Positions 1 to 64,000 of a stretch of 64,000 nt of DNA are shown here, one piece after another. Below the pieces are notes generated by a model. The model worked only from the letters and a program-made list of their open reading frames with translations, ran no database searches and was not told the DNA's origin. The DNA is from an uncultured Cryomorphaceae bacterium. GTDB lineage: Bacteria; Bacteroidota; Bacteroidia; Flavobacteriales; Schleiferiaceae. The first letter of the stretch is position 1; each line of letters begins with the position of its first letter. Where the stretch lies: NCBI GenBank assembly GCA_937120475.1, contig CAKZJV010000007.1, positions 822,068 to 886,067 of the forward strand, given 5' to 3'. The translations under genes and the position numbers were made by a program.

Positions 1-1
1 G

Positions 2-136
2 CCTTATGGCGGTAGTGTAAAAGAATATCTTGAGCTTTTCGAACCCCACTTCAGCATTTACAAGATGGAACGTTGCTACAACAGCATTAAACCGCGGGCC
101 GGAAAAGAGATTTTCATTCATCTTATAAAACCCTAA
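2..136 (+). CDS. C-terminal fragment of a SAM-dependent (TPMT-like) methyltransferase
   Basis: An open frame enters from the left edge and ends at the TAA at 134-136, giving 44 residues that begin PYGGSVKEYLELF and end FIHLIKP. The stretch CYNSIKPRAGKE resembles the C-terminus of the thiopurine-methyltransferase-like class I SAM methyltransferases common in flavobacteria. That assignment comes from memory of the family tail; the SAM-binding part is outside the window. The next gene starts 32 bp downstream behind its own -7 box, so this gene is probably transcribed separately from it. Confidence 0.5.
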   Translation, partial: PYGGSVKEYLELFEPHFSIYKMERCYNSIKPRAGKEIFIHLIKP

Positions 137-141
137 TCATT

Positions 142-149
142 TACCTTTG
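142..149 (+). promoter_or_regulatory. -7 box (TACCTTTG) of the phosphoribosyltransferase gene
   Basis: TACCTTTG fits the Bacteroidota -7 consensus TAnnTTTG and lies 19 bp before the ATG at 169. No clear -33 TTG was found at the right distance. Confidence 0.5.
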
Positions 150-168
150 AGCTCGCTAAAGGACGATC

Positions 169-678
169 ATGGCCGAAAATGTTTCCACCGAAGTATTGAA
201 TCACCAGCAGGTAAGTACGCGCATCAGGCGTATGGCCTGGCAGATTTATGAAAACAATAGTACCCACCCGGAAATTATACTGGCCGGTATCATGGAACGT
301 GGCCATTTACTGGCCAGTAAAATAGCGGAAGTGCTCAGGGAAATATCTCCCCTTAAGGTAAGCCTCCATAAAATAGTTTTGGATAAACAAAACCCGCTAA
401 GCAGCTCGGTAAACCTGGAACCAGAGGCCGGTAACCTGGATGGCCGTACCATTACAGTGGTGGATGATGTTTTAAACTCAGGGGCCACCCTTATTTACGG
501 GGTACGCTACTTTTTACAGTTTCCGGTGCGGGAAATTAAAACGGCCGTACTGGTGGATCGAAACCATAAGCGTTTTCCGGTAAAAGCTGATTTTAAAGGG
601 CTTTCGCTCTCCACCTCTATGATGGAACACGTAAGCGTGAATATTGACCAGGAACCTTATTCGGTAAGGGTATCCTGA
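169..678 (+). CDS. PyrR-like phosphoribosyltransferase family protein
   Basis: 169 residues, the usual length for small type I phosphoribosyltransferases. The PRPP-binding motif is at residues 97-107 (VVDDVLNSGAT), with the acidic pair followed by the small-residue loop. An upstream GIMERGHLLA segment fits the PPi-loop region. The family transfers a ribose phosphate from PRPP to a base or acts as a uracil-sensing regulator (PyrR); which one applies here cannot be told from sequence. It is cytoplasmic, with no signal peptide. The 3' end overlaps the convergent lycopene cyclase gene by 22 bp, so no terminator separates the two. Confidence 0.8.
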   Translation: MAENVSTEVLNHQQVSTRIRRMAWQIYENNSTHPEIILAGIMERGHLLASKIAEVLREISPLKVSLHKIVLDKQNPLSSSVNLEPEAGNLDGRTITVVDDVLNSGATLIYGVRYFLQFPVREIKTAVLVDRNHKRFPVKADFKGLSLSTSMMEHVSVNIDQEPYSVRVS

Positions 679-1382
679 GCGTAGGCTAAACCCATTTTAC
701 GCCCGAAGTACTCATAAAGCGATACTACTCCCAATATCAGTATCATGCCGTAAAAGGCATCTTCAAAGGGAATGGTGAATATCCGGGTGCCCATATTTTC
801 AAGATCGTTATACCATACCACTTCCTCCTCAATGCCAAAACCGGTTAGTAAGCCATTCACTATAAAAAACGGTATGAGTATGAATAAATAGGAGAAATAG
901 AAGCGGCCCAACCATGGCACCTTCCAGATATGAGCGTGCAGATAAATAAGGACACTTAATAAGCCGAAAGTTACGGAGGTGTACCACCGGTCGCAATAGA
1001 CTACGGCCAGGGAGGCGCAGAAACCCACCAGGAAATTACTTACTTGCACCGAGGTTTTAAGCCAGATGTTGCGTTTAAAGCTAAAATGCACCACGCGGTA
1101 AATGAAAACGCAACAAAAGGGAATTACAATAAAAAACAGCCATTCTCCCAAAGGTAGGTTGGCAATGTAAATCCCCGACAGGTAACGCTCATTAAACCCC
1201 CAGATACCACGGGCGGTAAAAATGATATCCCATATAATAAAGAAGGTTCCCACCAATAAAATGGCCGGAAAAAGAGCTTTAAAGCTTTTATAATACTGTA
1301 CCCTGCCTTCAAAACTCCATAAAAAAGGAAGGATTACGGAAAAGAACATAATCCACAGGTACAAATGCTGCGAGTCAAACAA
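657..1382 (-). CDS. crtY: Lycopene cyclase domain membrane protein (CrtYcd type)
   Basis: 241 residues, a fused form of the heterodimeric bacterial lycopene cyclases, with about seven membrane segments. It would cyclise the ends of lycopene to beta-carotene in the inner membrane. The family signature occurs twice: F-x-x-W-D with GxWGFN (residues 47-64), and the PxE(E/D) motif, seen as PFED at 205-208. In the first half the motif reads PLGE (77-80), so one conserved acidic residue is glycine. The start is TTG, two codons after the crtZ stop; no ATG gives a full first helix. It follows crtZ in one operon, while phytoene synthase and desaturase genes are not nearby. Confidence 0.8.
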   Translation of the reverse strand: MFDSQHLYLWIMFFSVILPFLWSFEGRVQYYKSFKALFPAILLVGTFFIIWDIIFTARGIWGFNERYLSGIYIANLPLGEWLFFIVIPFCCVFIYRVVHFSFKRNIWLKTSVQVSNFLVGFCASLAVVYCDRWYTSVTFGLLSVLIYLHAHIWKVPWLGRFYFSYLFILIPFFIVNGLLTGFGIEEEVVWYNDLENMGTRIFTIPFEDAFYGMILILGVVSLYEYFGRKMGLAYAQDTLTE

Positions 1383-1385
1383 GGA

Positions 1386-1871
1386 TCAGGAAGTTTGAAG
1401 TTTCTGTTTCCGCCTGGCCTCCATTTCCTGGCGGAAATATTTCCAGTGCACGATCAGCATTCCGAAGCTCTCACCTTTGTGTTTACCCAAATGCTTATGA
1501 TGCATTTTATGACCCCTTCGTATGGCGCGGAAATAAAGATTGTCGGAATTCTTAAACCACTTAAAGCGTTGATGGATGAACACCTCGTGCACCAGGAAGT
1601 AAGCAATACCATAAACGGCTATTCCGGCCCCGATACTTACGGCCAGGGTGTTTCCGTAAATGGTACCCAACATAATACACAACCAACTGGGAATAGCAAA
1701 TATCAGGAAGAAGGCATCGTTCTTCTCGAAAAAACCGGGGGTTTTCACATGATGGTCTTCGTGAAGGTGCCACAAAAAACCGTGCATTACAAATTTATGG
1801 GTGGCCCAGGCCACAAACTCCATAACCCAAAAGGTGAAGAAAACTACTAAAAATATCATCCAACCGTTCAT
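1386..1871 (-). CDS. crtZ: Beta-carotene hydroxylase (fatty acid hydroxylase superfamily)
   Basis: 161 residues, typical for CrtZ, with about four hydrophobic helices. The di-iron histidine clusters are all present: H25/H30, H37/H40/H41, H95/H100 and H121/H124/H125. The enzyme adds 3-hydroxyl groups to beta-carotene, giving zeaxanthin, in the inner membrane. It is the first gene of a crtZ-crtY pair. A minus-strand TATCTTTG at 1973-1980, about 100 bp upstream, is a possible -7 box. A plus-strand open frame of the same length across this locus is a shadow. Zeaxanthin as the pathway product is inferred from this gene pair. Confidence 0.9.
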   Translation of the reverse strand: MNGWMIFLVVFFTFWVMEFVAWATHKFVMHGFLWHLHEDHHVKTPGFFEKNDAFFLIFAIPSWLCIMLGTIYGNTLAVSIGAGIAVYGIAYFLVHEVFIHQRFKWFKNSDNLYFRAIRRGHKMHHKHLGKHKGESFGMLIVHWKYFRQEMEARRKQKLQTS

Positions 1872-2038
1872 GAATTCTGGTTCTATCTAGTTTACGTAAA
1901 TAATCGTTTAATGGCTTGATTTGGCTCAACAACACCGGGGCAACCGCTTGGTTCAAAATTCGCCATTACCTGCAAAGATACGTTTGGGAACAAGAATAAG
2001 ATCAAACCTTTATCAAAGTATAGAGGTTAAGTTTTTAT

Positions 2039-2620
2039 ATGAAAACCTTTCCCAAAATACCGGGCCCGGGAAAAGCCGTTATCCTTTTTGTAATGATGGT
2101 TTTAGGCTTGTCCTTTCTTTTTGCTCCCACTCCCCAACCGGTGGATCTTTCAGAGGTTTCCTTTAACATGACCTCCTCAGCCCGGCTTTATTTCCGCAAT
2201 GTTAGGAGTTACTATTACCAGATAAAACCTGATAAAGCCTCCCGCTTTATCCTCTATCATCTCAAAGCACAGGAAACGCTTAGCGGGAAATTGCACCTGG
2301 ACTTTACCATTGTTGAAAATCCCCTACAGGATGAGGCCTACATCTTCCTTGAACTCCAGGGGTCCGGCAAACAATATGAAAATCCGCATGTTTTAATCAA
2401 TACAGATCAGGGTTTAACTGAAAAATGGCCGCTAAATGGTCTCAATAACGAAGAGCATCTTAAAACTGCAGCAGCCCTTTGGAAAGCCCTTTTACTGGAA
2501 CAAAAAGTTTTTCTGCAGATGGGGAATGAAGGCATCACTCCCTTCCTGGATCAGCCAAGAACCAGGAAAAACGCAGAAATTATTTTAGAAGATTATTTCA
2601 AACTGATTGGAAAACTTTAA
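2039..2620 (+). CDS. Hypothetical single-pass or exported protein
   Basis: 193 residues with one hydrophobic segment near the N-terminus (about residues 13-31, KAVILFVMMVLGLSFLFA), which is either an uncleaved anchor or a signal peptide. The remainder is soluble, mixed alpha/beta in character, with no motif I recognise. It is followed 9 bp later by a small membrane protein gene, so the two probably form an operon. The intergenic region to crtZ is about 170 bp and shared by the divergent genes. No function is proposed. Confidence 0.6.
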   Translation: MKTFPKIPGPGKAVILFVMMVLGLSFLFAPTPQPVDLSEVSFNMTSSARLYFRNVRSYYYQIKPDKASRFILYHLKAQETLSGKLHLDFTIVENPLQDEAYIFLELQGSGKQYENPHVLINTDQGLTEKWPLNGLNNEEHLKTAAALWKALLLEQKVFLQMGNEGITPFLDQPRTRKNAEIILEDYFKLIGKL

Positions 2621-2629
2621 ACAACCACT

Positions 2630-3136
2630 ATGAGCACTTTTGATAAGAATTGGAGAACAATACCCAACCGTCACGGATTCATGATGTTTGTCCTGCTGAC
2701 CGGCTACTTTCTGATTATGCGCTTTATCGGCCTGGGTCATGATTACTGGCTAAGAGCTTTGAACCTTCTCATTGTATTCTTTGTGATCCGCAGCGCACTA
2801 CGCACTTACCGAAGCCGTTCACAAGCCAGTTACTATGAGGATTTTACCGATTATTTTAGAATAGCAGCCCGGACTTCGTTGGTAGGCATCGCTCTCTTTT
2901 CGGTTTTTTTAGCCATTTACCTGGATCAATTAGATACCGTTTTTATGGAAGAGATAAGAACACAAGAAAACATAAGTCCTTACCTTACACCGGTTTCAGC
3001 GGCCTTCCTGATTTTTGTAGAAGGAATAACATCCAGCTTAGCATGTGGCTACATTCTCATACAGGTAATGAAGTCGCGCACCGTTGAAAAACCCCTGGAA
3101 GCGAAGCAGGAACTCCGTAAAGAAATAAAGAGTTAG
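2630..3136 (+). CDS. Four-helix membrane protein, DUF4199-like
   Basis: 168 residues with about four transmembrane helices (roughly 17-35, 41-55, 83-103, 122-145) and a charged lysine/glutamate tail. The arrangement, with an R-x-Y-R stretch after helix 2 (RTYRSR), recalls DUF4199 proteins, of which clearer members occur elsewhere in this window (8555 and 31447 starts). The resemblance is weak and the call is tentative. It sits 9 bp behind the preceding exported protein gene. Its last 4 bp overlap the convergent queE gene. Confidence 0.5.
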   Translation: MSTFDKNWRTIPNRHGFMMFVLLTGYFLIMRFIGLGHDYWLRALNLLIVFFVIRSALRTYRSRSQASYYEDFTDYFRIAARTSLVGIALFSVFLAIYLDQLDTVFMEEIRTQENISPYLTPVSAAFLIFVEGITSSLACGYILIQVMKSRTVEKPLEAKQELRKEIKS

Positions 3137-3762
3137 GGAATTCCGATGTACTTATGGGTTTGCAGGCTGATCTGCCATTGCGGATGAGCCATTACGTACT
3201 CGGCTATGGCGGGTATCATCTGTTTACTTTTACTCCACTCCGGCTGTAAAAACAACTTACAGTTGGCATTTACCCGGGCGGCATGTTCTTCTGCCCACTT
3301 AAAATCATGCTGATTGTAGATGATCACCTTCAGCTCATGGGCCTCTTCATATATTTCAGGTACCGGGGGTTTGGTTTTTTTAGGTGAAAGGCAAATCCAA
3401 TCCCACTTTCCGCTCAATTCATAAGCACCGGAAGTTTCGATATGAACCTGAAGTCCTTTTTCCCGCAATGCTGCCGTAAGCGGATTCATGTTCCAGGTCA
3501 ATGGTTCCCCACCGGTTACTACCACCGTATCCGAGTAACGGGCGGCATTTTCAGCAATGGCATTTACTTCGGTAGGTGGGTGAAGCTCGGGATTCCAGCT
3601 TTCTTTTACATCACACCAGTGGCAGCCTACATCGCACCCTCCGATACGGATAAAATAGGCGGCCTTGCCGGTATGAAATCCTTCCCCCTGTATAGTATAG
3701 AACTCCTCCATCAAGGGGACCCATAAACCTTGGGCTACTTTCTCTTCATGATCCTTTACCAT
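3133..3762 (-). CDS. queE: 7-carboxy-7-deazaguanine synthase (radical SAM)
   Basis: 209 residues, normal for QueE. The radical-SAM cysteines lie in CX3CX2C form at C43, C47 and C50 (CDVGCHWC), in the QueE-type context followed by DVKESW. EEFYTIQGEG just upstream is the family's N-terminal substrate motif. It converts 6-carboxytetrahydropterin to 7-carboxy-7-deazaguanine in queuosine synthesis. ATG at 3762 gives a usual-length leader; M18 is a possible alternative start. A -7 box ends four bases before this ATG, so the message may be leaderless. No other que genes are in the window. Confidence 0.92.
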   Translation of the reverse strand: MVKDHEEKVAQGLWVPLMEEFYTIQGEGFHTGKAAYFIRIGGCDVGCHWCDVKESWNPELHPPTEVNAIAENAARYSDTVVVTGGEPLTWNMNPLTAALREKGLQVHIETSGAYELSGKWDWICLSPKKTKPPVPEIYEEAHELKVIIYNQHDFKWAEEHAARVNANCKLFLQPEWSKSKQMIPAIAEYVMAHPQWQISLQTHKYIGIP

Positions 3763-3766
3763 GCGG

Positions 3767-3774
3767 CAAAGGTA
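3767..3774 (-). promoter_or_regulatory. -7 box (TACCTTTG) of queE, implying a leaderless or near-leaderless mRNA
   Basis: On the minus strand TACCTTTG ends only four bases before the queE ATG. With the usual spacing, transcription would begin at or next to the start codon. Confidence 0.45.
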
Positions 3775-3789
3775 AGTTTAGCAGGTGGT

Positions 3790-4500
3790 TTAGCGATACT
3801 CGGGATTAGGATGATCGAAGTTATTGCCGGCACTCCATTCGGTTTTTTGATTGCCATGAGCCGGAAAACCGCCCTGATCCTTTAACATGCGGGCCGTATG
3901 CATCAAATTCCAACTCATAAAAGTGGTATTGCGCTGGGTGAATTCATTTTGCGGCCCTCCAGAACCTTCGTCCGCATAAGAAAGGCCAGGACCAGCCTCA
4001 CCTATCCAACCGGCATCAGCCTGAGGTGGAACGGTATAACCCAAATGTTGCAGGCTATACAAAATGCTCATAGAGCAATGCTTGATACCGTCCTCATTTC
4101 CGGTGATAATGCACCCCCCCGTTTTTCCGTAGTACAGGTACTGACCTTTATCGTTGAGCATGGCCGAAGCGGAATACAACCTCTCTATCAGTAAGGTGCA
4201 AACCGAGGATCGCTCTCCGAGCCATATTGGTGAACCAATCACTAAAATATCGGCCGCCAGTACTTTGTCCAACAGGCGGGGCCAATCGTCTTTTTCATAA
4301 CCGTGCTCGGTCATATCGGGATACACTCCAAAAGCTACATCGTATTCCACAAAGCGGATGTAATCCACACTCACACCGTTCTTTTTCATGATCTGCATGG
4401 ACACATCCATCAACGCCTGCGTGTGAGAAGGGCGCGGTGCTTTTTTTAAAGTGCAGTTTATGAATAATGCTTTAAGGTCGCTAAAGTCTTTTTGAGCCAT
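3790..4500 (-). CDS. Flavodoxin-fold NAD(P)H-dependent oxidoreductase
   Basis: 236 residues. The N-terminus (ALFINCTLKKAPRPSHTQALM) matches the first strand and phosphate-binding loop of the NADPH-dependent FMN reductase/flavodoxin superfamily; ILVIGSPIWLGERSS is the second FMN-contacting loop, and YYGKTGGCIITGNEDG the third. It probably binds FMN and reduces quinones or other small electron acceptors in the cytoplasm; the substrate is unknown. Its C-terminal ~60 residues are polar and rich in Gly/Asn, longer than the minimal fold. It lies 27 bp downstream of queE on the same strand. Confidence 0.78.
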   Translation of the reverse strand: MAQKDFSDLKALFINCTLKKAPRPSHTQALMDVSMQIMKKNGVSVDYIRFVEYDVAFGVYPDMTEHGYEKDDWPRLLDKVLAADILVIGSPIWLGERSSVCTLLIERLYSASAMLNDKGQYLYYGKTGGCIITGNEDGIKHCSMSILYSLQHLGYTVPPQADAGWIGEAGPGLSYADEGSGGPQNEFTQRNTTFMSWNLMHTARMLKDQGGFPAHGNQKTEWSAGNNFDHPNPEYR

Positions 4501-4582
4501 GATGTTTCTTTTTTCAAAGTGAGCAACTGAGTTGATACCGATTTGTTCCTGGCAACCCCTGCAAACTTAAAAAATACCCTCC

Positions 4583-5164
4583 TTAAAGCTTGGTAATGCG
4601 GCTAATGGACAGTCCCTGATCCCCTGAAAAGTGTAGCAGGTATGAACCGGCTCTTAAGTATGACATATCGATCCGTAGAGGCGAGGAAACTTTATCCTTC
4701 TCCCAAATTACACTTCCCCTCAGATCAGTCAGCTTCAGGTTTTTCAATACCTCCGGATCGAACTCTACAAAAATTTCGTTCTGGGCCGGGTTGGGATATA
4801 TCGAGCTTTCGTTTTTTGAAAGCTCGCTTAAGCCAATGCTTCCATTCTTGATCAGTTTCAGCGAATATGCTTTTTGGTTAACCCGGGCAGAAAGTATATA
4901 CACACCATCATTAAGCTGACTCCCTGTATAGGTGAAGGTGAGCTGACCCGTCCATACCAACTGCTGAAACAAAGTGTCTATTACCTGACCCTGGATATTA
5001 TAGAGCACCACTTGAGAGATGGTATCTGAATTCAAACTGTCCATTTGAATATTCACATCACTTTGGAAAGGGTTGGGAGAAGCGTGCCACTGTAGTGAAT
5101 CATTCTGGGCCGATAAATGGCCCATCCCCAGGCTTAATAATAAAAACAGGATAAGGTTTTTCAT
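4583..5164 (-). CDS. Secreted protein made of two tandem T9SS type A sorting domains
   Basis: 193 residues. A signal peptide (about 1-19, ending LSAQ) is followed almost at once by a CTD-like unit (WHASPNPFQSDVNIQM ... VVLYNIQGQVIDTL ... LNDGVYILSARV) and then by a canonical type A CTD (IYPNPAQNEIFVEF ... LTDLRGSVIWEK ... LRAGSYLLHF). Type A CTDs route cargo through the type IX secretion system and are removed at the surface. Here there is no separate cargo domain: two sorting-domain-like beta-sandwiches make up the whole mature protein. A strong terminator lies just upstream, so it needs its own promoter. The role is unknown. Confidence 0.8.
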   Translation of the reverse strand: MKNLILFLLLSLGMGHLSAQNDSLQWHASPNPFQSDVNIQMDSLNSDTISQVVLYNIQGQVIDTLFQQLVWTGQLTFTYTGSQLNDGVYILSARVNQKAYSLKLIKNGSIGLSELSKNESSIYPNPAQNEIFVEFDPEVLKNLKLTDLRGSVIWEKDKVSSPLRIDMSYLRAGSYLLHFSGDQGLSISRITKL

Positions 5165-5177
5165 GGCATGAAACTAT

Positions 5178-5203
5178 AAAAAAACCCCGCCAATGGCGGG
5201 GTT
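5178..5203 (-). terminator. Rho-independent terminator of the C1 peptidase gene
   Basis: A 9-bp GC-rich stem (AACCCCGCC at 5183-5191 with GGCGGGGTT at 5195-5203, loop of 3) is followed on the minus strand by seven T residues. It lies 19 bp past the peptidase stop codon. Confidence 0.9.
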
Positions 5204-5221
5204 GCAAGTGTTAAATATTCC

Positions 5222-6409
5222 CTAAAGCGAGATCTTCTTCTTTATTTCCTTGGGTACGGCATCCTTATGCACCAACATGGAAATGGTTTTGTAAGCCACA
5301 AAAGGCCGCGAAGCGTAAATGTAACCGGTGCGGTAATCATTCTCACGATCGCCCCAACTGTTTTTTACAATGTAATACTCATTGTCCTTTTGGTCTTTCA
5401 CCTTACCGGTTATTTGCATACCGTGATCATCGGTGGTTTCATAATTATCGTAGTCCAACTGGCGCATTTCCTGGGTTACCACCACTTCATCCTTTGGGCC
5501 GTTAAACATCTGGGAACGCTGTTCACTATTCATGTCGGCATAAGGGGTTAAAGGCGCAATGGCCAGGCCGTTCTTCAGGGAAAAACCCTTCTCACTCACA
5601 TCAGTGGCCCAACTCACAGTGTACCCTTGATCAAGACTATGGTCCAACACCTTCATCATATCATCGAGCGGCACGTTGTAACTGATACCCCAGGTCCAGT
5701 TATCAGGCACCTCTATCATCATGGGCTGATAAAAAGGCTTATGGTTGAAAGAGGTAATTTGCACATAATCATTGGGGTTGATCCCTATATATTCATCTGC
5801 AAAAGTTCTTGGCGTGTACGTTTTTCCATTGTAGGTAAACTCTTCAGGGTACTCCCCCAGGTAAGCATCCAGGGTAGCTACAAAAGCCTTTCTCCACGAA
5901 TCGGTGAGCTTACCATTAGGATTCTTGATTACCTGGTCCAGCTGGGCTTTCAGTAAGCCCTCCAACTCACCGTGGTTGTTAATTTCACTGCCATAGTCCA
6001 GGCCTTCGTACACTTCCTGTGGCACCGCACCGTACTTACGGATCACGTACATTACATCGGGCAGGGCACCTCCCTGAGCAAAATTAAGGTGGCCGTGCAG
6101 GCGCACGTATTTTTCGGCTTTATCCAGGTAAACCTGGCGCACGGTAAACATTTCCGAGAGATCCACCGGTTCTTTACCGTTGCGAATCATTTCCGATTCT
6201 ATAAAGCTGGTAGTGGCATAACTCCAGCAGGTACCACTGCGGCCCTGGTTCTTTACCGGTGTGGCTTCCAAATCAATAAGGGTTTCAAAAAGGAATTCTC
6301 CTTCTACATCACTTCCGTTATCTTTGATCTTGTTAATGAGATCATCCTGTGCCATTGCAAACCCGCCAAACGTAAATAAGAGGGCTGCCGCAATTCTTCG
6401 TATTATCAT
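5222..6409 (-). CDS. Secreted C1 family cysteine peptidase, bleomycin hydrolase/PepC-like
   Basis: 395 residues. The papain-type catalytic set is visible: oxyanion Q55, nucleophile C61 (QGRSGTCWSY), H329 (DDHGMQITG) and N350 (VKNSWG). The order and the long insert between C and H match bleomycin hydrolase/aminopeptidase C. Unlike the cytoplasmic enzymes of Gram-positives, it has an N-terminal signal peptide (residues 1-20, ending AMAQ), so it acts in the periplasm or beyond; this form is common in Bacteroidota. It likely trims peptides from the N-terminus. It is monocistronic: a terminator follows and a divergent gene precedes. Confidence 0.88.
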   Translation of the reverse strand: MIIRRIAAALLFTFGGFAMAQDDLINKIKDNGSDVEGEFLFETLIDLEATPVKNQGRSGTCWSYATTSFIESEMIRNGKEPVDLSEMFTVRQVYLDKAEKYVRLHGHLNFAQGGALPDVMYVIRKYGAVPQEVYEGLDYGSEINNHGELEGLLKAQLDQVIKNPNGKLTDSWRKAFVATLDAYLGEYPEEFTYNGKTYTPRTFADEYIGINPNDYVQITSFNHKPFYQPMMIEVPDNWTWGISYNVPLDDMMKVLDHSLDQGYTVSWATDVSEKGFSLKNGLAIAPLTPYADMNSEQRSQMFNGPKDEVVVTQEMRQLDYDNYETTDDHGMQITGKVKDQKDNEYYIVKNSWGDRENDYRTGYIYASRPFVAYKTISMLVHKDAVPKEIKKKISL

Positions 6410-6465
6410 AAAATTATAGCTGCTTTTATTTTGAAAAAGGCTAAAATATTAAACACGGGGTCATT

Positions 6466-7329
6466 GTGAAAGTGGTACGCTTCATTTTCAGCTATAAAGG
6501 TTTATTGGTAATGATTGGAATTTTTATCGGTTTAATAGTGGCTACCAACTTTTTTTCCTTCTCCGCCAGTGAAAAGGACATCCAGGAAGCCTTTGCCAAT
6601 ACCGGATTTTCACCGGAAGATCATTATTCCGAAAGCACGGAAGGTAAGCTTCACTACGTAACCGTGGGTGATCCGTCCAAACCACCTGTATTGTTAATTC
6701 ATGGTTCACCGGGGAGTTGGGATAACTGGTTGGATGTAATCACCAAAACCGATTTTTTGGATCACTATTTTGCCATTGCCATTGACCGTGCGGGATACAA
6801 TAAAACCACGCTTACAGGAAAATATTCGTTGCAGGAGCAATCGGCCTTTTTAGAACCCCTTATTCACCAATACTGCAAGCCTTGTGTTGTTGCCGGGCAT
6901 TCCTATGGCGGAGCCCTGGCCCTGCAAACGGCTAAAGATTACCATTCATCGGTTAGCGCTGTAATTTCAGTGGCCGGTACTGTAGCCGATAGTCTTCAGG
7001 ACCCTCGTTTCTACAACTACATCCTGAAATATACCCCTCTAAAGTGGATCATCGCCAATAACCTAATGGCCAGCAACCGCGAAATGATGGGGCTGGAAGA
7101 AGACTTACCCAAAATGGAAGCTGGCTTATCCGGTTTTAAAGGAAAAGTGGCTCTGATACAGGGAAATGAAGATGTACTGGTACATCCGGACTCACCCGCT
7201 TACCTTAAACCCAAATTCTCCCCATCGGCACAAGTACGACTGTTCACGCGCGATGAAATGAATCACTTTGTAATATGGAGCGATAAAGACCTGGTGATGG
7301 AAGCCCTGGCGTGGGCCCACCAAAATTAG
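6466..7329 (+). CDS. Membrane-anchored alpha/beta hydrolase
   Basis: 287 residues. An N-terminal hydrophobic segment (about 11-28) anchors the protein in the inner membrane or exports it. The hydrolase core shows the oxyanion loop HGSPG (79-83), the nucleophile elbow GHSYGG with S146, acid D236 (GNEDVLV) and H267 (MNHFV), so the triad is complete. The substrate cannot be inferred. The start is GTG at 6466, needed to keep the basic residues before the anchor. It is divergent from the C1 peptidase gene (56 bp between starts), and its 3' end overlaps the convergent gene at 7326 by 4 bp. Confidence 0.8.
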   Translation: MKVVRFIFSYKGLLVMIGIFIGLIVATNFFSFSASEKDIQEAFANTGFSPEDHYSESTEGKLHYVTVGDPSKPPVLLIHGSPGSWDNWLDVITKTDFLDHYFAIAIDRAGYNKTTLTGKYSLQEQSAFLEPLIHQYCKPCVVAGHSYGGALALQTAKDYHSSVSAVISVAGTVADSLQDPRFYNYILKYTPLKWIIANNLMASNREMMGLEEDLPKMEAGLSGFKGKVALIQGNEDVLVHPDSPAYLKPKFSPSAQVRLFTRDEMNHFVIWSDKDLVMEALAWAHQN

Positions 7330-7700
7330 GCGGCCCGGGCAATAAACTCCACGCGGTAAAAAGCCTTGGCCAGCTTAACCGCTTTTCCTTTAGCGTTTAC
7401 TTCGTGCATAAATATTTTAAGGGTCTGCTCTTTTTTTCCGGATGGGTAAACCTGTGCCTTTATAAATAGCTTTTCACCCTGGCCGGGAGCTTGTAAAAGA
7501 TCCATATTAACGGCCTTTACGCTTTCGGTAAAACCACGGGGCAGGGCTGATGCCATGCGTTTGAGCATAAGCTGGGCACTGGTTTCTATGAGGTTTAGCG
7601 CCTGCCATTGGGAACTGGGATATTCGGCAGCACTAACGGGCACTACTTTTTGCCATTGTGCCTTATGGCTTTGTTCGAGAATCTTGAATACATCTTTCAT
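7326..7700 (-). CDS. Hypothetical protein, possibly hotdog fold
   Basis: 124 residues, cytoplasmic. Its layout (an N-terminal helix ALNLIETSAQLMLKRM, then alternating strands VKAVNMDLLQAP, KLFIKAQVYPSGKKEQTLKIFMHEV and KAFYRVEFIA) is compatible with a hotdog-fold thioesterase-like or acyl-carrier dehydratase-like domain, but no catalytic motif is recognisable, so this is a weak inference. The ATG overlaps the stop codon of a 37-codon ORF just upstream in an ATGA arrangement, which suggests translational coupling. It is convergent with the alpha/beta hydrolase. Confidence 0.55.
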   Translation of the reverse strand: MKDVFKILEQSHKAQWQKVVPVSAAEYPSSQWQALNLIETSAQLMLKRMASALPRGFTESVKAVNMDLLQAPGQGEKLFIKAQVYPSGKKEQTLKIFMHEVNAKGKAVKLAKAFYRVEFIARAA

Positions 7701-7810
7701 AATAGCGGTGGTCTTTCAAAGGTGGGAGGATCAGTGAATTTTCTACGTTTCACATTTTGCGAATGCATACAATTGGACCAGCGGTAATACATGGATGTGT
7801 GATTTTTCAT
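7697..7810 (-). CDS. Small ORF B (37 residues), coupled to the gene at 7326
   Basis: An ATG at 7810 opens a frame starting MKNHTSMYYRWSNCMHSQ, followed by NVKRRKF and ending ERPPLL. Its TGA overlaps the next ATG (ATGA). The peptide is basic, with a single Trp. It shares a pattern with small ORF A upstream: MK..T, then W-[SN]-N, one to four residues, then S(x)NVK and basic residues. No known family is recognised. The coupling and the shared pattern argue for translation, but a chance ORF cannot be excluded. Confidence 0.45.
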   Translation of the reverse strand: MKNHTSMYYRWSNCMHSQNVKRRKFTDPPTFERPPLL

Positions 7811-7828
7811 GATGTTGAAGTTTAATTC

Positions 7829-7862
7829 AAAAAAAAAGCCCCCGGTGTTTCCGGGGGCTTTT
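7829..7862 (-). terminator. Strong terminator between small ORFs A and B
   Basis: GCCCCCGG (7838-7845) pairs with CCGGGGGC (7851-7858) around a 5-nt loop. Nine A residues (7829-7837) give a nine-T tract on the minus strand, and four T residues follow on the plus strand, so it may work both ways but much more strongly leftward. It sits 21 bp after the stop of small ORF A and 18 bp before the start of small ORF B. Confidence 0.88.
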
Positions 7863-7883
7863 CAAATTTCTCAAAGTTTAAAA

Positions 7884-7979
7884 TTATATCGGTTGCCCCC
7901 TATGCATACGGTTCTTCTTCACATTTGAATAAATGCGATTGTTCCAGCATTGCATGGTATGGGTAAAAGTTGTTTTCAT
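7884..7979 (-). CDS. Small ORF A (31 residues), possible leader peptide
   Basis: An ATG at 7979 opens a 31-codon frame starting MKTTFTHTMQCWNNRIYS, followed by NVKKNRM and ending HRGQPI, and stops at TAA 7884-7886. It is basic, with one Cys and one Trp, and matches small ORF B in the core W-x-N ... S(x)NVK plus basic residues. The terminator follows directly, so the transcript would be a tiny mRNA unless read-through occurs. This could be a stand-alone small protein or an attenuation leader. The gap from 7701 to 8046 otherwise holds only this ORF pair and the terminator. Confidence 0.5.
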   Translation of the reverse strand: MKTTFTHTMQCWNNRIYSNVKKNRMHRGQPI

Positions 7980-8046
7980 TACTATTTCAAATGTAACCAA
8001 ACTCTCTTGAATAACAAGCTACCACCTTTTATATTTTAGCATCCGT

Positions 8047-8469
8047 ATGAAAAGAATGCTTTTCTTCTATGGCTTACTGGCCTTCGCCTTGCTCATGCTC
8101 TTTCAGTTGAGCAAGCTTTGGCTGTTTCAAAGCGACCTGGCCGCAGAATGGATCATCCTGCCGGTAGCGATTGTTTCGATAGTGATCGGCACCTATTTTG
8201 GCCGTAAACCGGATGACAAAAACCCGGCTCTTTCGCAGGATGAAAATAAAATCGATCAGCAAGCCCTAGGGCAAACGGGTATCTCACCCCGTGAATACGA
8301 GGTTTTAAAACTCGTATCAGAAGGCCTTTCCAACAAGGAAATTGCTGAACGCTTGTTTGTTTCTGAAACCACCGTAAAAAGCCACGTATCCAACCTACTC
8401 CTTAAACTGGATGCCAAAAGACGAACCCAGGCCGTGAACAAAGCCAAGGATCTCAACATCCTACTTTAG
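8047..8469 (+). CDS. Membrane-anchored LuxR-type transcriptional regulator
   Basis: 140 residues. Two hydrophobic helices (about 5-25 and 32-52) are followed by a short linker and a C-terminal LuxR/GerE helix-turn-helix (about 78-138, [27 protein letters not shown] then [15 protein letters not shown]). There is no receiver domain, so control is not by ordinary phosphotransfer; a membrane signal is likely. In flavobacteria this architecture often lies beside a DUF4199 gene, as here (next gene at 8555). Its stop codon lies inside the first copy of a duplicated palindrome that may be its operator. Confidence 0.85.
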
Positions 8470-8502
8470 TAGTAAAAACGGTATTTCCTACTTTAGTAGG
8501 AA
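8460..8502. promoter_or_regulatory. Duplicated palindrome CCTACTTTAGTAG(G), candidate operator
   Basis: CCTACTTTAGTAG occurs at 8460-8472 and again at 8487-8499, 27 bp apart start to start. The second copy extends to a perfect dyad, TTCCTAC-TTTA-GTAGGAA (8485-8502). The pair sits between the LuxR-type gene and the DUF4199 gene and 53 bp before the latter's ATG. The placement suits a site for the LuxR-type protein, but binding is inferred only from position and symmetry. Confidence 0.5.
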
Positions 8503-8554
8503 TGTCAAACCAAGCGGTATTTCTTGCTTTGGAGCTCCAAAAAAATCAACTATA

Positions 8555-9082
8555 ATGAACAAGACTATTTTTTATTACGCTTTGGCCGGAGCTGTTTTCG
8601 GTATCCTCTTTTTCCTGGGACCCCTGGTACTGTTCCCCGAAAAATACATGAACCCTGAAAACTACGGTAGTGGTGAGGTTATCGGTTATTCCATTATGAT
8701 TATTTCCATGCTTCCGGTTTATTTCGGTACCCGGGCGTATCGCAGGCACCATGCGGATAACCTTTCTTTCGGAAAGGCTTTACAAATCGCTTTTTTAATC
8801 ACGCTTACCACCTCGGCCATATTTTATCTCGGCAATGTTTTGGTGTACGAAGTGCTGGCTCCGAACTTCCTGGCTGAATTCGGTGAGAACTATAAAGAAC
8901 ACCTGTTAAGTAATGCAAAAAGTGAGGAGCAGCGCGCTCAAATGGCCGCAAGCTTTGAGGCCGAAGCTGGCATTCTTGAAAACTCTTATTTATATGCCCT
9001 GGTAATGGCGGGTACCGTATTCTTCATTGGCCTTATCCTATCCCTCATCTCTGCGCTGGCCTTGCGAACTAAGAAAAGCTAA
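8555..9082 (+). CDS. DUF4199 domain membrane protein
   Basis: 175 residues with four transmembrane helices (about 5-27, 42-58, 76-98, 145-169). The pattern of a first helix pair, then GTRAYRRHH, then a long loop after helix 3 carrying a conserved-looking charged stretch is that of DUF4199, a Bacteroidota family of unknown function. It is the likely target of the preceding membrane-anchored LuxR regulator, with the duplicated palindrome lying between the genes. A second clear DUF4199 gene is at 31447-31953. Confidence 0.8.
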   Translation: MNKTIFYYALAGAVFGILFFLGPLVLFPEKYMNPENYGSGEVIGYSIMIISMLPVYFGTRAYRRHHADNLSFGKALQIAFLITLTTSAIFYLGNVLVYEVLAPNFLAEFGENYKEHLLSNAKSEEQRAQMAASFEAEAGILENSYLYALVMAGTVFFIGLILSLISALALRTKKS

Positions 9083-9177
9083 GCCCGGGAGGAAAATCGT
9101 TTTACCCGTGTTAACGGTAATCATTACCACAGGCGTAGTTGCCGGTAACGCCACTAAGTAGCTTGTTACCTTTTGCC

Positions 9178-9185
9178 TACCTTTG
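9178..9185 (+). promoter_or_regulatory. -7 box (TACCTTTG) of the DsbA-family gene
   Basis: TACCTTTG lies 17 bp before the chosen ATG at 9203. A 13-bp palindrome, GGTAATCATTACC, sits about 50 bp further upstream at 9116-9128. Confidence 0.45.
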
Positions 9186-9202
9186 ATGGAAATGTCAATG
9201 GT

Positions 9203-9877
9203 ATGGAACCCCAGGGAAATAAGCCGGTGATTTATTATATATACGATGCACTATGCGGATGGTGTTACGGATTTAGCCCGGTAATCCAGGAGTTTTACCG
9301 CAGGAATAAGGACAACTACGAGTTTCATGTGTTAAGTGGCGGTATGGTTACCGGTGAGCAGGAAGGGCCGGTTGGTGAAGTAGCCGGTTACATTAAAACG
9401 GCTTACCAGGATGTGGAGAAAGCCACTGGCATTGAATTCGGTAAAGCCTTTTTAGAAGAAACACTGGAAGAAGGGGACGCTTACTTTTCATCCGTTCCGG
9501 CCGCCCTGGCCATGGCACTGTTCCGCACGCAAAGGCCGGAAGTGGTTATTCCCTTCTCCGTGCGCATTCAAAAAGCCATTTATTACGATGGACTGCCCCC
9601 GGCAGAACTATCTACTTATGGGGAATGTGTAAAAGACTTTAAAATGGATAGCGAGTTGTTTATGCAGCGCATGACCGACTCAGCGGTACAAAACCTGGTA
9701 CGGCAGGAATTCAAGGTAGTGGCACGTTGGGGTATTAAAGGCTTTCCATCGGTAGTTTACAAAGATGGCGACCATGCGTATATGATCTCACGTGGCTATT
9801 CTCCACTTCCTGTTTTAGAGGAAACATTTAACAACGTAAAAGCTGAAATTACTCAGAAGAGAAAAGCCTCAGAATAA
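9203..9877 (+). CDS. DsbA family oxidoreductase (thioredoxin fold)
   Basis: 224 residues from the ATG at 9203; an upstream TTG in frame overlaps the -7 box and is rejected. The thioredoxin-fold active site is CGWC (C18, C21; DALCGWCYGF), and the cis-proline loop is GIKGFPSVVY. The helical insertion between them matches the DsbA/FrnE group. No signal peptide is present, so it is a cytoplasmic thiol-disulfide or isomerase-type protein rather than a periplasmic DsbA. Its substrate is unknown. The 3' end overlaps the convergent gene at 9869 by 9 bp. Confidence 0.82.
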   Translation: MEPQGNKPVIYYIYDALCGWCYGFSPVIQEFYRRNKDNYEFHVLSGGMVTGEQEGPVGEVAGYIKTAYQDVEKATGIEFGKAFLEETLEEGDAYFSSVPAALAMALFRTQRPEVVIPFSVRIQKAIYYDGLPPAELSTYGECVKDFKMDSELFMQRMTDSAVQNLVRQEFKVVARWGIKGFPSVVYKDGDHAYMISRGYSPLPVLEETFNNVKAEITQKRKASE

Positions 9878-10237
9878 AAGCGGTTCAAAACCCAAAACCA
9901 ACTGCCAGATTAGGGTAATTACCGAAAGAATCACGTAGAAGTACCTCCGTACCCACAACTTTAAAACCCTTTTATTAACGTGAATACCTAACTTTTCAAA
10001 TAGGTAGGAATAAAAGGTGGTATCATTATCATCCTTAAGATCGTGCTTGGCATTGAGCAAACAACGGCCGAAGATCAGGAATTGTAACAGCACCAGAAGG
10101 TAAGCCGGTACCATCAGGTACCATGAGAAAAGGAAGGGTCCGATCCAGGCCAGGGTTGTTACCAATACGTGGAACCAGAATACCAAATTGTGGCTGCTGT
10201 GCGATTCCGTAGCTATACTTACTCTCTCTTCTTTCAC
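9869..10237 (-). CDS. Hypothetical small membrane protein
   Basis: 122 residues with three predicted transmembrane helices (about 19-38, 42-56, 96-115), a histidine-containing N-terminus (ESHSSHN) and a GRCLLNAKHDL stretch after helix 2. The general look is that of small conserved Bacteroidota membrane proteins of unknown function; no family is assigned. It is convergent with the DsbA-family gene and preceded by an intergenic stretch of about 140 bp with palindromes. Confidence 0.6.
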   Translation of the reverse strand: MKEERVSIATESHSSHNLVFWFHVLVTTLAWIGPFLFSWYLMVPAYLLVLLQFLIFGRCLLNAKHDLKDDNDTTFYSYLFEKLGIHVNKRVLKLWVRRYFYVILSVITLIWQLVLGFEPLLF

Positions 10238-10324
10238 GGGGCCAATATACTATACACGCACTTTACACGCCAAACCTTACGCTACTCACAAATTCACAAT
10301 AAATGGTTTCGATGATTTTCATGT

Positions 10325-10359
10325 AAACTAGTTTATTTTATAAACTTTATTTATATTTG
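10325..10359 (+). promoter_or_regulatory. Overlapping AT-rich palindromes and a -7 box before the gene at 10378
   Basis: AAACTAGTTT (10325-10334) is a palindrome. It overlaps AGTTTAT-TTT-ATAAACT (10330-10346), a perfect 7-bp inverted repeat. TATATTTG at 10352-10359 is a good -7 box, 18 bp from the ATG. The dyads sit where a repressor would cover the promoter. Confidence 0.5.
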
Positions 10360-10377
10360 CTCTCAAATATTAGCACC

Positions 10378-10875
10378 ATGAAAATTTTATTTACCCTTTT
10401 TAGTAGTCTCATTTGCCTGGTTATGATGGCCCAGGAGAACCCCATGCAAAAACTGGCCATGCTTGCCGGTAACTGGCAGGGCATAGCTACCGTTCAACAA
10501 GGACCGGGAAACTCTACCAATATTGATCAATATGAAAAAGTGCGGTATGTTCTGGATGGTCGCGTATTACTGATTAGGGGAAACGGGGTTGAAAACGGGG
10601 ATACCACCTTTAAAGCCCTGGGCGTACTTTCCTATGACCAGTCCGGTTCCGGGTACAGTTTTCGCACCTTCCTGGCTGATGGCAAACAAACCGATGCCTA
10701 TTTTAAATTGATTTCTGAAAATAAAATAGAATGGGGCTTTAAGGTTCCCACCGGGAAGATCAAATACGTAATTCATATTGAAGATAACGGTCAAAAATGG
10801 ATCGAGAAAGGTTACTTCTCTCCTGATGAAAACACCTCCTACCCTTTTTTCAGCATGGAATTGCAGAAAGTGTGA
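10378..10875 (+). CDS. Exported lipocalin-like/DUF1579-like protein
   Basis: 165 residues from the ATG at 10378, which gives a clean signal peptide (1-18, ending VMMAQ). An upstream in-frame start at 10357 overlaps the -7 box and is rejected. The mature part opens with LAGNWQGIATVQQG and continues as a run of beta-strands (VRYVLDGRVLLIRGNG, FKALGVLSYDQSG), the pattern of lipocalin-like or DUF1579-like small beta-barrels. It would be periplasmic. Ligand and role are unknown. Overlapping palindromes in its promoter suggest tight regulation. Confidence 0.65.
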   Translation: MKILFTLFSSLICLVMMAQENPMQKLAMLAGNWQGIATVQQGPGNSTNIDQYEKVRYVLDGRVLLIRGNGVENGDTTFKALGVLSYDQSGSGYSFRTFLADGKQTDAYFKLISENKIEWGFKVPTGKIKYVIHIEDNGQKWIEKGYFSPDENTSYPFFSMELQKV

Positions 10876-10968
10876 GCGCTTGATCTTTACTGCTTATGGT
10901 CCGGTAACGCCTTTTTAATTTGAAACCTTATCCGGGTGGATGGGTTCTGATTCTGTAAAACAGATCCC

Positions 10969-12321
10969 ATGCGAAACTTCTCCATTTTACTGTTTAACGT
11001 ACTGGCCTTATCACTTTCCGCCCAAATCCAGCTAGACTCTACAGCGGTTACGGTAAGCACGGTAGCGCAAAATTTGGACACCCCCTGGGAAATCCTCTGG
11101 GGGCCGGATAATCACATTTGGTTTACGGAGCGCAGGGGAACGGTAAACCGTTTAAACCCGGTAAGCGGAGCGGTTGAAAACCTGATTACCATTACCGAAG
11201 TGCGGGAGCAGGGAGAAGCCGGTTTGCTGGGCATGGCTTTGCACCCCGATTTTTCGCTGCCCGGCTCAGCATTCGTTTACCTGGTTTATACCTACAGGGC
11301 TCCGGCCCTTACCGAAAAAATAGTGCGTTATACCTACCAGGGGAGCACTTTAGTAAATCCCTTGGTGATCCTGGATAATATTCCCGCCAGCAACAACCAT
11401 GATGGTTCGCGAATTATTGTTACGGATGACCGCAAGCTACTGGTAACTACCGGAGATGCCCTGAATACCAGCCTTTCACAAAATTCCAACTCCCTGGCCG
11501 GAAAAGTATTGCGGCTCAACCTCGATGGCTCCGTTCCAGTGGATAATCCTGATCCCAGTTCCTACGTATGGTCCATTGGCCATCGCAATGCCCAGGGGTT
11601 GGTGCAGGCTCCCGATGGAACGGTGTACAGCTCCGAGCATGGTCCCGCCAATGACGATGAGCTCAATATTATTTTCAAAGACCATAACTACGGTTGGCCC
11701 AATGTGGAAGGCTTTTGTAACCTTCCCCAGGAAGTGAGCTTCTGCACGGCCAACAATGTTACCGAGCCCATCTTTGCCTGGACCCCAACCCTGGCGGTAG
11801 CTGGTTTAGACTATTATGACCATCCTGCTATTCCCGAATGGAAGAACAGCTTACTGCTGGTCAATCTTAAGGAAAGGGATTTAAGAGTTTTACAACTGGA
11901 TTCCTCCGGCCATGCGATTATAAGCACACAAACTTTCCTGGATAACCAATACGGACGTTTGCGCGATGTTTGTGTGGCTCCTGACGGCCGCATTTTTGTG
12001 GCCACCAGTAACCGCGATGGCCGCAATAATAATCCTGACCCAACCGATGATCGCATACTTAAACTGGAAAATGTAAATTATACTTCTCTGGCCGAAGATG
12101 TGGATGATACGGGGGTTGAACTTTACCCCAACCCGGCCAGTGATCGCTTGTATATGCAACCCTTAAAGGAGCGTGGATTCAGGATTTACAGCAGTAATGG
12201 AACACCGCTAAGTGAAGGCTCCGGCACATTCGTAAACATTCAAAATTTAGCTCCGGGGTTTTATATTCTAGAGATTCAGGACCCTGAAGGAACTTCGCGA
12301 AAAACTTTTATTAAGCAGTAA
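10969..12321 (+). CDS. Secreted PQQ-dependent sugar dehydrogenase-like beta-propeller with T9SS CTD
   Basis: 450 residues: signal peptide (1-18), a glucose/sorbosone dehydrogenase-type propeller (about 25-360), and a T9SS type A sorting domain (about 377-450, LYPNPASDRLYMQP ... RIYSSNGTPLS ... LAPGFYILEI). Family hallmarks include GLLGMALHPDF, NNHDGSRIIVTDD, HRNAQGLVQAPDG, SSEHGPANDDELN and NYGWPNVEGF; the His and Asp residues of these loops hold PQQ and calcium. It would oxidise sugars or similar alcohols outside the cell after T9SS export. It ends 2 bp from the convergent gene at 12324. Confidence 0.88.
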   Translation: MRNFSILLFNVLALSLSAQIQLDSTAVTVSTVAQNLDTPWEILWGPDNHIWFTERRGTVNRLNPVSGAVENLITITEVREQGEAGLLGMALHPDFSLPGSAFVYLVYTYRAPALTEKIVRYTYQGSTLVNPLVILDNIPASNNHDGSRIIVTDDRKLLVTTGDALNTSLSQNSNSLAGKVLRLNLDGSVPVDNPDPSSYVWSIGHRNAQGLVQAPDGTVYSSEHGPANDDELNIIFKDHNYGWPNVEGFCNLPQEVSFCTANNVTEPIFAWTPTLAVAGLDYYDHPAIPEWKNSLLLVNLKERDLRVLQLDSSGHAIISTQTFLDNQYGRLRDVCVAPDGRIFVATSNRDGRNNNPDPTDDRILKLENVNYTSLAEDVDDTGVELYPNPASDRLYMQPLKERGFRIYSSNGTPLSEGSGTFVNIQNLAPGFYILEIQDPEGTSRKTFIKQ

Positions 12322-12323
12322 GC

Positions 12324-13007
12324 TCAATCCTGTAAGGCCGGGCGGTAATGCAATATCATATCCAGGTTTGGCTCCTTGAAGTGTACATTAGGCCGGTAAA
12401 ATTTCAATACAAACCAGCTTTCTTCCTCACTCTTAAATAGATAGGAAACCAAGTTGGCTTCAGCCTGGTGAACGGTGTAAGCACCTAAGCGGTTCAAGGT
12501 TCCGGCATCGGTAAGTTTAAATACATTGATCCGGTAATCCGGGTAGGCCTCGTTAAACTCGTCCAGCCACTTCATTTGATTGAAAAAATCATGCACGGAA
12601 TTCACCTGGAAAACAAAACGGCTTTCCAGCGCTATTTTAGTAGCGGTATCCCGAATGGCATTCTGCCCGTCTTGCCTGGGAACGTCCAAATACATGGGCT
12701 CGATGGGAATAATTACTTTTTTCACGGCCGGGGCTCCGGTATAGGTTTCTTCTTCCGCAGTATCCACCATAAAAAAATGAAGCCGCTCATCGGGAGTTTT
12801 AAAAAAGAGGGAGTCCAGTCGCTTTTGACGCTTTACCGAAAAGGTATAATCACCTATCTCAAAATCAAACTGTGTGGTGTAAAGCTGACTTTGCCGGCTT
12901 ACCAGTTTTTGCCCGAGGGTATCATCGGCACCACCCGAAACACTTCGGTTTTGGCCGAAAAGGCTTGTACTCAAAACCAGAGCGATAATTCCGAAAAAGT
13001 ATTTCAT
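12324..13007 (-). CDS. Hypothetical exported protein
   Basis: 227 residues from the ATG at 13007, which starts a clear signal peptide (MKYFFGIIALVLSTSLFGQ). A longer in-frame start at 13103 only adds a non-signal-like tail and is rejected. The mature protein is soluble, rich in aromatic and charged residues, with no recognised domain or repeat. It is convergent with the sugar dehydrogenase gene. The 342 bp from 13008 to 13349 contain no further gene that I can support. Confidence 0.6.
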   Translation of the reverse strand: MKYFFGIIALVLSTSLFGQNRSVSGGADDTLGQKLVSRQSQLYTTQFDFEIGDYTFSVKRQKRLDSLFFKTPDERLHFFMVDTAEEETYTGAPAVKKVIIPIEPMYLDVPRQDGQNAIRDTATKIALESRFVFQVNSVHDFFNQMKWLDEFNEAYPDYRINVFKLTDAGTLNRLGAYTVHQAEANLVSYLFKSEEESWFVLKFYRPNVHFKEPNLDMILHYRPALQD

Positions 13008-13349
13008 AAAGGTAAATTCAGGCTTAAAGTAGAGATTAGCGGTGGATTGCTCTACGCTTTTTTTGTGTGTGACGGTTTTAAATGCGACAGTAGTGTCATT
13101 CACCGCTTTAATGATTTTTGAGGGTAATTCTAAAGCCTGGGATTCACCCTTTTTTCAAGCCATGAACCACATGATTACCCTCATGTAAATACCCCTCATT
13201 ATTTCTTAACAGCCCTTTAAAGAACCTGGCAGCAGAAAGGCTTTTTGATAACGCAACACTAACAGAAGCAACAAACTCCCCTAACCCTTCAGTCCCGGGC
13301 ATTTTGTCCCTTTGCTGTGAAAATTTGCTAACCACAAATCGCTAACACC

Positions 13350-13697
13350 ATGAAAATTCTTAAAACCGCAATTTGCATTGCACTTACGCTTTGCTTTACA
13401 GGAAAAGTATTTGCGCATGGGGGAGAAAACACCCCTGAAAACGTATCCGTAAAGTACCTCAGCAACCAGGTGATCGGCCATCTCAGCTATCCCGATTTTA
13501 TATTGGGTCAAATGGGTAATCACACCGCCAGTATCCTTTTTAAAGTAGATGAAAAGGGCCGGCTTTTGGTTGAAATGGTAGAAACCGAAACTCCACGCCT
13601 GGCGCAGTACATTGAAAAATTACTGGATCAGAAAAAAATGTACGTGGACCAAAGCCTCTACAACCAAACTTACCGACTACAGGTTACCTTCCGTTAG
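13350..13697 (+). CDS. Small exported protein, TonB C-terminus-like
   Basis: 115 residues: a signal peptide (1-22, ending KVFAHG) and one small domain. The segment ASILFKVDEKGRLLVEMVET, followed by a helix LAQYIEKLL and a final strand QTYRLQVTFR, follows the beta-alpha-beta plan of the TonB C-terminal (energy transducer) fold as found in small stand-alone Bacteroidota proteins. It lacks a transmembrane anchor and proline-rich spacer, so it is not a working TonB. The TonB resemblance is my inference. It would lie in the periplasm. Confidence 0.6.
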   Translation: MKILKTAICIALTLCFTGKVFAHGGENTPENVSVKYLSNQVIGHLSYPDFILGQMGNHTASILFKVDEKGRLLVEMVETETPRLAQYIEKLLDQKKMYVDQSLYNQTYRLQVTFR

Positions 13698-13730
13698 GGA
13701 TGTAAGCTGCCCTGCAGCCGCAACTTTCTT

Positions 13731-13738
13731 TACATTTG
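13731..13738 (+). promoter_or_regulatory. -7 box (TACATTTG) of the AIM24-family gene
   Basis: TACATTTG lies 16 bp before the ATG at 13755 and supports that start over the upstream TTG at 13746. Confidence 0.5.
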
Positions 13739-13754
13739 AGGAAAATTGCAAGTT

Positions 13755-14555
13755 ATGCCCGCTCACGAAATAGATTATCGCCTCATTGGAGAAGAAATGC
13801 AGGCGGTGGAGGTTGAACTGGACCCCGGTGAAAGTGTAATTGCCGAAGCCGGTAGCCTTATGATGATGGACCCCTCCATACGCATGGATACGGTTTTTGG
13901 TGATGGGAGCTCGCAGGATAGAGGCATTTTTGGCAAGCTGGTATCAGCCGGTAAGCGGTTGCTAACCGGTGAGGGGCTCTTTATGACGGTATATACCCAC
14001 CAGGGCGAGGGTAAGGCCCGCTGTTGGTTTGCCTCGCCCTACCCCGGCAAAATCATTCCGGTTAACCTGGCTGGGTTGGGAGGCTCTCTCATCTGTCAGA
14101 AAGATGCTTTTCTCTGTGCCGCCAAAGGGGTGGCCATCAGCATTGCCTTCCAAAAAAAACTAGGCACCGGCCTTTTTGGTGGTGAAGGCTTTATTATGGA
14201 AAAGATAGAAGGTGATGGCATGGCTTTTATCCATTCCGGGGGCACCATTATTGAAAAACAACTGGCCCCGGGCCAAAAGCTGAAGGTAGATACCGGCTGC
14301 CTGGTTGGTTTTACCGGGCAAATACAATACGATATTGAATTTATAGGTGGGCTCAAGAACGCCTTTTTTGGCGGAGAAGGTTTTTTCCTGGCCAGTTTAC
14401 AGGGACCCGGCACGGTATATGTTCAATCCCTCCCATTCAGCCGTTTGGCCGACCGTATTATAGCCAGTGCTCCCAAAATGAACGGCAACCGCAGGGAAGA
14501 AGGCAGTGTATTAGGCGGCCTGGGGAATTTACTGGATGGAGATAATCGCTTTTAA
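13755..14555 (+). CDS. TIGR00266/AIM24 family protein
   Basis: 266 residues from the ATG at 13755, close to the usual length. The family pattern is clear: an early EVELDPGESVIAEAGSLMMMDP, repeated glycine-rich beta turns (LGTGLFGGEGFIMEKIEGDG, FFGGEGFFLASLQGPG) and VYVQSLPFSRLADRI near the end. These proteins form a double-psi or beta-helix-like barrel; the molecular function in bacteria is not established. It is directly followed, with no gap, by the exported protein gene at 14556, so the two are co-transcribed. Confidence 0.9.
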   Translation: MPAHEIDYRLIGEEMQAVEVELDPGESVIAEAGSLMMMDPSIRMDTVFGDGSSQDRGIFGKLVSAGKRLLTGEGLFMTVYTHQGEGKARCWFASPYPGKIIPVNLAGLGGSLICQKDAFLCAAKGVAISIAFQKKLGTGLFGGEGFIMEKIEGDGMAFIHSGGTIIEKQLAPGQKLKVDTGCLVGFTGQIQYDIEFIGGLKNAFFGGEGFFLASLQGPGTVYVQSLPFSRLADRIIASAPKMNGNRREEGSVLGGLGNLLDGDNRF

Positions 14556-15047
14556 ATGAAGTTTTACATTACCCTTTTTGCAGTCACCTTATTCTGTAAC
14601 AGTCTTTGGAGCCAAAGTGAGGAAGATTTTGATAGCTTCGGCCGCCTCGTATTCAACAAATTGATTGCGGGGGAAGAGTACAATACAGTAGATTTGATGT
14701 GGCTTTCCCATTACCGTACTTTTTTAGGCCAGCAGGATTTTGGTGAAGAACGACTGGAGCGCGAAATACACCGGGTAAATTCCAATTACGAAGATATGTA
14801 TCGCGAATACCGCGACAGTTACAGGCAACTCAGGGAATATTATCGCAAGGCCCGTGAAAAGGGTGCTGAAATGGAATACCTGGAAACCGTTTACATTCCC
14901 CTGGAAGGTTATAAAAATGCCTACCTGGTGGAGATGAGTTTTATTTACAACAGCCTGAACGTGCGCAACGAGGTGCGCATTTCCTTCGAGGCAGCCTGGT
15001 ACGATAACTTTTTTAGACTGCTGGGGCCCTTTAAAGAAAATTTTTAG
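14556..15047 (+). CDS. Hypothetical exported protein, probably helical
   Basis: 163 residues: a signal peptide (1-19, ending SLWSQ) and a charged, mostly helical mature region (for example EMYREYRDSYRQLREYYR-like runs at about 88-110 and EVRISFEAAWYDNF near the end). The ATG follows the AIM24-family TAA without a gap, and the stop overlaps the convergent pcm stop by 4 bp. No domain is recognised. Linkage to the AIM24 gene is the only functional clue. Confidence 0.6.
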   Translation: MKFYITLFAVTLFCNSLWSQSEEDFDSFGRLVFNKLIAGEEYNTVDLMWLSHYRTFLGQQDFGEERLEREIHRVNSNYEDMYREYRDSYRQLREYYRKAREKGAEMEYLETVYIPLEGYKNAYLVEMSFIYNSLNVRNEVRISFEAAWYDNFFRLLGPFKENF

Positions 15048-15682
15048 GAACTACGGTTCGGCAACATCGGCACAAAGCGGAAGTCACCGTGATTTTCCAC
15101 GCTAACTTCACCGGCTTCATCCTTTTTCACCAGCTTCATTTGTTGGGTATCGTTACCTACGGGTATTACCATACGCCCGCCTTTTTTCAGTTGCTTTAAC
15201 AACTCCAGTGGAATATCCGGTGCTCCGCAGGTCACAATAATCCGGTCGAAAGGAGCAAAAGTGGGCATCCCCGCAAAACCATCCCCGAATTTCATCCTGA
15301 GGTTGTACCGCAGTTTTGACATCAGGCTACGGGTTTGCGTAAACAACTCCTTCTGCCGCTCAATGGTGTACAGTTTAACTCCTAACTCACACAGTACAGC
15401 CGCCTGATAACCACTACCCGTGCCTATTTCCAAAACCTTTAAACCCTTACTTAGCTGTAAAAGTGCGGTTTGAAAAGCCACGGTGTAAGGCTGCGAAATG
15501 GTTTGATCTGCCGCAATGGGAAAAGCCTTGTCCTGGTAGGCGAAATCCTCGAAAGAGGAATCCATAAAAAGATGACGTGGCACCTGGTATATGGCCTTCA
15601 ATACTTCTTCGTCCCTTATTCCCTTTTGAATAAGCGTGCGGATTAACTTTCCTCTTTGTCCTTTGTGGCGGTGTTGGTCCAT
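15044..15682 (-). CDS. pcm: Protein-L-isoaspartate O-methyltransferase
   Basis: 212 residues, standard length. The SAM-binding motif I is VLEIGTGSGYQAAVL, preceded by the substrate motif ADQTISQPYTVAFQT; later motifs VTCGAPDIPLELL and GGRMVIPVG are also present. The enzyme methylates abnormal L-isoaspartyl residues so they can revert to normal peptide bonds, in the cytoplasm. It is monocistronic here, convergent with the gene at 14556 and divergent from the Gfo/Idh gene. Confidence 0.95.
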   Translation of the reverse strand: MDQHRHKGQRGKLIRTLIQKGIRDEEVLKAIYQVPRHLFMDSSFEDFAYQDKAFPIAADQTISQPYTVAFQTALLQLSKGLKVLEIGTGSGYQAAVLCELGVKLYTIERQKELFTQTRSLMSKLRYNLRMKFGDGFAGMPTFAPFDRIIVTCGAPDIPLELLKQLKKGGRMVIPVGNDTQQMKLVKKDEAGEVSVENHGDFRFVPMLPNRSS

Positions 15683-15806
15683 ACGAGTTTAGCGGTTTCA
15701 AATTTCCGATTCGCTGGCGGAATCAAAGTACCTCCATAATTTAAGTAAATAACAATAAACTGTGAATAGCAAATTGAAAACAAATAGGAGCTCCGCACAA
15801 AAAAAT

Positions 15807-15814
15807 TACCTTTG
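15807..15814 (+). promoter_or_regulatory. -7 box (TACCTTTG) of the polysaccharide cluster
   Basis: TACCTTTG lies 17 bp before the ATG at 15832. It may drive the four closely spaced genes to 19616. Confidence 0.5.
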
Positions 15815-15831
15815 CCCGCAAACCCATAAAT

Positions 15832-16818
15832 ATGTTGAAGATTGGTGTTTTGGGGGCCGGTCACTTGGGAAAAATCCATTTGAAATGCCTCAAACAATTA
15901 CCTGACCATTACCAGATCGGTGGTTTTTACGATCCTGATCCTGAAGCGGCCCAAAAAGTATCTGAGGAATTTGACATTCCTTATTACAAATCCATTGACG
16001 AACTGATTGCCGATGTGCAGGTAGTGGATATCGTTACTCCTACCCTCAATCACTACGAGTGTGCCGTTCAAAGTCTGCGGGCTTCGCGACATATTTTTAT
16101 TGAAAAACCCATAACCGAAACCCCCGAGCAGGCCCGTGAGCTGATAAAGCTGAGTGAGGAGGCGGGTGTAAAGGCACAGGTAGGTCATGTAGAAAGGTTT
16201 AATCCGGCTTTCCTCTCTGCACGCAACTACATCCAGGCGCCTATGTTTATAGAAACGCACCGCCTGGCGGAATTTAATCCGCGCGGTACGGATGTACCGG
16301 TGGTACTGGATTTAATGATTCATGATATTGATATTGTACTGAGTGTGGTACCCTCCAATATCAAAAAGATCAGTGCCAGCGGTGTAGCCGTGGTTAGCGA
16401 CTCACCCGACATTGCCAACGCCCGTATAGAGTTTGACAATGGTTGTGTGGCCAACCTTACCGCCAGCCGTATTTCCCTTAAAAATATGCGCAAAACCCGC
16501 ATTTTTCAGAGAGATGCATATATCACCGTTGACTTTTTAGAAAAGGAAAGTGAGGTGGTACGTATGCAAAACGTGGTAGATGATGAAAATCCCTACGCCA
16601 TGATCATGGATTTGGGCAACGGCAAGAAGAAACATATCTATTTTGAAAAACCAGATAGTCTAAAAACCAATGCTATACAGGAAGAGTTAAGAACTTTTGC
16701 TGAGGCGATCAATAAAAACACCTCTGTTTACGTTACTCTTGAAGATGGGTACCGCGCTCTTGACGTAGCCCGTCAGGTTTTGGAAAAGATAAACCTTAAT
16801 CTCAACGTGATCGCCTGA
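15832..16818 (+). CDS. Gfo/Idh/MocA family oxidoreductase
   Basis: 328 residues. The N-terminal Rossmann fold starts IGVLGAGHLGKIHLK (GxGxxG), and the family's nicotinamide-side EKP motif is FIEKPITET (about residues 91-99). AQVGHVERFNPAF and the later HDIDIVLSV give the catalytic region. It would oxidise or reduce a sugar or sugar nucleotide with NAD(P). It begins a run of four genes with gaps of 3 and 6 bp and a 1-bp overlap, ending after a sugar-phosphate transferase gene, so a role in nucleotide-sugar supply for surface polysaccharide is inferred. Confidence 0.87.
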   Translation: MLKIGVLGAGHLGKIHLKCLKQLPDHYQIGGFYDPDPEAAQKVSEEFDIPYYKSIDELIADVQVVDIVTPTLNHYECAVQSLRASRHIFIEKPITETPEQARELIKLSEEAGVKAQVGHVERFNPAFLSARNYIQAPMFIETHRLAEFNPRGTDVPVVLDLMIHDIDIVLSVVPSNIKKISASGVAVVSDSPDIANARIEFDNGCVANLTASRISLKNMRKTRIFQRDAYITVDFLEKESEVVRMQNVVDDENPYAMIMDLGNGKKKHIYFEKPDSLKTNAIQEELRTFAEAINKNTSVYVTLEDGYRALDVARQVLEKINLNLNVIA

Positions 16819-16821
16819 AAT

Positions 16822-17715
16822 ATGGCTGGAAAATTACGCACGGTCCTTGCGGCCGCTTCTTTAATATTCGTACTCGCTTGTAACCGCGATTCTTTCGAGG
16901 CTATTCCGCCCGCCTACCTCTCTATCCCGGCTATTCAACTGGTGGTAGAGCCGCAAAACGCCCGGGCATTGGGCAGTGCCCATAGCGATATTACCACCGC
17001 CTGGGTTTACGTAAATGGTGAACCGGTAGGCGTATTCGAGCTTCCCGCAGTAGTGCCTATTGCGGCTTCGGGCTCTAAGGAAGTGGAAATTTACCCGGGT
17101 ATAACCATGAACGGTATTAATGCCACGCGCGCCATCTATGTGCCCTACCAGGTACTGAAGGAAAACGTGGAGTTAAAAGCCCTCGATACCGTTAGCCTTC
17201 AAGACTACACCACCCGCTATACACCCTCCGCCTCCGTAAGTATTATCGAAGATTTTGATCAGTCCGGTTTAAACCTCTCACCTACCAACCGTAGTGATAC
17301 TTCTGTATTCAAAACCAACGATTCCACCGAAATTTTCGTCAACCCTGTACAAGATGAGGATAACGGAAAGGCGGGAAAAGTGGTTTTGGACAGTGAGCGT
17401 TCCTTTTTTGAGTTGGCTACTACGGAATCGTATAGTCTTCCGATAACCGGGCAAAGTATTTATCTGGAAATGACGTATAAAACGGAAGTACCGATAATTG
17501 TGGGAGTTATAGCCAAGAGCCCCCTGGGTGACGTTCAGGCCTCCACCCTTGGCCTGAGGCCGGTGGATGAATGGAACAAGGTGTACGTGAACCTCATCAC
17601 CGAAGTTTTAGCCTATCCTGATGCCAATAGCTTTCAGATTTATATAGCCGGTGAAATGCCTGGCAACCTGCAAACCGCAACTATTCTCCTCGATAATTTG
17701 AAAATCGTGTACTAG
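16822..17715 (+). CDS. Lipoprotein of unknown function in the polysaccharide cluster
   Basis: 297 residues. A lipoprotein signal peptide ends with lipobox FVLAC (C at about 20). The mature protein is beta-rich; the first half contains VYVNGEPVGVFELPAVVPI and EVEIYPGITMNG, and the second half looks like a jelly-roll carbohydrate-binding-type domain (FFELATTESYSLPI ... SIYLEMTYKTEVPIIVGV ... ILLDNLKIVY). That last likeness is inferred. It lies 3 bp after the Gfo/Idh gene and 6 bp before the WcaJ-like gene. Confidence 0.72.
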   Translation: MAGKLRTVLAAASLIFVLACNRDSFEAIPPAYLSIPAIQLVVEPQNARALGSAHSDITTAWVYVNGEPVGVFELPAVVPIAASGSKEVEIYPGITMNGINATRAIYVPYQVLKENVELKALDTVSLQDYTTRYTPSASVSIIEDFDQSGLNLSPTNRSDTSVFKTNDSTEIFVNPVQDEDNGKAGKVVLDSERSFFELATTESYSLPITGQSIYLEMTYKTEVPIIVGVIAKSPLGDVQASTLGLRPVDEWNKVYVNLITEVLAYPDANSFQIYIAGEMPGNLQTATILLDNLKIVY

Positions 17716-17721
17716 CAGCGA

Positions 17722-19131
17722 ATGAAAAACGACTACCTACAGCGATTAAAATACATCTTTTGGGATATAGTGGCAGCGGGCTCCAGCTACACCCTGCTCT
17801 ATATATTCAGGAGGGTGGTTATTGAGAAGGAACGCTTTGAAGGAAGTGAGCTTAACTTTAATCACACCTATTATTTAGGTCTGCTGGCAATAGCTGTTTT
17901 TTGGATTACCATTTACTGGATCACCGGCTTTTACCGCGATATTTACCGCAGGTCGCGCCTCAAGGAGCTCATCTACACTTTCAACTCCAGCTTACTGGGC
18001 AGCATCTTTATCTTTTTTGCGCTTATACTGGACGACTGGGTTTCGGCCTACACGGATTATTACCGGGGCTTCATGGTGTATTTCGGGGCACAATTCTTTA
18101 TCACTGCCTTTTTTCGCTTCATGATCAGTACCCGTACGGCCATACGTATAAAAAAGGGCAACATCTGGTTCAACACCATTATGCTGGGGAGTAATGAAAA
18201 TGCGGTGGAACTGTATATGGATATGGCCTCTACCCATTCCAACGGTAACCGCTTTGTAGGCTTTGTTAGCGTTAATAATAACATTCGCTTTTTGGTGGAG
18301 AAAAACTTAGAACATTTGGGCACCCACCAGGATTTAGCTCAAATAATTGAAGAACAGAAAGTTGAGGAGGTAATTATTGCCATAGAATCTTCGGAGCACG
18401 AAAAATTAGAGGAGATAATCAATATTCTGGAAGATACGAACGTTACTATTAAGATGATTCCGGACACCTACGACATCATTTCAGGAAAAGTTCGCTTGGG
18501 CTCCCTGGGAGCTCCCCTTATTGAAATAAGGCATGAATTGATGCCGCTCTGGCAAAAAGTAATCAAACGCTTCCTGGATATCGTTATCTCTACCCTCGTT
18601 TTACTTATTCTTTCACCCCTGTTCCTGTTCACGGCTCTTATGGTGCAGTTTTCCAGTCCGGGGCCCATTTTTTTCCGGCAGCGCAGAATGGGGCATCGTG
18701 GCAAGTGTTTCGATATGATTAAATTCCGCTCAATGTACCAGGATGCGGAAAAGAACGGACCTCAATTGAGCAGTGAAAATGACGATCGCATAACCAACTG
18801 GGGGCGTTTTATGCGCAAATACCGCTTGGATGAACTGCCTCAGTTTGTGAACGTATTACTGGGACAAATGTCCATAGTAGGCCCACGCCCGGAGCGGCAA
18901 TACTACATCGACCAGATTATGCGCAAGGCCCCTCACTACAAACACATCCTTAAAGTAAAGCCCGGTATTACCAGTTGGGGTATGGTAAAGTTTGGTTATG
19001 CTGAAAACGTGGAGGAAATGGTACAACGCCTCAAGTACGATGTTATCTACATCGAAAACATGAACCTCTTCAACGATCTCAAGGTGCTCATCTACACCGT
19101 TTTGATCGTATTACAGGGTCGCGGAAAATAA
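17722..19131 (+). CDS. Polyprenyl glycosylphosphotransferase (WcaJ/WbaP-like)
   Basis: 469 residues. Four N-terminal transmembrane helices are followed by a nucleotide-binding-like CoA-binding domain (about 130-265), one more hydrophobic hairpin (LDIVISTLVLLILSPLFLF) and the C-terminal bacterial sugar transferase domain. Hallmarks are SPGPIFFRQRRMG, FDMIKFRSMYQDAE, RKYRLDELPQ and MSIVGPRPER. It loads the first sugar phosphate onto undecaprenyl phosphate at the inner membrane to begin exopolysaccharide or O-antigen assembly. Its TAA overlaps the next ATG (TAATG). Confidence 0.93.
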   Translation: MKNDYLQRLKYIFWDIVAAGSSYTLLYIFRRVVIEKERFEGSELNFNHTYYLGLLAIAVFWITIYWITGFYRDIYRRSRLKELIYTFNSSLLGSIFIFFALILDDWVSAYTDYYRGFMVYFGAQFFITAFFRFMISTRTAIRIKKGNIWFNTIMLGSNENAVELYMDMASTHSNGNRFVGFVSVNNNIRFLVEKNLEHLGTHQDLAQIIEEQKVEEVIIAIESSEHEKLEEIINILEDTNVTIKMIPDTYDIISGKVRLGSLGAPLIEIRHELMPLWQKVIKRFLDIVISTLVLLILSPLFLFTALMVQFSSPGPIFFRQRRMGHRGKCFDMIKFRSMYQDAEKNGPQLSSENDDRITNWGRFMRKYRLDELPQFVNVLLGQMSIVGPRPERQYYIDQIMRKAPHYKHILKVKPGITSWGMVKFGYAENVEEMVQRLKYDVIYIENMNLFNDLKVLIYTVLIVLQGRGK

Positions 19132-19616
19132 TGAACCTCGAAAAGTTCCGTCAACAGGCCCGCAGCCAACGCAAGGAAAATCAGAAGTTTTTCAGGAAAC
19201 TCAAAAGTACCAGTCCCAAAGAGCTTGATCAAAAGTTTCATACGCTTCACGAAGAAGTGTTTTCTGAGATCGATTGTTTGAATTGTGCCAATTGTTGCAA
19301 AACCACCGGCCCCCTTTTCACTCAAAATGACATCAACCGCCTGGCTAAACATTTTGGACTGGCACCCGGTGATTTTATAGATCGTTACCTAAGGGTGGAT
19401 GAAGACGGGGATTTTGTGCTACAATCACTGCCCTGCCCTTTTCTCGGGGATGACAATTACTGTTCCGTATATGAAGTGAGGCCCAAGGCTTGCCGGGAGT
19501 ATCCGCATACGAACCGGAACAAGATGCATCAAATACTGGAGCTTACCCGTAAAAATGCCGAAGCATGCCCGGCAGTGCTTGAGATGGTGAACCGTATGAA
19601 AGCCGCTTTACCCTGA
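19131..19616 (+). CDS. YkgJ family cysteine cluster protein
   Basis: 161 residues. Conserved cysteines occur in CLNCANCC (about residues 46-53), CPFLGDDNYCSVYEVRPKACREYP (about 103-126) and a late EACP; this is the zinc/iron-chelating CxxCxxCC cluster of the YkgJ family, whose function is not established. The N-terminus is basic and helical. The start codon overlaps the stop of the sugar transferase gene, so translation is coupled. It is convergent with the NamZ-like gene (no gap). Confidence 0.85.
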   Translation: MNLEKFRQQARSQRKENQKFFRKLKSTSPKELDQKFHTLHEEVFSEIDCLNCANCCKTTGPLFTQNDINRLAKHFGLAPGDFIDRYLRVDEDGDFVLQSLPCPFLGDDNYCSVYEVRPKACREYPHTNRNKMHQILELTRKNAEACPAVLEMVNRMKAALP

Positions 19617-20819
19617 TCACTCAAAGTCCGGGTACAGCAAATATTTTTTCCTTATTCTTTTGAAAGACTCCAGATCGGCCTGCCAACTGGCCCGTATCTC
19701 ATCCGCTGATTTACCGGCTTCTATCTGTTTCCTTAAAACATCGGTACCGGCCAGGGTATTGAAAAACCCAGTGAAGAATTGAGAAGGCTCCGGTGCCATA
19801 CGGTAGGCTTCCACCAGCCAGAATAAATACAGCTCCCCCAGGCCGTCCATATAAAAACGGGCAAATTCCCGCAGGTCGAAACCAGTACATTTTACACCCT
19901 CGTACTTGGGGCTTTTAGCTCCTTCCTTTTCCCGGGGGATAAATTCAAAAGTGCCTTCTTTAAAGTAAGGAGCCCCGATTACCTGGAAGGGAAATTCCGT
20001 GCCCCGGCCTACACTAACATTGGTTCCTTCAAAAAAGCAAAGGGAGGGATAGAGGGCTACCGCTTCAGAATTGGGGAGGTTGGGTGACGGCTTTACCGGT
20101 AAATTGTATTCGGTATAGTGGTCATAATCCTGGCAACGCACTACTTCCAGATTACACTGTACCTGGTTTTTTAACCAGCCTTCACCATTCACCATTTGAG
20201 CGTACTCACCCATGGTCATACCATGAATTACCGGTACCGGGTGCATCCCCACGAAGGACTCAAAACCTTTCTGCAGTACCGGTCCGTCCACATAATACCC
20301 GTGTGGATTAGGCCGGTCCAAAACAATCATTTTAATATTGTTTTCAGCACAGGCCTCCATTACGTAGCTCATGGTGGATATATAGGTATAAAAACGGGCA
20401 CCCACATCCTGTATATCAAATAAAACTACCTGTACGCCTTGTAAATCAGCGGTGGTGGGTTTTTTATGCGAACCGTACAATGAAATCACCGGTAAGCCGC
20501 TTTTAGCGTCTTTTCCATCCAAAACCGTTTCACCGGCTGAAGCCGTTCCCCGAAAACCGTGTTCCGGTGCAAAAACCTTCAGAACGTTCACCTTGCTGCG
20601 CTGCAAATAATCCACCAGGTGCTCATCCTTTACCATTGAGGTTTGATTAGCCACCACGGCCACGGTTTTACCGTACAACAGGGGCAGGTATGCCCCTGGT
20701 CTTTCTGCAGCCGTTAATAAGTTATCGGCTGTTCGCAACTGGCCGAAAGTGAGTGCGGGGATCAGGCTTAGCAGCCCTGCCAAATGCCTATATTTGACAA
20801 CCCAATTGGTGATACGCAT
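19617..20819 (-). CDS. Exo-beta-N-acetylmuramidase NamZ-like (DUF1343)
   Basis: 400 residues, the usual DUF1343 size. After a signal peptide (about 1-26, ending TFGQ) the family blocks appear in order: VAVVANQTSMV, VFAPEHGFRG, GLPVISLYG, VLFDIQDVGARFYTYISTM, VLDRPNPHG, VPVIHGMTMGEYA, SPNLPNSEAVALYPSLCFFEGT and GRGTEFPFQVIGAP. NamZ enzymes remove terminal MurNAc from peptidoglycan fragments for recycling, in the periplasm. The gene is divergent from a permease gene with only 2 bp between start codons; its own -7 box seems to lie inside that neighbour. Confidence 0.9.
   Translation of the reverse strand: MRITNWVVKYRHLAGLLSLIPALTFGQLRTADNLLTAAERPGAYLPLLYGKTVAVVANQTSMVKDEHLVDYLQRSKVNVLKVFAPEHGFRGTASAGETVLDGKDAKSGLPVISLYGSHKKPTTADLQGVQVVLFDIQDVGARFYTYISTMSYVMEACAENNIKMIVLDRPNPHGYYVDGPVLQKGFESFVGMHPVPVIHGMTMGEYAQMVNGEGWLKNQVQCNLEVVRCQDYDHYTEYNLPVKPSPNLPNSEAVALYPSLCFFEGTNVSVGRGTEFPFQVIGAPYFKEGTFEFIPREKEGAKSPKYEGVKCTGFDLREFARFYMDGLGELYLFWLVEAYRMAPEPSQFFTGFFNTLAGTDVLRKQIEAGKSADEIRASWQADLESFKRIRKKYLLYPDFE
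20789..20796 (+). promoter_or_regulatory. -7 box (TATATTTG) of the LolC/E-like gene, inside the NamZ-like CDS
   Basis: TATATTTG lies 25 bp before the GTG at 20822 and within codons for the signal peptide of the divergent gene. Confidence 0.45.
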
Positions 20820-20821
20820 AG

Positions 20822-22054
20822 GTGAATTTCGAATTTTTTATAGCTAACCGAATTCTCAAAAGTAAAACCGCTACGCGAAAAATTTCGCGTCCGGTAATAC
20901 GTATTTCGATTTGGGCCATTGCCCTCGGTATTATTATCATGATCCTTGCCATAGCCACGGGAACCGGGCTGCGTAAGGAGATTCGCAACAAAGTAATCGG
21001 ATTCGGGGGACATATTCAAATCCTCAATTATCAGCCTAACCCTACGCTTGAGCAAACACCGGTTGGTAAGAGCGATAGCTTGTACATGGTCTTAAAAAAT
21101 GACCCCCGCATTTCACATATTCAGGCTTTCGGTAAAAAAGCGGGTATTCTTAAAAAGGATGATCTTTTTGAAGGAACCGTGCTTAAGGGGGTGGACAGCT
21201 CTTTTGACTGGAACCGCTTCGCGCCTTATCTGAAAGAAGGGCATTTGCTGCACCCGCTCGATACCACACGCAACGACAGCCTCCTCATCAGCACCGCACT
21301 GGCCAAAAAACTGGCGATAGGGCTAAACGAAAAGGTGAGTATTTACTTTGTACGGGAAGCGCCTAAACCTCCCCTGCTCCGCTATTTTTACGTGGCAGGC
21401 CTTTACCAAACGGACTTTGAGGAGATCGACAATACCTTTGTAGTGGGTGACCTGCGGCATATTCAGCGGCTCAATAAATGGAGCAATTCAGAAACGGGAG
21501 GCTTTGAGGTATTTGTGAAGGATGAAAGCGAAGCTCCTGAAATAGCCTCCAATTTGCGGGTAATGCTTCCTTTTGAGCTGGATGCGCTTACCTCACGGCA
21601 GCTCAACGAACAGCTTTTTCAGTGGCTGGATTTGTTCGATATCAACATTGCCATTATACTTATCATAATGATCATTGTGGCCATCATCAATATTTCCATT
21701 GCCTTGCTCATTTTAATACTGGAACGCACCCAACTCATTGGTATCCTGAAAGCCCTGGGCAGCTCCAACGTATCCATCCGCAGGATCTTTTTATGGAATG
21801 CTTTTTACCTGATTTTAAGAGGCCTTTTTTGGGGAAACCTCATAGGCATAGGGGCCTGTTTGCTGCAGCAGGAATTTGGCTTGGTTAAATTGGACCCAGC
21901 TACCTATTACGTGAGCGAGGTATCGGTAAACCTGGACTGGTTGAATCTTTTGTTCCTGAACCTGGGAACGGTGCTGGTTTGCCTGGTTTGCCTTATACTT
22001 CCCTCCTATTTAATAAGCCGCATTTCACCGGTAAAAGCCATTCGGTTTGATTAG
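20822..22054 (+). CDS. FtsX-like ABC transporter permease of the LolC/LolE type
   Basis: 410 residues with one N-terminal and three C-terminal transmembrane helices around a ~220-residue periplasmic domain, the MacB/LolC/E topology. N-terminal FFIANRILKSK and the later FDINIAIILIIMIIVAIINIS plus LILERTQLIGILKALGSSN match lipoprotein-release permeases. It would extract lipoproteins from the inner membrane with a LolD ATPase, which is not encoded nearby. The start is GTG, 2 bp from the divergent NamZ-like ATG. A lolA gene is in the window at 61613 but unlinked. Confidence 0.88.
   Translation: MNFEFFIANRILKSKTATRKISRPVIRISIWAIALGIIIMILAIATGTGLRKEIRNKVIGFGGHIQILNYQPNPTLEQTPVGKSDSLYMVLKNDPRISHIQAFGKKAGILKKDDLFEGTVLKGVDSSFDWNRFAPYLKEGHLLHPLDTTRNDSLLISTALAKKLAIGLNEKVSIYFVREAPKPPLLRYFYVAGLYQTDFEEIDNTFVVGDLRHIQRLNKWSNSETGGFEVFVKDESEAPEIASNLRVMLPFELDALTSRQLNEQLFQWLDLFDINIAIILIIMIIVAIINISIALLILILERTQLIGILKALGSSNVSIRRIFLWNAFYLILRGLFWGNLIGIGACLLQQEFGLVKLDPATYYVSEVSVNLDWLNLLFLNLGTVLVCLVCLILPSYLISRISPVKAIRFD
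20857..20864 (-). promoter_or_regulatory. -7 box (TACTTTTG) of the NamZ-like gene, inside the permease CDS
   Basis: On the minus strand TACTTTTG lies 37 bp before the ATG at 20819, within codons 12-15 of the divergent permease gene. Confidence 0.4.
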
Positions 22055-22059
22055 TTTTG
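22052..22059 (+). promoter_or_regulatory. -7 box (TAGTTTTG) of the cystathionine beta-synthase gene
   Basis: TAGTTTTG overlaps the stop codon of the permease gene and lies 39 bp before the ATG at 22099. Confidence 0.4.
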
Positions 22060-22098
22060 CCGCACAATGCACAAAAATCTAAAACTCCCGCTTTTTGC

Positions 22099-23472
22099 AT
22101 GAGACCTATTAAGAAAATATACGATAACATACTGGAAACCATTGGTCATACTCCTTTGATCCGCCTCAACAAAATTGCCGAGGATATTCCGGCTACCGTT
22201 TTGGCCAAAGTGGAGTACTTCAATCCCGGGCATTCGGTAAAGGATCGCATGGCCTTGAAAATGATTGAGCAGGCCGAAAAGGAAGGTAAAATTAAGCCGG
22301 GAGGAACCATTATTGAGTGTACCTCAGGTAATACCGGTATGGGTTTGGCGCTGGCCGCCATCGTAAAAGGCTATAAACTCATCTGTACCTTAAGCGACAA
22401 GCAGAGCAAGGAAAAGATGGACATACTGCGGGCGATGGGGGCCGAAATATACGTTTGCCCCACCAACGTAGCGCCCGATCATCCGGATTCGTATTACTCC
22501 GTGGCGGAACGCCTGAATAAGGAAATTCCCAATTCCTTTTACCCGTATCAATACGATAACCTGGCGAACCGCGAGGCGCATTACGAGACTACCGGGCCGG
22601 AAATATGGGAACAAACCGAAGGTAAGATCACTCACTTTGTGGTGGGGGTGGGCACAGGAGGTACGATTTCCGGTGTGGGCCGTTACCTGAAAGAGCAAAA
22701 CCCTGATATCAAAATATGGGGTGCTGATACGTATGGCTCCGTATTTAAAAAGTACCATGAAACGGGTGAGTTTGACGAAAAGGAGATCTACTCCTACATT
22801 ACGGAAGGTATTGGTGAGGATATACTGCCCAAAAACGTGGACTTTGATATCATTGACCATTTTGAAAAGATTACCGATAAGGATGGTGCCCTGGTAACCC
22901 GTGAACTGGCTAAAAAGGAGGGTCTTTTCCTGGGTTATTCAGCCGGTTCAGCCTACCAGTTGATACGGCAGATGAAGCACGAGCTTACGGAAGACGATGT
23001 GGTGGTGGTACTATTCCACGACCACGGCAGCCGCTACGTGGGTAAAGTATTTAATGACGACTGGATGCGGGATCGTGGTTTTTTGAATACCGAAAAATCA
23101 ACAGCCTACGACCTGGTAAAGGGTCACAAAAACCTGAAGTTGATTACCGCTCAAAGTTCGGAGCTCATTTCATCGGCCATTCAAAAAATGCAGCAATACA
23201 ACATTTCTCAAATGCCGGTGGAAGATAACGGTGTGTTTGTAGGTTCGCTGGATGACAGCCAGCTTTTCCAAAAAGTGGTGGCTGACCCTTCCTACTCGGA
23301 GCGTACCGTAAGGGAGATTATGGAAAAACCCTTCCCGGTGGTAAATGCCACCGATGATGTAAAGAGCGTTTCACGCCATATTTCAAAGGAGGTGGGCGCA
23401 GTTATGGTAAAGCTGGATGACGATCAGTATCACATTATCACCAAACACGATATTATAGGCGCCTTGAGTTGA
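22099..23472 (+). CDS. Cystathionine beta-synthase (PLP enzyme with CBS-domain pair)
   Basis: 457 residues from the ATG at 22099 (IYDNILETIGHTPLIRLN is the usual family opening; the in-frame TTG at 22057 sits in the -7 box). The PLP lysine is in HSVKDRMA, the substrate loop is CTSGNTGMGLA, and the phosphate loop is GVGTGGTISGVG. Two CBS domains occupy about 335-457. It condenses serine or O-acetylserine with homocysteine or sulfide; the C-terminal CBS pair favours cystathionine beta-synthase over cysteine synthase. Its TGA overlaps the TTG start of the next gene. Confidence 0.92.
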   Translation: MRPIKKIYDNILETIGHTPLIRLNKIAEDIPATVLAKVEYFNPGHSVKDRMALKMIEQAEKEGKIKPGGTIIECTSGNTGMGLALAAIVKGYKLICTLSDKQSKEKMDILRAMGAEIYVCPTNVAPDHPDSYYSVAERLNKEIPNSFYPYQYDNLANREAHYETTGPEIWEQTEGKITHFVVGVGTGGTISGVGRYLKEQNPDIKIWGADTYGSVFKKYHETGEFDEKEIYSYITEGIGEDILPKNVDFDIIDHFEKITDKDGALVTRELAKKEGLFLGYSAGSAYQLIRQMKHELTEDDVVVVLFHDHGSRYVGKVFNDDWMRDRGFLNTEKSTAYDLVKGHKNLKLITAQSSELISSAIQKMQQYNISQMPVEDNGVFVGSLDDSQLFQKVVADPSYSERTVREIMEKPFPVVNATDDVKSVSRHISKEVGAVMVKLDDDQYHIITKHDIIGALS

Positions 23473-24278
23473 TTTATCGACCCGGTCATCCTGCAGGTAC
23501 TGTACAGCCGCTGGCCACACGGCCGCAACGGATTGTTTCAACCGTACCTTCACAAACCGAGCTTTTAGTGGACCTGGGCCTGGGGGATGCCCTGGTGGGC
23601 ATTACCGCTTACTGTGTACGCCCCAAAGGACTTTTAAAGCAAAAGACCATTATTGGGGGTACCAAGGATTTACAAATTGATAAAATCCGCTCCTTAGCCC
23701 CTGATCTTATTCTCGGTAACCACGAGGAAAACGTTAAAGAACAGATTGAAACACTGAAAAATGAATTTCCGGTGTGGATTTCGGATGTGAGAAGTGTAAG
23801 CGATGCCTTGCAAATGATTCGCCAGCTTGGCATTTTGACGCACACCCGGGAACGCGCGGAAAATATTTTTCAAAATATTAGGAATGAAAGAGATACGCTA
23901 CAAAAGACCCAAGGCCTGAAAGTAGCTTATTTTATCTGGAAGGACCCGTATATGCTGGCTGGCCCGGATACTTTTATCGGCCAAATGTTGGAAGAGTGTG
24001 GTTTGCAGAATGTAGCCCCCACGGGGAAAGGCCGTTACCCGCAGCTAAGCCTGGGAGAATTGGAGGCTTTGGAGCCGGATTTGATTTTATTGAGCTCCGA
24101 ACCGTATCCGTTCACTACGGCAGATGCCCATTTTATAGCCGGTCAAATCCTACATCCGTTAGTTAAAATTGTGGATGGAGAACTCTTCAGTTGGTACGGT
24201 AGCCGCATGAAACCGGCCTTCAGGTACTTCTCTCATTTTTGTAAGGATTTATTCCTTTCTTTTTATGAGAATATCTAA
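23469..24278 (+). CDS. BtuF-like helical-backbone metal/cobalamin receptor lacking a signal peptide
   Basis: 269 residues. RIVSTVPSQTELLVDLGLGDALVGIT, IGGTKDLQIDKIRSLAPDLILGNHEEN, ISDVRSVSDALQMIRQLG and YFIWKDPYMLAGPDTFIGQMLEECGLQN are the standard blocks of cobalamin/Fe-siderophore substrate-binding proteins of ABC importers. There is no signal peptide or lipobox, so it is predicted cytoplasmic, which is unusual for a binding protein but seen in Bacteroidota homologues. The start is TTG overlapping the preceding TGA; the first in-frame ATG is some 115 codons in. Coupling with cystathionine beta-synthase hints at a link to sulfur or B12-dependent methionine metabolism. Confidence 0.78.
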   Translation: MIYRPGHPAGTVQPLATRPQRIVSTVPSQTELLVDLGLGDALVGITAYCVRPKGLLKQKTIIGGTKDLQIDKIRSLAPDLILGNHEENVKEQIETLKNEFPVWISDVRSVSDALQMIRQLGILTHTRERAENIFQNIRNERDTLQKTQGLKVAYFIWKDPYMLAGPDTFIGQMLEECGLQNVAPTGKGRYPQLSLGELEALEPDLILLSSEPYPFTTADAHFIAGQILHPLVKIVDGELFSWYGSRMKPAFRYFSHFCKDLFLSFYENI

Positions 24279-24328
24279 TAGCTTTGAATTTCAAACAAAT
24301 GAAGCATTGGCCAACCACGAGAACCCCG

Positions 24329-24353
24329 GCACAATACAATCTTTTGTGCACAA
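24329..24353. promoter_or_regulatory. Overlapping GCACAA dyads, candidate operator of the XRE/S24 gene
   Basis: GCACAA (24329-24334), nine bases, then TTGTGC (24344-24349) form one inverted repeat. TTGTGCACAA (24344-24353) is a second, perfect palindrome sharing the middle half-site. The group lies 27 bp upstream of the regulator's ATG, as expected for autoregulation. Confidence 0.5.
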
Positions 24354-24380
24354 TCTCTTTTTTTCACGGGTTATAGGTCA

Positions 24381-25157
24381 ATGGGACGACTAAAAAAAAA
24401 TGCTATGAGCTTAAGGGACCGCGTGAAGATAGTTCGAAAAGAAAATGATCTTTCACAGGTAGAATTTGCTAAACACCTTGGAATTACCCAAAGTGTGGTT
24501 TCCCTTATTGAGTCTGGCAGGGCTTCTGTTTCTGTTGACGTACTCCAAAAAATCAGTGATAAGTTCGATGTAAGCTGTGACTGGTTGATTTACGGTAAAA
24601 ACAAGTATGCCCGCCTTTCCTACAAAAGAGATTTTGTACCGCTGGTAAATGTCGAGGCCAAAGCCGGTTACCTGGATAACCATATTGAGCCGGATTACCT
24701 GGAAACCCTGGAACTGTATAAAGTGCCCGGTTTTGAAAAAGGTGATTACCGCATTTTTGAAGTGGAAGGCAACAGTATGATCCCCAGTATTCTTCCTTCC
24801 GACAAAATTATTTGCGGTAAGGTAGAGGCCCTTGATAAACTTACCGAGGGTACTATTTGCGTAATCGTAAATGAAAAAGACATCATTGTAAAGCGAGTGT
24901 ATTATTCCCGTAAAAAAGCCGATCGCCTGATTCTGAAAAGTGATAATCCGGATTTCAAGAATATTGAAATGCGCGTTAAGGAGATTAAGGAAATATGGCA
25001 GGTACAGGCAAAAATCACCAATGCATTTACCAGTCCTTCCGACAGTAGTAGTAAACGCATGGATGAACTGGAAGGGGAATTAAAGCAGATACGGAAGCAA
25101 CTGGGTGAATTATTATCGCGTTTTAACGGAGCTTCCCAGAAGCAATACACTGAGTAG
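24381..25157 (+). CDS. XRE-family repressor with self-cleaving S24 (LexA/CI-like) domain
   Basis: 258 residues. A helix-turn-helix (12-67, LSQVEFAKHLGITQSVVSLIE) is followed by an S24 peptidase domain. The self-cleavage set is complete: Ala95-Gly96 (EAKAGYL), Ser132 (EGNSMIPS) and Lys171 (DIIVKRVYY); the A-G to Ser and Ser to Lys spacings are close to LexA's. A short C-terminal coiled coil (about 230-252) is an extra. It should repress target genes until cleaved or inactivated under stress. A dyad just upstream may be its own operator. No phage genes surround it. Confidence 0.87.
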   Translation: MGRLKKNAMSLRDRVKIVRKENDLSQVEFAKHLGITQSVVSLIESGRASVSVDVLQKISDKFDVSCDWLIYGKNKYARLSYKRDFVPLVNVEAKAGYLDNHIEPDYLETLELYKVPGFEKGDYRIFEVEGNSMIPSILPSDKIICGKVEALDKLTEGTICVIVNEKDIIVKRVYYSRKKADRLILKSDNPDFKNIEMRVKEIKEIWQVQAKITNAFTSPSDSSSKRMDELEGELKQIRKQLGELLSRFNGASQKQYTE

Positions 25158-25166
25158 ATAAATTTT

Positions 25167-26204
25167 TCACCGGCCGCTGATCAGGCCTTTGTTGATTCTT
25201 TTTACCATAGCGGGTCCTTCGTAAATAAAGCCAGTGTAAACCTGCACCAGGCTAGCCCCGGCCTCCATTTTTTCGCGTGCATCCGCAGCATTATAAATGC
25301 CTCCTACCGCAATGATCGGAAAACTGCCGCCCGACTTTTCATGTAAGTACCGTATTACCTGGGTTGACCTTGCTTTCAGTGGTTTGCCGCTGAGCCCGCC
25401 TATACCGGCACTTTCCACAATATTGGTAGGTGTGGATAAACCACTGCGGTTAATGGTGGTGTTGGTGGCTATGATACCGTGAATTTTAGTGGTCTTCACA
25501 ATCTCTATAATATCATTCAACTGCGTATCCGTAAGGTCGGGGGCAATTTTCAATAAAATGGGTTTGGGAGAATGGTTCTGAAGGTTCTCCTCCATCAGGC
25601 TTTTCAGGATATGGGTTAAAGGCTTTTTATCCTGCAGATCACGCAGGTTAGGTGTATTGGGTGAGGATACGTTCACCACAAAATAGTCCACGTAATCGTA
25701 CAGCTTGTCAAAGCAATAGAGGTAGTCGTCCAGTGCTTTTTCGTTGGGGGTATCCTTGTTTTTACCGATGTTACCGCCAATAATCAAGTCGTGGTTTTCG
25801 CGTTTTTTCAAACGTTCCACCAGGGCATTCACGCCTTCGTTATTAAAGCCCATACGGTTGATCAGGGCTTTGTCGGACGGCAAGCGGAACATCCGTGGTT
25901 GGGGGTTTCCGGCCTGCGGCCGGGGCGTTACCGTGCCCACCTCTATAAAGCCAAAGCCAAAACTGGCCAGCTCCTCGTACAACTTTCCATCTTTGTCAAA
26001 ACCGGCTGCCAAACCCACCGGGTTTTGAAATTCAAGGTTCCAAAGCTTTTTGCTCAGGGCCGGGTTTTGCAGGCGGTATTTTTTCCTCAACCATATTTTT
26101 ACGCCCGGAATTTTATGGGCGATGCCGATCAAGCGAAAAGTAAAATGGTGGATACGCTCAGGATCAAAACGAAACAGTAAAGGGCGAATGAGGCTCTTGT
26201 ACAT
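25167..26204 (-). CDS. pyrD: Dihydroorotate dehydrogenase (quinone), class 2
   Basis: 345 residues, the length of class 2 enzymes, with the N-terminal membrane-association helices ([19 protein letters not shown]). FMN-binding and catalytic blocks are [34 protein letters not shown] (catalytic Ser), [20 protein letters not shown] and [13 protein letters not shown]. It oxidises dihydroorotate to orotate at the inner membrane, passing electrons to menaquinone. It is convergent with the XRE/S24 gene and divergent from smpB. Confidence 0.96.
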
Positions 26205-26250
26205 TAAAGGAATTTGGCGCGAAAATAATCAGAAAGCCTCTAATTAGTTA

Positions 26251-26258
26251 TATTTTTG
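26251..26258 (+). promoter_or_regulatory. -7 box (TATTTTTG) of smpB
   Basis: TATTTTTG lies 6 bp before the ATG at 26265, which implies a very short leader. Confidence 0.45.
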
Positions 26259-26264
26259 CCAATT

Positions 26265-26720
26265 ATGGCCAAGGATTTCATCAATATCAAAAACCGCAAG
26301 GCACGTTTTCAATATGAAATACAGGACACTTTTGTGGCCGGTATAATGTTATTGGGAACGGAAATTAAATCTATTCGTGAAAGTAAAGTGAGCCTGGGCG
26401 AAAGCTACTGTTATTTTAAGGGTGATGAGCTCTTTATTAAGAATATGCACATCGGGGAGTATTCCCACGGAAACATCAATAACCACGAACCCTTGCGGGA
26501 GCGTAAGCTTTTATTGCAAAGACGGGAACTCTCCAAACTTAAGGAAAAGATCGAACAAGGTGGAAACCTGACCATTGTTCCCTTGCGGCTGTTTGTAAAC
26601 GACCGCGGACTGGCCAAACTCGAAATTGCTCTGGGTGCCGGTAAAAAGCTGCACGACAAGCGCAATACCCTCAAGGAAAAAGCGGTAAAGCGCGAGATGG
26701 ACCGCAGGATGAAGTATTAA
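26265..26720 (+). CDS. smpB: SsrA-binding protein
   Basis: 151 residues from the ATG at 26265 (an upstream in-frame TTG overlaps the -7 box). Conserved blocks: NRKARFQYEIQDTFVAGIMLLGTEIKSIRESKVSL, YCYFKGDELFIKNMHI and HEPLRERKLLLQRRE, with the basic C-terminal tail (EKAVKREMDRRMKY) that enters the ribosomal mRNA channel. It escorts tmRNA to stalled ribosomes. The tmRNA gene itself is not recognised in this window. Confidence 0.97.
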   Translation: MAKDFINIKNRKARFQYEIQDTFVAGIMLLGTEIKSIRESKVSLGESYCYFKGDELFIKNMHIGEYSHGNINNHEPLRERKLLLQRRELSKLKEKIEQGGNLTIVPLRLFVNDRGLAKLEIALGAGKKLHDKRNTLKEKAVKREMDRRMKY

Positions 26721-26804
26721 ATTTCACCCTCTTTTTAACTTTCTGTAAGTCCGGTAGGCTACAAAGCTCGTATCTTTAAAGAGTTCACTTAAAACTTTCA
26801 AGGT

Positions 26805-27218
26805 ATGGATCGTATTGAATTCCTGAAGACTGCCAGCAGCGTAACCGTGTTATTATGCTTGGGCATCGGCTTAGGTGGTTGCTCTAAAGATGATGACGAA
26901 AAGCCCCCTTCCACCAGTCCCTTTTCTTTTGATATTACCCAATCGCCCTTTAATGCCCTGGAAACGGATGGAGGGTGGTTGCTGCACCCTGACCGTGACG
27001 TATTATTGGTAAATGTAGGGGGCGACATCCGTGCTTTTACCAGTGTGTGCACCCATACCGGCTGCTCCCGGCAGTGGTCCTTTCCAAGTGGAAACTTTCG
27101 TTGCGGTTGCCACGGTTCTACTTTTAGTACCGATGGCGATGTAGTAAGCGATCCCGCTAACGGCAGCCTGGCTGAGTTTAATGTAGAGCGCACAGGAGAT
27201 ACGGTTAGTGTTTCGTAG
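26805..27218 (+). CDS. Rieske [2Fe-2S] lipoprotein
   Basis: 137 residues. A hydrophobic N-terminus ends in a lipobox-like LGGC (C26), followed by an acidic linker and a Rieske domain. Cluster ligands are C82 and H84 (CTHTGC) and C100 and H103 (CGCHGS), with the disulfide cysteines C87 and C102 of high-potential Rieske proteins also present. It would carry electrons at the outer face of the inner membrane. No cytochrome or dioxygenase partner gene is adjacent, so its electron partner is unknown. Confidence 0.9.
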   Translation: MDRIEFLKTASSVTVLLCLGIGLGGCSKDDDEKPPSTSPFSFDITQSPFNALETDGGWLLHPDRDVLLVNVGGDIRAFTSVCTHTGCSRQWSFPSGNFRCGCHGSTFSTDGDVVSDPANGSLAEFNVERTGDTVSVS

Positions 27219-27303
27219 ATTCTAAGAAGGGTGGTGGCTAAAAGTAGCGGTTACCTGCGCCCTTTTGGGTATTCACCTAAAAAATACGCTACACTGAGTG
27301 CTT

Positions 27304-27723
27304 TTATTTTTTCAACTTCAAATCAAATACATGTTCCGGTCGATAAAAAATGTTTGTATCGTCCGTAGATCCTAAAAATCTAATTTCAATTACGTTAATG
27401 CCTTTTTTATTCAAATCAGGTATGGGCAATGAGTAACTTGTCCGGTTTATATACGAACTGTCAGAGTCCGAGTACTTAAAAATATTGAGGTCGTACTGAG
27501 GTTCAGCGAGATTTAAATAGGTTCCGCTAAAGTGATAAACTACGGTATCCGAAGAAGCATAAGGTCCCACTGAAGTTTCCTGATCACCCACATATAGAGT
27601 GTGTATTGTAAATGCGGTGTTATTGTAAACCAGGAAGGTATAATCCCGTGGTAATGAGCATGAAGTAAGGAACCAAAACAAGGGAATCATAAAAACCATC
27701 CCTTTGTGTATTTGTAGGTTCAT
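27304..27723 (-). CDS. Hypothetical lipoprotein
   Basis: 139 residues from the ATG at 27723. A lipoprotein signal peptide ends WFLTSC (C22). The mature part is beta-rich and aromatic (FLVYNNTAFTIHTLYVGDQE ... FRPEHVFDLKL-type strands), with no known domain. This is the first of a series of small minus-strand accessory genes reaching to 33.8 kb. It starts about 50 bp left of a short AACGGTTGT..AGTGC repeat. Confidence 0.6.
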   Translation of the reverse strand: MNLQIHKGMVFMIPLFWFLTSCSLPRDYTFLVYNNTAFTIHTLYVGDQETSVGPYASSDTVVYHFSGTYLNLAEPQYDLNIFKYSDSDSSYINRTSYSLPIPDLNKKGINVIEIRFLGSTDDTNIFYRPEHVFDLKLKK

Positions 27724-27771
27724 CAATCAGGTTGTTTTAAATTACATACAATGATAGCCCGGTTAACCTTA

Positions 27772-27785
27772 AACGGTTGTAGTGC
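27772..27785. repeat. Short repeat AACGGTTGTAGTGC
   Basis: The sequence matches AACGGTTGTATATAGTGC at 33784-33801 except for a 4-base gap. Both copies lie between small accessory genes, so it may be a cassette-boundary remnant. Confidence 0.35.
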
Positions 27786-27813
27786 CCCATTACGTTTAGA
27801 GCGGTTTTCTAAT

Positions 27814-27978
27814 TTACACCTGTTTCCTAAGCGTTATAAATACAAGGGCTATCATGATAAACCCAACTCCCGTAATAAGCGGGGGATTTACAATGCTTTC
27901 CCTTTGTAATCCTAAATAGGTAATCCATACGGATAAAATGAGTAAGATGATACTGGCGAAAGTGAGGAGGTTCTTCAT
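27814..27978 (-). CDS. Small two-helix membrane protein
   Basis: 54 residues from the ATG at 27978, where MKNLLTFASIILLILSVWITYLG begins; a longer in-frame start at 28047 adds a tail unlike a signal sequence and is rejected. Two hydrophobic helices (about 4-22 and 34-50) are joined by a short polar loop (LQRESIVNPPL). Small inner-membrane proteins of this layout are common in Bacteroidota and mostly unstudied. No function is proposed. Confidence 0.5.
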   Translation of the reverse strand: MKNLLTFASIILLILSVWITYLGLQRESIVNPPLITGVGFIMIALVFITLRKQV

Positions 27979-28268
27979 GATGGAGTGGTAATTATGTTTT
28001 TCAATATTAAAACTTATTTCAGCATAATGCACCGGAACTTCAATCATTGACCATTCTTTGATAACTCAATTATAGCAAAATATCTTGTTAGTACAGATTA
28101 GAATTGGGTCTACCGGTTCATCCAGGTTAATGGGATTGATATTTGAAAATACGTACCCCAGAGGAGATTTTTATGCTGGGTAAGCACCTGCCTGGTAAAG
28201 TGCTTAAAATCCAAAACATTCGGCCATAAGACACGTTGCCCAAGTAAACAAAAACTTAAAAAAGCACT

Positions 28269-29036
28269 ATGGAACGATTAAAAGATAAAGTGGTACTTAT
28301 TACCGGAGGTTCAGGCGGTATAGGCTCTACTGCCGGGAAACTATTTGTAAAGGAAGGTGCCTCTGTGGTTTTGGCAGATATAGATGAAGAAGCCCTTAAA
28401 AAAGCCGTTGACGAAATTGGAAATCCTGAAAAAGTAAAATACATCAAATGTGATGTGTCTTCTTTGGAGGATAACCAAAAAGCCGTTCAAAAAGCGGTGG
28501 ATTCCTTTGGTGGCCTTGATGTACTGCTCGCCAATGCTGGGATTGAAGGGGAAGTAAAACCTATAGTAGACTACCCCTTAGAGACGTTTAATGCTGTAAT
28601 TGACGTAAACATCAAAGGACCATTTTATGGCATTAGAAGCGCATTTCCTGAGATGATAAGGCGGGGCGGTGGCAGTATTATCATTACTTCATCTGTAGCT
28701 GGCCTCCAGGGAACGGGTAATGTGTCTGCTTATACCATGAGTAAACATGCCGTAATCGGGCTGATGCGCGAGGCTTCCAAAGAAGGCGCGCCAAATAAAA
28801 TTCGCGTGAATACGGTTAACCCGGCTCCGGTTGACAACCGGATGATGCGATCCTTAGAGAAAGGCTTTGACCCGGATGGTTCCGGAAATGTCAAAGAAAA
28901 CTTTGAATCTATGATCCCATTAAACAGGTATGCTGATAATATTGATGTAGCCCGGTTGATGCTCTTTCTGGCGAGTGAGGAAAGCAGTTACATTACCGGT
29001 ACCGTAAACCCCGTAGATGGCGGAATGACGGCTTAA
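28269..29036 (+). CDS. Short-chain dehydrogenase/reductase
   Basis: 255 residues, the classical SDR length. Cofactor motif TGGSGGIG is at residues 13-20, the structural NAG motif is in LLANAGIEG, the catalytic Ser is in IITSSVAG and the Tyr/Lys pair is YTMSK. D at ADIDEEA favours NAD over NADP. The C-terminal GTVNPVDGGMTA is typical. The substrate alcohol or ketone is unknown. It is the only plus-strand gene in the 27.2-34.2 kb accessory stretch, with a REP-like element 87 bp past its stop. Confidence 0.92.
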   Translation: MERLKDKVVLITGGSGGIGSTAGKLFVKEGASVVLADIDEEALKKAVDEIGNPEKVKYIKCDVSSLEDNQKAVQKAVDSFGGLDVLLANAGIEGEVKPIVDYPLETFNAVIDVNIKGPFYGIRSAFPEMIRRGGGSIIITSSVAGLQGTGNVSAYTMSKHAVIGLMREASKEGAPNKIRVNTVNPAPVDNRMMRSLEKGFDPDGSGNVKENFESMIPLNRYADNIDVARLMLFLASEESSYITGTVNPVDGGMTA

Positions 29037-29122
29037 GAAGCGGAGAAGCATTGGGAAAGGATAAAGTAGTCCCAAACCTAAACTCTTTATCGGCTGGCCA
29101 AATAGCGAGGGAACTGTTCAAC

Positions 29123-29310
29123 CCTAGTCGTAGTGTCACACTACGACCCCTATATTTTCCTTGGCTCAATGGTGAAAATTGATACGGAAGCGCAGCAGGG
29201 CCTCTTATCACGAATATAATCGGTTGCACCGTTTATAGTATTCAACTAGTCGTAACATAACTCGTTCAATAAGAATACGAAAGCGTAGTGAGACACTACA
29301 CTTAGGAGGA
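29123..29310. repeat. REP-like element 1 (two palindromes, about 190 bp)
   Basis: Left palindrome GTCGTAGTG-TCA-CACTACGAC (29127-29147) and right palindrome GTAGTG-AGA-CACTAC (29285-29299, inside AAGCGTAGTGAGACACTAC) frame a spacer of about 135 bp. The flanks (CTAG before; CTTAGGAGG after) match REP-like element 2 at 32729. The 328 bp from 29037 to 29365 hold this element and no supported gene. Confidence 0.7.
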
Positions 29311-29365
29311 CACAAGCCAAGAGCCTTGCGCCAGTGGGGAAAGGCGTTGCAAGCACTGTTTCCTT

Positions 29366-29932
29366 TTATTTTTTGCTTAAACTTCTTCTGGTTTCCACCC
29401 ATTTGGAACCTTCAAAAAGGTAAATACTCCCTTCGTACTGACTTTCCTTGTAATTACGGTCCCGGTTCAGAAGTTCGTTCCTGAACATCCTGAAATATTT
29501 GGATCTGAATTTTGTTTTGTAAAACTCTGAATCAATGGCATAATAAGGCGTTGCAGCTGATTGGTTTAAGGTACTTGAAATATTTCCGAACCCATTCATC
29601 ACCAAAAACAGTTTATAGCCATTTTGGGTGGCGTAGTCGATATAATTATTCATAGGTTCACAGTACTCACTGCTACACCCGTTGGTAAAGCAATAGACCA
29701 TGGATTTTTCGTGTTTTGACAGTTCCTGCTTTAATTCATCCGCATTGATCAAGTACACATTTCCATTCCTCAAACTAGCCTCATTCTCAAATTCATGAAT
29801 CAATAATTTTTGCTCATCGGTTAGTTTATTATAGTCGTCTGTAAGTCCAATAATGGTTATACAAGAGGTACAGCTAAGCATCGTCAAAAGAGCGCACAGG
29901 CTCCTTAATAATACTGGTTGGGTTTTTCTCAT
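29366..29932 (-). CDS. Lipoprotein with possible thioredoxin-like fold
   Basis: 188 residues. A lipoprotein signal ends LSCTSC (C around 23). The mature domain has a beta-strand then Cys pattern, SMVYCFTNGCSSEYCEPM, followed by a helix and a second strand YKLFLVMNGFG, which resembles the first half of a thioredoxin or peroxiredoxin fold; three cysteines sit where a redox site would be. This resemblance is inferred. It lies in the outer or inner membrane, facing the periplasm. Downstream (29305-29365) it approaches REP-like element 1. Confidence 0.55.
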   Translation of the reverse strand: MRKTQPVLLRSLCALLTMLSCTSCITIIGLTDDYNKLTDEQKLLIHEFENEASLRNGNVYLINADELKQELSKHEKSMVYCFTNGCSSEYCEPMNNYIDYATQNGYKLFLVMNGFGNISSTLNQSAATPYYAIDSEFYKTKFRSKYFRMFRNELLNRDRNYKESQYEGSIYLFEGSKWVETRRSLSKK

Positions 29933-30025
29933 CGTTCCTTTTTCAAATGAGCCAGCGGTTTGCAGATGCCTTGAGGCACCTGTCTGCTGCCATCAGCTAT
30001 AAGCCGTGCCAGGCACAGGTTTTTT

Positions 30026-30511
30026 TTATCTTATTAGTCCTGAAACGAACTTCCACTCCGGGTCTTTGTCCAGGTTGAAATTTACTCTACGGATGGAATT
30101 AATCTTGTCAAAAAATCGCGCGGTCTCGTCTTGGTCAAGTCGAGGTTGGTCCATGTAGTAAATCAAGTCTCTAAAATCCTTTCTAGTTACTCTCCCAATA
30201 AAATGGACTTTGCGTTTATCCTTCAGAAAGTTCTCGATTTTGTCTTCGAGTTCGTTTAATACTTCTGATTCCTGATCGGTTGGATGTCCATTTTCATTCT
30301 TGTCTTTAAATTCAAGAAGAAGCTGTGCACACCAAAGAAAGTACTTTTTATTACTATAGTTGTTGTAAGCCTGGTTCACGTTGGCAAATCCAATTCCTTC
30401 TTCGGTTTCAATTTGTCCGACTGTGAAGTTCTCACCCGGGTAAATTGGTTCAGTAGGTCCGGAAGTTTTTTTCTGTTGGTCCTTATTTCGTTTGAATAGG
30501 TTCTTGAACAT
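30026..30511 (-). CDS. DUF695-like cytoplasmic protein
   Basis: 161 residues. The phrase KDKNENGHPTDQESEVLNEL plus EDKIENFL and the later VHFIGRVTRKDFRDLIYY and DPEWKFVSGLIR follow the DUF695 pattern, a small bacterial family of unknown function. The N-terminus (FKNLFKRNKDQQKK) is strongly basic with no signal. It lies between the lipoprotein gene at 29366 and the O-methyltransferase gene, with hairpin-rich spacers on the left side. Confidence 0.7.
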   Translation of the reverse strand: MFKNLFKRNKDQQKKTSGPTEPIYPGENFTVGQIETEEGIGFANVNQAYNNYSNKKYFLWCAQLLLEFKDKNENGHPTDQESEVLNELEDKIENFLKDKRKVHFIGRVTRKDFRDLIYYMDQPRLDQDETARFFDKINSIRRVNFNLDKDPEWKFVSGLIR

Positions 30512-30570
30512 ACTCTGTCTTTTTAAATCGGTAGCAACGATTGCATATAGGGAGGGTATTATAAGGCCAT

Positions 30571-31233
30571 TTATTTCACCAGGGATATGGCAATTCCATC
30601 GTATTCCTTCACTCCTACTTGCTGTAATACTGATGAAATCACCTTATCATTTTGGGCAAGCATTTCATTATAAGCTCTAACCCCCAAAACTTTTTCATCG
30701 GTACTTTTCTCATCCAGCACCTTTCCGTCTCTAATAACGTTATCCGCAATTATCAAAGACCCCGCCCGGGCGTGCTTCAATGCCCATTCAAAATAGTTTA
30801 TGTAGTTCGGTTTGTCTGCATCCATAAAAAAAAGATCCACCGGCTCTCCATTTAAATTCATGGTATCCAGTATGTCCAGCGCATTACCGGTTATTATTTC
30901 CACACAATCGCTAAGTCCGGCTTTCTCAATGTTGCGTCTGGCAACTTCCGCAAAACCCCGTTCTATTTCAATGGATTTTACCGTTCCCCCTCCTTTAATG
31001 GCCCTACCTAGCCAAATTGTACTGTAGCCTCCCAATGTACCTACTTCAATAATATTTTTTGCGTTGCACATTTTGGCCAGCAGGTACAAAAACTGGCCTT
31101 GGTTAGCTGAAACCGAATGTTCCGGCATTCCGTTTTGGACGATGGAAGATTCCGTTTCCTTGAGAATGCTGTCCTCCAGGGAGAAAGTTTTACTTAAATA
31201 ATTATCTACCCTTTGATAAATTGTTTCTTCCAT
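30571..31233 (-). CDS. Class I SAM-dependent O-methyltransferase (catechol type)
   Basis: 220 residues from the ATG at 31233. Family blocks: ANQGQFLYLLAKMCNAKNIIEVGTLGGYST (SAM motif I), SIEIERGFAEVARRNIEKAG, DLFFMDADKPNYINYFEWAL (metal-binding Asp pair) and LIIADNVIRDGKV. These enzymes are Mg-dependent O-methyltransferases acting on catechol-like or caffeoyl-like substrates; the true substrate here is unknown. It is cytoplasmic and monocistronic by spacing. Confidence 0.92.
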   Translation of the reverse strand: MEETIYQRVDNYLSKTFSLEDSILKETESSIVQNGMPEHSVSANQGQFLYLLAKMCNAKNIIEVGTLGGYSTIWLGRAIKGGGTVKSIEIERGFAEVARRNIEKAGLSDCVEIITGNALDILDTMNLNGEPVDLFFMDADKPNYINYFEWALKHARAGSLIIADNVIRDGKVLDEKSTDEKVLGVRAYNEMLAQNDKVISSVLQQVGVKEYDGIAISLVK

Positions 31234-31384
31234 CAATACTTTGTGTTTTAATAGCTTACAGCGGCTTAGGCTATGCTTAGTGAGGTTGAGGGCACCAGCC
31301 CACCAGGCCGTATAGGCAGCTTAAAAGTACTGAAAGAATGAAAAAGCGGGCTTAGGCTCTTCTTAAAAAGCCACTAAGAATTTA

Positions 31385-31434
31385 CTCCCGCTACTGGCGA
31401 ATGTGCAAGACAGCAGCTTTGTGCCAGGCGGGAG
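31385..31434. repeat. Intergenic hairpin with imperfect long arms
   Basis: CTCCCGC (31385-31391) pairs with GCGGGAG (31428-31434). Inside it TGGC pairs with GCCA. The 50-nt structure sits just past the stop of the DUF4199 gene at 31447, so it may work as its terminator without a T tract. Confidence 0.45.
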
Positions 31435-31446
31435 CAGTTCCGGTTC

Positions 31447-31953
31447 CTATTCCGCTTTTGTCTTGAGAAACAACGTCATAACGAATCCAACGATGGTGTT
31501 TATAACGGTGGTAATGAGAATAAAGAAGCCAAACTGCATAACACCACCGTCAAAAATCTTTTTGGACATCGCCAGTTCATCCGCAATTTGCTGGGGTGTT
31601 TTTCCTTCTGCGATAAGTTGGTTGGTTTTGAATTGCATGGACAGCTCGGCATATTCAGGGTTGATCACATTGGAATAAAGCGCGAACCAAGCTCCCTGGA
31701 GTATGGCGTAAAACAGGGAAATGAAAAATGCCGTTTTCAATCCCTGAATCACCGTAAGCCGCCCGTTGAGGGCCTTGTCTCGTTTTTCCCGGATGCCGAA
31801 AAACAAAATTACCAGTACAATGATCGCTATAAGCGGCTGGGTATATTGTTCCATCTCCATCCTGGTGGTGTTAAAGCCCAGAAGATGTTCTGTGGCAACC
31901 CAAATTATTAGGGCTGCCGCTGAAACAAGCGAGTATTTAATTTCCGTTTTCAC
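31447..31953 (-). CDS. DUF4199 domain membrane protein
   Basis: 168 residues with four transmembrane helices (about 6-24, 37-53, 70-92, 135-160). The helix plan and the loop after helix 3 (SNVINPEYAELSMQFKTNQLI ... EGKTPQQIADEL) fit DUF4199. The start is GTG at 31953. It belongs to the minus-strand accessory series and is followed by the VOC gene upstream (19 bp). Unlike the copy at 8555, no LuxR-type gene is adjacent, but the AraC remnant at 32431 is upstream in the same direction. Confidence 0.75.
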   Translation of the reverse strand: MKTEIKYSLVSAAALIIWVATEHLLGFNTTRMEMEQYTQPLIAIIVLVILFFGIREKRDKALNGRLTVIQGLKTAFFISLFYAILQGAWFALYSNVINPEYAELSMQFKTNQLIAEGKTPQQIADELAMSKKIFDGGVMQFGFFILITTVINTIVGFVMTLFLKTKAE

Positions 31954-31972
31954 GCTGGTTTAACTGGATCAA

Positions 31973-32383
31973 TCATTTCTTTTGTCCCAGTGAAAACCAA
32001 TTCCCCGAGTCGTCTTTAAACAGTGCCTCTACCCCGTAGAATTCTTCTTTCGGAGCTTTGGAAAACTCAACCCCCTTTTGTTTCAGCTCTTCGTAAGTCG
32101 CAAAAATGTCCTTGCATTCAAATACGCCAAAACCAAATGTTCCCTTCTTTACCAGCTTGCGAATCTGCTCCGCAGTTTCCTTGGTAAACAGCATGCCCTC
32201 CTTTATGGCCATTAGGGAAATTTCCAGGTCGGGCTGCTCAGGCGGGCAAACGGTAAGCCAGCGGTTTTCTTCTCCCATCGGTGCATCAGTATGGACCTTA
32301 AATCCGAGCTTATTGACGTAAAATTCGTAAGCGCTATCCTGGTCCAATACGTATATGCTCAAGTGGTTCATCCTGGTAATCAT
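31973..32383 (-). CDS. VOC family protein (glyoxalase/bleomycin-resistance superfamily)
   Basis: 136 residues. The two beta-alpha-beta-beta-beta modules are recognisable from MNHLSIYVLDQDSAYEFYVNKLGFKVHTD and VFECKDIFATYEELKQKGVEFSKAP, ending GVEALFKDDSGNWFSLGQ. Metal ligands would be H7, E at about 54 and E at about 127, as in VOC enzymes. The substrate is unknown. It probably forms an operon with the AraC-type gene 47 bp upstream, now truncated, and the DUF4199 gene downstream. Confidence 0.88.
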   Translation of the reverse strand: MITRMNHLSIYVLDQDSAYEFYVNKLGFKVHTDAPMGEENRWLTVCPPEQPDLEISLMAIKEGMLFTKETAEQIRKLVKKGTFGFGVFECKDIFATYEELKQKGVEFSKAPKEEFYGVEALFKDDSGNWFSLGQKK

Positions 32384-32430
32384 TGCCTTTTTATTTATGG
32401 GTTACTAGTGGGACAAAAGTCCGCAATGAA

Positions 32431-32727
32431 TTATTCGGTCACTTCTTCAAAATTGCTTTTTTGAGTCCAACCGTTTTGGTGTGCAAAACAAGCGGGCACA
32501 AATTGCAAGGGGTTTCTTGACACCTGGATTTTAAGCTGTTGCTGTTGTTTGAGATAGGCCGATGGCGTAAGGCCAACCGTACGCTTAAAAAGTCCGCTGA
32601 ATGAACTTAAACTCTCAAAACCTACGGAGAAGCAAACAGCGGTCACCGGAAGGTGAGCCTGCAAAAGCTCCATTGCTTTTTCCACCCGCACCGCGGTAAG
32701 ATATTGGTAAGGTGTTTTACCTCTCAC
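32431..32727 (-). pseudogene. 5'-truncated AraC-family regulator
   Basis: Only the second helix-turn-helix of an AraC domain remains: RGKTPYQYLTAVRVEKAMEL, then VTAVCFSVGFESLSSFSGLFKRTVGLTPSAYL. The first helix-turn-helix and any N-terminal domain are missing. The reading frame begins at a GTG 2 bp inside the edge of REP-like element 2 (32729), at a point where the protein should be mid-domain. Insertion of the repeat, or a deletion ending in it, cut the gene. The remnant is unlikely to bind DNA. The intact gene probably controlled the downstream VOC gene. Confidence 0.75.
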
Positions 32728-32728
32728 T

Positions 32729-32804
32729 GGCCGTAGCGTCTCGCTACGGACTTATATAACTTGTAAAAGATACTCAAGCGTAGCGAGACGCTACGCTTAG
32801 AGGG
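32729..32804. repeat. REP-like element 2 (two palindromes, about 75 bp)
   Basis: CCGTAGCG-TCT-CGCTACGG (32731-32749) and AAGCGTAGCG-AGA-CGCTACGCTT (32776-32798) are perfect palindromes 26 bp apart, flanked by CTGG and AGAGGG. Sequence and order match element 1 at 29123, with a much shorter spacer. The paired-palindrome form is typical of REP units mobilised by RAYT transposases; none is encoded here. Confidence 0.75.
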
Positions 32805-33166
32805 TAATCATCCGGCAATATTCTTCTGTTTCCAGGATAAATTGTGTCGATCGTTTTCCATTCATTTTCTCTTAATTCTTCTACGAGCAGGTAGCTAATG
32901 CCAAGTTTCTGTTCTATTGTATCGTAAACAGGGTTCGGTGTCCAGACTGCTTGATTATCAATTGAGTCCAAAACACCATTAAAAGCATTAAGTCTTATGT
33001 TTTGGCGTAAAGACCCATATCTACTGTAAGAAATTGGATTCGGAGCAAATAGATAAATGAAACTATTGTTGTCCAAAACTTTAAAAGTGGATTGTCCTAA
33101 AACGTAGCCACTGTTAAAGAGAATACATATTATTAAGAAGCTAACAAGCTTCATTTTGTAAGTCAT
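32774..33166 (-). CDS. Exported protein whose 3' end runs into a REP-like element
   Basis: 130 residues: a signal peptide (about 1-24, ending YVLGQ) and a short beta-rich mature part (FKVLDNNSFIYLFAPNPISYSRYGS ... TIDTIYPGNRR). The last ten or so codons (YPLSVASRYA) are the repeat palindrome itself, so the natural C-terminus has been lost or replaced. It could be a non-functional remnant. No family is recognised. An attC-like inverted repeat lies upstream of it. Confidence 0.5.
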   Translation of the reverse strand: MTYKMKLVSFLIICILFNSGYVLGQSTFKVLDNNSFIYLFAPNPISYSRYGSLRQNIRLNAFNGVLDSIDNQAVWTPNPVYDTIEQKLGISYLLVEELRENEWKTIDTIYPGNRRILPDDYPLSVASRYA

Positions 33167-33178
33167 GTTTTCAAATTA

Positions 33179-33311
33179 GCACCAACGGCCCTGGCTATGG
33201 CAAGTGCGGGTTTTCGAAGTCAAATTCTTGTCCCCCAGACCGAATGTTATTTGGTTGCAATAACTTTATTTTAAGCTACCAGCCCGCATTTGCTATAGCC
33301 GATGTTGTGCG
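33179..33311. repeat. Imperfect inverted repeat (attC-like), 133 bp
   Basis: GGCTATGGCAAGTGCGGG (33193-33210) pairs with CCCGCATTTGCTATAGCC (33283-33300), 16 of 18 positions. Outer ends are GCACCAAC and GTTGTGCG. The size and end-to-end symmetry resemble integron attC sites, but the R boxes do not fit the GTTRRRY consensus exactly and no integrase is seen. Confidence 0.55.
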
Positions 33312-33322
33312 TTCGTGCTTTA

Positions 33323-33760
33323 TTATTCTTCTTCTTTAAATATTACTTGTAGGACTAATTTCATTGAGGTTTTGTCACCACTGGCATATTGCTCCCAATA
33401 ATAGAAGTCATATCGTTTACTCTCATTTTTATCTCCAAATTCAATCAAGTCCTTTAGTTGAAATGAAAGTTTACCCCAAAATTCGTCAGTCTGCGTAATT
33501 CTCAATTTTCGTTTTTTGTCATCTCTTACGAATAATACAAACTTGCAGTTGATACAAGGAGTATCATCTCCATGTCTGACAGTCAAAGTATCTCCTTCTT
33601 TTATTTTGGAACGGTCTATTTCAATTTTCAAATCTTGAGAAACAGAATTGAATTTGGCTATTACAGAGTCATTGTAGTAAACATGCCAATAGTCCAAAGT
33701 GTCGCAAAACCCAATCAATGGCAATATCAAAAGTCCGATGGTTATTAAAATCTTATTCAT
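33323..33760 (-). CDS. Hypothetical exported protein in a cassette-like setting
   Basis: 145 residues with a signal peptide (1-19, ending IGFCD). The mature protein is beta-rich and charged, with a CINC cysteine pair (DDTPCINCKFVLFVRDD) and a tail ending KLVLQVIFKEEE. I do not recognise the family. The gene lies between GTTGTGCG (33304-33311) and CGCACAAC (33779-33786), which are inverted copies of one another. This framing by inverted ends is why it looks like a gene cassette. Confidence 0.6.
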   Translation of the reverse strand: MNKILITIGLLILPLIGFCDTLDYWHVYYNDSVIAKFNSVSQDLKIEIDRSKIKEGDTLTVRHGDDTPCINCKFVLFVRDDKKRKLRITQTDEFWGKLSFQLKDLIEFGDKNESKRYDFYYWEQYASGDKTSMKLVLQVIFKEEE

Positions 33761-33778
33761 TGTCTTTTAGTCGCATGA

Positions 33779-33801
33779 CGCACAACGGTTGTATATAGTG
33801 C
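33779..33801. repeat. Short boundary repeat CGCACAACGGTTGTATATAGTGC
   Basis: It contains CGCACAAC, the inverse of the end at 33304-33311, and AACGGTTGTATATAGTGC (33784-33801), which matches the repeat at 27772 after a 4-base gap. ACAACGGTTGT inside it is nearly self-complementary. Confidence 0.45.
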
Positions 33802-34197
33802 AATGCATTATATATTCCTATATTGAACTACCTTTTAAATAACTGTCTCCAAAGCCTTGGTATCTTTATTTTGATCCAAATAGTGTTTAATATTTTGGAA
33901 AGCCCACTAAGCAGGAGAACTAAAAATGGTAGCATTTTAAGTATGTGTTACCCCTGATCTAAAGTCTTTCTTGCTCTAAAATAGAATGTCTGGTTCTAAA
34001 GTTTTCTCTCCCAATTTCGGAAAAAACCAGCAAATGATTGAACAACTTTTAATTGGCATGCGCCAGAGGGAAAAATAGAAGCTGGAAAGTCTCTATTCTC
34101 TTTCACTTCTGAGTATATGAGTACCTAGGGGCAAACAGAGCAGATGTTGGATAAAAACTACTTAGATAGGAAAGGAGCCCGGCAGCATGTAGGCCAT
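33802..34197. other. Gene-free spacer between the accessory region and folD
   Basis: About 400 bp with no supportable ORF, hairpin terminator or RNA gene. TCTAAAGT/TCTAAAAT/TCTAAAGT occur at 33958, 33975 and 33995 but are AT-rich and unevenly spaced. Confidence 0.5.
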
Positions 34198-35073
34198 TCA
34201 CATCTTATTACGGGCCGCCATCAGGGTATTCTTCAAAAGACTTACGCGTGTCATCGGGCCTACCCCACCGGGTACGGGGGTTATGTACGAAGCTTTGGGA
34301 GAAACGCCTTCAAAATCCACATCGCCCTTCAATTTATAACCGGATTTTTTAGATTTATCCACCACCCGGGTGGTCCCAACATCAATTACCACTACCCCGT
34401 CCTTCACCATATCGGCCGTAATGAAATCAGGTTTGCCGAGGGCGGCTATGATAATATCCGCATCACGCAACAGCTCCTTTAAGTTAGTAGTGCGGCTGTG
34501 AGTGAGGGTAACGGTGGCATTGCCAGGGTAATGGTTGCGGCCCATCAGTATACTGGCGGGTAAACCCACAATATGCGAGCGACCTACCACCACGCAATGC
34601 TTACCCCCGGTTTCAATGTTATAGCGATCCAGCAGGTCCATGATACCCATGGGGGTGGCTGGCAGGTAGCTGGGTAGATTTAACGCCATCCTTCCCAGAT
34701 TTTGGGGGTGAAAACCATCCACATCCTTTTTAGGATCAATGGCCATAATTACCTTCTGGTCGTCAATGTGTTTGGGTAAGGGCAGTTGTACGATAAAGCC
34801 GTCAATATCCTCATCTGCATTGAGTTTGGCTACTTCTTCCAGCAATTCTTTTTCGGATATGGTTTCCGAAAGCTTAACCAGGGTAGATTTAAAACCCACT
34901 TCTTCGCAGTCGCGAACCTTGGCATTTACATAGGTAATGGAAGCTCCGTTGTTTCCCACCAAAACGGCCGCCAGGTGCGGAATCTTTCCACCTTTTTTTA
35001 CAATGGTTTCTACTTCCTTCGCAATTTCATTGCGCATTTCCTGGGAGGTTTTTTTTCCGTCTAGAATGATCAT
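34198..35073 (-). CDS. folD: Methylenetetrahydrofolate dehydrogenase/cyclohydrolase
   Basis: 291 residues, the normal bifunctional length. Signature blocks are [27 protein letters not shown], the QLPLPKHI substrate motif ([15 protein letters not shown]), and the NADP site [16 protein letters not shown]; the Lys of the YVNAK motif is the cyclohydrolase residue. [15 protein letters not shown] closes the protein. It interconverts 5,10-methylene- and 10-formyl-tetrahydrofolate. It is followed on the upstream side by the repeat-bracketed four-helix-bundle gene, which separates it from ffh. Confidence 0.96.
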
Positions 35074-35082
35074 AATATAGTC

Positions 35083-35105
35083 GGGAGTTTTTTTAGTTTG
35101 AAGTT
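35083..35105. repeat. Left copy of a perfect 23-bp inverted repeat
   Basis: It begins GGGAGTTTTTTTAGTTTGAA and ends GTT. The exact reverse complement is at 35587-35609, and the two copies bracket the four-helix-bundle gene. Confidence 0.8.
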
Positions 35106-35126
35106 TGTAGTTGGTCAGTCTTACTG

Positions 35127-35495
35127 TTAACGCACACCAAATTTTTTAGGATTCTTTTCCATGTGAAAAAGCAGCTTTCCCACTTCTTCATTAAAGTTGC
35201 TCAGTTCGTTAAATCGCTCCTGGTCTATGTAACCACAGGCGTAGGAAAATTCAAGCCACACGGCAGTCTCGGCATTTTCCATTAAACAGTCGCTCAATTT
35301 GGCCACAAAGTGCTTGGGGTATACCCTTTTGCGGTAAGCCTCGGCTAAATTAGAACATACGGATCGTGATGATCTTCTGATCTGATCAGTTAAAGCATAC
35401 TTTTCTTCAGTAGGAAAGGATTTTGTGATCCTAAAAACCTCCATCGCCAGACTAAAGGCTTTTTGGTACACAATTAAATCGTTAAGTCCACCCAT
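35127..35495 (-). CDS. Four-helix bundle protein (23S rRNA intervening-sequence family)
   Basis: 122 residues, typical of the family. [48 protein letters not shown] and [17 protein letters not shown] are its signature segments and give four amphipathic helices. Members are encoded in 23S rRNA intervening sequences and many intergenic sites, and a related fold is the accessory protein Avd of diversity-generating retroelements. The function of stand-alone copies is unknown. The gene lies between folD and ffh, framed by a perfect 23-bp inverted repeat and a 15-bp tandem repeat, as if carried in as a unit. Confidence 0.9.
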
Positions 35496-35542
35496 CGGGT
35501 ATTTCTAAAAGTATGATCACTCCAATAACTACTGAACTCCCT

Positions 35543-35602
35543 ACTTCAAAACTACAGACTTCAAAACTACAGACTTCAAACTCACCAACTTCAAACTAAA
35601 AA
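35543..35602. repeat. 15-bp tandem repeat (ACTTCAAAACTACAG), four units
   Basis: Two exact units (35543-35557 and 35558-35572) are followed by two diverged ones starting ACTTCAAACT (35573 and 35588). The last runs into the right 23-bp inverted repeat. The array lies just upstream of the four-helix-bundle gene. Confidence 0.85.
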
Positions 35603-35609
35603 AACTCCC
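35587..35609. repeat. Right copy of the 23-bp inverted repeat
   Basis: It ends AAAAAAACTCCC and is the exact reverse complement of 35083-35105. It lies 3 bp before the ffh stop codon, so it may also affect ffh mRNA 3' end formation. Confidence 0.8.
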
Positions 35610-35612
35610 AAC

Positions 35613-36959
35613 TCAAAAAGGTTTCCCCCCTTTCATTCCTCCTTTCATCATTCCAGCCATGCGCTTAGCGCCACCACCCTGCATCATTTTCATCATCTTG
35701 CTCATATCGGCAAACTGTTTCAGCAATTGGTTTACTTCCTGAATGCTTTTTCCGCTTCCGGAAGCGATGCGTTGCCTGCGGCTTCCATTGATAAGTTTAG
35801 GATCTTCCCTTTCCTGCGGGGTCATACTGTAGATTATAGCTTCTACTCCTTTAAAAGCATCGTCATCCAGGTCAATGTTCTTCATCATTTTGCCCATACC
35901 GGGTATCATACCCATGAGGTCTTTCATATTCCCCATTTTCTTGATCTGCTTGATCTGACCCAGAAAATCGTTGAAATCGAATTTATTGGAGGCAATCTTC
36001 TTTTGTACCCTGCGCGCTTCTTCTTCATCGTATTGCTCCTGGGCCCGTTCCACCAGGCTCACTACGTCACCCATACCGAGAATACGGTCGGCCATACGGT
36101 TAGGATAGAAAACATCCAGGGCCTCCATTTTTTCACCAGTACCGATAAATTTAATGGGCTTATCCACTACGGTTCGAATGGTCAAAGCTGCACCACCACG
36201 GGTATCACCGTCCAGTTTGGTTAAAATCACACCGTTGTAGTCCAGTACATCATTAAAGGCTTTGGCGGTGTTTACAGCATCCTGACCGGTCATGGAGTCC
36301 ACCACAAAAAGAGTTTCATCCGGTTGAATGGCCGCGTGGATATTGCGAATTTCCTCCATCATAGCCTGGTCAATCGCCAAACGGCCGGCCGTATCTACAA
36401 TTACCACGTTGAAACCCTTGCTTTTGGCATGGGCCACCGCATTTTTAGCAATTTCCACCGGGTTTTGGTTACCTTCTTCGGAATATACCTCTACCCCGAT
36501 TTGCTCACCCACCACCTTCAACTGGTTGATAGCGGCCGGGCGATATACATCACAGGCCACCAGCAAGGGGCGCTTGGTCTTTTTCCTTTTCAGGAAATTC
36601 GCCAGCTTACCGGAGTGGGTGGTTTTACCGGAACCCTGCAAACCCGCCATCAAAATTACGGAAGGTGAAGATTGAAGGTTGAGTTCAATAGCCTCCCCAC
36701 CCATGAGCTTTGCCATCTGATCGTGAACGATCTTGGTCATTAACTGACCGGGCTGTAATGAGGTAAGTACTTTTTGACCTAAGGCCTCTTCTTTAACGGT
36801 ATTGGTAAAGTCTTTGGCAATTTTATAGCTCACGTCCGCATCCACCAGGGCGCGCCTGATCTCTTTTACGGTTTCGGCCACGTTTACCTCGGAAATTTGC
36901 CCGTGGCCCTTGAGAACGTGAAACGCCTTTTCTAACTTATCCTGTAAATTATCAAACAT
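35613..36959 (-). CDS. ffh: Signal recognition particle GTPase
   Basis: 448 residues: N domain (1-90), G domain with P-loop GLQGSGKTTHSGKL (about 106-119), DTAGR and TKLDGDTRGGAAL, then the methionine-rich M domain (about 300-448; FDFNDFLGQIKQIKKMGN, RRQRIASGSG for 4.5S RNA binding, and KMMKMMQGG). It targets nascent membrane and exported proteins to FtsY and the Sec translocon. The tail MMKGGMKGGKPF is glycine-rich, as usual in Bacteroidota. A minus-strand -7 box at 37024 gives it its own promoter. Confidence 0.97.
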   Translation of the reverse strand: MFDNLQDKLEKAFHVLKGHGQISEVNVAETVKEIRRALVDADVSYKIAKDFTNTVKEEALGQKVLTSLQPGQLMTKIVHDQMAKLMGGEAIELNLQSSPSVILMAGLQGSGKTTHSGKLANFLKRKKTKRPLLVACDVYRPAAINQLKVVGEQIGVEVYSEEGNQNPVEIAKNAVAHAKSKGFNVVIVDTAGRLAIDQAMMEEIRNIHAAIQPDETLFVVDSMTGQDAVNTAKAFNDVLDYNGVILTKLDGDTRGGAALTIRTVVDKPIKFIGTGEKMEALDVFYPNRMADRILGMGDVVSLVERAQEQYDEEEARRVQKKIASNKFDFNDFLGQIKQIKKMGNMKDLMGMIPGMGKMMKNIDLDDDAFKGVEAIIYSMTPQEREDPKLINGSRRQRIASGSGKSIQEVNQLLKQFADMSKMMKMMQGGGAKRMAGMMKGGMKGGKPF

Positions 36960-37023
36960 CCTTCAACTATTTCTTAACTAGCGGTAATCTAAAATTTATT
37001 TTCTCCTTGTACCGGAAAGTTGG

Positions 37024-37031
37024 CAAAGGTA
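37024..37031 (-). promoter_or_regulatory. -7 box (TACCTTTG) of ffh
   Basis: On the minus strand TACCTTTG lies 64 bp before the ffh ATG and within the 101-bp gap that follows the argS stop. Confidence 0.45.
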
Positions 37032-37060
37032 CAAAAGTGAAAAGCCTCAACTAAGAGCCT

Positions 37061-38842
37061 TTACATCCGTTCCGGTACTTCTATACCCAATAATTTCATT
37101 CCTGATTTTATGACCCGGGCCGCGCATTCCGAGAGGCGAAGACGAAAGTCTATAGCCGCCTGGTTGCTATCGGTTAAAATGGGTTGCTGCTGGTAAAAGG
37201 CATTGTAAAACTTAACCAGGTCATACACATAGTTGGCCACTACGGCCGGACTATGTTCCTGCGCAGCCTGGCGGATAACCTGGGGATATAAGGCCAGCCA
37301 TTTGAGGATATTCCTTTCGGTTTCGGCCAGGTCCGTGTAAGTCCCTTTTCCCAGCGTTAACTCCGCGCCCTTTCGCAATAGCGATTTAATACGGGCATGG
37401 GTGTACTGTATAAAGGGACCGGTATTTCCCTGAAAATCCACCGATTCTTCCGGGTTAAAAAGCATGCGCTTCCTTGGGTCCACTTTTAGTATGAAATACT
37501 TGAGTGCTCCTAAGCCTACCATGTGGTAGAGTTCCTGCTTTTGCCGGTCAGACATCCCTTCGGTTTTGCCCAACTCTTCCGAAATTTCTTCGGCCGTTTG
37601 TTCCATTTGCCGGATCAGGTCATCGGCATCCACCACGGTACCTTCCCGTGATTTCATTTTGCCGGAAGGTAAATCCACCATTCCATACGAAAGGTGGTGC
37701 AGGTTGTCCGCCCAGGCATGACCCAGTTTTTTGAGGATCAGAAAAAGCACCTTGAAGTGGTAATCTTGTTCATTACCCACGGTATAGATCATACCGTTCA
37801 GGTTCTGATCTTTAAAATCTTCGAAACGCTGAATAGCCGTCCCGATATCCTGCGTCATATAAACACTGGTACCGTCACTGCGCAGCAGTAATTTTTCATC
37901 GAGGCCTTCATCAGACAAATCCACCCACACCGAGCCGTCATCTTTTCTAAAAAATACGCCCCGGGCCAAACCTTGTTCCACCACTTCCTTACCGAGTATA
38001 TAGGTTTGACTTTCATAGTAATACTTGTCAAAGTCCACACCCAGGCGTTCGTAGGTTTTTTCAAAACCCTCGTACACCCAACCGTTCATCTTTTCCCAAA
38101 GAGCGATGGTTTCGGGGTCGTTCTGTTCCCACTTCTGGAGCATCTCGCGGGCTTCCTGCATGATAGGAGCTTCTTCCTTGGCCTCCTTTTCATCAGTACC
38201 TGCTTCCATTAATTGCTTGACTTCTGCACGGTAAGCTTTGTCAAAAGCCACGTAATATTTCCCCACCAGGTGATCACCCTTCATACCGCTGGATTCGGGT
38301 GTTTCTCCTTCACCAAACTTTCGCCAGGCCACCATACTCTTGCAAATGTGAATGCCCCGGTCGTTAATAATCTGCGCCTTAATCACCCTATTACCGGCCG
38401 CCTTCAGAAGCTCGGCTACAGAATAGCCCAGCAGGTTATTGCGAATATGCCCCAGGTGTAAAGGTTTATTGGTGTTGGGAGACGAATACTCTACCATTAT
38501 GGTTTCCTCACCCGGCTGCTTAAAGCCATAGTTCTCGGTGCCGCTAATAGTCTCCAGCTTATTCAACCAAAAGCTATCGGCAATAACCAGGTTCAGAAAA
38601 CCCTTCACCACGTTAAAACCAGAAACCTCTTCCACTCTTTCCACCATAAGGTTACCAATTTCGGTTGCGGTTTGCTCCGGACCTTTACGGCTACTCTTCA
38701 AGTAGGGGAATACCACCAAGGTAAGGTCACCTTCAAACTCCTTTCGGGTTTGCTGCAATTCAGGGACGGGTGTTTCCAGTTGATATAACTCCTTCAGAGC
38801 TGCTTGTGCAGCTTCTGCCAGTTTTAGGTGTAAATTATCCAT
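37061..38842 (-). CDS. argS: Arginyl-tRNA synthetase
   Basis: 593 residues from the ATG at 38842; an in-frame longer start at 38899 would overlap the arginase gene and adds an unrelated tail. The class I HIGH motif is HLGH in SPNTNKPLHLGHIRNN, and the KMSKS-like motif is SGKMKSREG; the C-terminal anticodon domain ends GIEVPERM (DALR-type). It charges tRNA-Arg. The arginase gene ends 7 bp upstream of the argS start, so the two arginine-related genes probably share a transcript. Confidence 0.97.
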   Translation of the reverse strand: MDNLHLKLAEAAQAALKELYQLETPVPELQQTRKEFEGDLTLVVFPYLKSSRKGPEQTATEIGNLMVERVEEVSGFNVVKGFLNLVIADSFWLNKLETISGTENYGFKQPGEETIMVEYSSPNTNKPLHLGHIRNNLLGYSVAELLKAAGNRVIKAQIINDRGIHICKSMVAWRKFGEGETPESSGMKGDHLVGKYYVAFDKAYRAEVKQLMEAGTDEKEAKEEAPIMQEAREMLQKWEQNDPETIALWEKMNGWVYEGFEKTYERLGVDFDKYYYESQTYILGKEVVEQGLARGVFFRKDDGSVWVDLSDEGLDEKLLLRSDGTSVYMTQDIGTAIQRFEDFKDQNLNGMIYTVGNEQDYHFKVLFLILKKLGHAWADNLHHLSYGMVDLPSGKMKSREGTVVDADDLIRQMEQTAEEISEELGKTEGMSDRQKQELYHMVGLGALKYFILKVDPRKRMLFNPEESVDFQGNTGPFIQYTHARIKSLLRKGAELTLGKGTYTDLAETERNILKWLALYPQVIRQAAQEHSPAVVANYVYDLVKFYNAFYQQQPILTDSNQAAIDFRLRLSECAARVIKSGMKLLGIEVPERM

Positions 38843-38849
38843 TAACGGA

Positions 38850-39797
38850 TCAGCTAAGTTTTTTATTGATTTTTTGAGCGATGGCCCTGAGGATATCAAA
38901 AGCCGTTTTAGCCATCTTGTTCTGTTCGTCCAGTAAAGGGTTAATCTCCGTCATTTCCAGGCAGCACACTCTTTGGTCGTCCAGCAAATGCAGGATCAGG
39001 TCCCTGGCTTCATGGGCCAGCAGGCCTCCCGGTACCGGGGTGCCCGTACCACGGCTCACGCTGGGGTCCATACTGTCCACATCAAAAGAAATATAAATGA
39101 TATCGCACTCCTTCAAATAGTTCAGGGCTTCCGCAGCCGCTTGTTTTATGCCCTTCTCCCGTAACTGCTCCGTAGTAATGTTCGGGATATTATGCTTGTC
39201 CATCAGTTTTTTTTCCGGCTCCTCATAGTCGCGTACGGCAATAAAGAAAAGATCGGAATGACGTACCCTTTGGTTACTACCCTTTAATTCGTTCCAGTGC
39301 CAGATGGTTTCCTGGGAAGGCTCATTATTTTGATTATCGATGTTATCATCATTAAGGGCGGTAGCCAACGGCATACCATGCACATTACCCGATGGGCTGG
39401 TGTAAGGGGAGTGCAGGTCGGAATGGGCATCAATCCAGATTACCCCCAGGCGTTTTTTAGGAAAAGCGGTTTTAATACCGGCAATAGTTCCACCGGCATT
39501 GCTATGATCACCGGAAAGTACCAGTGGAAAATTCTTATCCTTCAAAACACCGGAAACTTCCTTCTCTATATTGCGGTACATCTCCTCAATACCATCCAGG
39601 CGTTTGGCGAATTTGCGCGTACTCTTTTTGAAAAGCCGGTTATTCAGGGTTTTTACCTTTTTTACCGGAAAGTCATTGAAAAAACCCAGGTCCTTTTCAA
39701 AACTGGCCATTTTCAGGGCGGCCAAGCCGAGGCTTGCGCCCCGTGTTCCGGCCCCTAATTCGGACATTACACTTACAATCTGAAGTTTCGTTGACAT
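38850..39797 (-). CDS. Arginase/agmatinase family protein
   Basis: 315 residues. The dimanganese ligands are present in order: GDHSN, WIDAHSDLH, SFDVDSMDPS and the later EMTEINPLLD; GTGTPVPGGLLAHEA is the usual substrate-side loop. A Bacteroidota-type insertion of about 25 residues follows the DAHSDLH segment. It probably hydrolyses arginine to ornithine and urea; agmatinase or formimidoylglutamase activity cannot be excluded. It lies directly upstream of argS and has a minus-strand -7 box at 39817-39824. Confidence 0.9.
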   Translation of the reverse strand: MSTKLQIVSVMSELGAGTRGASLGLAALKMASFEKDLGFFNDFPVKKVKTLNNRLFKKSTRKFAKRLDGIEEMYRNIEKEVSGVLKDKNFPLVLSGDHSNAGGTIAGIKTAFPKKRLGVIWIDAHSDLHSPYTSPSGNVHGMPLATALNDDNIDNQNNEPSQETIWHWNELKGSNQRVRHSDLFFIAVRDYEEPEKKLMDKHNIPNITTEQLREKGIKQAAAEALNYLKECDIIYISFDVDSMDPSVSRGTGTPVPGGLLAHEARDLILHLLDDQRVCCLEMTEINPLLDEQNKMAKTAFDILRAIAQKINKKLS

Positions 39798-39816
39798 TTT
39801 TATTTCTTTAGGCCCG

Positions 39817-39824
39817 CAAAGTTA
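39817..39824 (-). promoter_or_regulatory. -7 box (TAACTTTG) of the arginase-argS operon
   Basis: On the minus strand TAACTTTG lies 19 bp before the arginase ATG. It shares an 82-bp divergent region with the sigma factor promoter. Confidence 0.45.
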
Positions 39825-39862
39825 CTTAAGCTCAGGCAATCTCTAATTGTGGGCAGATCAGC

Positions 39863-39870
39863 TATATTTG
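39863..39870 (+). promoter_or_regulatory. -7 box (TATATTTG) of the ECF sigma factor gene
   Basis: TATATTTG lies 9 bp before the ATG at 39880, which predicts a short leader and supports that start over the in-frame 39847. Confidence 0.5.
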
Positions 39871-39879
39871 CTATGCTTT

Positions 39880-40452
39880 ATGGAAGCCCCTAACACCCTG
39901 AAACAAGAATTGCTGGATGCCCTCAAGGAGGGTAAGGAAGAGGCATACCGCCAGGTGTTTTTTGAACACTTTGAACCCCTTACCTACTTTGCCAATAAAT
40001 ACCTTAACGATTGGGATGCTTCACGGGATGTGGTGCAGGAGGTATTTTCACAGCTTTATGAGAAACGTCAGAGCCTGGATATCTCCACTTCTTTAAAATC
40101 CTACCTCTACCGTTCCGTATCCAACCGGAGCCTGAATACCATTAAAAGCCAGAAAACCCATAGCCGGCATCATGAAATATTAAAATCGGCTGCGGATGAT
40201 CTTACCGAAGAACGCGGCATAGAGCTCAATGAGCTGGAACTGCAAATCCACAAGGTGATTGATACCCTACCCGATCAATGCCGCCATATTTTCAGGCTTA
40301 GCCGATTTGAGCATAAAACCAACGATGAGATTGCCAATGAGCTGGGAATTTCAAAGCGAACGGTGGAAACACAGATCAGCAAGGCTTTGAAAACACTTCG
40401 CAACTCTTTGAAAATCATTATTCTGCAATTTTTTTTAGATTTTTTTTCGTAA
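39880..40452 (+). CDS. ECF RNA polymerase sigma-70 factor (Bacteroidota family, FecI-like)
   Basis: 190 residues from the ATG at 39880. Region 2 is visible as FEHFEPLTYFANKYLNDWDASRDVVQEVFSQLYEKR, and region 4 as LPDQCRHIFRLSRFEHKTNDEIANELGISKRTVETQISKALKTLR. It should direct RNA polymerase to the receptor locus downstream when released by the FecR-type anti-sigma factor (gene at 41056). The two regulators are separated here by a small lipoprotein gene and a terminator, rather than being adjacent as in the usual pair. Confidence 0.92.
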   Translation: MEAPNTLKQELLDALKEGKEEAYRQVFFEHFEPLTYFANKYLNDWDASRDVVQEVFSQLYEKRQSLDISTSLKSYLYRSVSNRSLNTIKSQKTHSRHHEILKSAADDLTEERGIELNELELQIHKVIDTLPDQCRHIFRLSRFEHKTNDEIANELGISKRTVETQISKALKTLRNSLKIIILQFFLDFFS

Positions 40453-40528
40453 GGCGTACGTGTGCCCCGCTACTTAATTGTCATAGAAGTGTAAAAGCAA
40501 ACAAATAACACTTTAAAAATTGACACTT

Positions 40529-40957
40529 ATGAAAAAGCAAATTGTAGCCTTAATGGCCCTGGTAACTTTCGGACTTTCTTCTTGCAACAAGGATGATGAC
40601 AGAAACTTAGCTGAGGATCGCCCCAAAACCCGGGTGGAAATACTCACCGAAAAAAGCTGGAACATTGAAAGCGTAAAAGTAACGGAGGAAAGTGAACACG
40701 GCTCATCCGAGTATGAAATACCCATGCCCGGTACAGTAACCTTCAACAAAGACAATACTGTACTTACCCGGATTCCCGGTGAAGAAGACCAGGTATCCGT
40801 TTGGGCACTGAGTGATGCCGGGCTTAACGTAGATGGTGAGCTATACACAGTGGTAGAGCTAACCGAAACCAAACTGGCTCTTTACCAGGAGGTAACTGAG
40901 GAGGATGAAGAACTGGGTGAAATTACCTATACCACCCTTATGAAAATGAGCCGCTAA
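40529..40957 (+). CDS. Small lipoprotein, lipocalin-like
   Basis: 142 residues from the ATG at 40529. A lipobox GLSSC (C20) follows a short signal peptide, then an acidic linker and a beta-rich region (EILTEKSWNIESVKVTEE ... GTVTFNKDNTVLTRIPG ... YTVVELTETKLALYQEV) in the pattern of lipocalin-like domain proteins of Bacteroidota. It lies between the sigma and anti-sigma genes and ends at a terminator. A role in the signalling system is possible only by position. Confidence 0.75.
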   Translation: MKKQIVALMALVTFGLSSCNKDDDRNLAEDRPKTRVEILTEKSWNIESVKVTEESEHGSSEYEIPMPGTVTFNKDNTVLTRIPGEEDQVSVWALSDAGLNVDGELYTVVELTETKLALYQEVTEEDEELGEITYTTLMKMSR

Positions 40958-40963
40958 AAGCTA

Positions 40964-40999
40964 AAACCCGGGCACTGGACCAGCGTCCGGGTTTCTTTG
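40964..40999 (+). terminator. Terminator after the lipoprotein gene
   Basis: AAACCCGG (40964-40971) pairs with CCGGGTTT (40987-40994), with an inner TGG/CCA pair. CTTTGTTTG follows. It lies 6 bp past the stop codon. Confidence 0.75.
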
Positions 41000-41055
41000 T
41001 TTGACCTCTGAAAATAAACTATATACGTGTACTTTAGCAGCTAAAAATCAGCACC

Positions 41056-42021
41056 ATGTGGCCTGACGAGAAAATATCGGAATTGATACTGAAAACCCTG
41101 GCCGGTGAAGCCTCACCGGAAGAGGAAAACCGTTTGGCTGAATGGCGTAAAAGCAATCTGGCTAACGAGGAAGAATACCAGCACATACTGGAGATATGGG
41201 AAACTTCAGGCCGCATTACAAGCTCTCCCTCCCCGGTAAATGTGGATGCGGAATGGGAAAAGTTCAGGCTCCGGCATTTTAAAGCTGAACCCAACGTATT
41301 CCGGCTAAATGTGAGACTGGTAATGCGTTATGTAGCGGTACTCATTATAGGTTTATTGGGCGGTATATGGTACTTCAGCGGTAGCGTGAGTTATACCAGC
41401 GGTGCCGGTGAAAGGCTAGTGGTTGAGCTCAGCGATGGCAGCACCATATTGCTGGCCGAAAACACTACTCTTGAAGTTCCACGGACCTACAACTGGCAAA
41501 CCCGAAAACTGAACCTTGCAGGAGAAGCTTTTTTTGAAGTTGCCTCCAATCCTGAAAAGCCTTTCGTAGCTAAGGGCTCTAAAACATCACTTCGTGTTTT
41601 GGGAACGGCCTTTCGAATGGTGGCCACCGAACGGGAAAACACCGTGGAAGTTAGCGAAGGAAAGGTAGCCTACTGGTCCACTCACCGGGATACTGTAATT
41701 CTTACTCGCAACCAATCCGGGGTACTATCCGGTACCCAAATGCAAAGCCGCGTAATTACCGATCAAAACTACGATAGCTGGCAAAGCGGTTCATTCCGCT
41801 TTAAGGATAAAATACTTGTAGAAGTACTCCACCAACTACAGAATTTTTACGTCTTTGATCTCAAAGATCCAGGCGGCAAACTAAACGGCAACTGCACCTT
41901 TACCGGCCAGTTTAAAGGTCAAAACCTGGAGGATGTTCTTCAGGAACTGGCCCTGGTTACCGGGTTGAAGTATGAACTAAATGAAAACATCCTAACCATT
42001 GAAAACCTCTCTTGTCAATAA
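41056..42021 (+). CDS. FecR-family anti-sigma factor
   Basis: 321 residues. The N-terminal cytoplasmic sigma-binding part (1-80) is followed by one transmembrane helix (about 91-108, RYVAVLIIGLLGGIWYF), the FecR domain (about 115-215, LSDGSTILLAENTTLEVPRTYNWQTRKLNLAGEAFFEVA ... FVAKGSKTSLRVLGTAFRM) and a C-terminal DUF4974 domain (about 245-318). It would hold the sigma factor at the membrane and receive the signal from the STN domain of the next receptor. The TAA overlaps the receptor ATG (TAATG). Confidence 0.92.
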   Translation: MWPDEKISELILKTLAGEASPEEENRLAEWRKSNLANEEEYQHILEIWETSGRITSSPSPVNVDAEWEKFRLRHFKAEPNVFRLNVRLVMRYVAVLIIGLLGGIWYFSGSVSYTSGAGERLVVELSDGSTILLAENTTLEVPRTYNWQTRKLNLAGEAFFEVASNPEKPFVAKGSKTSLRVLGTAFRMVATERENTVEVSEGKVAYWSTHRDTVILTRNQSGVLSGTQMQSRVITDQNYDSWQSGSFRFKDKILVEVLHQLQNFYVFDLKDPGGKLNGNCTFTGQFKGQNLEDVLQELALVTGLKYELNENILTIENLSCQ

Positions 42022-44543
42022 TGCCCGGGTATTTTAAAAGTGTAGTTGTAATGCTGCTCTTTCCGGCCTACACCCTACTGGGGCAAGCCAGTTTACTGGA
42101 AAAAAAGCTAACCATTGAAGGTGGTGACTATTCGGCACAGGAGCTTTTAGAATTCATCAACCGCTCGGGCATCAGCATTAATTTTTCCGGCAGTTTACCC
42201 TCGGATACCCTTTACCCCTTAAAAGGAGAGTTCAAGGTAAAAGACCTGTTGGCCCGAATTTTTGATACCGATCGCTACAGTTTCATTCAGCGCAACAATA
42301 AAATACTCATCATTCCCACCGTACGTGAAAAAGGCTTCACCTTTTCGGGTTATATCGAGGAAGAAGGCTCACGTGAAAGACTGATAGGGGTGAATATTTA
42401 CCTTCCGGAATACCGTTTGGGCACCACTACCAATGAATTTGGTTTTTTCAGCATGATTGTGCCGGAAGAAAAAGTGACCCCGGTGGTTATCTCCTTTATC
42501 GGCTACCAACGGAAACTATTGGTTTTAAATCCCGAAGATACTGCCCGGCACAGGGATATCGCCTTGGTACCGGAAAGCCGTCAACTGGATGAGGTAACCG
42601 TTGAGGCCAGCCGCCTGCTGGCCCAGATTACGCAAATGAGCCAGATCAGTTTATCACCCGCCCAACTGGCTACCGCCCCCGCCTTTATGGGGGAGGTTGA
42701 TATTATTAAATCCATACAGCTATTGCCGGGAGTACAGCGTGGTGCAGAGGGAAATACCAACTTCCTGGTACGCGGGGGTAATCCCGATCAAAACCTTTTA
42801 TTACTGGATGGGGTACCGGTGTACAACGCTTCTCACGCCTTTGGCTTTGTATCGATTTTTAATGCCGATGCCTTAAAGAATGTGGAATTGACCACCGGTG
42901 GTTTTCCGGCCCGCTACGGTGGTCGGTTGAGTTCGGTACTGGAAGTGAATATGAAGGAAGGCAATATGGAAAAAATACACGGTGCAGGTTCTATAGGCCT
43001 TATTACCAGCAAGCTAATGTTGGAAGGACCCATCAAAAAGGAAAAAACTTCCTTTATGATTTCAGGCAGGCGAACCTACTGGGATGTTTTGTTGAAACCG
43101 GTATTGGCTCAATCGGACAATGACATCAGTTATTATTTCGGTGACATCAACTTTAAGGTAAACCACAAGTTTTCGCGGAAAGACCGCATCTACCTGAGCC
43201 TTTATACCGGGAGGGATAAATTATTCACCCTGTCTCCCGGCTCGGAGCTGGACTTTAAATGGGGTAACTACACCAGTGTTTTACGCTGGAACCACCTCTA
43301 CTCCGATAAACTTTTTGGAAATCTGAGTGCCATATTCTCACAGTACCGTCTGAGTTTCAAATACCAGTACCCACTGGCCGGTACGGAAGGTGTTAATGCC
43401 GCTTTCAAATCCCTTATCCAGGATTATGGTTTACGTTATGACTTTGACTACACACTCAATCCACGCCACCACCTGCGAACCGGGGTTTCGGCTACCTACC
43501 ACGTTTTTAAACCGGGCTTCTTATCATTAACGGCACCCTCCGCAGTGTTGGATTCCATTATCCAGTTCACTCCCACTGTTTACGCTACTGATGTTTTTGT
43601 TTACGCTGAAGATGACTGGCAGATTAACGAAAGGTGGAAATTGAATTACGGCTTGCACCTTTCCAGTTACTTTACCAGCACCCGCGATTTTACCTCATTG
43701 CAACCCCGGCTGGCGGCACGCTACCTCATCAATCAAAACTGGTCGCTCAAAGCCAGCTATGCCTACATGAAACAGTTTGTACACCTACTGGCCAATACCG
43801 GCACCAGCCTTCCTACTGACCTATGGGTTTCTTCCAGCAGGCGGGTGCCCCCGCAAAATTCGCATCAGGTAGCAATGGGAACCGCCTACGCCACTGAAGG
43901 CTCTGCCTGGGAATACACCGCTGAGCTTTATTATAAATACTACACCGACCTGATTACCTACCGCGATAATGCCACTGGGGCCTTTTTGAACAACTGGGAA
44001 AACCAGGTATTGAGCGGAGGTATCGGGCGTTCCTATGGTTTGGAGTTACTCGCCCGTAAAACCAAAGGCAAAACCACCGGATGGATAGGTTATACACTTT
44101 CATGGTCCGAACGCAGGTTCGAAAGAATCAACCAGGGGGAGTGGTTCCCTTTCAAATACGATCGCAGGCACGATTTTAAGATGACCGTGAATCACCAGTT
44201 CACCAAAAAATTTGGTGTAAGTGCCAACTGGGTGTACAACACCGGGCAAAAAGCCACCATTCCGCTCAGCAGTTATATCGATGCCTACGGGCAAACGGTT
44301 ATTCATTACAGCAAGCGCAACGCCTTTACCTACCCGGCCTACCACCGCCTGGACTTAGCCGTGAACTGGTTCAAAAAAACCAAGTGGGGCGAACGTACCT
44401 GGTCCATAGGTGTGTACAATGCCTATAACCGTATTAACCCGTATTACATCTATTTCAGTACCGATGAACTTAACCAAAGAGTGGCTACGCAGGTGGGTGT
44501 ATTTCCCATACTGCCCAGTATCTCTTATAATTTTCGCTTTTAA
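42021..44543 (+). CDS. TonB-dependent receptor 1 with STN signalling domain
   Basis: 840 residues from the ATG at 42021. After a signal peptide (ending LLGQ) come an STN domain (about 25-100, LTIEGGDYSAQELLEFINRSGISINFSG), a carboxypeptidase-regulatory-like domain (about 110-190), a plug (about 205-310, FLVRGGNPDQNLLLLDGVPVYNASHAFGF) and a 22-strand barrel ending YNFRF. It imports a bulky ligand across the outer membrane with TonB energy, and the STN domain reports to the FecR protein encoded upstream. The ligand is unknown. It is coupled to FecR and followed with no gap by a DUF4249 lipoprotein gene. Confidence 0.93.
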   Translation: MPGYFKSVVVMLLFPAYTLLGQASLLEKKLTIEGGDYSAQELLEFINRSGISINFSGSLPSDTLYPLKGEFKVKDLLARIFDTDRYSFIQRNNKILIIPTVREKGFTFSGYIEEEGSRERLIGVNIYLPEYRLGTTTNEFGFFSMIVPEEKVTPVVISFIGYQRKLLVLNPEDTARHRDIALVPESRQLDEVTVEASRLLAQITQMSQISLSPAQLATAPAFMGEVDIIKSIQLLPGVQRGAEGNTNFLVRGGNPDQNLLLLDGVPVYNASHAFGFVSIFNADALKNVELTTGGFPARYGGRLSSVLEVNMKEGNMEKIHGAGSIGLITSKLMLEGPIKKEKTSFMISGRRTYWDVLLKPVLAQSDNDISYYFGDINFKVNHKFSRKDRIYLSLYTGRDKLFTLSPGSELDFKWGNYTSVLRWNHLYSDKLFGNLSAIFSQYRLSFKYQYPLAGTEGVNAAFKSLIQDYGLRYDFDYTLNPRHHLRTGVSATYHVFKPGFLSLTAPSAVLDSIIQFTPTVYATDVFVYAEDDWQINERWKLNYGLHLSSYFTSTRDFTSLQPRLAARYLINQNWSLKASYAYMKQFVHLLANTGTSLPTDLWVSSSRRVPPQNSHQVAMGTAYATEGSAWEYTAELYYKYYTDLITYRDNATGAFLNNWENQVLSGGIGRSYGLELLARKTKGKTTGWIGYTLSWSERRFERINQGEWFPFKYDRRHDFKMTVNHQFTKKFGVSANWVYNTGQKATIPLSSYIDAYGQTVIHYSKRNAFTYPAYHRLDLAVNWFKKTKWGERTWSIGVYNAYNRINPYYIYFSTDELNQRVATQVGVFPILPSISYNFRF

Positions 44544-45440
44544 ATGAAGAGACTACTGTTACTGATAGGCCTGGTTTATACCGCAATCTCCTGCGAAAAA
44601 AACATCGATTTAGAATTGCCGGGAGGAGAACCCATACCGGTTCTTAACGCGCTGTTACAAACCGGTGACAGTGTGGTTAGTGCTACAGTAAATATTTCCG
44701 TTCCCTATCGGTTAACCAGTGGCCCTACCTACGTTAAGGATGCCGTTTTACGCCTTTACGAAAACGATGTTTTACTGGGCTTCTTCAGCATTTGTGAGGA
44801 AAACCCGTTTTTTATTACCACTGAAGAGGACACTCAATACGTTTTCTGTTTACCGGCCTACGTGAAGGAAGGTTCTACCTATCGGATAGAAGCGGATGTA
44901 CCCGGCTACCCTACCGTAAGTGGTGAAACCACAGCTCCCGGCCCGCCTGATGTACAAGACCTTCAGTTCAACACCACTCTACAAACGCTGAACTTTACCT
45001 TCAGGGATAATTACCCGGGTACCAATTACTACGAATGTGAGCTTTGGGCCATTGACACCACCAACGAAGGTTTTATAGGGCAGGTTGAATTTACTTGCCG
45101 TGATTACAGCTTTGAGTTACTGGGGTCGGGTACCGATTTTATTAATCTGCCGGTTGACGATCCTTTGGGCCTTTACCTTTTTACCACCGATGAATATTTT
45201 TCAGAAGGACAAAAAAGGGTCAGCATCACTCCCCAAAATGAAACCACCGCCACCCTCTTCTATCAACTTATCGTATCACACGGCAGCCCTGAGTATTATG
45301 AATACCGCAGAACCAGGATACTCAACACTTTTAATGGAAACAGCCCTTTTTCTGAACCGGTGCGGATTTATAGCAACGTGAGCAGTGGCTTGGGTATAGT
45401 AGCCGCCTTTAACATGGAAATATTTATCGTAGAATTTTAA
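44544..45440 (+). CDS. DUF4249 lipoprotein 1
   Basis: 298 residues. Lipobox AISC (C17) is followed by EKNIDLELPGGEPIPVLNALLQTGD, the family's start. Beta-rich domains follow, with VSGETTAPGPPDVQDLQF and a final GLGIVAAFNMEIFIVEF. DUF4249 proteins sit beside TonB-dependent receptors in Bacteroidota and are thought to act as surface lipoprotein partners, possibly a lid or ligand-capture subunit; this is not proven. It begins right after the receptor stop. The next receptor gene starts 33 bp on. Confidence 0.88.
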   Translation: MKRLLLLIGLVYTAISCEKNIDLELPGGEPIPVLNALLQTGDSVVSATVNISVPYRLTSGPTYVKDAVLRLYENDVLLGFFSICEENPFFITTEEDTQYVFCLPAYVKEGSTYRIEADVPGYPTVSGETTAPGPPDVQDLQFNTTLQTLNFTFRDNYPGTNYYECELWAIDTTNEGFIGQVEFTCRDYSFELLGSGTDFINLPVDDPLGLYLFTTDEYFSEGQKRVSITPQNETTATLFYQLIVSHGSPEYYEYRRTRILNTFNGNSPFSEPVRIYSNVSSGLGIVAAFNMEIFIVEF

Positions 45441-45473
45441 ACCTAAAAAATCGTTTATCCGAAAACCTTGATC

Positions 45474-47789
45474 ATGACAAAAAACACCTTCCTTACCATA
45501 CTGCTCCTGCTGCCCTTGCTGGGGCTGGCTCAAAAGAGCTATACCCTCAGCGGTTACGTTGAAGACAGTGAGTCGCGGGAAAGGCTCATTGGCGTAAACC
45601 TGTACATTCCCGGTACCAGTATCGGTACCACCACCAACACCTTTGGTTTTTATTCACTTACTTTAAAGGAGAGTGATACCCGGCTAACGGTGAGCTACCT
45701 GGGTTACCAATCTCAAACGTTCAATCTGCAGCTCAAAAACGATACGGTATGGGATATCGAACTGGTATCTTCCAGCCGCTCGCTGGACGAAGTAACTATA
45801 ACGGCCGACCAGATCCAGGCCTTAAAGCCGCAAATGAGCACGGTGAACCTATCGGCCCGTGACATCAAGAATATACCGGCCTTTTTGGGTGAGGTGGACG
45901 TAATACGCGCCATTCAGCTTTTGCCGGGTGTACAGTCGGGTAACGAAGGTACCACCGGTTTTTACGTTCGGGGCGGATCACCTGATCAAAACCTGATACT
46001 GCTGGATGGTGTACCGGTGTACAACGCCTCCCATCTTTTCGGCTTCTTTTCGGTTTTCAATGCCGATGCCATTAAAAATGTGCAATTGACCAAAGGTGGC
46101 TTTCCAGCGCGTTTCGGGGGACGGTTAAGCTCTGTACTGGAAATAGATATGAAAGAGGGTAATCTGCGTGAGTTTCACGGGGCCGGTTCGCTGGGGCTGA
46201 TCTCCTCCAAGCTAACCCTGGAAGGGCCGCTGGTAAAGGATAAAACATCCTTCATCGTTTCCGGGCGCAGAACCTATTACGACCTTCTGGTGCAGCCCTT
46301 TTTGCCGGATGGGCTCACTGTAGGGTATTATTTTGGCGACCTCAACACCAAGGTCAACCACATATTTTCACGTAAAGACCGTTTGTACCTGAGTTATTAT
46401 ACCGGCCTGGACCGCTTCTATCAACGTGAAACCTACGATGGTTTTGGCTATGAAGAGCGTTTTGAATCCTCCTTACAATGGGGAAATCATACCGGCTCAC
46501 TGCGGTGGAACCACCTTTTTAACGACCAGTTGTTCAGCAACCTTACCGCCACCTACACGCAATACCGTTTTAAGGTAGGTTTTGAAGAGGAGTATAGTGG
46601 CCAAACCGATGGCTTTGAGTACTTTTCACGCATCCGCGATTACGGCCTGCGCTACGATATGGACTACCGCCCCAGTTCAGACCATAGTTTGCGTTTTGGA
46701 GCAAGTTATACCTACCATACCTTTAACCCGGGTGTAGCGCAATTTCAAGGCGGTTTTACCGATGAGGGAGCTGATTCCCTGCTCAACCTCTCTACCCCCA
46801 TTTACTCCAATGATGCTTATGTTTACGTGGAAGACGATTGGGTAATCGATTCGCGTTGGCGGGCCAATATGGGTATCCATTACTCCACTTACCTGGTAGG
46901 CAGTACTTTTTATCACTCCCTGCAACCGCGTGCCTCAGTACGTTACTTGCTTACTGATGAGTGGTCGGTAAAAGGCTCCTACGCCATGATGAACCAGTAC
47001 ATTCACCTGCTTTCCAATTCGGGCTTGAGCCTGCCCACCGATTTGTGGGTATCGTCCACTGAGAAAATAAAGCCACAGCTTTCGCACCAGGTGGCCGTAG
47101 GTAGCGTGCGCAACATCCTTCAAAATAAGTACGAGCTATCAGCCGAAGCCTATTACAAGCGCATGAACAACCTGATTGAATACAAGGAAGGTGCTTCTTT
47201 TATCACCTCAACCGATTGGCAAAACACAGTGGTTAATGACGGGGTGGGCCATGCCTATGGGCTTGAACTTCTTTTTCGCAAAAATGAAGGTCAAACCACC
47301 GGCTGGATCGGTTATACCCTGGCCTGGAGTAACCGACAATTCAGCGAGTTGAATAACGGGGAACGTTTCCCTTATAAATACGACCGCAGGCATGACATCA
47401 GTGTAGTGGTAAACCACAAGTTCTCCGAACGTTTCGACCTGGGAGTCACCTGGGTTTTCGGCAGCGGCAACACCTACACGGCTCCTATTGCCAGTTACTA
47501 CCTCCAGGATCCTTTTAACCCCAACGGCACCCCGCGTGAATACCAGGTTTACAGTGACCGTAACTCCCTGAGGTTACCCGCTTATCACCGCATGGATGTT
47601 GGCTTTAACTTTCATAAAAAAACGCGCTGGGGCATGAGCCACTGGAACATTAGTGTGTACAATGCCTACAACCGCCAAAATCCTTTTTTCCTGTACATCA
47701 ATGAAAACTATATGACCGGTGAAAAGAGTGTTCGCCAGGTTAGCCTGTTCCCTATAATCCCCTCAATTTCCTACAGTTTTGAATTTTAA
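45474..47789 (+). CDS. TonB-dependent receptor 2, without STN domain
   Basis: 771 residues from the ATG at 45474. A signal peptide (ending LGLAQ) is followed directly by a carboxypeptidase-regulatory-like domain (about 20-100, YTLSGYVEDSESRERLIGVNLYIPGT), a plug (about 120-230, FYVRGGSPDQNLILLDGVPVYNASHLFGF) and a barrel ending YSFEF. It is clearly paralogous to receptor 1 along its whole length but lacks the STN domain, so it can import but probably not signal. The gene pair with its own DUF4249 partner suggests duplication of the module. Confidence 0.93.
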   Translation: MTKNTFLTILLLLPLLGLAQKSYTLSGYVEDSESRERLIGVNLYIPGTSIGTTTNTFGFYSLTLKESDTRLTVSYLGYQSQTFNLQLKNDTVWDIELVSSSRSLDEVTITADQIQALKPQMSTVNLSARDIKNIPAFLGEVDVIRAIQLLPGVQSGNEGTTGFYVRGGSPDQNLILLDGVPVYNASHLFGFFSVFNADAIKNVQLTKGGFPARFGGRLSSVLEIDMKEGNLREFHGAGSLGLISSKLTLEGPLVKDKTSFIVSGRRTYYDLLVQPFLPDGLTVGYYFGDLNTKVNHIFSRKDRLYLSYYTGLDRFYQRETYDGFGYEERFESSLQWGNHTGSLRWNHLFNDQLFSNLTATYTQYRFKVGFEEEYSGQTDGFEYFSRIRDYGLRYDMDYRPSSDHSLRFGASYTYHTFNPGVAQFQGGFTDEGADSLLNLSTPIYSNDAYVYVEDDWVIDSRWRANMGIHYSTYLVGSTFYHSLQPRASVRYLLTDEWSVKGSYAMMNQYIHLLSNSGLSLPTDLWVSSTEKIKPQLSHQVAVGSVRNILQNKYELSAEAYYKRMNNLIEYKEGASFITSTDWQNTVVNDGVGHAYGLELLFRKNEGQTTGWIGYTLAWSNRQFSELNNGERFPYKYDRRHDISVVVNHKFSERFDLGVTWVFGSGNTYTAPIASYYLQDPFNPNGTPREYQVYSDRNSLRLPAYHRMDVGFNFHKKTRWGMSHWNISVYNAYNRQNPFFLYINENYMTGEKSVRQVSLFPIIPSISYSFEF

Positions 47790-47793
47790 GAAG

Positions 47794-48705
47794 ATGAAAA
47801 AATACTTGTTCCTTAGCTCCGCCCTATTTGTACTCTGGTCTTGTGAAAAGACCATCGACTTTGAAATTCCCAAAGATCCGCCACGTATCACCATCGATGC
47901 GAAACTGCAAACCGATACCTGGCCGCGTGCCATAGTGGGTACTTCGGAATACTCCCTAAGCCCCGGGTCTCCTTCGGTGGATAGTCTCACCAACGTTTCT
48001 CTATATGAAGACGGCCGCTTTGTAGAACGGCTTTCACCTAAGCGTTACGACAGCGACATTTACGACAACTTCGGAAACCCTACCCCAGCCTACTATTACG
48101 AGGGTGGTTACCGCCCGGCAGCCGGACATACCTATGAAATAAGAGCCACTCGCAATGGTTACGAGGATGCGGTGGGGCGCGCCTTCATGTATGAATCGGT
48201 AAATCTTACAGGGAGCAACTACAACAGTGAGACTGGTGATTTAGAGGTTTCCTTTAGCGATCCGCCCGGCCGTGGTGATTATTACCGGATTAGTATTTTT
48301 CCCCGGGGTAACAGCGGTAATGAATATTACGACAGTTATTTCGGTTCTTACGATCCCACCATTGAATTTTTTGAATTCGATGAGTTTGACGATTTCCTGG
48401 TGGACGATGGCCTGAGCTTCGGTTATGCGGGTTACCTCTCCGATGAGTTTTTTGACGGATCGGTAAAAAAGCTCAAGCTGGTGTATCTGATTGGTCGTTT
48501 CGGGGAGCCCGGCTCCACCAATAAGGACCCGTTCGATGTGATCATCGGCCGCGTTTCAGAATCGTATTACCTGCATGAACGCAGTAAGGCCGCCCAAACG
48601 GTTGAGAACCCTTTTTCGGAACCAACCCCTATTTACGGTAACGTAGAAAATGGTTACGGTATAGTGGCTACCTCTTCCAACAGCCGGGTGTATATACAGC
48701 CGTAA
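47794..48705 (+). CDS. DUF4249 lipoprotein 2
   Basis: 303 residues from the ATG at 47794. Lipobox LWSC is followed by EKTIDFEIPKDPPRITIDAKLQTDTWP, matching the opening of lipoprotein 1 (EKNIDLELP). A tyrosine-rich stretch and an acidic segment (FFEFDEFDDFLVDDG) lie in the middle. The end GYGIVATSSNSRVYIQP matches GLGIVAAFN of copy 1. It is the partner of receptor 2. It is convergent with the PorP/SprF gene, 3 bp apart. Confidence 0.86.
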   Translation: MKKYLFLSSALFVLWSCEKTIDFEIPKDPPRITIDAKLQTDTWPRAIVGTSEYSLSPGSPSVDSLTNVSLYEDGRFVERLSPKRYDSDIYDNFGNPTPAYYYEGGYRPAAGHTYEIRATRNGYEDAVGRAFMYESVNLTGSNYNSETGDLEVSFSDPPGRGDYYRISIFPRGNSGNEYYDSYFGSYDPTIEFFEFDEFDDFLVDDGLSFGYAGYLSDEFFDGSVKKLKLVYLIGRFGEPGSTNKDPFDVIIGRVSESYYLHERSKAAQTVENPFSEPTPIYGNVENGYGIVATSSNSRVYIQP

Positions 48706-48708
48706 AGA

Positions 48709-49818
48709 TTACAAGCCCGATTTCCCGGATTCCATAATCTCGGGAATCGGGTTTATACAGTCGATATCATTTTTATACACCTCGGGGCAAAGCACCGAAC
48801 CTTCAAAAATATACACCAGCCCTATTTCATGGGTGCCGTAGGTACGTTGTACGCCTATTTCATTGCGGGTGTACTCAAAGCTGTAACTGAGTAAAAAATT
48901 CCGGCCCAGTTCAAAATCCACTTCGGCAATCCAGGAGTCTTCCCGTATTCTTCGGCCGGGTTCGTTAAGGTTTTGTACCCAGCCATTGCGCAAACCGGCC
49001 CCGAAACGTACCGGTTGGTAGCCGAAATAAATCAGGTTTACCCAATTTCGGAGGTTCACCTGCGAGTTGAAGGCCGAGCCCACTTCGATGGTTCTGCGCA
49101 CACCTCCGTTTTTCCAATAGTAAAACCCCCACAAATGGGCTGTATAGCGTACCGGCCACTCCACATCATTGTTATTCCCGAAAAAAGATCTTTGGTTACG
49201 GGCCAGGTGAAAGGCAGAAGCCCCGAAAGAAATATAACCGTTTTCATCCAGTATGGCGTGTAAACCCCGGAAGCCTGCAGCAATATCCCAAACCGTGCTT
49301 CCATTAACGGATTGGGGCAGAATAATAGAACTGGGGCGTACCAAACGGTACGTATCGTTACCTAACTGATCCGTGAAAATCAGCCGGTCCCAGTCTATTC
49401 TTTGCTGGCCAATGCCTACCTGGGCACCAAAGGCAAACATTCCGGGACTACCTACGGTCCTGCGGCTTCCAAAATTCCACGGAAAATACACAGCGGTTTG
49501 AAAACCCGCCAGGGTAGTGCGTAAAAGGCCGTCTCCCTCCACGTTATCGTAACCATAGGCCGCAAAACCAAGGTTGCGCTCTTCGCAGGCGATGTTGGCC
49601 GCAAAGTTATGGGTGCTGAAACGGCCGGACACCTTGGTCCACTGCAAACGGCTGTTGTAGTTCAGGCTCAGGTCAGAACTGTAGCCTGCATAAGCCGGAT
49701 TGATGTAATTTTTTGCGGTATGGAGCTGGGTCAAGGTAGGGTCCTGGCCGTGTAAACCCACCGCCAGAAACAGGGCCAGCACTACTGCCCGCCTAGCGTA
49801 TGAGGGTAACCGTACCAT
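48709..49818 (-). CDS. PorP/SprF family type IX secretion system membrane protein
   Basis: 369 residues: signal peptide (about 1-24, ending LHGQ), then the family opening DPTLTQLHTAKNYINPAYAGYSSDLSLNYNSRLQW and a beta-barrel with NIACEERNLGFAAYG, ISFGASAFHLARN and GVQRTYGTHEIGLVYIF. These outer-membrane proteins help anchor or export the large T9SS type B adhesin encoded with them (as SprF with SprB). Its ATG lies inside the last 26 bp of the adhesin gene, so translation is coupled. Cysteines near the end (CPEVYKNDIDC) are typical. Confidence 0.92.
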   Translation of the reverse strand: MVRLPSYARRAVVLALFLAVGLHGQDPTLTQLHTAKNYINPAYAGYSSDLSLNYNSRLQWTKVSGRFSTHNFAANIACEERNLGFAAYGYDNVEGDGLLRTTLAGFQTAVYFPWNFGSRRTVGSPGMFAFGAQVGIGQQRIDWDRLIFTDQLGNDTYRLVRPSSIILPQSVNGSTVWDIAAGFRGLHAILDENGYISFGASAFHLARNQRSFFGNNNDVEWPVRYTAHLWGFYYWKNGGVRRTIEVGSAFNSQVNLRNWVNLIYFGYQPVRFGAGLRNGWVQNLNEPGRRIREDSWIAEVDFELGRNFLLSYSFEYTRNEIGVQRTYGTHEIGLVYIFEGSVLCPEVYKNDIDCINPIPEIMESGKSGL

Positions 49819-52800
49819 AATCTACTATTTTAAAATCTCCACATTCTTCACTGGGCCATTCGCGGCCATCGTTGAAGTAGGCTTCTATATGCCAGGCATA
49901 GGCACCCATAGGCATTTGTTCACCCTGAAAGGTGCCGTCCCAGTGCTCGGCCGGACTGCCGTTTTCATCCAGCAAAGTACTTTCAAAAAGCAGGTTCCCC
50001 CATTCATCGTGTATCCAAAGGTGATAACTGCCCAGTTGGCGGCCTTTCGGTAAAAAAATGTTGGCCTCCCCAAAGCCTCCGTAACCGGGAGCAAAAGCAT
50101 TGGGCACATTGAGGTGGTAACCCTGCATTTCTATTTGTGTAGTATCGAGCCCTATACAATCCCCGAAGCCTTCAATACGGTTGATTACGGTTAGTCCTAC
50201 AATGTAATTCAAGTCATAATCGATACGGCATAGACGGTCGTCATAAATATAGTTTTGCGGCAGGCTAATGCGGTCTGAAACTATGGAATCGCGATTACCG
50301 AAGGTCCACTTATACTCCGGTTCAAGGGTATTTTCAATAAGCGGGTTAAAGGCGAAGGTACGGGCATCCAGCTTAGCTACCTGGTTTTTACTGAGTAATA
50401 CATCCGGTGTGGGATATACGCGTATGCTTACCCGGGCATCGGCCGTATCGCTGCACCCTTTATCGGTTACCACCCTTAATCCCAACTGGTAGTCACCCTG
50501 TTCTTCAAAGAAAATATCAATGGCTGTATCACGGAAAACCCGCAATTCGCGGCCATCGCTTACGGACCAGATCAGGCTGTCAATACGGTCACCGTTCGGG
50601 AATTGCATTAAGGAAGTAGCACTGATGGTAATCACATCCTCTGCGCATATTTCATAATTCCCCGGCTGTATGCTGGCTTCAGGTACCTGGTGAATGGTAA
50701 CCGGCCGGATCAGGGAGTCCAGGCAAAAAGGGTCCTGGACCACCAGTTTTACAAAATAAGTTCCGGCCGAGTCATAAGTATGAGCGGGGTTACGCTGCAT
50801 GGAGGTATTACCATCCCCGAAATCCCAGAAATAACGTAACTCGTTATTCCCGCTCCCCTGCCGGTAGCTGGTGGAATCGTAAAACTGTATTTCATCACCC
50901 ATACAGGCCATGGGGTTACGGGGTGAAAAATCAACCCGTGAATTGGGGGGCACAAAAAGGGTATCGATGCGACTATCCCAGCAACTGTCCGCATTCCAAA
51001 CGCTTAATTGGATGTAGAAATAGCCGGTATCCGGGAAAGCCCGTAAACCGGGATTTCTCAAGCTGGAGGTTAAAGTACCGGGATTGGCCAGGTCAAAATC
51101 CCACAGATATTGCAGGGGTACTGAGCTTAGGGAACTATCCCGGAAATAAAAGGCCGTGCTATTACCACAGGAATCCACCGTAGTATCGGGCGAAACCGTG
51201 AAGAAGGCCCGGGGTACCTCAGCAATGGTCAGGGTTTGCGTGGCACTGTCGATACAGCCGGCCGTACTCTCCTGAATGAGGGTAATGTTATAGCTGCCGG
51301 GGTAATCGAAAATAAGGGGTGAAGGGTTGTTGAAGAACAAGCCCTGGCTATCTACCTTCCAAATGCTCTGGGCAATACTTCCATTTACCACCTGGGTGGA
51401 ATCATAAAGAAAAACGGAATCTCCGGCACAGGCAGCTTCCACACTAAAATCTACCGTAGGTATATCATGAATGATCACCGTATCGCATACCGTATGGTCG
51501 CAACCGTTACCGTAGGTTACGGTAAGGCAAACCCCGTATTCCCCATTATCGGTGTAGGTGTGTTGTGGGTTCACCAGCGATGACCCGGTACCATCGCCAA
51601 AGCTCCACAAATAAACCGGTTGAAAAGAGGTAGCCACCGTACTTTGGTTGGTGAACTGAATGCTTTCATTTTCACATACTTCATTGTTGGAAAGCGTAAA
51701 GCCAGCCGTGGGTGACGGGTTTACCGTAATCTGCAAAGTAGAAGTATCCTTATCACAGGCACCGGTAATAAAATTGGCAATGGTATAGTTTCCGGCAGCC
51801 GTGTAGGTAAAGCTTACCGTATCACCCGTAAGCAGTGCGGTATTACAGATACCCGTGGCGGGGTTGTAGTCCAAACACCATTTTACGGGCTGAACCGATG
51901 CAAACGACTGATCGTAAAATTGAATAGGCTGGTTCACACAATTTTGCTGGGTGTCCACCGCAAAAAAGGCCTGCAGGTCTTTGGCTTCGATGGTTACCGA
52001 ATCACTATAGGTACTGTCGCCACACTCATTATAGGCCGTAAGGCTTACCCAAAAGGATACGGACCCGGTGCTGCTGGCGGGAAAGCTGTGGGCTACCACC
52101 GGCCAGGTATAAGGGTGAACCGTGGTGTTTCTTGGCAATACCGAGGTGCTGCTACCATCTCCAAAATCGATAGTCACCGAATCGGGATTACCGAGGCTGC
52201 GCCCGGATAGCAGGAAATTCACTTCATTGCTGCAAAGACTGTCCTTATTAAAGGAAAAGCCTGCCACCGGGTAAGGTTTGAGGATAATAGAGTCTAAGTG
52301 GCTGAAAACCCCGCAGCAGTTGCGAACCGTTTGGAGAATGTAATAGGTGGTATCGTTACGGTAATTACTTACGAAATCAGGTGGTGTATAATTACCCCCG
52401 GTAGTAACAGAATCGATAAGCACACGGTTTCCGGAAGGCGTAAAGCTGAACACCGACCAGCTTTGCTGGGTAATAAAACCGGAGCTCTGATCCTGGAACG
52501 TGATGTTCAGGGGACCGCAGTTACTCACGGTATCAGCGGTGAACAGGGCATCCGGTGGATCTAGAATAACCAGGGTTTTGGAAAGGGTGTCTATACACCC
52601 AAACTGTGATTCAATGCGTAAACTCACATTATAGGTGCCTGTATTGCTATAAACAAAAGTGGGATCGGTGCTGGTGGCATCCACTACCCCATCGTTATCA
52701 AAGTCCCACTCGCGGCTTTGAATTATACCCCCGTCCGGGTTGAGGGTTGAAAGATCATGGAATTGTACGGTAAGGCCCACGCAACTGGTATCCTGCCCGC

Positions 52801-55800
52801 AGGAAGCTGTATCGATACTGAAATCAGCCACCGGCAAGGGATAAACGGTTACTGAATCCATGCTTACATCTGAACAGCCCCGCGAATCAGTAGCGGTTAA
52901 GCTTACCAGGTAAGTCCCAGGGTTGGTGTACACGTGCACCGGATTTGCCTGGGTGGAAGTATCGCCATCACCAAAATCCCAGGCCCAGGCAGCAATCACA
53001 TCGGTGGTAGTGGTAGCGTTGGTAAATACCGTACTGTCGTTAAAACATACCGGGGCAGTGGACCATACGGCATCGGGGCGTGCAAATACGGTAACCGTGT
53101 CGCTCACTGTGTTTCGGCAGGCCAGTGAACCTACTGAAACCTCCAGGCGGATATCGAAAATAAGATCGCTGGTGCCGTTGTTTGGAAAAATAAAAGTGGG
53201 ATTGCCGGAAGAGGAAGAAAGTACGTTATTTACATACCACTCGTACTGAATGCCGCTACCGCTAACCACCGAATCCACACTTACCACCAGCGTATCCCCA
53301 CAGCCCTCATAAGTGCTGAGCACAAAGAAGGGTGAAGGATCTTCCACGGTTTTAAAGAGTTGTTCGGCCGTATCGCTACGACAGCCAAAAGGACTTTGCA
53401 CCACCAATTGTACCAGTACAGAATCGTCATAATCGGCTAAGGTGTAATTCAGGTTGCTGATACCGTTAAAACTCTGGATCAAGTTGCGGTTGGTGGGATT
53501 CAGTACGTTCCATGTGTAACTGGAATTGGCCTGTGGAAACTGGCTTACGTTCAGGCTATCACCAAGAATCGTAAAGGGTGCACAGGAAACGGTATCATTT
53601 GGAGCAAATAGAGCCACCGGATTGGGGTGTACCGTGACTAAATCCACCACGGTGTCTGCACAACCGAAGGGATTAGTTGCGATGAGGCGGATGAAAAAAG
53701 TACTGTCAATGGTGCCGCTATTAGTAAAGGTAACCGTAGGCACGGAATCCGTTGAATTGAAACCGTTGCCAAAATTCCAGTCAAAGCTCATGCTATCACG
53801 GGGAATACCGTTTTGCCCCGAAAAACTCTGGTTTGCAAAAGTGATTTGTAAAGGGCCGCAACTGTCGGCCGGGCTAAAGCTAAAGGCGGCTGTAGGTTTG
53901 GGGTAAACCGTAAAGGCCCGCACCAATGAATCCACACAACCATCGCTGTTCAATAAATCCAGGCGGATGGCATATACGGCAGAATCGCTGGTGGTTAAAG
54001 GAAAGTCAATCACCGGATTGGCCGATGTGGCTCCACTAATAGTTACCCCGGCCGCAGGACTTACGGACCATTGGTAATTCAGGCCCGTACCTACCGAGCT
54101 ATCGCTGGGGCTTACTGTTTGCGGGCTACAACCCCGGGCGGGAAGTCCGAAGGCCGCCAAGGGGCGGTTGTGAATACTGATGTTTTGAATACTGCTATGC
54201 GTGCAACCGTCCACCGAGGTAACCAGCAGCACAATGGTGTAAACGGAGTCCCCCGCTCCTTGGGCATCGGGAAAGTAAAAATCGGGTTGCGTCAGGCTGC
54301 TGTCGCTCACGTACACATTGGCGGGCACCGTCCAGGCATAGGCAGCGGCAGCTCCTTTGAAAATACTATTGTTGGTTACGGATACCGTATCACCGGCACA
54401 GACGGAACCAAAACTAAAACCGGCCACCGGCTGGGGCAATACCCTTACACTATCCAGCACACTACGCCCGCAACCATTGGTACCTACGGTAATATCCAGG
54501 CGTATCTCAAAATCCAGGTCGCTTTGCCCGGAATTGATCAGCAGGAAAGTGGGTTGTGCGGCCGAAGAGCTGGCAATACCATTCACAAACCATTCGTATT
54601 GCAAACCGGGAGAAGTAATCACCGAGTCCACGGTAACCACCAGGGTATCTCCACAGCCTTCATCGGTATTTAGGAAAAAGAAGGGTGAGGGATCTTCCAC
54701 GGTTTGGAAGAGTTGCTCCACCGTATCGTTTTGGCACCCAAAGGCACTGATCGCCACCAATTGCACCAAAACCGAGTCGTTGTAATTGCTTATTGTGTAA
54801 TTCAAGGCACTGATACCGCTGAAGGATTGCACTACGTTACGGTTAACCGGATCCAGCACATTCCATTGATAGGAAGCATTCGCAACGGGAAACGGCTGTA
54901 CATTCATGCTATCGCCCAATAAGGTAAAAGGTGCACAACCAATGGTATCCTCCGGATTGAAGATGGCCCGTGCATCGGGATGTACGGTAACCGAATCCGT
55001 TACCGTATCGCTACAGCCCAGGCTATTGGTAATAGCCAGTTGCACTATGTAAGTACTATCTACCGTACCGCTATTGGTAAAGGTTACGCTGGGTAAGGAA
55101 TCTGTGGAAGTTTGACCATTCCCGAAATCCCACATTATGTTGAGAGTCGCCAGGCCTTCACCCGGTACTGAAGTTTGCGAAGTATTTTGAAAATTGACCG
55201 TATAAGGAGAGCAACTGTCTTGCGGACTAAAGCCAAAGGCCGCCACCGGTTTAGGATATACCGTGAATACGCGACTGGTGGAATCCACACAGCCGGCACT
55301 ATCCACAACGTTTAGTGTAAGGGTGTAAACTACCGAGTTGTTTACACTCACCGGAAAATCGATGATGGGATTTGAGGCCGAGCCATTGTTAATATTTACC
55401 CCGGCAGAAGGGCTAACCGACCAGTTATAGCTTAGCTGATTACCCAGTGAACTATCGGCCGGACTAAGCGAAAGCGGGCCGCAGGCGGCAGTCGGTATCG
55501 TGAACTGTGCCCTGGGACGGCTGGGAACGGTTACACTTTGTACCAAAGTATCCAAACAACCATCCACCGAAGTAACCAAAAGCTGAAGGGTATAACTCGA
55601 ATCGGTACCACTGTTATTATCCGGGAAAGCTAGGCGGGGCTCAAAAGCCGTGGTATCGTCAATAAAAACCGATGCCGGCACCTGCCAGTTATAGGAAGCG
55701 GCCGCACCTTTGAAAATGCTATTGTTACTTACCTGTACCGTATCGCCCGCGCAAAAGCTACCCAGATCGAAGGCTGCCAACGGGCGGGGGTAAATTACCA

Positions 55801-58800
55801 CCTGTCGCACCGTACTGTCCGAACAACCTGAACCGGCCTGTACCTCACGCTTAATGGTAACTATGGAGTCATTCTGGTTGGAGAGGTTCACCAAATTAAG
55901 GGTATCCGTACTACCCAAAGCCACCGGCTGGTTATTGATAAACCAATTTCCCGGATTGCCGGAGCTATCGGTTACCACCACCTGTAAAACCGAACACCCG
56001 GCTGTATCCCCCACTATATCAAAACCCACCGAAGGCTGCAAGACCACCGAAACCGTGAGGCTATCGGCATAATCGCAGCCAAAAGCATCAGTATAGTTAT
56101 AATTCAAAGTGTAATTACCGACACCTGCCACCAGGGGATCAAAAGTACCTCCTGCATTTACCCCTGTACCAGACCAGCTCCCTCCGGCCGGATTGGCCAT
56201 AAAAGTATAGCTACCCCCGTTCAGGCACAGGCTGGTATCGTTATCGATTTGCAAATTGGCCAATGGAAAAACCTCGATCTCTACCGAGTCTTCCACGGTG
56301 CAGCCCAGCGAATCGGTGATACGGACATAATACACAACGGTGGAATCCAGGGCAGAACGACTGGGATTGAGAACGGTACTATCCGAAAGACCGGTGGAGG
56401 GGCTCCACACAATGGTATAAGGAGCAGTACCTCCGCTGACCGTAGCATTCAGGCTGGTGGTATCGGAATAACAGATGGATTGATCATTACCGGCATTTAC
56501 TATTAACTCAGGGGCCACGTTCACCGTAAACGTAAGGCTGTCGGTACAGCCCAAAGCATCGGTAACTTCCAATTGAATTACCGTATCGGTAGTCAATGAA
56601 GCCAGCACCAATGAATCGTTGGTTGAAACTACTCCTTGCCCGTTAATGGTCCATTCAAAACTGTAGGGTAGTAAACCCAGGCTGGCATTGGCCCTGATCA
56701 CCAGGCCATCGTTGTAACAAAGTAAGGTATCGGCAATGGAGTCCAACTGCGGGCGTTGCAGTATTTGCACATTCATGGAATCTGTAAAACTGCCACAGGC
56801 ATTGGTAACGGTATGGCTGATGATGTAATTGCCGTGCTGGGTAAACTGTATTACCGGCTGCGAGTCACTGGCGGTGGTAGCATTCAGGAAGCTCCACCCG
56901 GTGGCCGGGGTAACGGTCCATTGGTAATTGATAATTGGAGCCAGGCTATCCTGAATGACCGGGGCCAGCAGAGAATCACCAAAATCGAGGGTAGTAAAAC
57001 TACATACCACCGTATCGCCCGGCATTACCATACTCGGAATTCCCTGTACTACCAGGGTATCCGTGACCACCACCGTATCGCAATTGTTACCGGCCCTTAA
57101 CTCCACCACGTATATACCACTGCTGGTAAAAGTGATGCTTTGCGTAGTATCCAGCGCACCGGTAGGCCCGAAAAAATAGCCGGAGGGCTGCAGTACCCGC
57201 CATTGCAGGTCAAGGGTTTGACAAACCGATTGGATATTGCCTACAAAAGAGGCTAATACCGATTCTCCGCTGCAAATGGTATCGTCACTCAGCACAAAAT
57301 CCGCTACCGGAATAGAGTCGATACAAATTACACGGGTATTGGTATCATTGGTACACTCCTGGGCATTTCCCACTACCTGCTGTATAGTGTATAAACCGGT
57401 TTGGTGAAAAGTAACGTCCAGTGGATTGGCTCCGGATATCCAGTTAATGGGATCGGGGCTACCGAAGGTACTACCCAGGCTGGCTGCGCCCCCCACTACG
57501 GTATAGGTAGAAGGACTGATGGCCCAAATGGTTTTACCATCCTCAAAACAGACCCCGTTACGCACGATACCTCCTTCCAGGGAAGTATCCTGGATCAAAA
57601 CCGATTGATTAACACAGGCATCGGGTTCATTCTCAAAACCGGCAAATGACGGAGCCGAAATGTAGATCGGCTCTACTGTACTGGACCGCTCGGAACAAGG
57701 GTTGGAAGCCCTGAAACTCAGTTCAAAGGCATTGTTGAACTTGGAAGAGTTAAAGCCGCAGGAACTCAGCATAAAACGATGACATACCGTATCGGGTGGT
57801 GGATGCGAAAAAACCACATCCGGGCTTCCATCATTGGAACTCAGGGTATAAACTGTTTCCGGGTTATTACCCGCAACCCCGGTAACGGCCACACATATTT
57901 CAATGTAACCGCTGTCGCGGGGAATACACTGGTTAATGGTTCCCCCGGGGATACTGAAACCTATGGCCGGTTGCTGGCCTATAAATACATTAATAGTATC
58001 GGTGCGGCTACATCCATTGGAATGATTGAGGGTAAGGGCTACCTCGTACAAACCTGCCCCCACGTACTGATGGCTGATACCGGCTCCCAGGTTATTGGGA
58101 AATACAGCACCCGAAACCGTGGCAGAACCATCCCCGAAATCCAGGTTATAGGAACTATAATTGGTGGCCAGGGATTGGTTGTAAAACGTAAAAGTACTGG
58201 TATTGGATACCGAGTCGCAACTGGAATAGGTAAGCCTGCCCTGCCAGGGCGTACCAAAGCCATTGGCGCGCAGTACCGGTTCAGGTGCATCGTTCACATA
58301 GATATCCCTGGTGGTAGTCTCGGTGCAGGCTCCCGCTGTTACCGTGTAGGTAAGAGTGTGCTGACCGGGATTGGCCGCATCGGGATCGAAGGTATTGTTG
58401 CTAACCCCGGGCCCGCTGAAAGTACCTCCGGGCGGTGTCCCGGTGAGATTGAGCGGAGCGTCACTTTCACAAACGGTATCGGGTACGGTAAAAGTGGGTA
58501 CATTCAACTGGTTCACCTCCACGTTTAAATTGCGGCTGGCAATCACGCTGTCCATAAAATAAACGTTCACCAAAGCCTGAAAGCTACCGGTGGCAGCGTA
58601 TGTCACGTTAAAACTACCAGCCCCGGCAAAGCTACTGAGGCTACCCCCGGTGAGCGTCCAGATGATGCTGTCGTTAGCACCCGTATAATTGGCTGTGTAA
58701 GAAATGGTATTGCCATCGTCCAGGCACAGGAAAACGGTATTCCCCTGTAGGGCCGGAGTAGTGGAAACGCTAAGCTGTGCCTGCATTTTTTGAAAAAAAA

Positions 58801-58849
58801 CAAACAGCAAAAAAGTCAATAGAACCTTAAAAACCCGTTTTCCTCTCAT
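49793..58849 (-). CDS. Giant PKD-repeat surface adhesin with T9SS type B sorting domain
   Basis: 3018 residues from the ATG at 58849 (signal peptide MRGKRVFKVLLTFLLFVFF, ending MQAQ; the in-frame start at 58918 is rejected). The body is a chain of PKD and related Ig-like domains with recurrent W-x-FG-x-G motifs (IMWDFGNGQTS, WAWDFGDGDTS, LWSFGDGTGSS, YFWDFGDGNTS) and cysteine pairs. A ~450-residue module is duplicated in tandem (about residues 1020-1475 and 1475-1925). The last ~100 residues are a T9SS type B domain (PNAFAPGYGG ... LWIHDEWGNLLFES ... HWDGTFQGEQMPMGAYAWHI). It resembles SprB-type gliding or attachment adhesins. Confidence 0.93.
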   Translation of the reverse strand: MRGKRVFKVLLTFLLFVFFQKMQAQLSVSTTPALQGNTVFLCLDDGNTISYTANYTGANDSIIWTLTGGSLSSFAGAGSFNVTYAATGSFQALVNVYFMDSVIASRNLNVEVNQLNVPTFTVPDTVCESDAPLNLTGTPPGGTFSGPGVSNNTFDPDAANPGQHTLTYTVTAGACTETTTRDIYVNDAPEPVLRANGFGTPWQGRLTYSSCDSVSNTSTFTFYNQSLATNYSSYNLDFGDGSATVSGAVFPNNLGAGISHQYVGAGLYEVALTLNHSNGCSRTDTINVFIGQQPAIGFSIPGGTINQCIPRDSGYIEICVAVTGVAGNNPETVYTLSSNDGSPDVVFSHPPPDTVCHRFMLSSCGFNSSKFNNAFELSFRASNPCSERSSTVEPIYISAPSFAGFENEPDACVNQSVLIQDTSLEGGIVRNGVCFEDGKTIWAISPSTYTVVGGAASLGSTFGSPDPINWISGANPLDVTFHQTGLYTIQQVVGNAQECTNDTNTRVICIDSIPVADFVLSDDTICSGESVLASFVGNIQSVCQTLDLQWRVLQPSGYFFGPTGALDTTQSITFTSSGIYVVELRAGNNCDTVVVTDTLVVQGIPSMVMPGDTVVCSFTTLDFGDSLLAPVIQDSLAPIINYQWTVTPATGWSFLNATTASDSQPVIQFTQHGNYIISHTVTNACGSFTDSMNVQILQRPQLDSIADTLLCYNDGLVIRANASLGLLPYSFEWTINGQGVVSTNDSLVLASLTTDTVIQLEVTDALGCTDSLTFTVNVAPELIVNAGNDQSICYSDTTSLNATVSGGTAPYTIVWSPSTGLSDSTVLNPSRSALDSTVVYYVRITDSLGCTVEDSVEIEVFPLANLQIDNDTSLCLNGGSYTFMANPAGGSWSGTGVNAGGTFDPLVAGVGNYTLNYNYTDAFGCDYADSLTVSVVLQPSVGFDIVGDTAGCSVLQVVVTDSSGNPGNWFINNQPVALGSTDTLNLVNLSNQNDSIVTIKREVQAGSGCSDSTVRQVVIYPRPLAAFDLGSFCAGDTVQVSNNSIFKGAAASYNWQVPASVFIDDTTAFEPRLAFPDNNSGTDSSYTLQLLVTSVDGCLDTLVQSVTVPSRPRAQFTIPTAACGPLSLSPADSSLGNQLSYNWSVSPSAGVNINNGSASNPIIDFPVSVNNSVVYTLTLNVVDSAGCVDSTSRVFTVYPKPVAAFGFSPQDSCSPYTVNFQNTSQTSVPGEGLATLNIMWDFGNGQTSTDSLPSVTFTNSGTVDSTYIVQLAITNSLGCSDTVTDSVTVHPDARAIFNPEDTIGCAPFTLLGDSMNVQPFPVANASYQWNVLDPVNRNVVQSFSGISALNYTISNYNDSVLVQLVAISAFGCQNDTVEQLFQTVEDPSPFFFLNTDEGCGDTLVVTVDSVITSPGLQYEWFVNGIASSSAAQPTFLLINSGQSDLDFEIRLDITVGTNGCGRSVLDSVRVLPQPVAGFSFGSVCAGDTVSVTNNSIFKGAAAAYAWTVPANVYVSDSSLTQPDFYFPDAQGAGDSVYTIVLLVTSVDGCTHSSIQNISIHNRPLAAFGLPARGCSPQTVSPSDSSVGTGLNYQWSVSPAAGVTISGATSANPVIDFPLTTSDSAVYAIRLDLLNSDGCVDSLVRAFTVYPKPTAAFSFSPADSCGPLQITFANQSFSGQNGIPRDSMSFDWNFGNGFNSTDSVPTVTFTNSGTIDSTFFIRLIATNPFGCADTVVDLVTVHPNPVALFAPNDTVSCAPFTILGDSLNVSQFPQANSSYTWNVLNPTNRNLIQSFNGISNLNYTLADYDDSVLVQLVVQSPFGCRSDTAEQLFKTVEDPSPFFVLSTYEGCGDTLVVSVDSVVSGSGIQYEWYVNNVLSSSSGNPTFIFPNNGTSDLIFDIRLEVSVGSLACRNTVSDTVTVFARPDAVWSTAPVCFNDSTVFTNATTTTDVIAAWAWDFGDGDTSTQANPVHVYTNPGTYLVSLTATDSRGCSDVSMDSVTVYPLPVADFSIDTASCGQDTSCVGLTVQFHDLSTLNPDGGIIQSREWDFDNDGVVDATSTDPTFVYSNTGTYNVSLRIESQFGCIDTLSKTLVILDPPDALFTADTVSNCGPLNITFQDQSSGFITQQSWSVFSFTPSGNRVLIDSVTTGGNYTPPDFVSNYRNDTTYYILQTVRNCCGVFSHLDSIILKPYPVAGFSFNKDSLCSNEVNFLLSGRSLGNPDSVTIDFGDGSSTSVLPRNTTVHPYTWPVVAHSFPASSTGSVSFWVSLTAYNECGDSTYSDSVTIEAKDLQAFFAVDTQQNCVNQPIQFYDQSFASVQPVKWCLDYNPATGICNTALLTGDTVSFTYTAAGNYTIANFITGACDKDTSTLQITVNPSPTAGFTLSNNEVCENESIQFTNQSTVATSFQPVYLWSFGDGTGSSLVNPQHTYTDNGEYGVCLTVTYGNGCDHTVCDTVIIHDIPTVDFSVEAACAGDSVFLYDSTQVVNGSIAQSIWKVDSQGLFFNNPSPLIFDYPGSYNITLIQESTAGCIDSATQTLTIAEVPRAFFTVSPDTTVDSCGNSTAFYFRDSSLSSVPLQYLWDFDLANPGTLTSSLRNPGLRAFPDTGYFYIQLSVWNADSCWDSRIDTLFVPPNSRVDFSPRNPMACMGDEIQFYDSTSYRQGSGNNELRYFWDFGDGNTSMQRNPAHTYDSAGTYFVKLVVQDPFCLDSLIRPVTIHQVPEASIQPGNYEICAEDVITISATSLMQFPNGDRIDSLIWSVSDGRELRVFRDTAIDIFFEEQGDYQLGLRVVTDKGCSDTADARVSIRVYPTPDVLLSKNQVAKLDARTFAFNPLIENTLEPEYKWTFGNRDSIVSDRISLPQNYIYDDRLCRIDYDLNYIVGLTVINRIEGFGDCIGLDTTQIEMQGYHLNVPNAFAPGYGGFGEANIFLPKGRQLGSYHLWIHDEWGNLLFESTLLDENGSPAEHWDGTFQGEQMPMGAYAWHIEAYFNDGREWPSEECGDFKIVDYGTVTLIR
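53080..55785 (-). repeat. Internal tandem duplication (~1.35 kb, two copies) in the adhesin gene
   Basis: Copy 1 runs from about 55785 to 54430 and copy 2 from 54430 to 53080. Matching landmarks are CAGDTV.V.NNSIFKGAA, FTVYPKP.AAF.FSP.DSC, and TVEDPSPFF followed by EGCGDTLVV.VDSV. Boundaries are approximate. Confidence 0.85.
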
Positions 58850-58854
58850 TATTA

Positions 58855-58861
58855 CCTCTCC
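58855..58861 (-). promoter_or_regulatory. Shine-Dalgarno-like GGAGAGG before the adhesin start
   Basis: On the minus strand GGAGAGG lies 5 nt before the ATG at 58849. Such sequences are uncommon in Bacteroidota and this one supports the chosen start. Confidence 0.6.
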
Positions 58862-59154
58862 ACGGTCATTCCTAAAATGGTTTAACTTGGGGTCTGCCAG
58901 GGATGCGAAAATAAACATTTCAATAGTCTTGTGAGGCCCAATATCACCCCCTATTTCATTGGTACAAAATAGATTAAACCCAAGCTTTGGATTTCTTAAA
59001 ATCCTATTATCAAGCTCTTAGAGTATCAGTTTTTAAAGATTAAGGGCTTTCTGAAAGAAGCCCCGTACAAGAATTTTTGCGCGTTTTCGGTTTCCCGGGC
59101 GTTGTTCATAAAAGCTCATTTCAACCTTTGAACTGAGAGCAATTTGAATGTTGT
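58862..59154. other. Spacer between the adhesin and ftsK genes
   Basis: A divergent region of about 330 bp between the adhesin start and the ftsK start. It holds the adhesin ribosome binding site and the ftsK -7 box at its two ends. I see no gene, long dyad or RNA element in the rest. Confidence 0.5.
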
Positions 59155-59162
59155 TATTTTTG
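59155..59162 (+). promoter_or_regulatory. -7 box (TATTTTTG) of ftsK
   Basis: TATTTTTG lies 19 bp before the ATG at 59182. The downstream genes to 64000 follow closely and may share it. Confidence 0.5.
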
Positions 59163-59181
59163 GCAACGGAAATTCCAATGA

Positions 59182-61605
59182 ATGGCTAAAGGCAAAAAGA
59201 AAGCAAACCCATCAGGAAACACTACGGCTACCCTGAAGAACTTTTTTCGCAACAAAACCAACCACACGGTACTCGGCATACTGCTGGTTTTCCTGGCTAT
59301 ATTTATGGCTGGTGCTTTTACGTCTTACCTCTTTAACTGGCAAGCCGATCAAAGTGAAGTGCAGGGCAGCTTCTTTTCGCTACTTGCCAATCCTGAATTT
59401 GAGGTACAAAACGTTTTGGGCAAGGTCGGTGCCGCTATGGGCCATCAGTTTGTTTACCACTGGTTCGGAATATCGGCCTATCTACTCTGCTGGTTCCTGT
59501 TGGTTTCGGGCTTGCGCATTGCCCTGCGGGTAAAACTGGTCCGCCTGCAACGAACAGCCGCAGTATTGCTTTTCCTTCTGATATGGGCTCCCACTGCCCT
59601 GGCCTATCTGAATTTTGAGAATCCGGTTTGGAGCGGGGGTAACGGTTATTTTACCGAACGCTGGATGAATGATATTGCCGGTCCGGTGGGTACAGCTGTG
59701 GTGCTAATCTTTGCCATGTTGGTTTTCCTGGCCGTACGCTTTCGCTGGACCCCGGATAAGATCAATGCCTTTTTTGCTAACCTTAGCTTGCCCGGCCGGG
59801 GAAGAAGCCAAGAAGAACCGGTAACGGAAGAGGAAAATTCTCCGGATGAAGAAGAAATTCAACCGGAAGAAAAACTGGAAATTGACTTTGACGATGCGGA
59901 TGAAGAAACGGAAAGTGAAAATGAACCGGAAAAGGAGATCAACGAACCGCTAATTATAGATCAGACTTCCAACCAAACGGACGATGAGCAACCCCAGGCA
60001 GAGGAAGATGAAAACTTTGAAATAGAAGCGGTTGAGGAAGAAGAATCGCTAAGCGAAAAGGAAGTCAACAAAAAAGTAAAAGAGTTTGGTGAGTATGACC
60101 CTACCCTGGACCTTTCCCGCTTTAAGCTACCCCCCATCGATCTGCTTAAGGATTACGGGGATAGTAATATTACCATTAACCAGCAGGAACTGGAGGCCAA
60201 CAAAAATAAGATTGTAGATACCCTCAACAATTACAACATTGAGATCTCCAAGATCAAGGCCACCATCGGGCCTACCGTAACGCTGTACGAAATTGTACCT
60301 GCGGCCGGGGTACGCATCAGCAAGATCAAGAACCTGGAAGATGATATTGCCCTTTCACTCTCCGCATTGGGCATACGCATTATCGCCCCGATACCGGGCC
60401 GTGGAACCATCGGTATTGAAGTACCCAGTACCACCCCGCAAATGGTTCCTATGCGGAATATGCTGAAAAGTGAAAAATTCCAGAAAACAGACATGGAACT
60501 GCCCATTGCTTTTGGAAAAACCATCAGCAACGAAACCTTTATGGCCGACCTCACCAAAATGCCTCACTTGTTGATGGCCGGTGCTACCGGACAAGGTAAA
60601 TCGGTGGGCCTCAATGTTATCCTTACTTCCATTCTCTATAAAAAACACCCTTCGCAGGTGAAGTTTATCCTGGTAGATCCTAAAAAGGTGGAGCTTACAC
60701 TTTTCAACAAAATAGAGCGGCATTACCTGGCTAAACTACCGGATACCGAAGAGGCCATTATCACCGATACCACCAAGGTGATCCATACCCTCAATTCTCT
60801 TTGCATTGAAATGGACAACCGTTACGACCTGTTGAAAAACGCCATGTGCCGTAACCTGAAGGAGTATAATGCCAAGTTTATTAAGCGAAAGCTGAACCCC
60901 GAGGAGGGACACCGTTACCTGCCATACATTGTATTGGTGATTGATGAGTTTGCCGACCTCATAATGACGGCTGGTAAAGAGGTGGAAACCCCTATTGCAC
61001 GTCTTGCGCAACTGGCAAGAGCCATTGGCATTCACCTGATTATTGCTACCCAAAGGCCTTCGGTGAATGTGATTACCGGTATTATCAAGGCCAACTTCCC
61101 GGCCAGGGTGGCCTTTAGGGTAACTTCTAAAATAGATTCGCGTACCATCCTGGATGCCGGTGGTGCCGACCAGTTGATTGGTAAGGGGGATATGCTTTTT
61201 GCCAGTGGTAGTGATCTCATCCGTATTCAATGTGCTTTTGTGGATACTCCCGAAATTGAAGAAATCACCGATTACATCGGTAACCAACAGGCTTATCCCG
61301 AAGCGTATCAGTTACCGGAATACAAGGGCGAGGACGAAGGCGGAACCGTGGATATTCTCGATCCTTCGGAAAGAGACTCTCTTTTTGAAGATGCTGCCCG
61401 CGTAATTGTAATACACCAGCAAGGGTCCGCTTCCCTTTTGCAGCGTAAACTCAAGCTGGGTTACAACCGTGCCGGGCGTATCATCGACCAATTGGAAGCG
61501 GCTGGTATTATCGGTCCCTTTGAAGGCAGCAAAGCACGGCAGGTACTTATACCGGACGAAATGGCTTTGGAACAGTTATTGAAAAATGAACAGAACAACA
61601 CGTAA
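59182..61605 (+). CDS. ftsK: DNA translocase FtsK
   Basis: 807 residues. Four N-terminal transmembrane helices (about 30-200) are followed by an acidic Glu/Asp-rich linker (about 215-305), the alpha/beta motor with Walker A GATGQGKSVG (about 468) and Walker B VLVIDEFADLIM (about 585), and a C-terminal gamma winged helix (about 735-800, LLQRKLKLGYNRAGRIIDQLE). It pumps chromosome DNA at the septum and activates XerCD. The gene order ftsK-lolA-lptF/G is common in flavobacteria. The linker is strongly acidic rather than Pro/Gln-rich as in E. coli. Confidence 0.97.
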   Translation: MAKGKKKANPSGNTTATLKNFFRNKTNHTVLGILLVFLAIFMAGAFTSYLFNWQADQSEVQGSFFSLLANPEFEVQNVLGKVGAAMGHQFVYHWFGISAYLLCWFLLVSGLRIALRVKLVRLQRTAAVLLFLLIWAPTALAYLNFENPVWSGGNGYFTERWMNDIAGPVGTAVVLIFAMLVFLAVRFRWTPDKINAFFANLSLPGRGRSQEEPVTEEENSPDEEEIQPEEKLEIDFDDADEETESENEPEKEINEPLIIDQTSNQTDDEQPQAEEDENFEIEAVEEEESLSEKEVNKKVKEFGEYDPTLDLSRFKLPPIDLLKDYGDSNITINQQELEANKNKIVDTLNNYNIEISKIKATIGPTVTLYEIVPAAGVRISKIKNLEDDIALSLSALGIRIIAPIPGRGTIGIEVPSTTPQMVPMRNMLKSEKFQKTDMELPIAFGKTISNETFMADLTKMPHLLMAGATGQGKSVGLNVILTSILYKKHPSQVKFILVDPKKVELTLFNKIERHYLAKLPDTEEAIITDTTKVIHTLNSLCIEMDNRYDLLKNAMCRNLKEYNAKFIKRKLNPEEGHRYLPYIVLVIDEFADLIMTAGKEVETPIARLAQLARAIGIHLIIATQRPSVNVITGIIKANFPARVAFRVTSKIDSRTILDAGGADQLIGKGDMLFASGSDLIRIQCAFVDTPEIEEITDYIGNQQAYPEAYQLPEYKGEDEGGTVDILDPSERDSLFEDAARVIVIHQQGSASLLQRKLKLGYNRAGRIIDQLEAAGIIGPFEGSKARQVLIPDEMALEQLLKNEQNNT

Positions 61606-61612
61606 CGCTACT

Positions 61613-62257
61613 ATGAAAAGATTTTTCACCCTCCTCATTTTGGTAGGTTTTACCTCCACCACCCTGGCCCAGGCTACCAACGCTGAAGCCAAGGAAATTT
61701 TGAACCGCGCCTCCAAAAAAATGCGCTCCTTTGACAATCTTTACCTCACCTTCACGTACTTTTTTGAAAATAGCCGCGTGAACCCACCCGTTACGCAGCA
61801 GGAAAAAGGGGATATTGCCATTAAGGGTGATGCCTATCACCTCAACTTCATGGGTACCGAGCAAATCCGTAACGGCAATAAGCTCTACACCATACTGGAG
61901 ATGGATGAAGAAGTGCAGATTACCGAATATGAGGAAGGTGAAGATGCGGGCCTCACCCCTACCCGCATTCTCGATCTTTACAGCAAAGGTTACAGCTACA
62001 AGCTGGGTGGTAGCGAAAAGGTGAATGGCAAAACCATTCAATACGTTATCCTGAAGCCCAACGCTTCAGAAGAAGTAGATAAGATTATGGTGGGTGTGGA
62101 AAAAGATACCGATCACATCTACTCCCTTAAACAATGGGGAACCAACGGTACCATTACCACCTTCCAGGTAACTTCATTTGAACCCAATAAAAAGCTTCAA
62201 CCCGCTTATTTTGCTTTTAACCGTAAGAATTATGAAGGCTATTACATTGCCGAGTAG
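61613..62257 (+). CDS. lolA: Outer-membrane lipoprotein carrier LolA-like protein
   Basis: 214 residues from the ATG at 61613 (signal peptide MKRFFTLLILVGFTSTTLAQ; a longer in-frame start at 61586 overlaps ftsK). The mature part has the LolA layout: EAKEILNRASKKMRSFDNLYLTF, the beta-sheet QEKGDIAIKGDAYHLNFMGTEQIRNGNKLYTIL, and IMVGVEKDTDHIYSLKQWGTNGTITTFQV. It carries lipoproteins across the periplasm. It lies between ftsK and a LptF/G gene (gaps of 7 and 6 bp). Confidence 0.88.
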   Translation: MKRFFTLLILVGFTSTTLAQATNAEAKEILNRASKKMRSFDNLYLTFTYFFENSRVNPPVTQQEKGDIAIKGDAYHLNFMGTEQIRNGNKLYTILEMDEEVQITEYEEGEDAGLTPTRILDLYSKGYSYKLGGSEKVNGKTIQYVILKPNASEEVDKIMVGVEKDTDHIYSLKQWGTNGTITTFQVTSFEPNKKLQPAYFAFNRKNYEGYYIAE

Positions 62258-62263
62258 CACAAC

Positions 62264-63742
62264 ATGAAAACCCTCGATCGCTTTGTATTAAAGTCGTTCA
62301 CGCGGCCCTTCCTTACCACTTTTATTGTAATGGTACTCTTCCTGCTGATGCAGTTTGTATGGAAGTACATTGACGATTTGGTGGGCCGTGGCGTGGAATG
62401 GTATTACATAGCCGAGTTATTGTTTTATACTTCCGCAACGGTAGTGCCCATGGCCCTGCCGTTGGCGGTACTCCTCTCCTCCATCATGACCTTCGGAACG
62501 CTGGGTGAGCACAATGAAATGGCGGCCATGAAATCATCGGGCCTCTCACTGATACGGGTAATGCGTCCGCTCATTATTTTCATGTTGCTCGCTGCGGCCG
62601 GTCAGTTCCTTTTTGCCAATTACGTTATACCGGTGGCCAACCTCAAAAGCCAAACCCTATTGCGGAATATCACCAACAAAAAACCGGCACTTAATATCCG
62701 CCAGGGAGTATTTTATACCGGTATTGAAGGCTATTCCATCAAAATCGGTCAAAAAACCGGACCTGATAACAACCAGCTCAAAAACATTTTTATTTACGAC
62801 CATACCAAAAAACAGGGTAATCTTAAGGTAATTGCTTCCGAAACCGGGGAAATGAAAGTTACCGATAATGAAATGTACCTCAACATCGATTTGGTAAACG
62901 GTTATTCGTATGAGGATTTGCAGCCCGCTAAGCTCAAAGACCGGGATAATCATCCGTTTGTGAAGTCTTCTTTTGACCGTTCGGTTATTCGTTTTAACCT
63001 TTCCGATTTCCAGAGTGGCGACCTGAGAGCCGGTGCACGTAAGGATTACGACATGCTCAACGTTGTACAGATTGATGAGGCGGTGGATTCACTCAAAACT
63101 AATTTTGATGAACGAAGAGCTGAATTCCGGACCCAGATGTCGGACAAATACTCCTTTGAAACCCTGGTTCCTGAACGCAGGGATGAGGAAGATTCTACGG
63201 TGACCCCCACTTCAGCCCTAAAGGAGGATATCCTGGCCAACATTAAAACCACCGACCGCCAGAAGGTAGTGCAGAATGCCCTGCGTATTGCCCGCAGCAA
63301 CAAGGCCTATTATACCAATGCTGCAGCCGAATACCTGTGGCGCGACAAATTGATTGCCAGACACCTTTTGGAATGGCAAAAGAAATTTTCGGTTTCCTTT
63401 TCCTGCATTGTATTGTTTTTCATCGGTGCCCCGCTGGGTGCCATTATCCGTAAAGGCGGTATGGGTATGCCGGTGGTTATTTCGGTATTTATCTTTATTG
63501 TATATCACGTAACCAGTTATTCTTTTGAAAAACTCGGTCGTGAGCTGGTATGGAGTCCCTTCCGCGCTATGTGGACCGCTAACTTCATACTGTTCCCCAT
63601 CGGGGTTTGGCTTACCTATAAATCGGCTACCGACAGTGCTATTTTCAACATTGAAAACTACCTGAAACCTTTTCAAAAAATTTCAAGCATCTTTGCCGGG
63701 CGAAAGAAAAAGAGCCTTGAAGATTCTTCTGCTGAGCAATAA
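62264..63742 (+). CDS. LptF/LptG family permease (YjgP/YjgQ)
   Basis: 492 residues. It has three N-terminal and three C-terminal transmembrane helices around a periplasmic beta-jellyroll domain. LDRFVLKSFTRPFLTTFIVMVLFLLMQ, the conserved helix FYTSATVVPMALPLAVLLSSIMTFGTLGEHNEMAAMKSSGLSL and GAPLGAIIRKGGMGMPV are the family signatures. It helps lift lipopolysaccharide from the inner membrane onto the Lpt bridge. A Bacteroidota-type cytoplasmic or loop insertion of about 100 residues (DEAVDSLKTNFDERRAEF ... RDEEDSTVTP) precedes the last helices. Its 3' end overlaps the glycosyltransferase start by 26 bp. Confidence 0.93.
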   Translation: MKTLDRFVLKSFTRPFLTTFIVMVLFLLMQFVWKYIDDLVGRGVEWYYIAELLFYTSATVVPMALPLAVLLSSIMTFGTLGEHNEMAAMKSSGLSLIRVMRPLIIFMLLAAAGQFLFANYVIPVANLKSQTLLRNITNKKPALNIRQGVFYTGIEGYSIKIGQKTGPDNNQLKNIFIYDHTKKQGNLKVIASETGEMKVTDNEMYLNIDLVNGYSYEDLQPAKLKDRDNHPFVKSSFDRSVIRFNLSDFQSGDLRAGARKDYDMLNVVQIDEAVDSLKTNFDERRAEFRTQMSDKYSFETLVPERRDEEDSTVTPTSALKEDILANIKTTDRQKVVQNALRIARSNKAYYTNAAAEYLWRDKLIARHLLEWQKKFSVSFSCIVLFFIGAPLGAIIRKGGMGMPVVISVFIFIVYHVTSYSFEKLGRELVWSPFRAMWTANFILFPIGVWLTYKSATDSAIFNIENYLKPFQKISSIFAGRKKKSLEDSSAEQ

Positions 63743-64000
63743 AGTTCCCTACCCTGCGCGCGATGGCAGCAGCATCGCTATCAAAATGATGATTGATGGT
63801 TTACTGGCCAATAATGCAGAGGTAAGTTTATTGTGTCTCAATACCTTAAAGCATTATAAAGAACCGCAGCACATAGCCGCTGAAAAGCCGGAAAGCCTTC
63901 GGTTAGAGGTAGTAAAAGCCAATACCAACATCCACCCGCTGGGGGCATTGTCCAACCTCGTTTCCGGGCAGCCTTACCACGTTTCCCGCTTTGCCGTACC
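63717..64000 (+). CDS. Glycosyltransferase, N-terminal fragment
   Basis: A TTG at 63717 opens a frame running off the right edge (94 codons). LKILLLSNKVPYPARDGSSIAIKMMIDGLLANNAEVSLLCLNTLKH is the opening of group 1 (GT-B) glycosyltransferases: strand, loop PxPxxGG-like, helix. A short gene-to-gene overlap with the LptF/G gene suggests co-transcription. The acceptor and donor are unknown. The TTG start is chosen because no ATG precedes the first strand in this frame. Confidence 0.75.
   Translation, partial: MKILLLSNKVPYPARDGSSIAIKMMIDGLLANNAEVSLLCLNTLKHYKEPQHIAAEKPESLRLEVVKANTNIHPLGALSNLVSGQPYHVSRFAV

Follow-up and report, generated by a model that had tools for sequence, protein, structure and literature searches.

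A putative transcription attenuator with a compositionally defined leader peptide upstream of a predicted hotdog-fold gene in the Schleiferiaceae

Two very short open reading frames lie one after the other, split by a hairpin, directly before a small gene on a 64,000-nucleotide stretch of DNA (the window) from an uncultured Cryomorphaceae bacterium (GTDB family Schleiferiaceae; assembly GCA_937120475.1, contig CAKZJV010000007.1). What do they do there? ORF A (7884..7979, minus strand; 31 codons) encodes the predicted leader peptide MKTTFTHTMQCWNNRIYSNVKKNRMHRGQPI. ORF B (7697..7810, minus strand; 37 codons) encodes MKNHTSMYYRWSNCMHSQNVKRRKFTDPPTFERPPLL, a putative second leader with a sensor-like first half and a Pro/Leu tail. 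Between them stands an intrinsic terminator (7829..7863, minus strand) with a 13-pair stem and a 5-nt loop (7863-7833), followed by nine T. The stop codon of ORF B overlaps by ATGA the start of gene C (7326..7700, minus strand), which encodes a protein of 124 aa. The coordinates, lengths and head-to-tail order of the mini-ORFs, the nine-T terminator and the overlap with the next gene are all as the sequence-only reading had described them. It had also assigned the mini-ORFs to no known family, and Pfam indeed returns nothing above cut-off for ORF A, ORF B or gene C. Rfam gives no match at the gathering score for the locus, and its below-threshold matches are driven by the terminator.

The most probable answer, at roughly 0.85, is that the locus is a ribosome-mediated transcription attenuator before gene C. 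Attenuation (a leader, a terminator and a coupled mini-ORF) had been suggested from the sequence alone, and it is strongly supported by four features that the sequences themselves display: a covarying alternative pairing, the placement of the promoter, a frame-specific composition of the leaders and a conserved layout.

The predicted antiterminator pairing excludes the terminator and covaries between species. In the window, the antiterminator strand GGGGGC (7895..7900, minus strand) lies within the last codons of ORF A and is complementary to the terminator 5′ arm GCCCCC. At the other loci a stretch of the leader, inside or ending the ORF, is likewise complementary to the 5′ arm of its own terminator, in letters that differ from locus to locus: GGGGTGCC/GGCGCCCC in L006, GGGAAGCACCTC/GAGGTGTTTCCC in L017, GGAGAAGCA/TGCTTCTCC in L020 and GTGAAGGC/GCCTTCAC in L021 (leader/terminator arm). 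Across 13 loci, about one per genus, the helix exceeds dinucleotide shuffles with a combined Fisher p=1.5e-12; the own leader/terminator pair beats every swapped pair in 11 of the 13, and the observed own-pair sum was reached by 0 of 100,000 swap permutations. Weaker antiterminators occur in L057 (one internal mismatch), L014 and L041. When the RNA is folded only as far as the terminator 5′ arm, the antiterminator helix is part of the minimum-energy fold at all 10 loci tried, and no protecting hairpin over the antiterminator strand was seen in the folds. A small hairpin, CCGCAAT..ATGTGG, recurs inside ORF A (in L021 and L029-L044 of one genus, and in L017), with a Trp codon in its 3′ strand; it could be a polymerase pause hairpin.

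The layout is what relatives keep. Gene C homologues were found in 42 of 88 genomes of the source’s family, where, counting good genomes, 11 of the 19 genera have them; outside it they occur in one further family of the order. Of the 46 loci examined, some of which were read by eye where the script failed, all but L054 and L056, which are cut by contig ends, have gene C preceded by a small leader ORF and a terminator-like hairpin. A U-run follows the hairpin at every uncut locus but L045. The leader and terminator thus stand directly upstream of gene C in no fewer than 11 genera of the family, and in the second family as well. Most genera have no ORF B, and gene C then mostly starts 13-33 nt past the terminator. 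This spacing leaves little room for a separate promoter, so gene C at these single-leader loci would most simply be read by read-through of the terminator. Leader peptide sequences, by contrast with the layout, are hardly conserved, and no peptide motif common to leaders across genera was found. Even in L012, with a gene C at 83% identity, the peptide of ORF A is MKNTITHIVNCQSKRSYNMMRWAVYWGFFN and that of ORF B MKNHNNMYQWSFVNANCKRHTMELFTKPPTPISLPPLL. Within the source genome, 464 kb (the window and 20 sampled stretches) contain 77 strict terminators and no second site that combines a leader ORF, an antiterminator strand, a terminator and a gene start, and a peptide search detected ORF B nowhere else in the genome.

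A putative Bacteroidota -7 promoter box, TACATTTG (TAnnTTTG; 7988..7995, minus strand), ends 8 nt short of the ORF A start codon, so the transcript would start almost at that codon. The box corresponds to the known -7 element of the phylum (PMC7366714, PMC9723704). With the pattern TAnnTT[TCA][GA], which was loosened after inspection of the data, a box ending 4-14 nt before the leader ATG is present in 33 of 36 distinct leaders, against 4.6% per 26-nt window in the control.

Leaders share composition, not sequence, and this composition is retained in relatives whose peptides have otherwise diverged. With one locus per genus, 58% of residues in the sensor part of ORF A have side chains that contain nitrogen or sulphur, compared with 26% in proteins (p=7e-28); this residue class was picked after the ORF A data had been seen, and ORF B and the distant L064/L086 leaders (see below) served as separate checks. 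The same part contains 1 acidic residue in 253 and 88 Asn, His, Trp or Met. Frames +1 and +2 of the same DNA give 28% N/S residues each, 16-21 Asn/His/Trp/Met, and 13 and 21 stops. In ORF B, codons 2-22 reach 64% N/S residues with 0 acidic in 168, and its other frames 37-40%. At least 50% N/S residues together with no acidic residue characterize 78% of 37 leaders, 1% of 186 intergenic small ORFs and none of 229 protein N-termini. Compared with the proteins of the source genome, the eight most enriched residues are His, Trp, Met, Asn, Cys, Gln, Arg and Lys; compared with random codons of equal base composition, Trp, Met, Asn and His remain enriched and Lys, Arg and Cys do not. Asp, Glu, Leu and Gly are strongly excluded. 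This frame specificity is evidence that the leaders are translated. The sequence-only reading had pointed to codon-level conservation as a check on the ORFs, and within one genus ORF A leans that way (pN/pS 0.75 in frame vs 1.2-1.3 out of frame); the evidence is weak, and the values suggest a leader peptide whose sequence is weakly constrained. No run of a single regulatory codon was found in the leaders, their composition being mixed. A classical single-amino-acid leader of the trp/his type is ruled out, as there is no codon run and gene C is not biosynthetic; sensing through queuosine codons (Asn, His, Tyr, Asp) is ruled out as well, with Asp absent and Tyr not enriched.

The proposed mechanism would run as follows. 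Transcription would start at the ORF A start codon or within a few bases upstream. A ribosome translating ORF A to its stop would cover GGGGGC, the terminator would form and transcription would end before gene C. A ribosome stalled in the middle of ORF A, rich in Asn, His, Trp and Met, would leave GGGGGC to pair with the terminator 5′ arm, and gene C would be transcribed. Because the antiterminator strand lies under a ribosome finishing ORF A, full translation should favour termination and an upstream stall should permit transcription; we infer the direction of the response (stall, gene C on) from this geometry. Where a Trp codon is present, it mostly precedes the antiterminator strand by 8-27 nt, and given the ribosome footprint a stall at such a codon would often leave that strand free. 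Failure of ribosomes to load on ORF A would likewise give read-through, since nothing in the folds shields the antiterminator strand.

ORF B occurs in three genera of two families (g1, g9 and the second family f2), overlapping gene C by ATGA in g1 and g9 and separated from it by a gap in f2. It would act as a further leader, its sensing half resembling that of ORF A, and would hand over to gene C through the overlap. Where its stop overlaps the gene C start, translation of gene C is probably coupled to that of ORF B. A translation-attenuation hairpin between them is unsupported: no hairpin within ORF B that would hide the gene C start was better than shuffles (p 0.15-0.94). Alternatively, and this is possible though doubtful, ORF B is the remnant of a second tandem attenuator that lost its terminator and was kept for the overlap of its stop with the start of gene C. 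Its first half does share the leader composition, and at a distant locus in another family (L086/L064) a YciA-like hotdog thioesterase gene is preceded by two complete tandem attenuators, whose leaders, MNFNKTVCKMRRKHSNERLVAFML and MKLNNYKRQTLNHTVMCRCAHSLQGEDMS, have that composition too. In L086 (G689 C19, gene 46609-47049) a separate leader ORF, antiterminator strand and terminator belong to each of the two. Against a mere remnant, the composition of ORF B is still maintained, with no acidic residue, and its Pro/Leu tail recurs in two families (..RPPLL, ..LPPLL, ..IPLLL, ..LPDLIL across g1, g9 and f2); both suggest that ORF B is under selection.

Composition suggests that the signal is a joint shortage of several amino acids, either scarce ones or those whose side chains contain nitrogen or sulphur. 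In its full form this reading is tentative: the leaders, built from the eight amino acids of the N/S class and emptied of acidic residues, would be collective sensors that report nitrogen or sulphur limitation, a shortage of the whole group rather than of one amino acid. The thioesterase-like gene would then be switched on past two checkpoints in series, ORF A acting on transcription and ORF B on translation. A less likely source of the stall, on the same attenuator, is ribosome-targeting antibiotics or general translation stress, as in lmo0919, vmlR and toiL. The pairing logic would be identical, because any stall or lack of translation upstream of the antiterminator strand leads to read-through; the mixed composition without a single regulatory codon would fit, and there are known uORFs that respond to more than one class of drug (PMC12121999) or that act in several layers (PMC9226507). 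A drug sensor, however, would need neither the strong exclusion of Asp, Glu, Leu and Gly nor peptides enriched in Asn, His, Trp and Met, and gene C appears thioesterase-like rather than a ribosome-protection or efflux protein.

It is improbable that the leader is an arrest peptide binding a ligand in the exit tunnel, as in TnaC, with the frequent Trp as its key. The distance of the Trp codon from the antiterminator strand in most leaders would suit such an arrest, but from genus to genus the Trp changes position and no motif is kept. ORF A bears what we take to be a superficial likeness to TnaC, with its W12 and a Pro close to the C-terminus; L012 lacks both W12 and the C-terminal Pro, and the likeness, not conserved in relatives, is ruled out.

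The sequence-only reading had also seen a motif common to ORF A and ORF B, and hence a possible pair of paralogous small proteins; neither idea held. The similarity (WNNRIYS-NVKKNR/WSNCMHSQNVKRRK) is not significant against shuffles (p=0.07), and W[SN]N..NVK is absent from all other leaders tested, including that of L012, so the shared motif is ruled out as a real feature. That ORF A and its terminator form an independent small-protein gene, with A and B as paralogues, is very improbable: both look translated and are similar in size and composition, but relatives keep pairing and composition while hardly keeping the peptides, and in most of them gene C starts just 13-33 nt past the terminator.

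The product of gene C is predicted to be a hotdog-fold, thioesterase-like protein. Its AlphaFold2 model has a pLDDT of 87.9, and its top-ranking structures in the PDB are hotdog thioesterases (Foldseek probability 1.00, TM about 0.5-0.64), the closest folds being thioesterases of the PaaI, 4-hydroxybenzoyl-CoA and DHNA-CoA types. A Glu in the central helix is 90% conserved. Gene C, which has no part in amino-acid biosynthesis, is a lone gene flanked by one for an alpha/beta hydrolase and by a divergent one for a LuxR-type regulator (8047-8469, plus strand), which starts 52 nt from the leader’s -7 box. This regulator may act on the leader promoter, since a similar divergent gene, judged by eye, lies upstream in L006.

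The locus combines known elements in an unusual way. Like the trp, his and thr leaders, it has a leader ORF, an intrinsic terminator and a mutually exclusive antiterminator, and a stall is expected to give read-through. Unlike them, it uses a mixed amino-acid alphabet instead of a single-codon run, has its antiterminator strand within the final codons of the ORF, where complete translation would itself be silencing, and targets a lone hotdog-fold gene, with a second coupled leader in some genera. In lmo0919/HflXr of Listeria, vmlR of Bacillus and toiL of Escherichia coli, any uORF stall activates the downstream gene, as proposed here, but peptide composition and target gene differ. vmlR has several layers of control (PMC9226507), and toiL senses several stresses (PMC12121999) and acts by translation and Rho, whereas the gene C locus has an intrinsic terminator. 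The Salmonella mgtCBR leader (PMC3641672) also has two short ORFs in series as tandem attenuators; phylum, target and signals are different, and ORF B overlaps the regulated gene and lacks a terminator of its own. In the same phylum, leader-peptide attenuation candidates of the same general mechanism have been proposed for Flavobacterium psychrophilum from transcriptome and structure, and their targets are amino-acid biosynthesis operons (PMC9723704). A literature search of incomplete coverage found no leader of such composition and none before the gene C family.

YciA-like genes offer further observations. Four of them (L058, L060, L062, L063) have Cys/Met-rich mini-ORFs upstream, e.g. MKATQTYLFNSHRGCCMPMSRRCMC and MKANKLHHRYIHQGCCMPVCCCC, which look like leader peptides for sulphur amino acids; no terminator was seen there by eye. 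Four others (L059, L061, L087, L091) lie directly 3′ of genes that, on inspection of the DNA by eye, look like methionine-biosynthesis genes (for homoserine acetyltransferase or a cystathionine-lyase-like enzyme).

The gene C leader is thus probably an attenuator with a compositional, probably multi-amino-acid sensor, with a second coupled leader in the source genus. Attenuators typically sense one amino acid or one drug. This lineage keeps composition alone, apparently to give the ribosome a joint sensitivity to several amino acids, and the proposed starvation-sensing logic at gene C becomes testable. Composition by frame, together with an antiterminator inside the ORF, offers a route to such leaders where sequence searches fail, and the attenuator gives a physiological lead for an uncharacterized hotdog-fold family.
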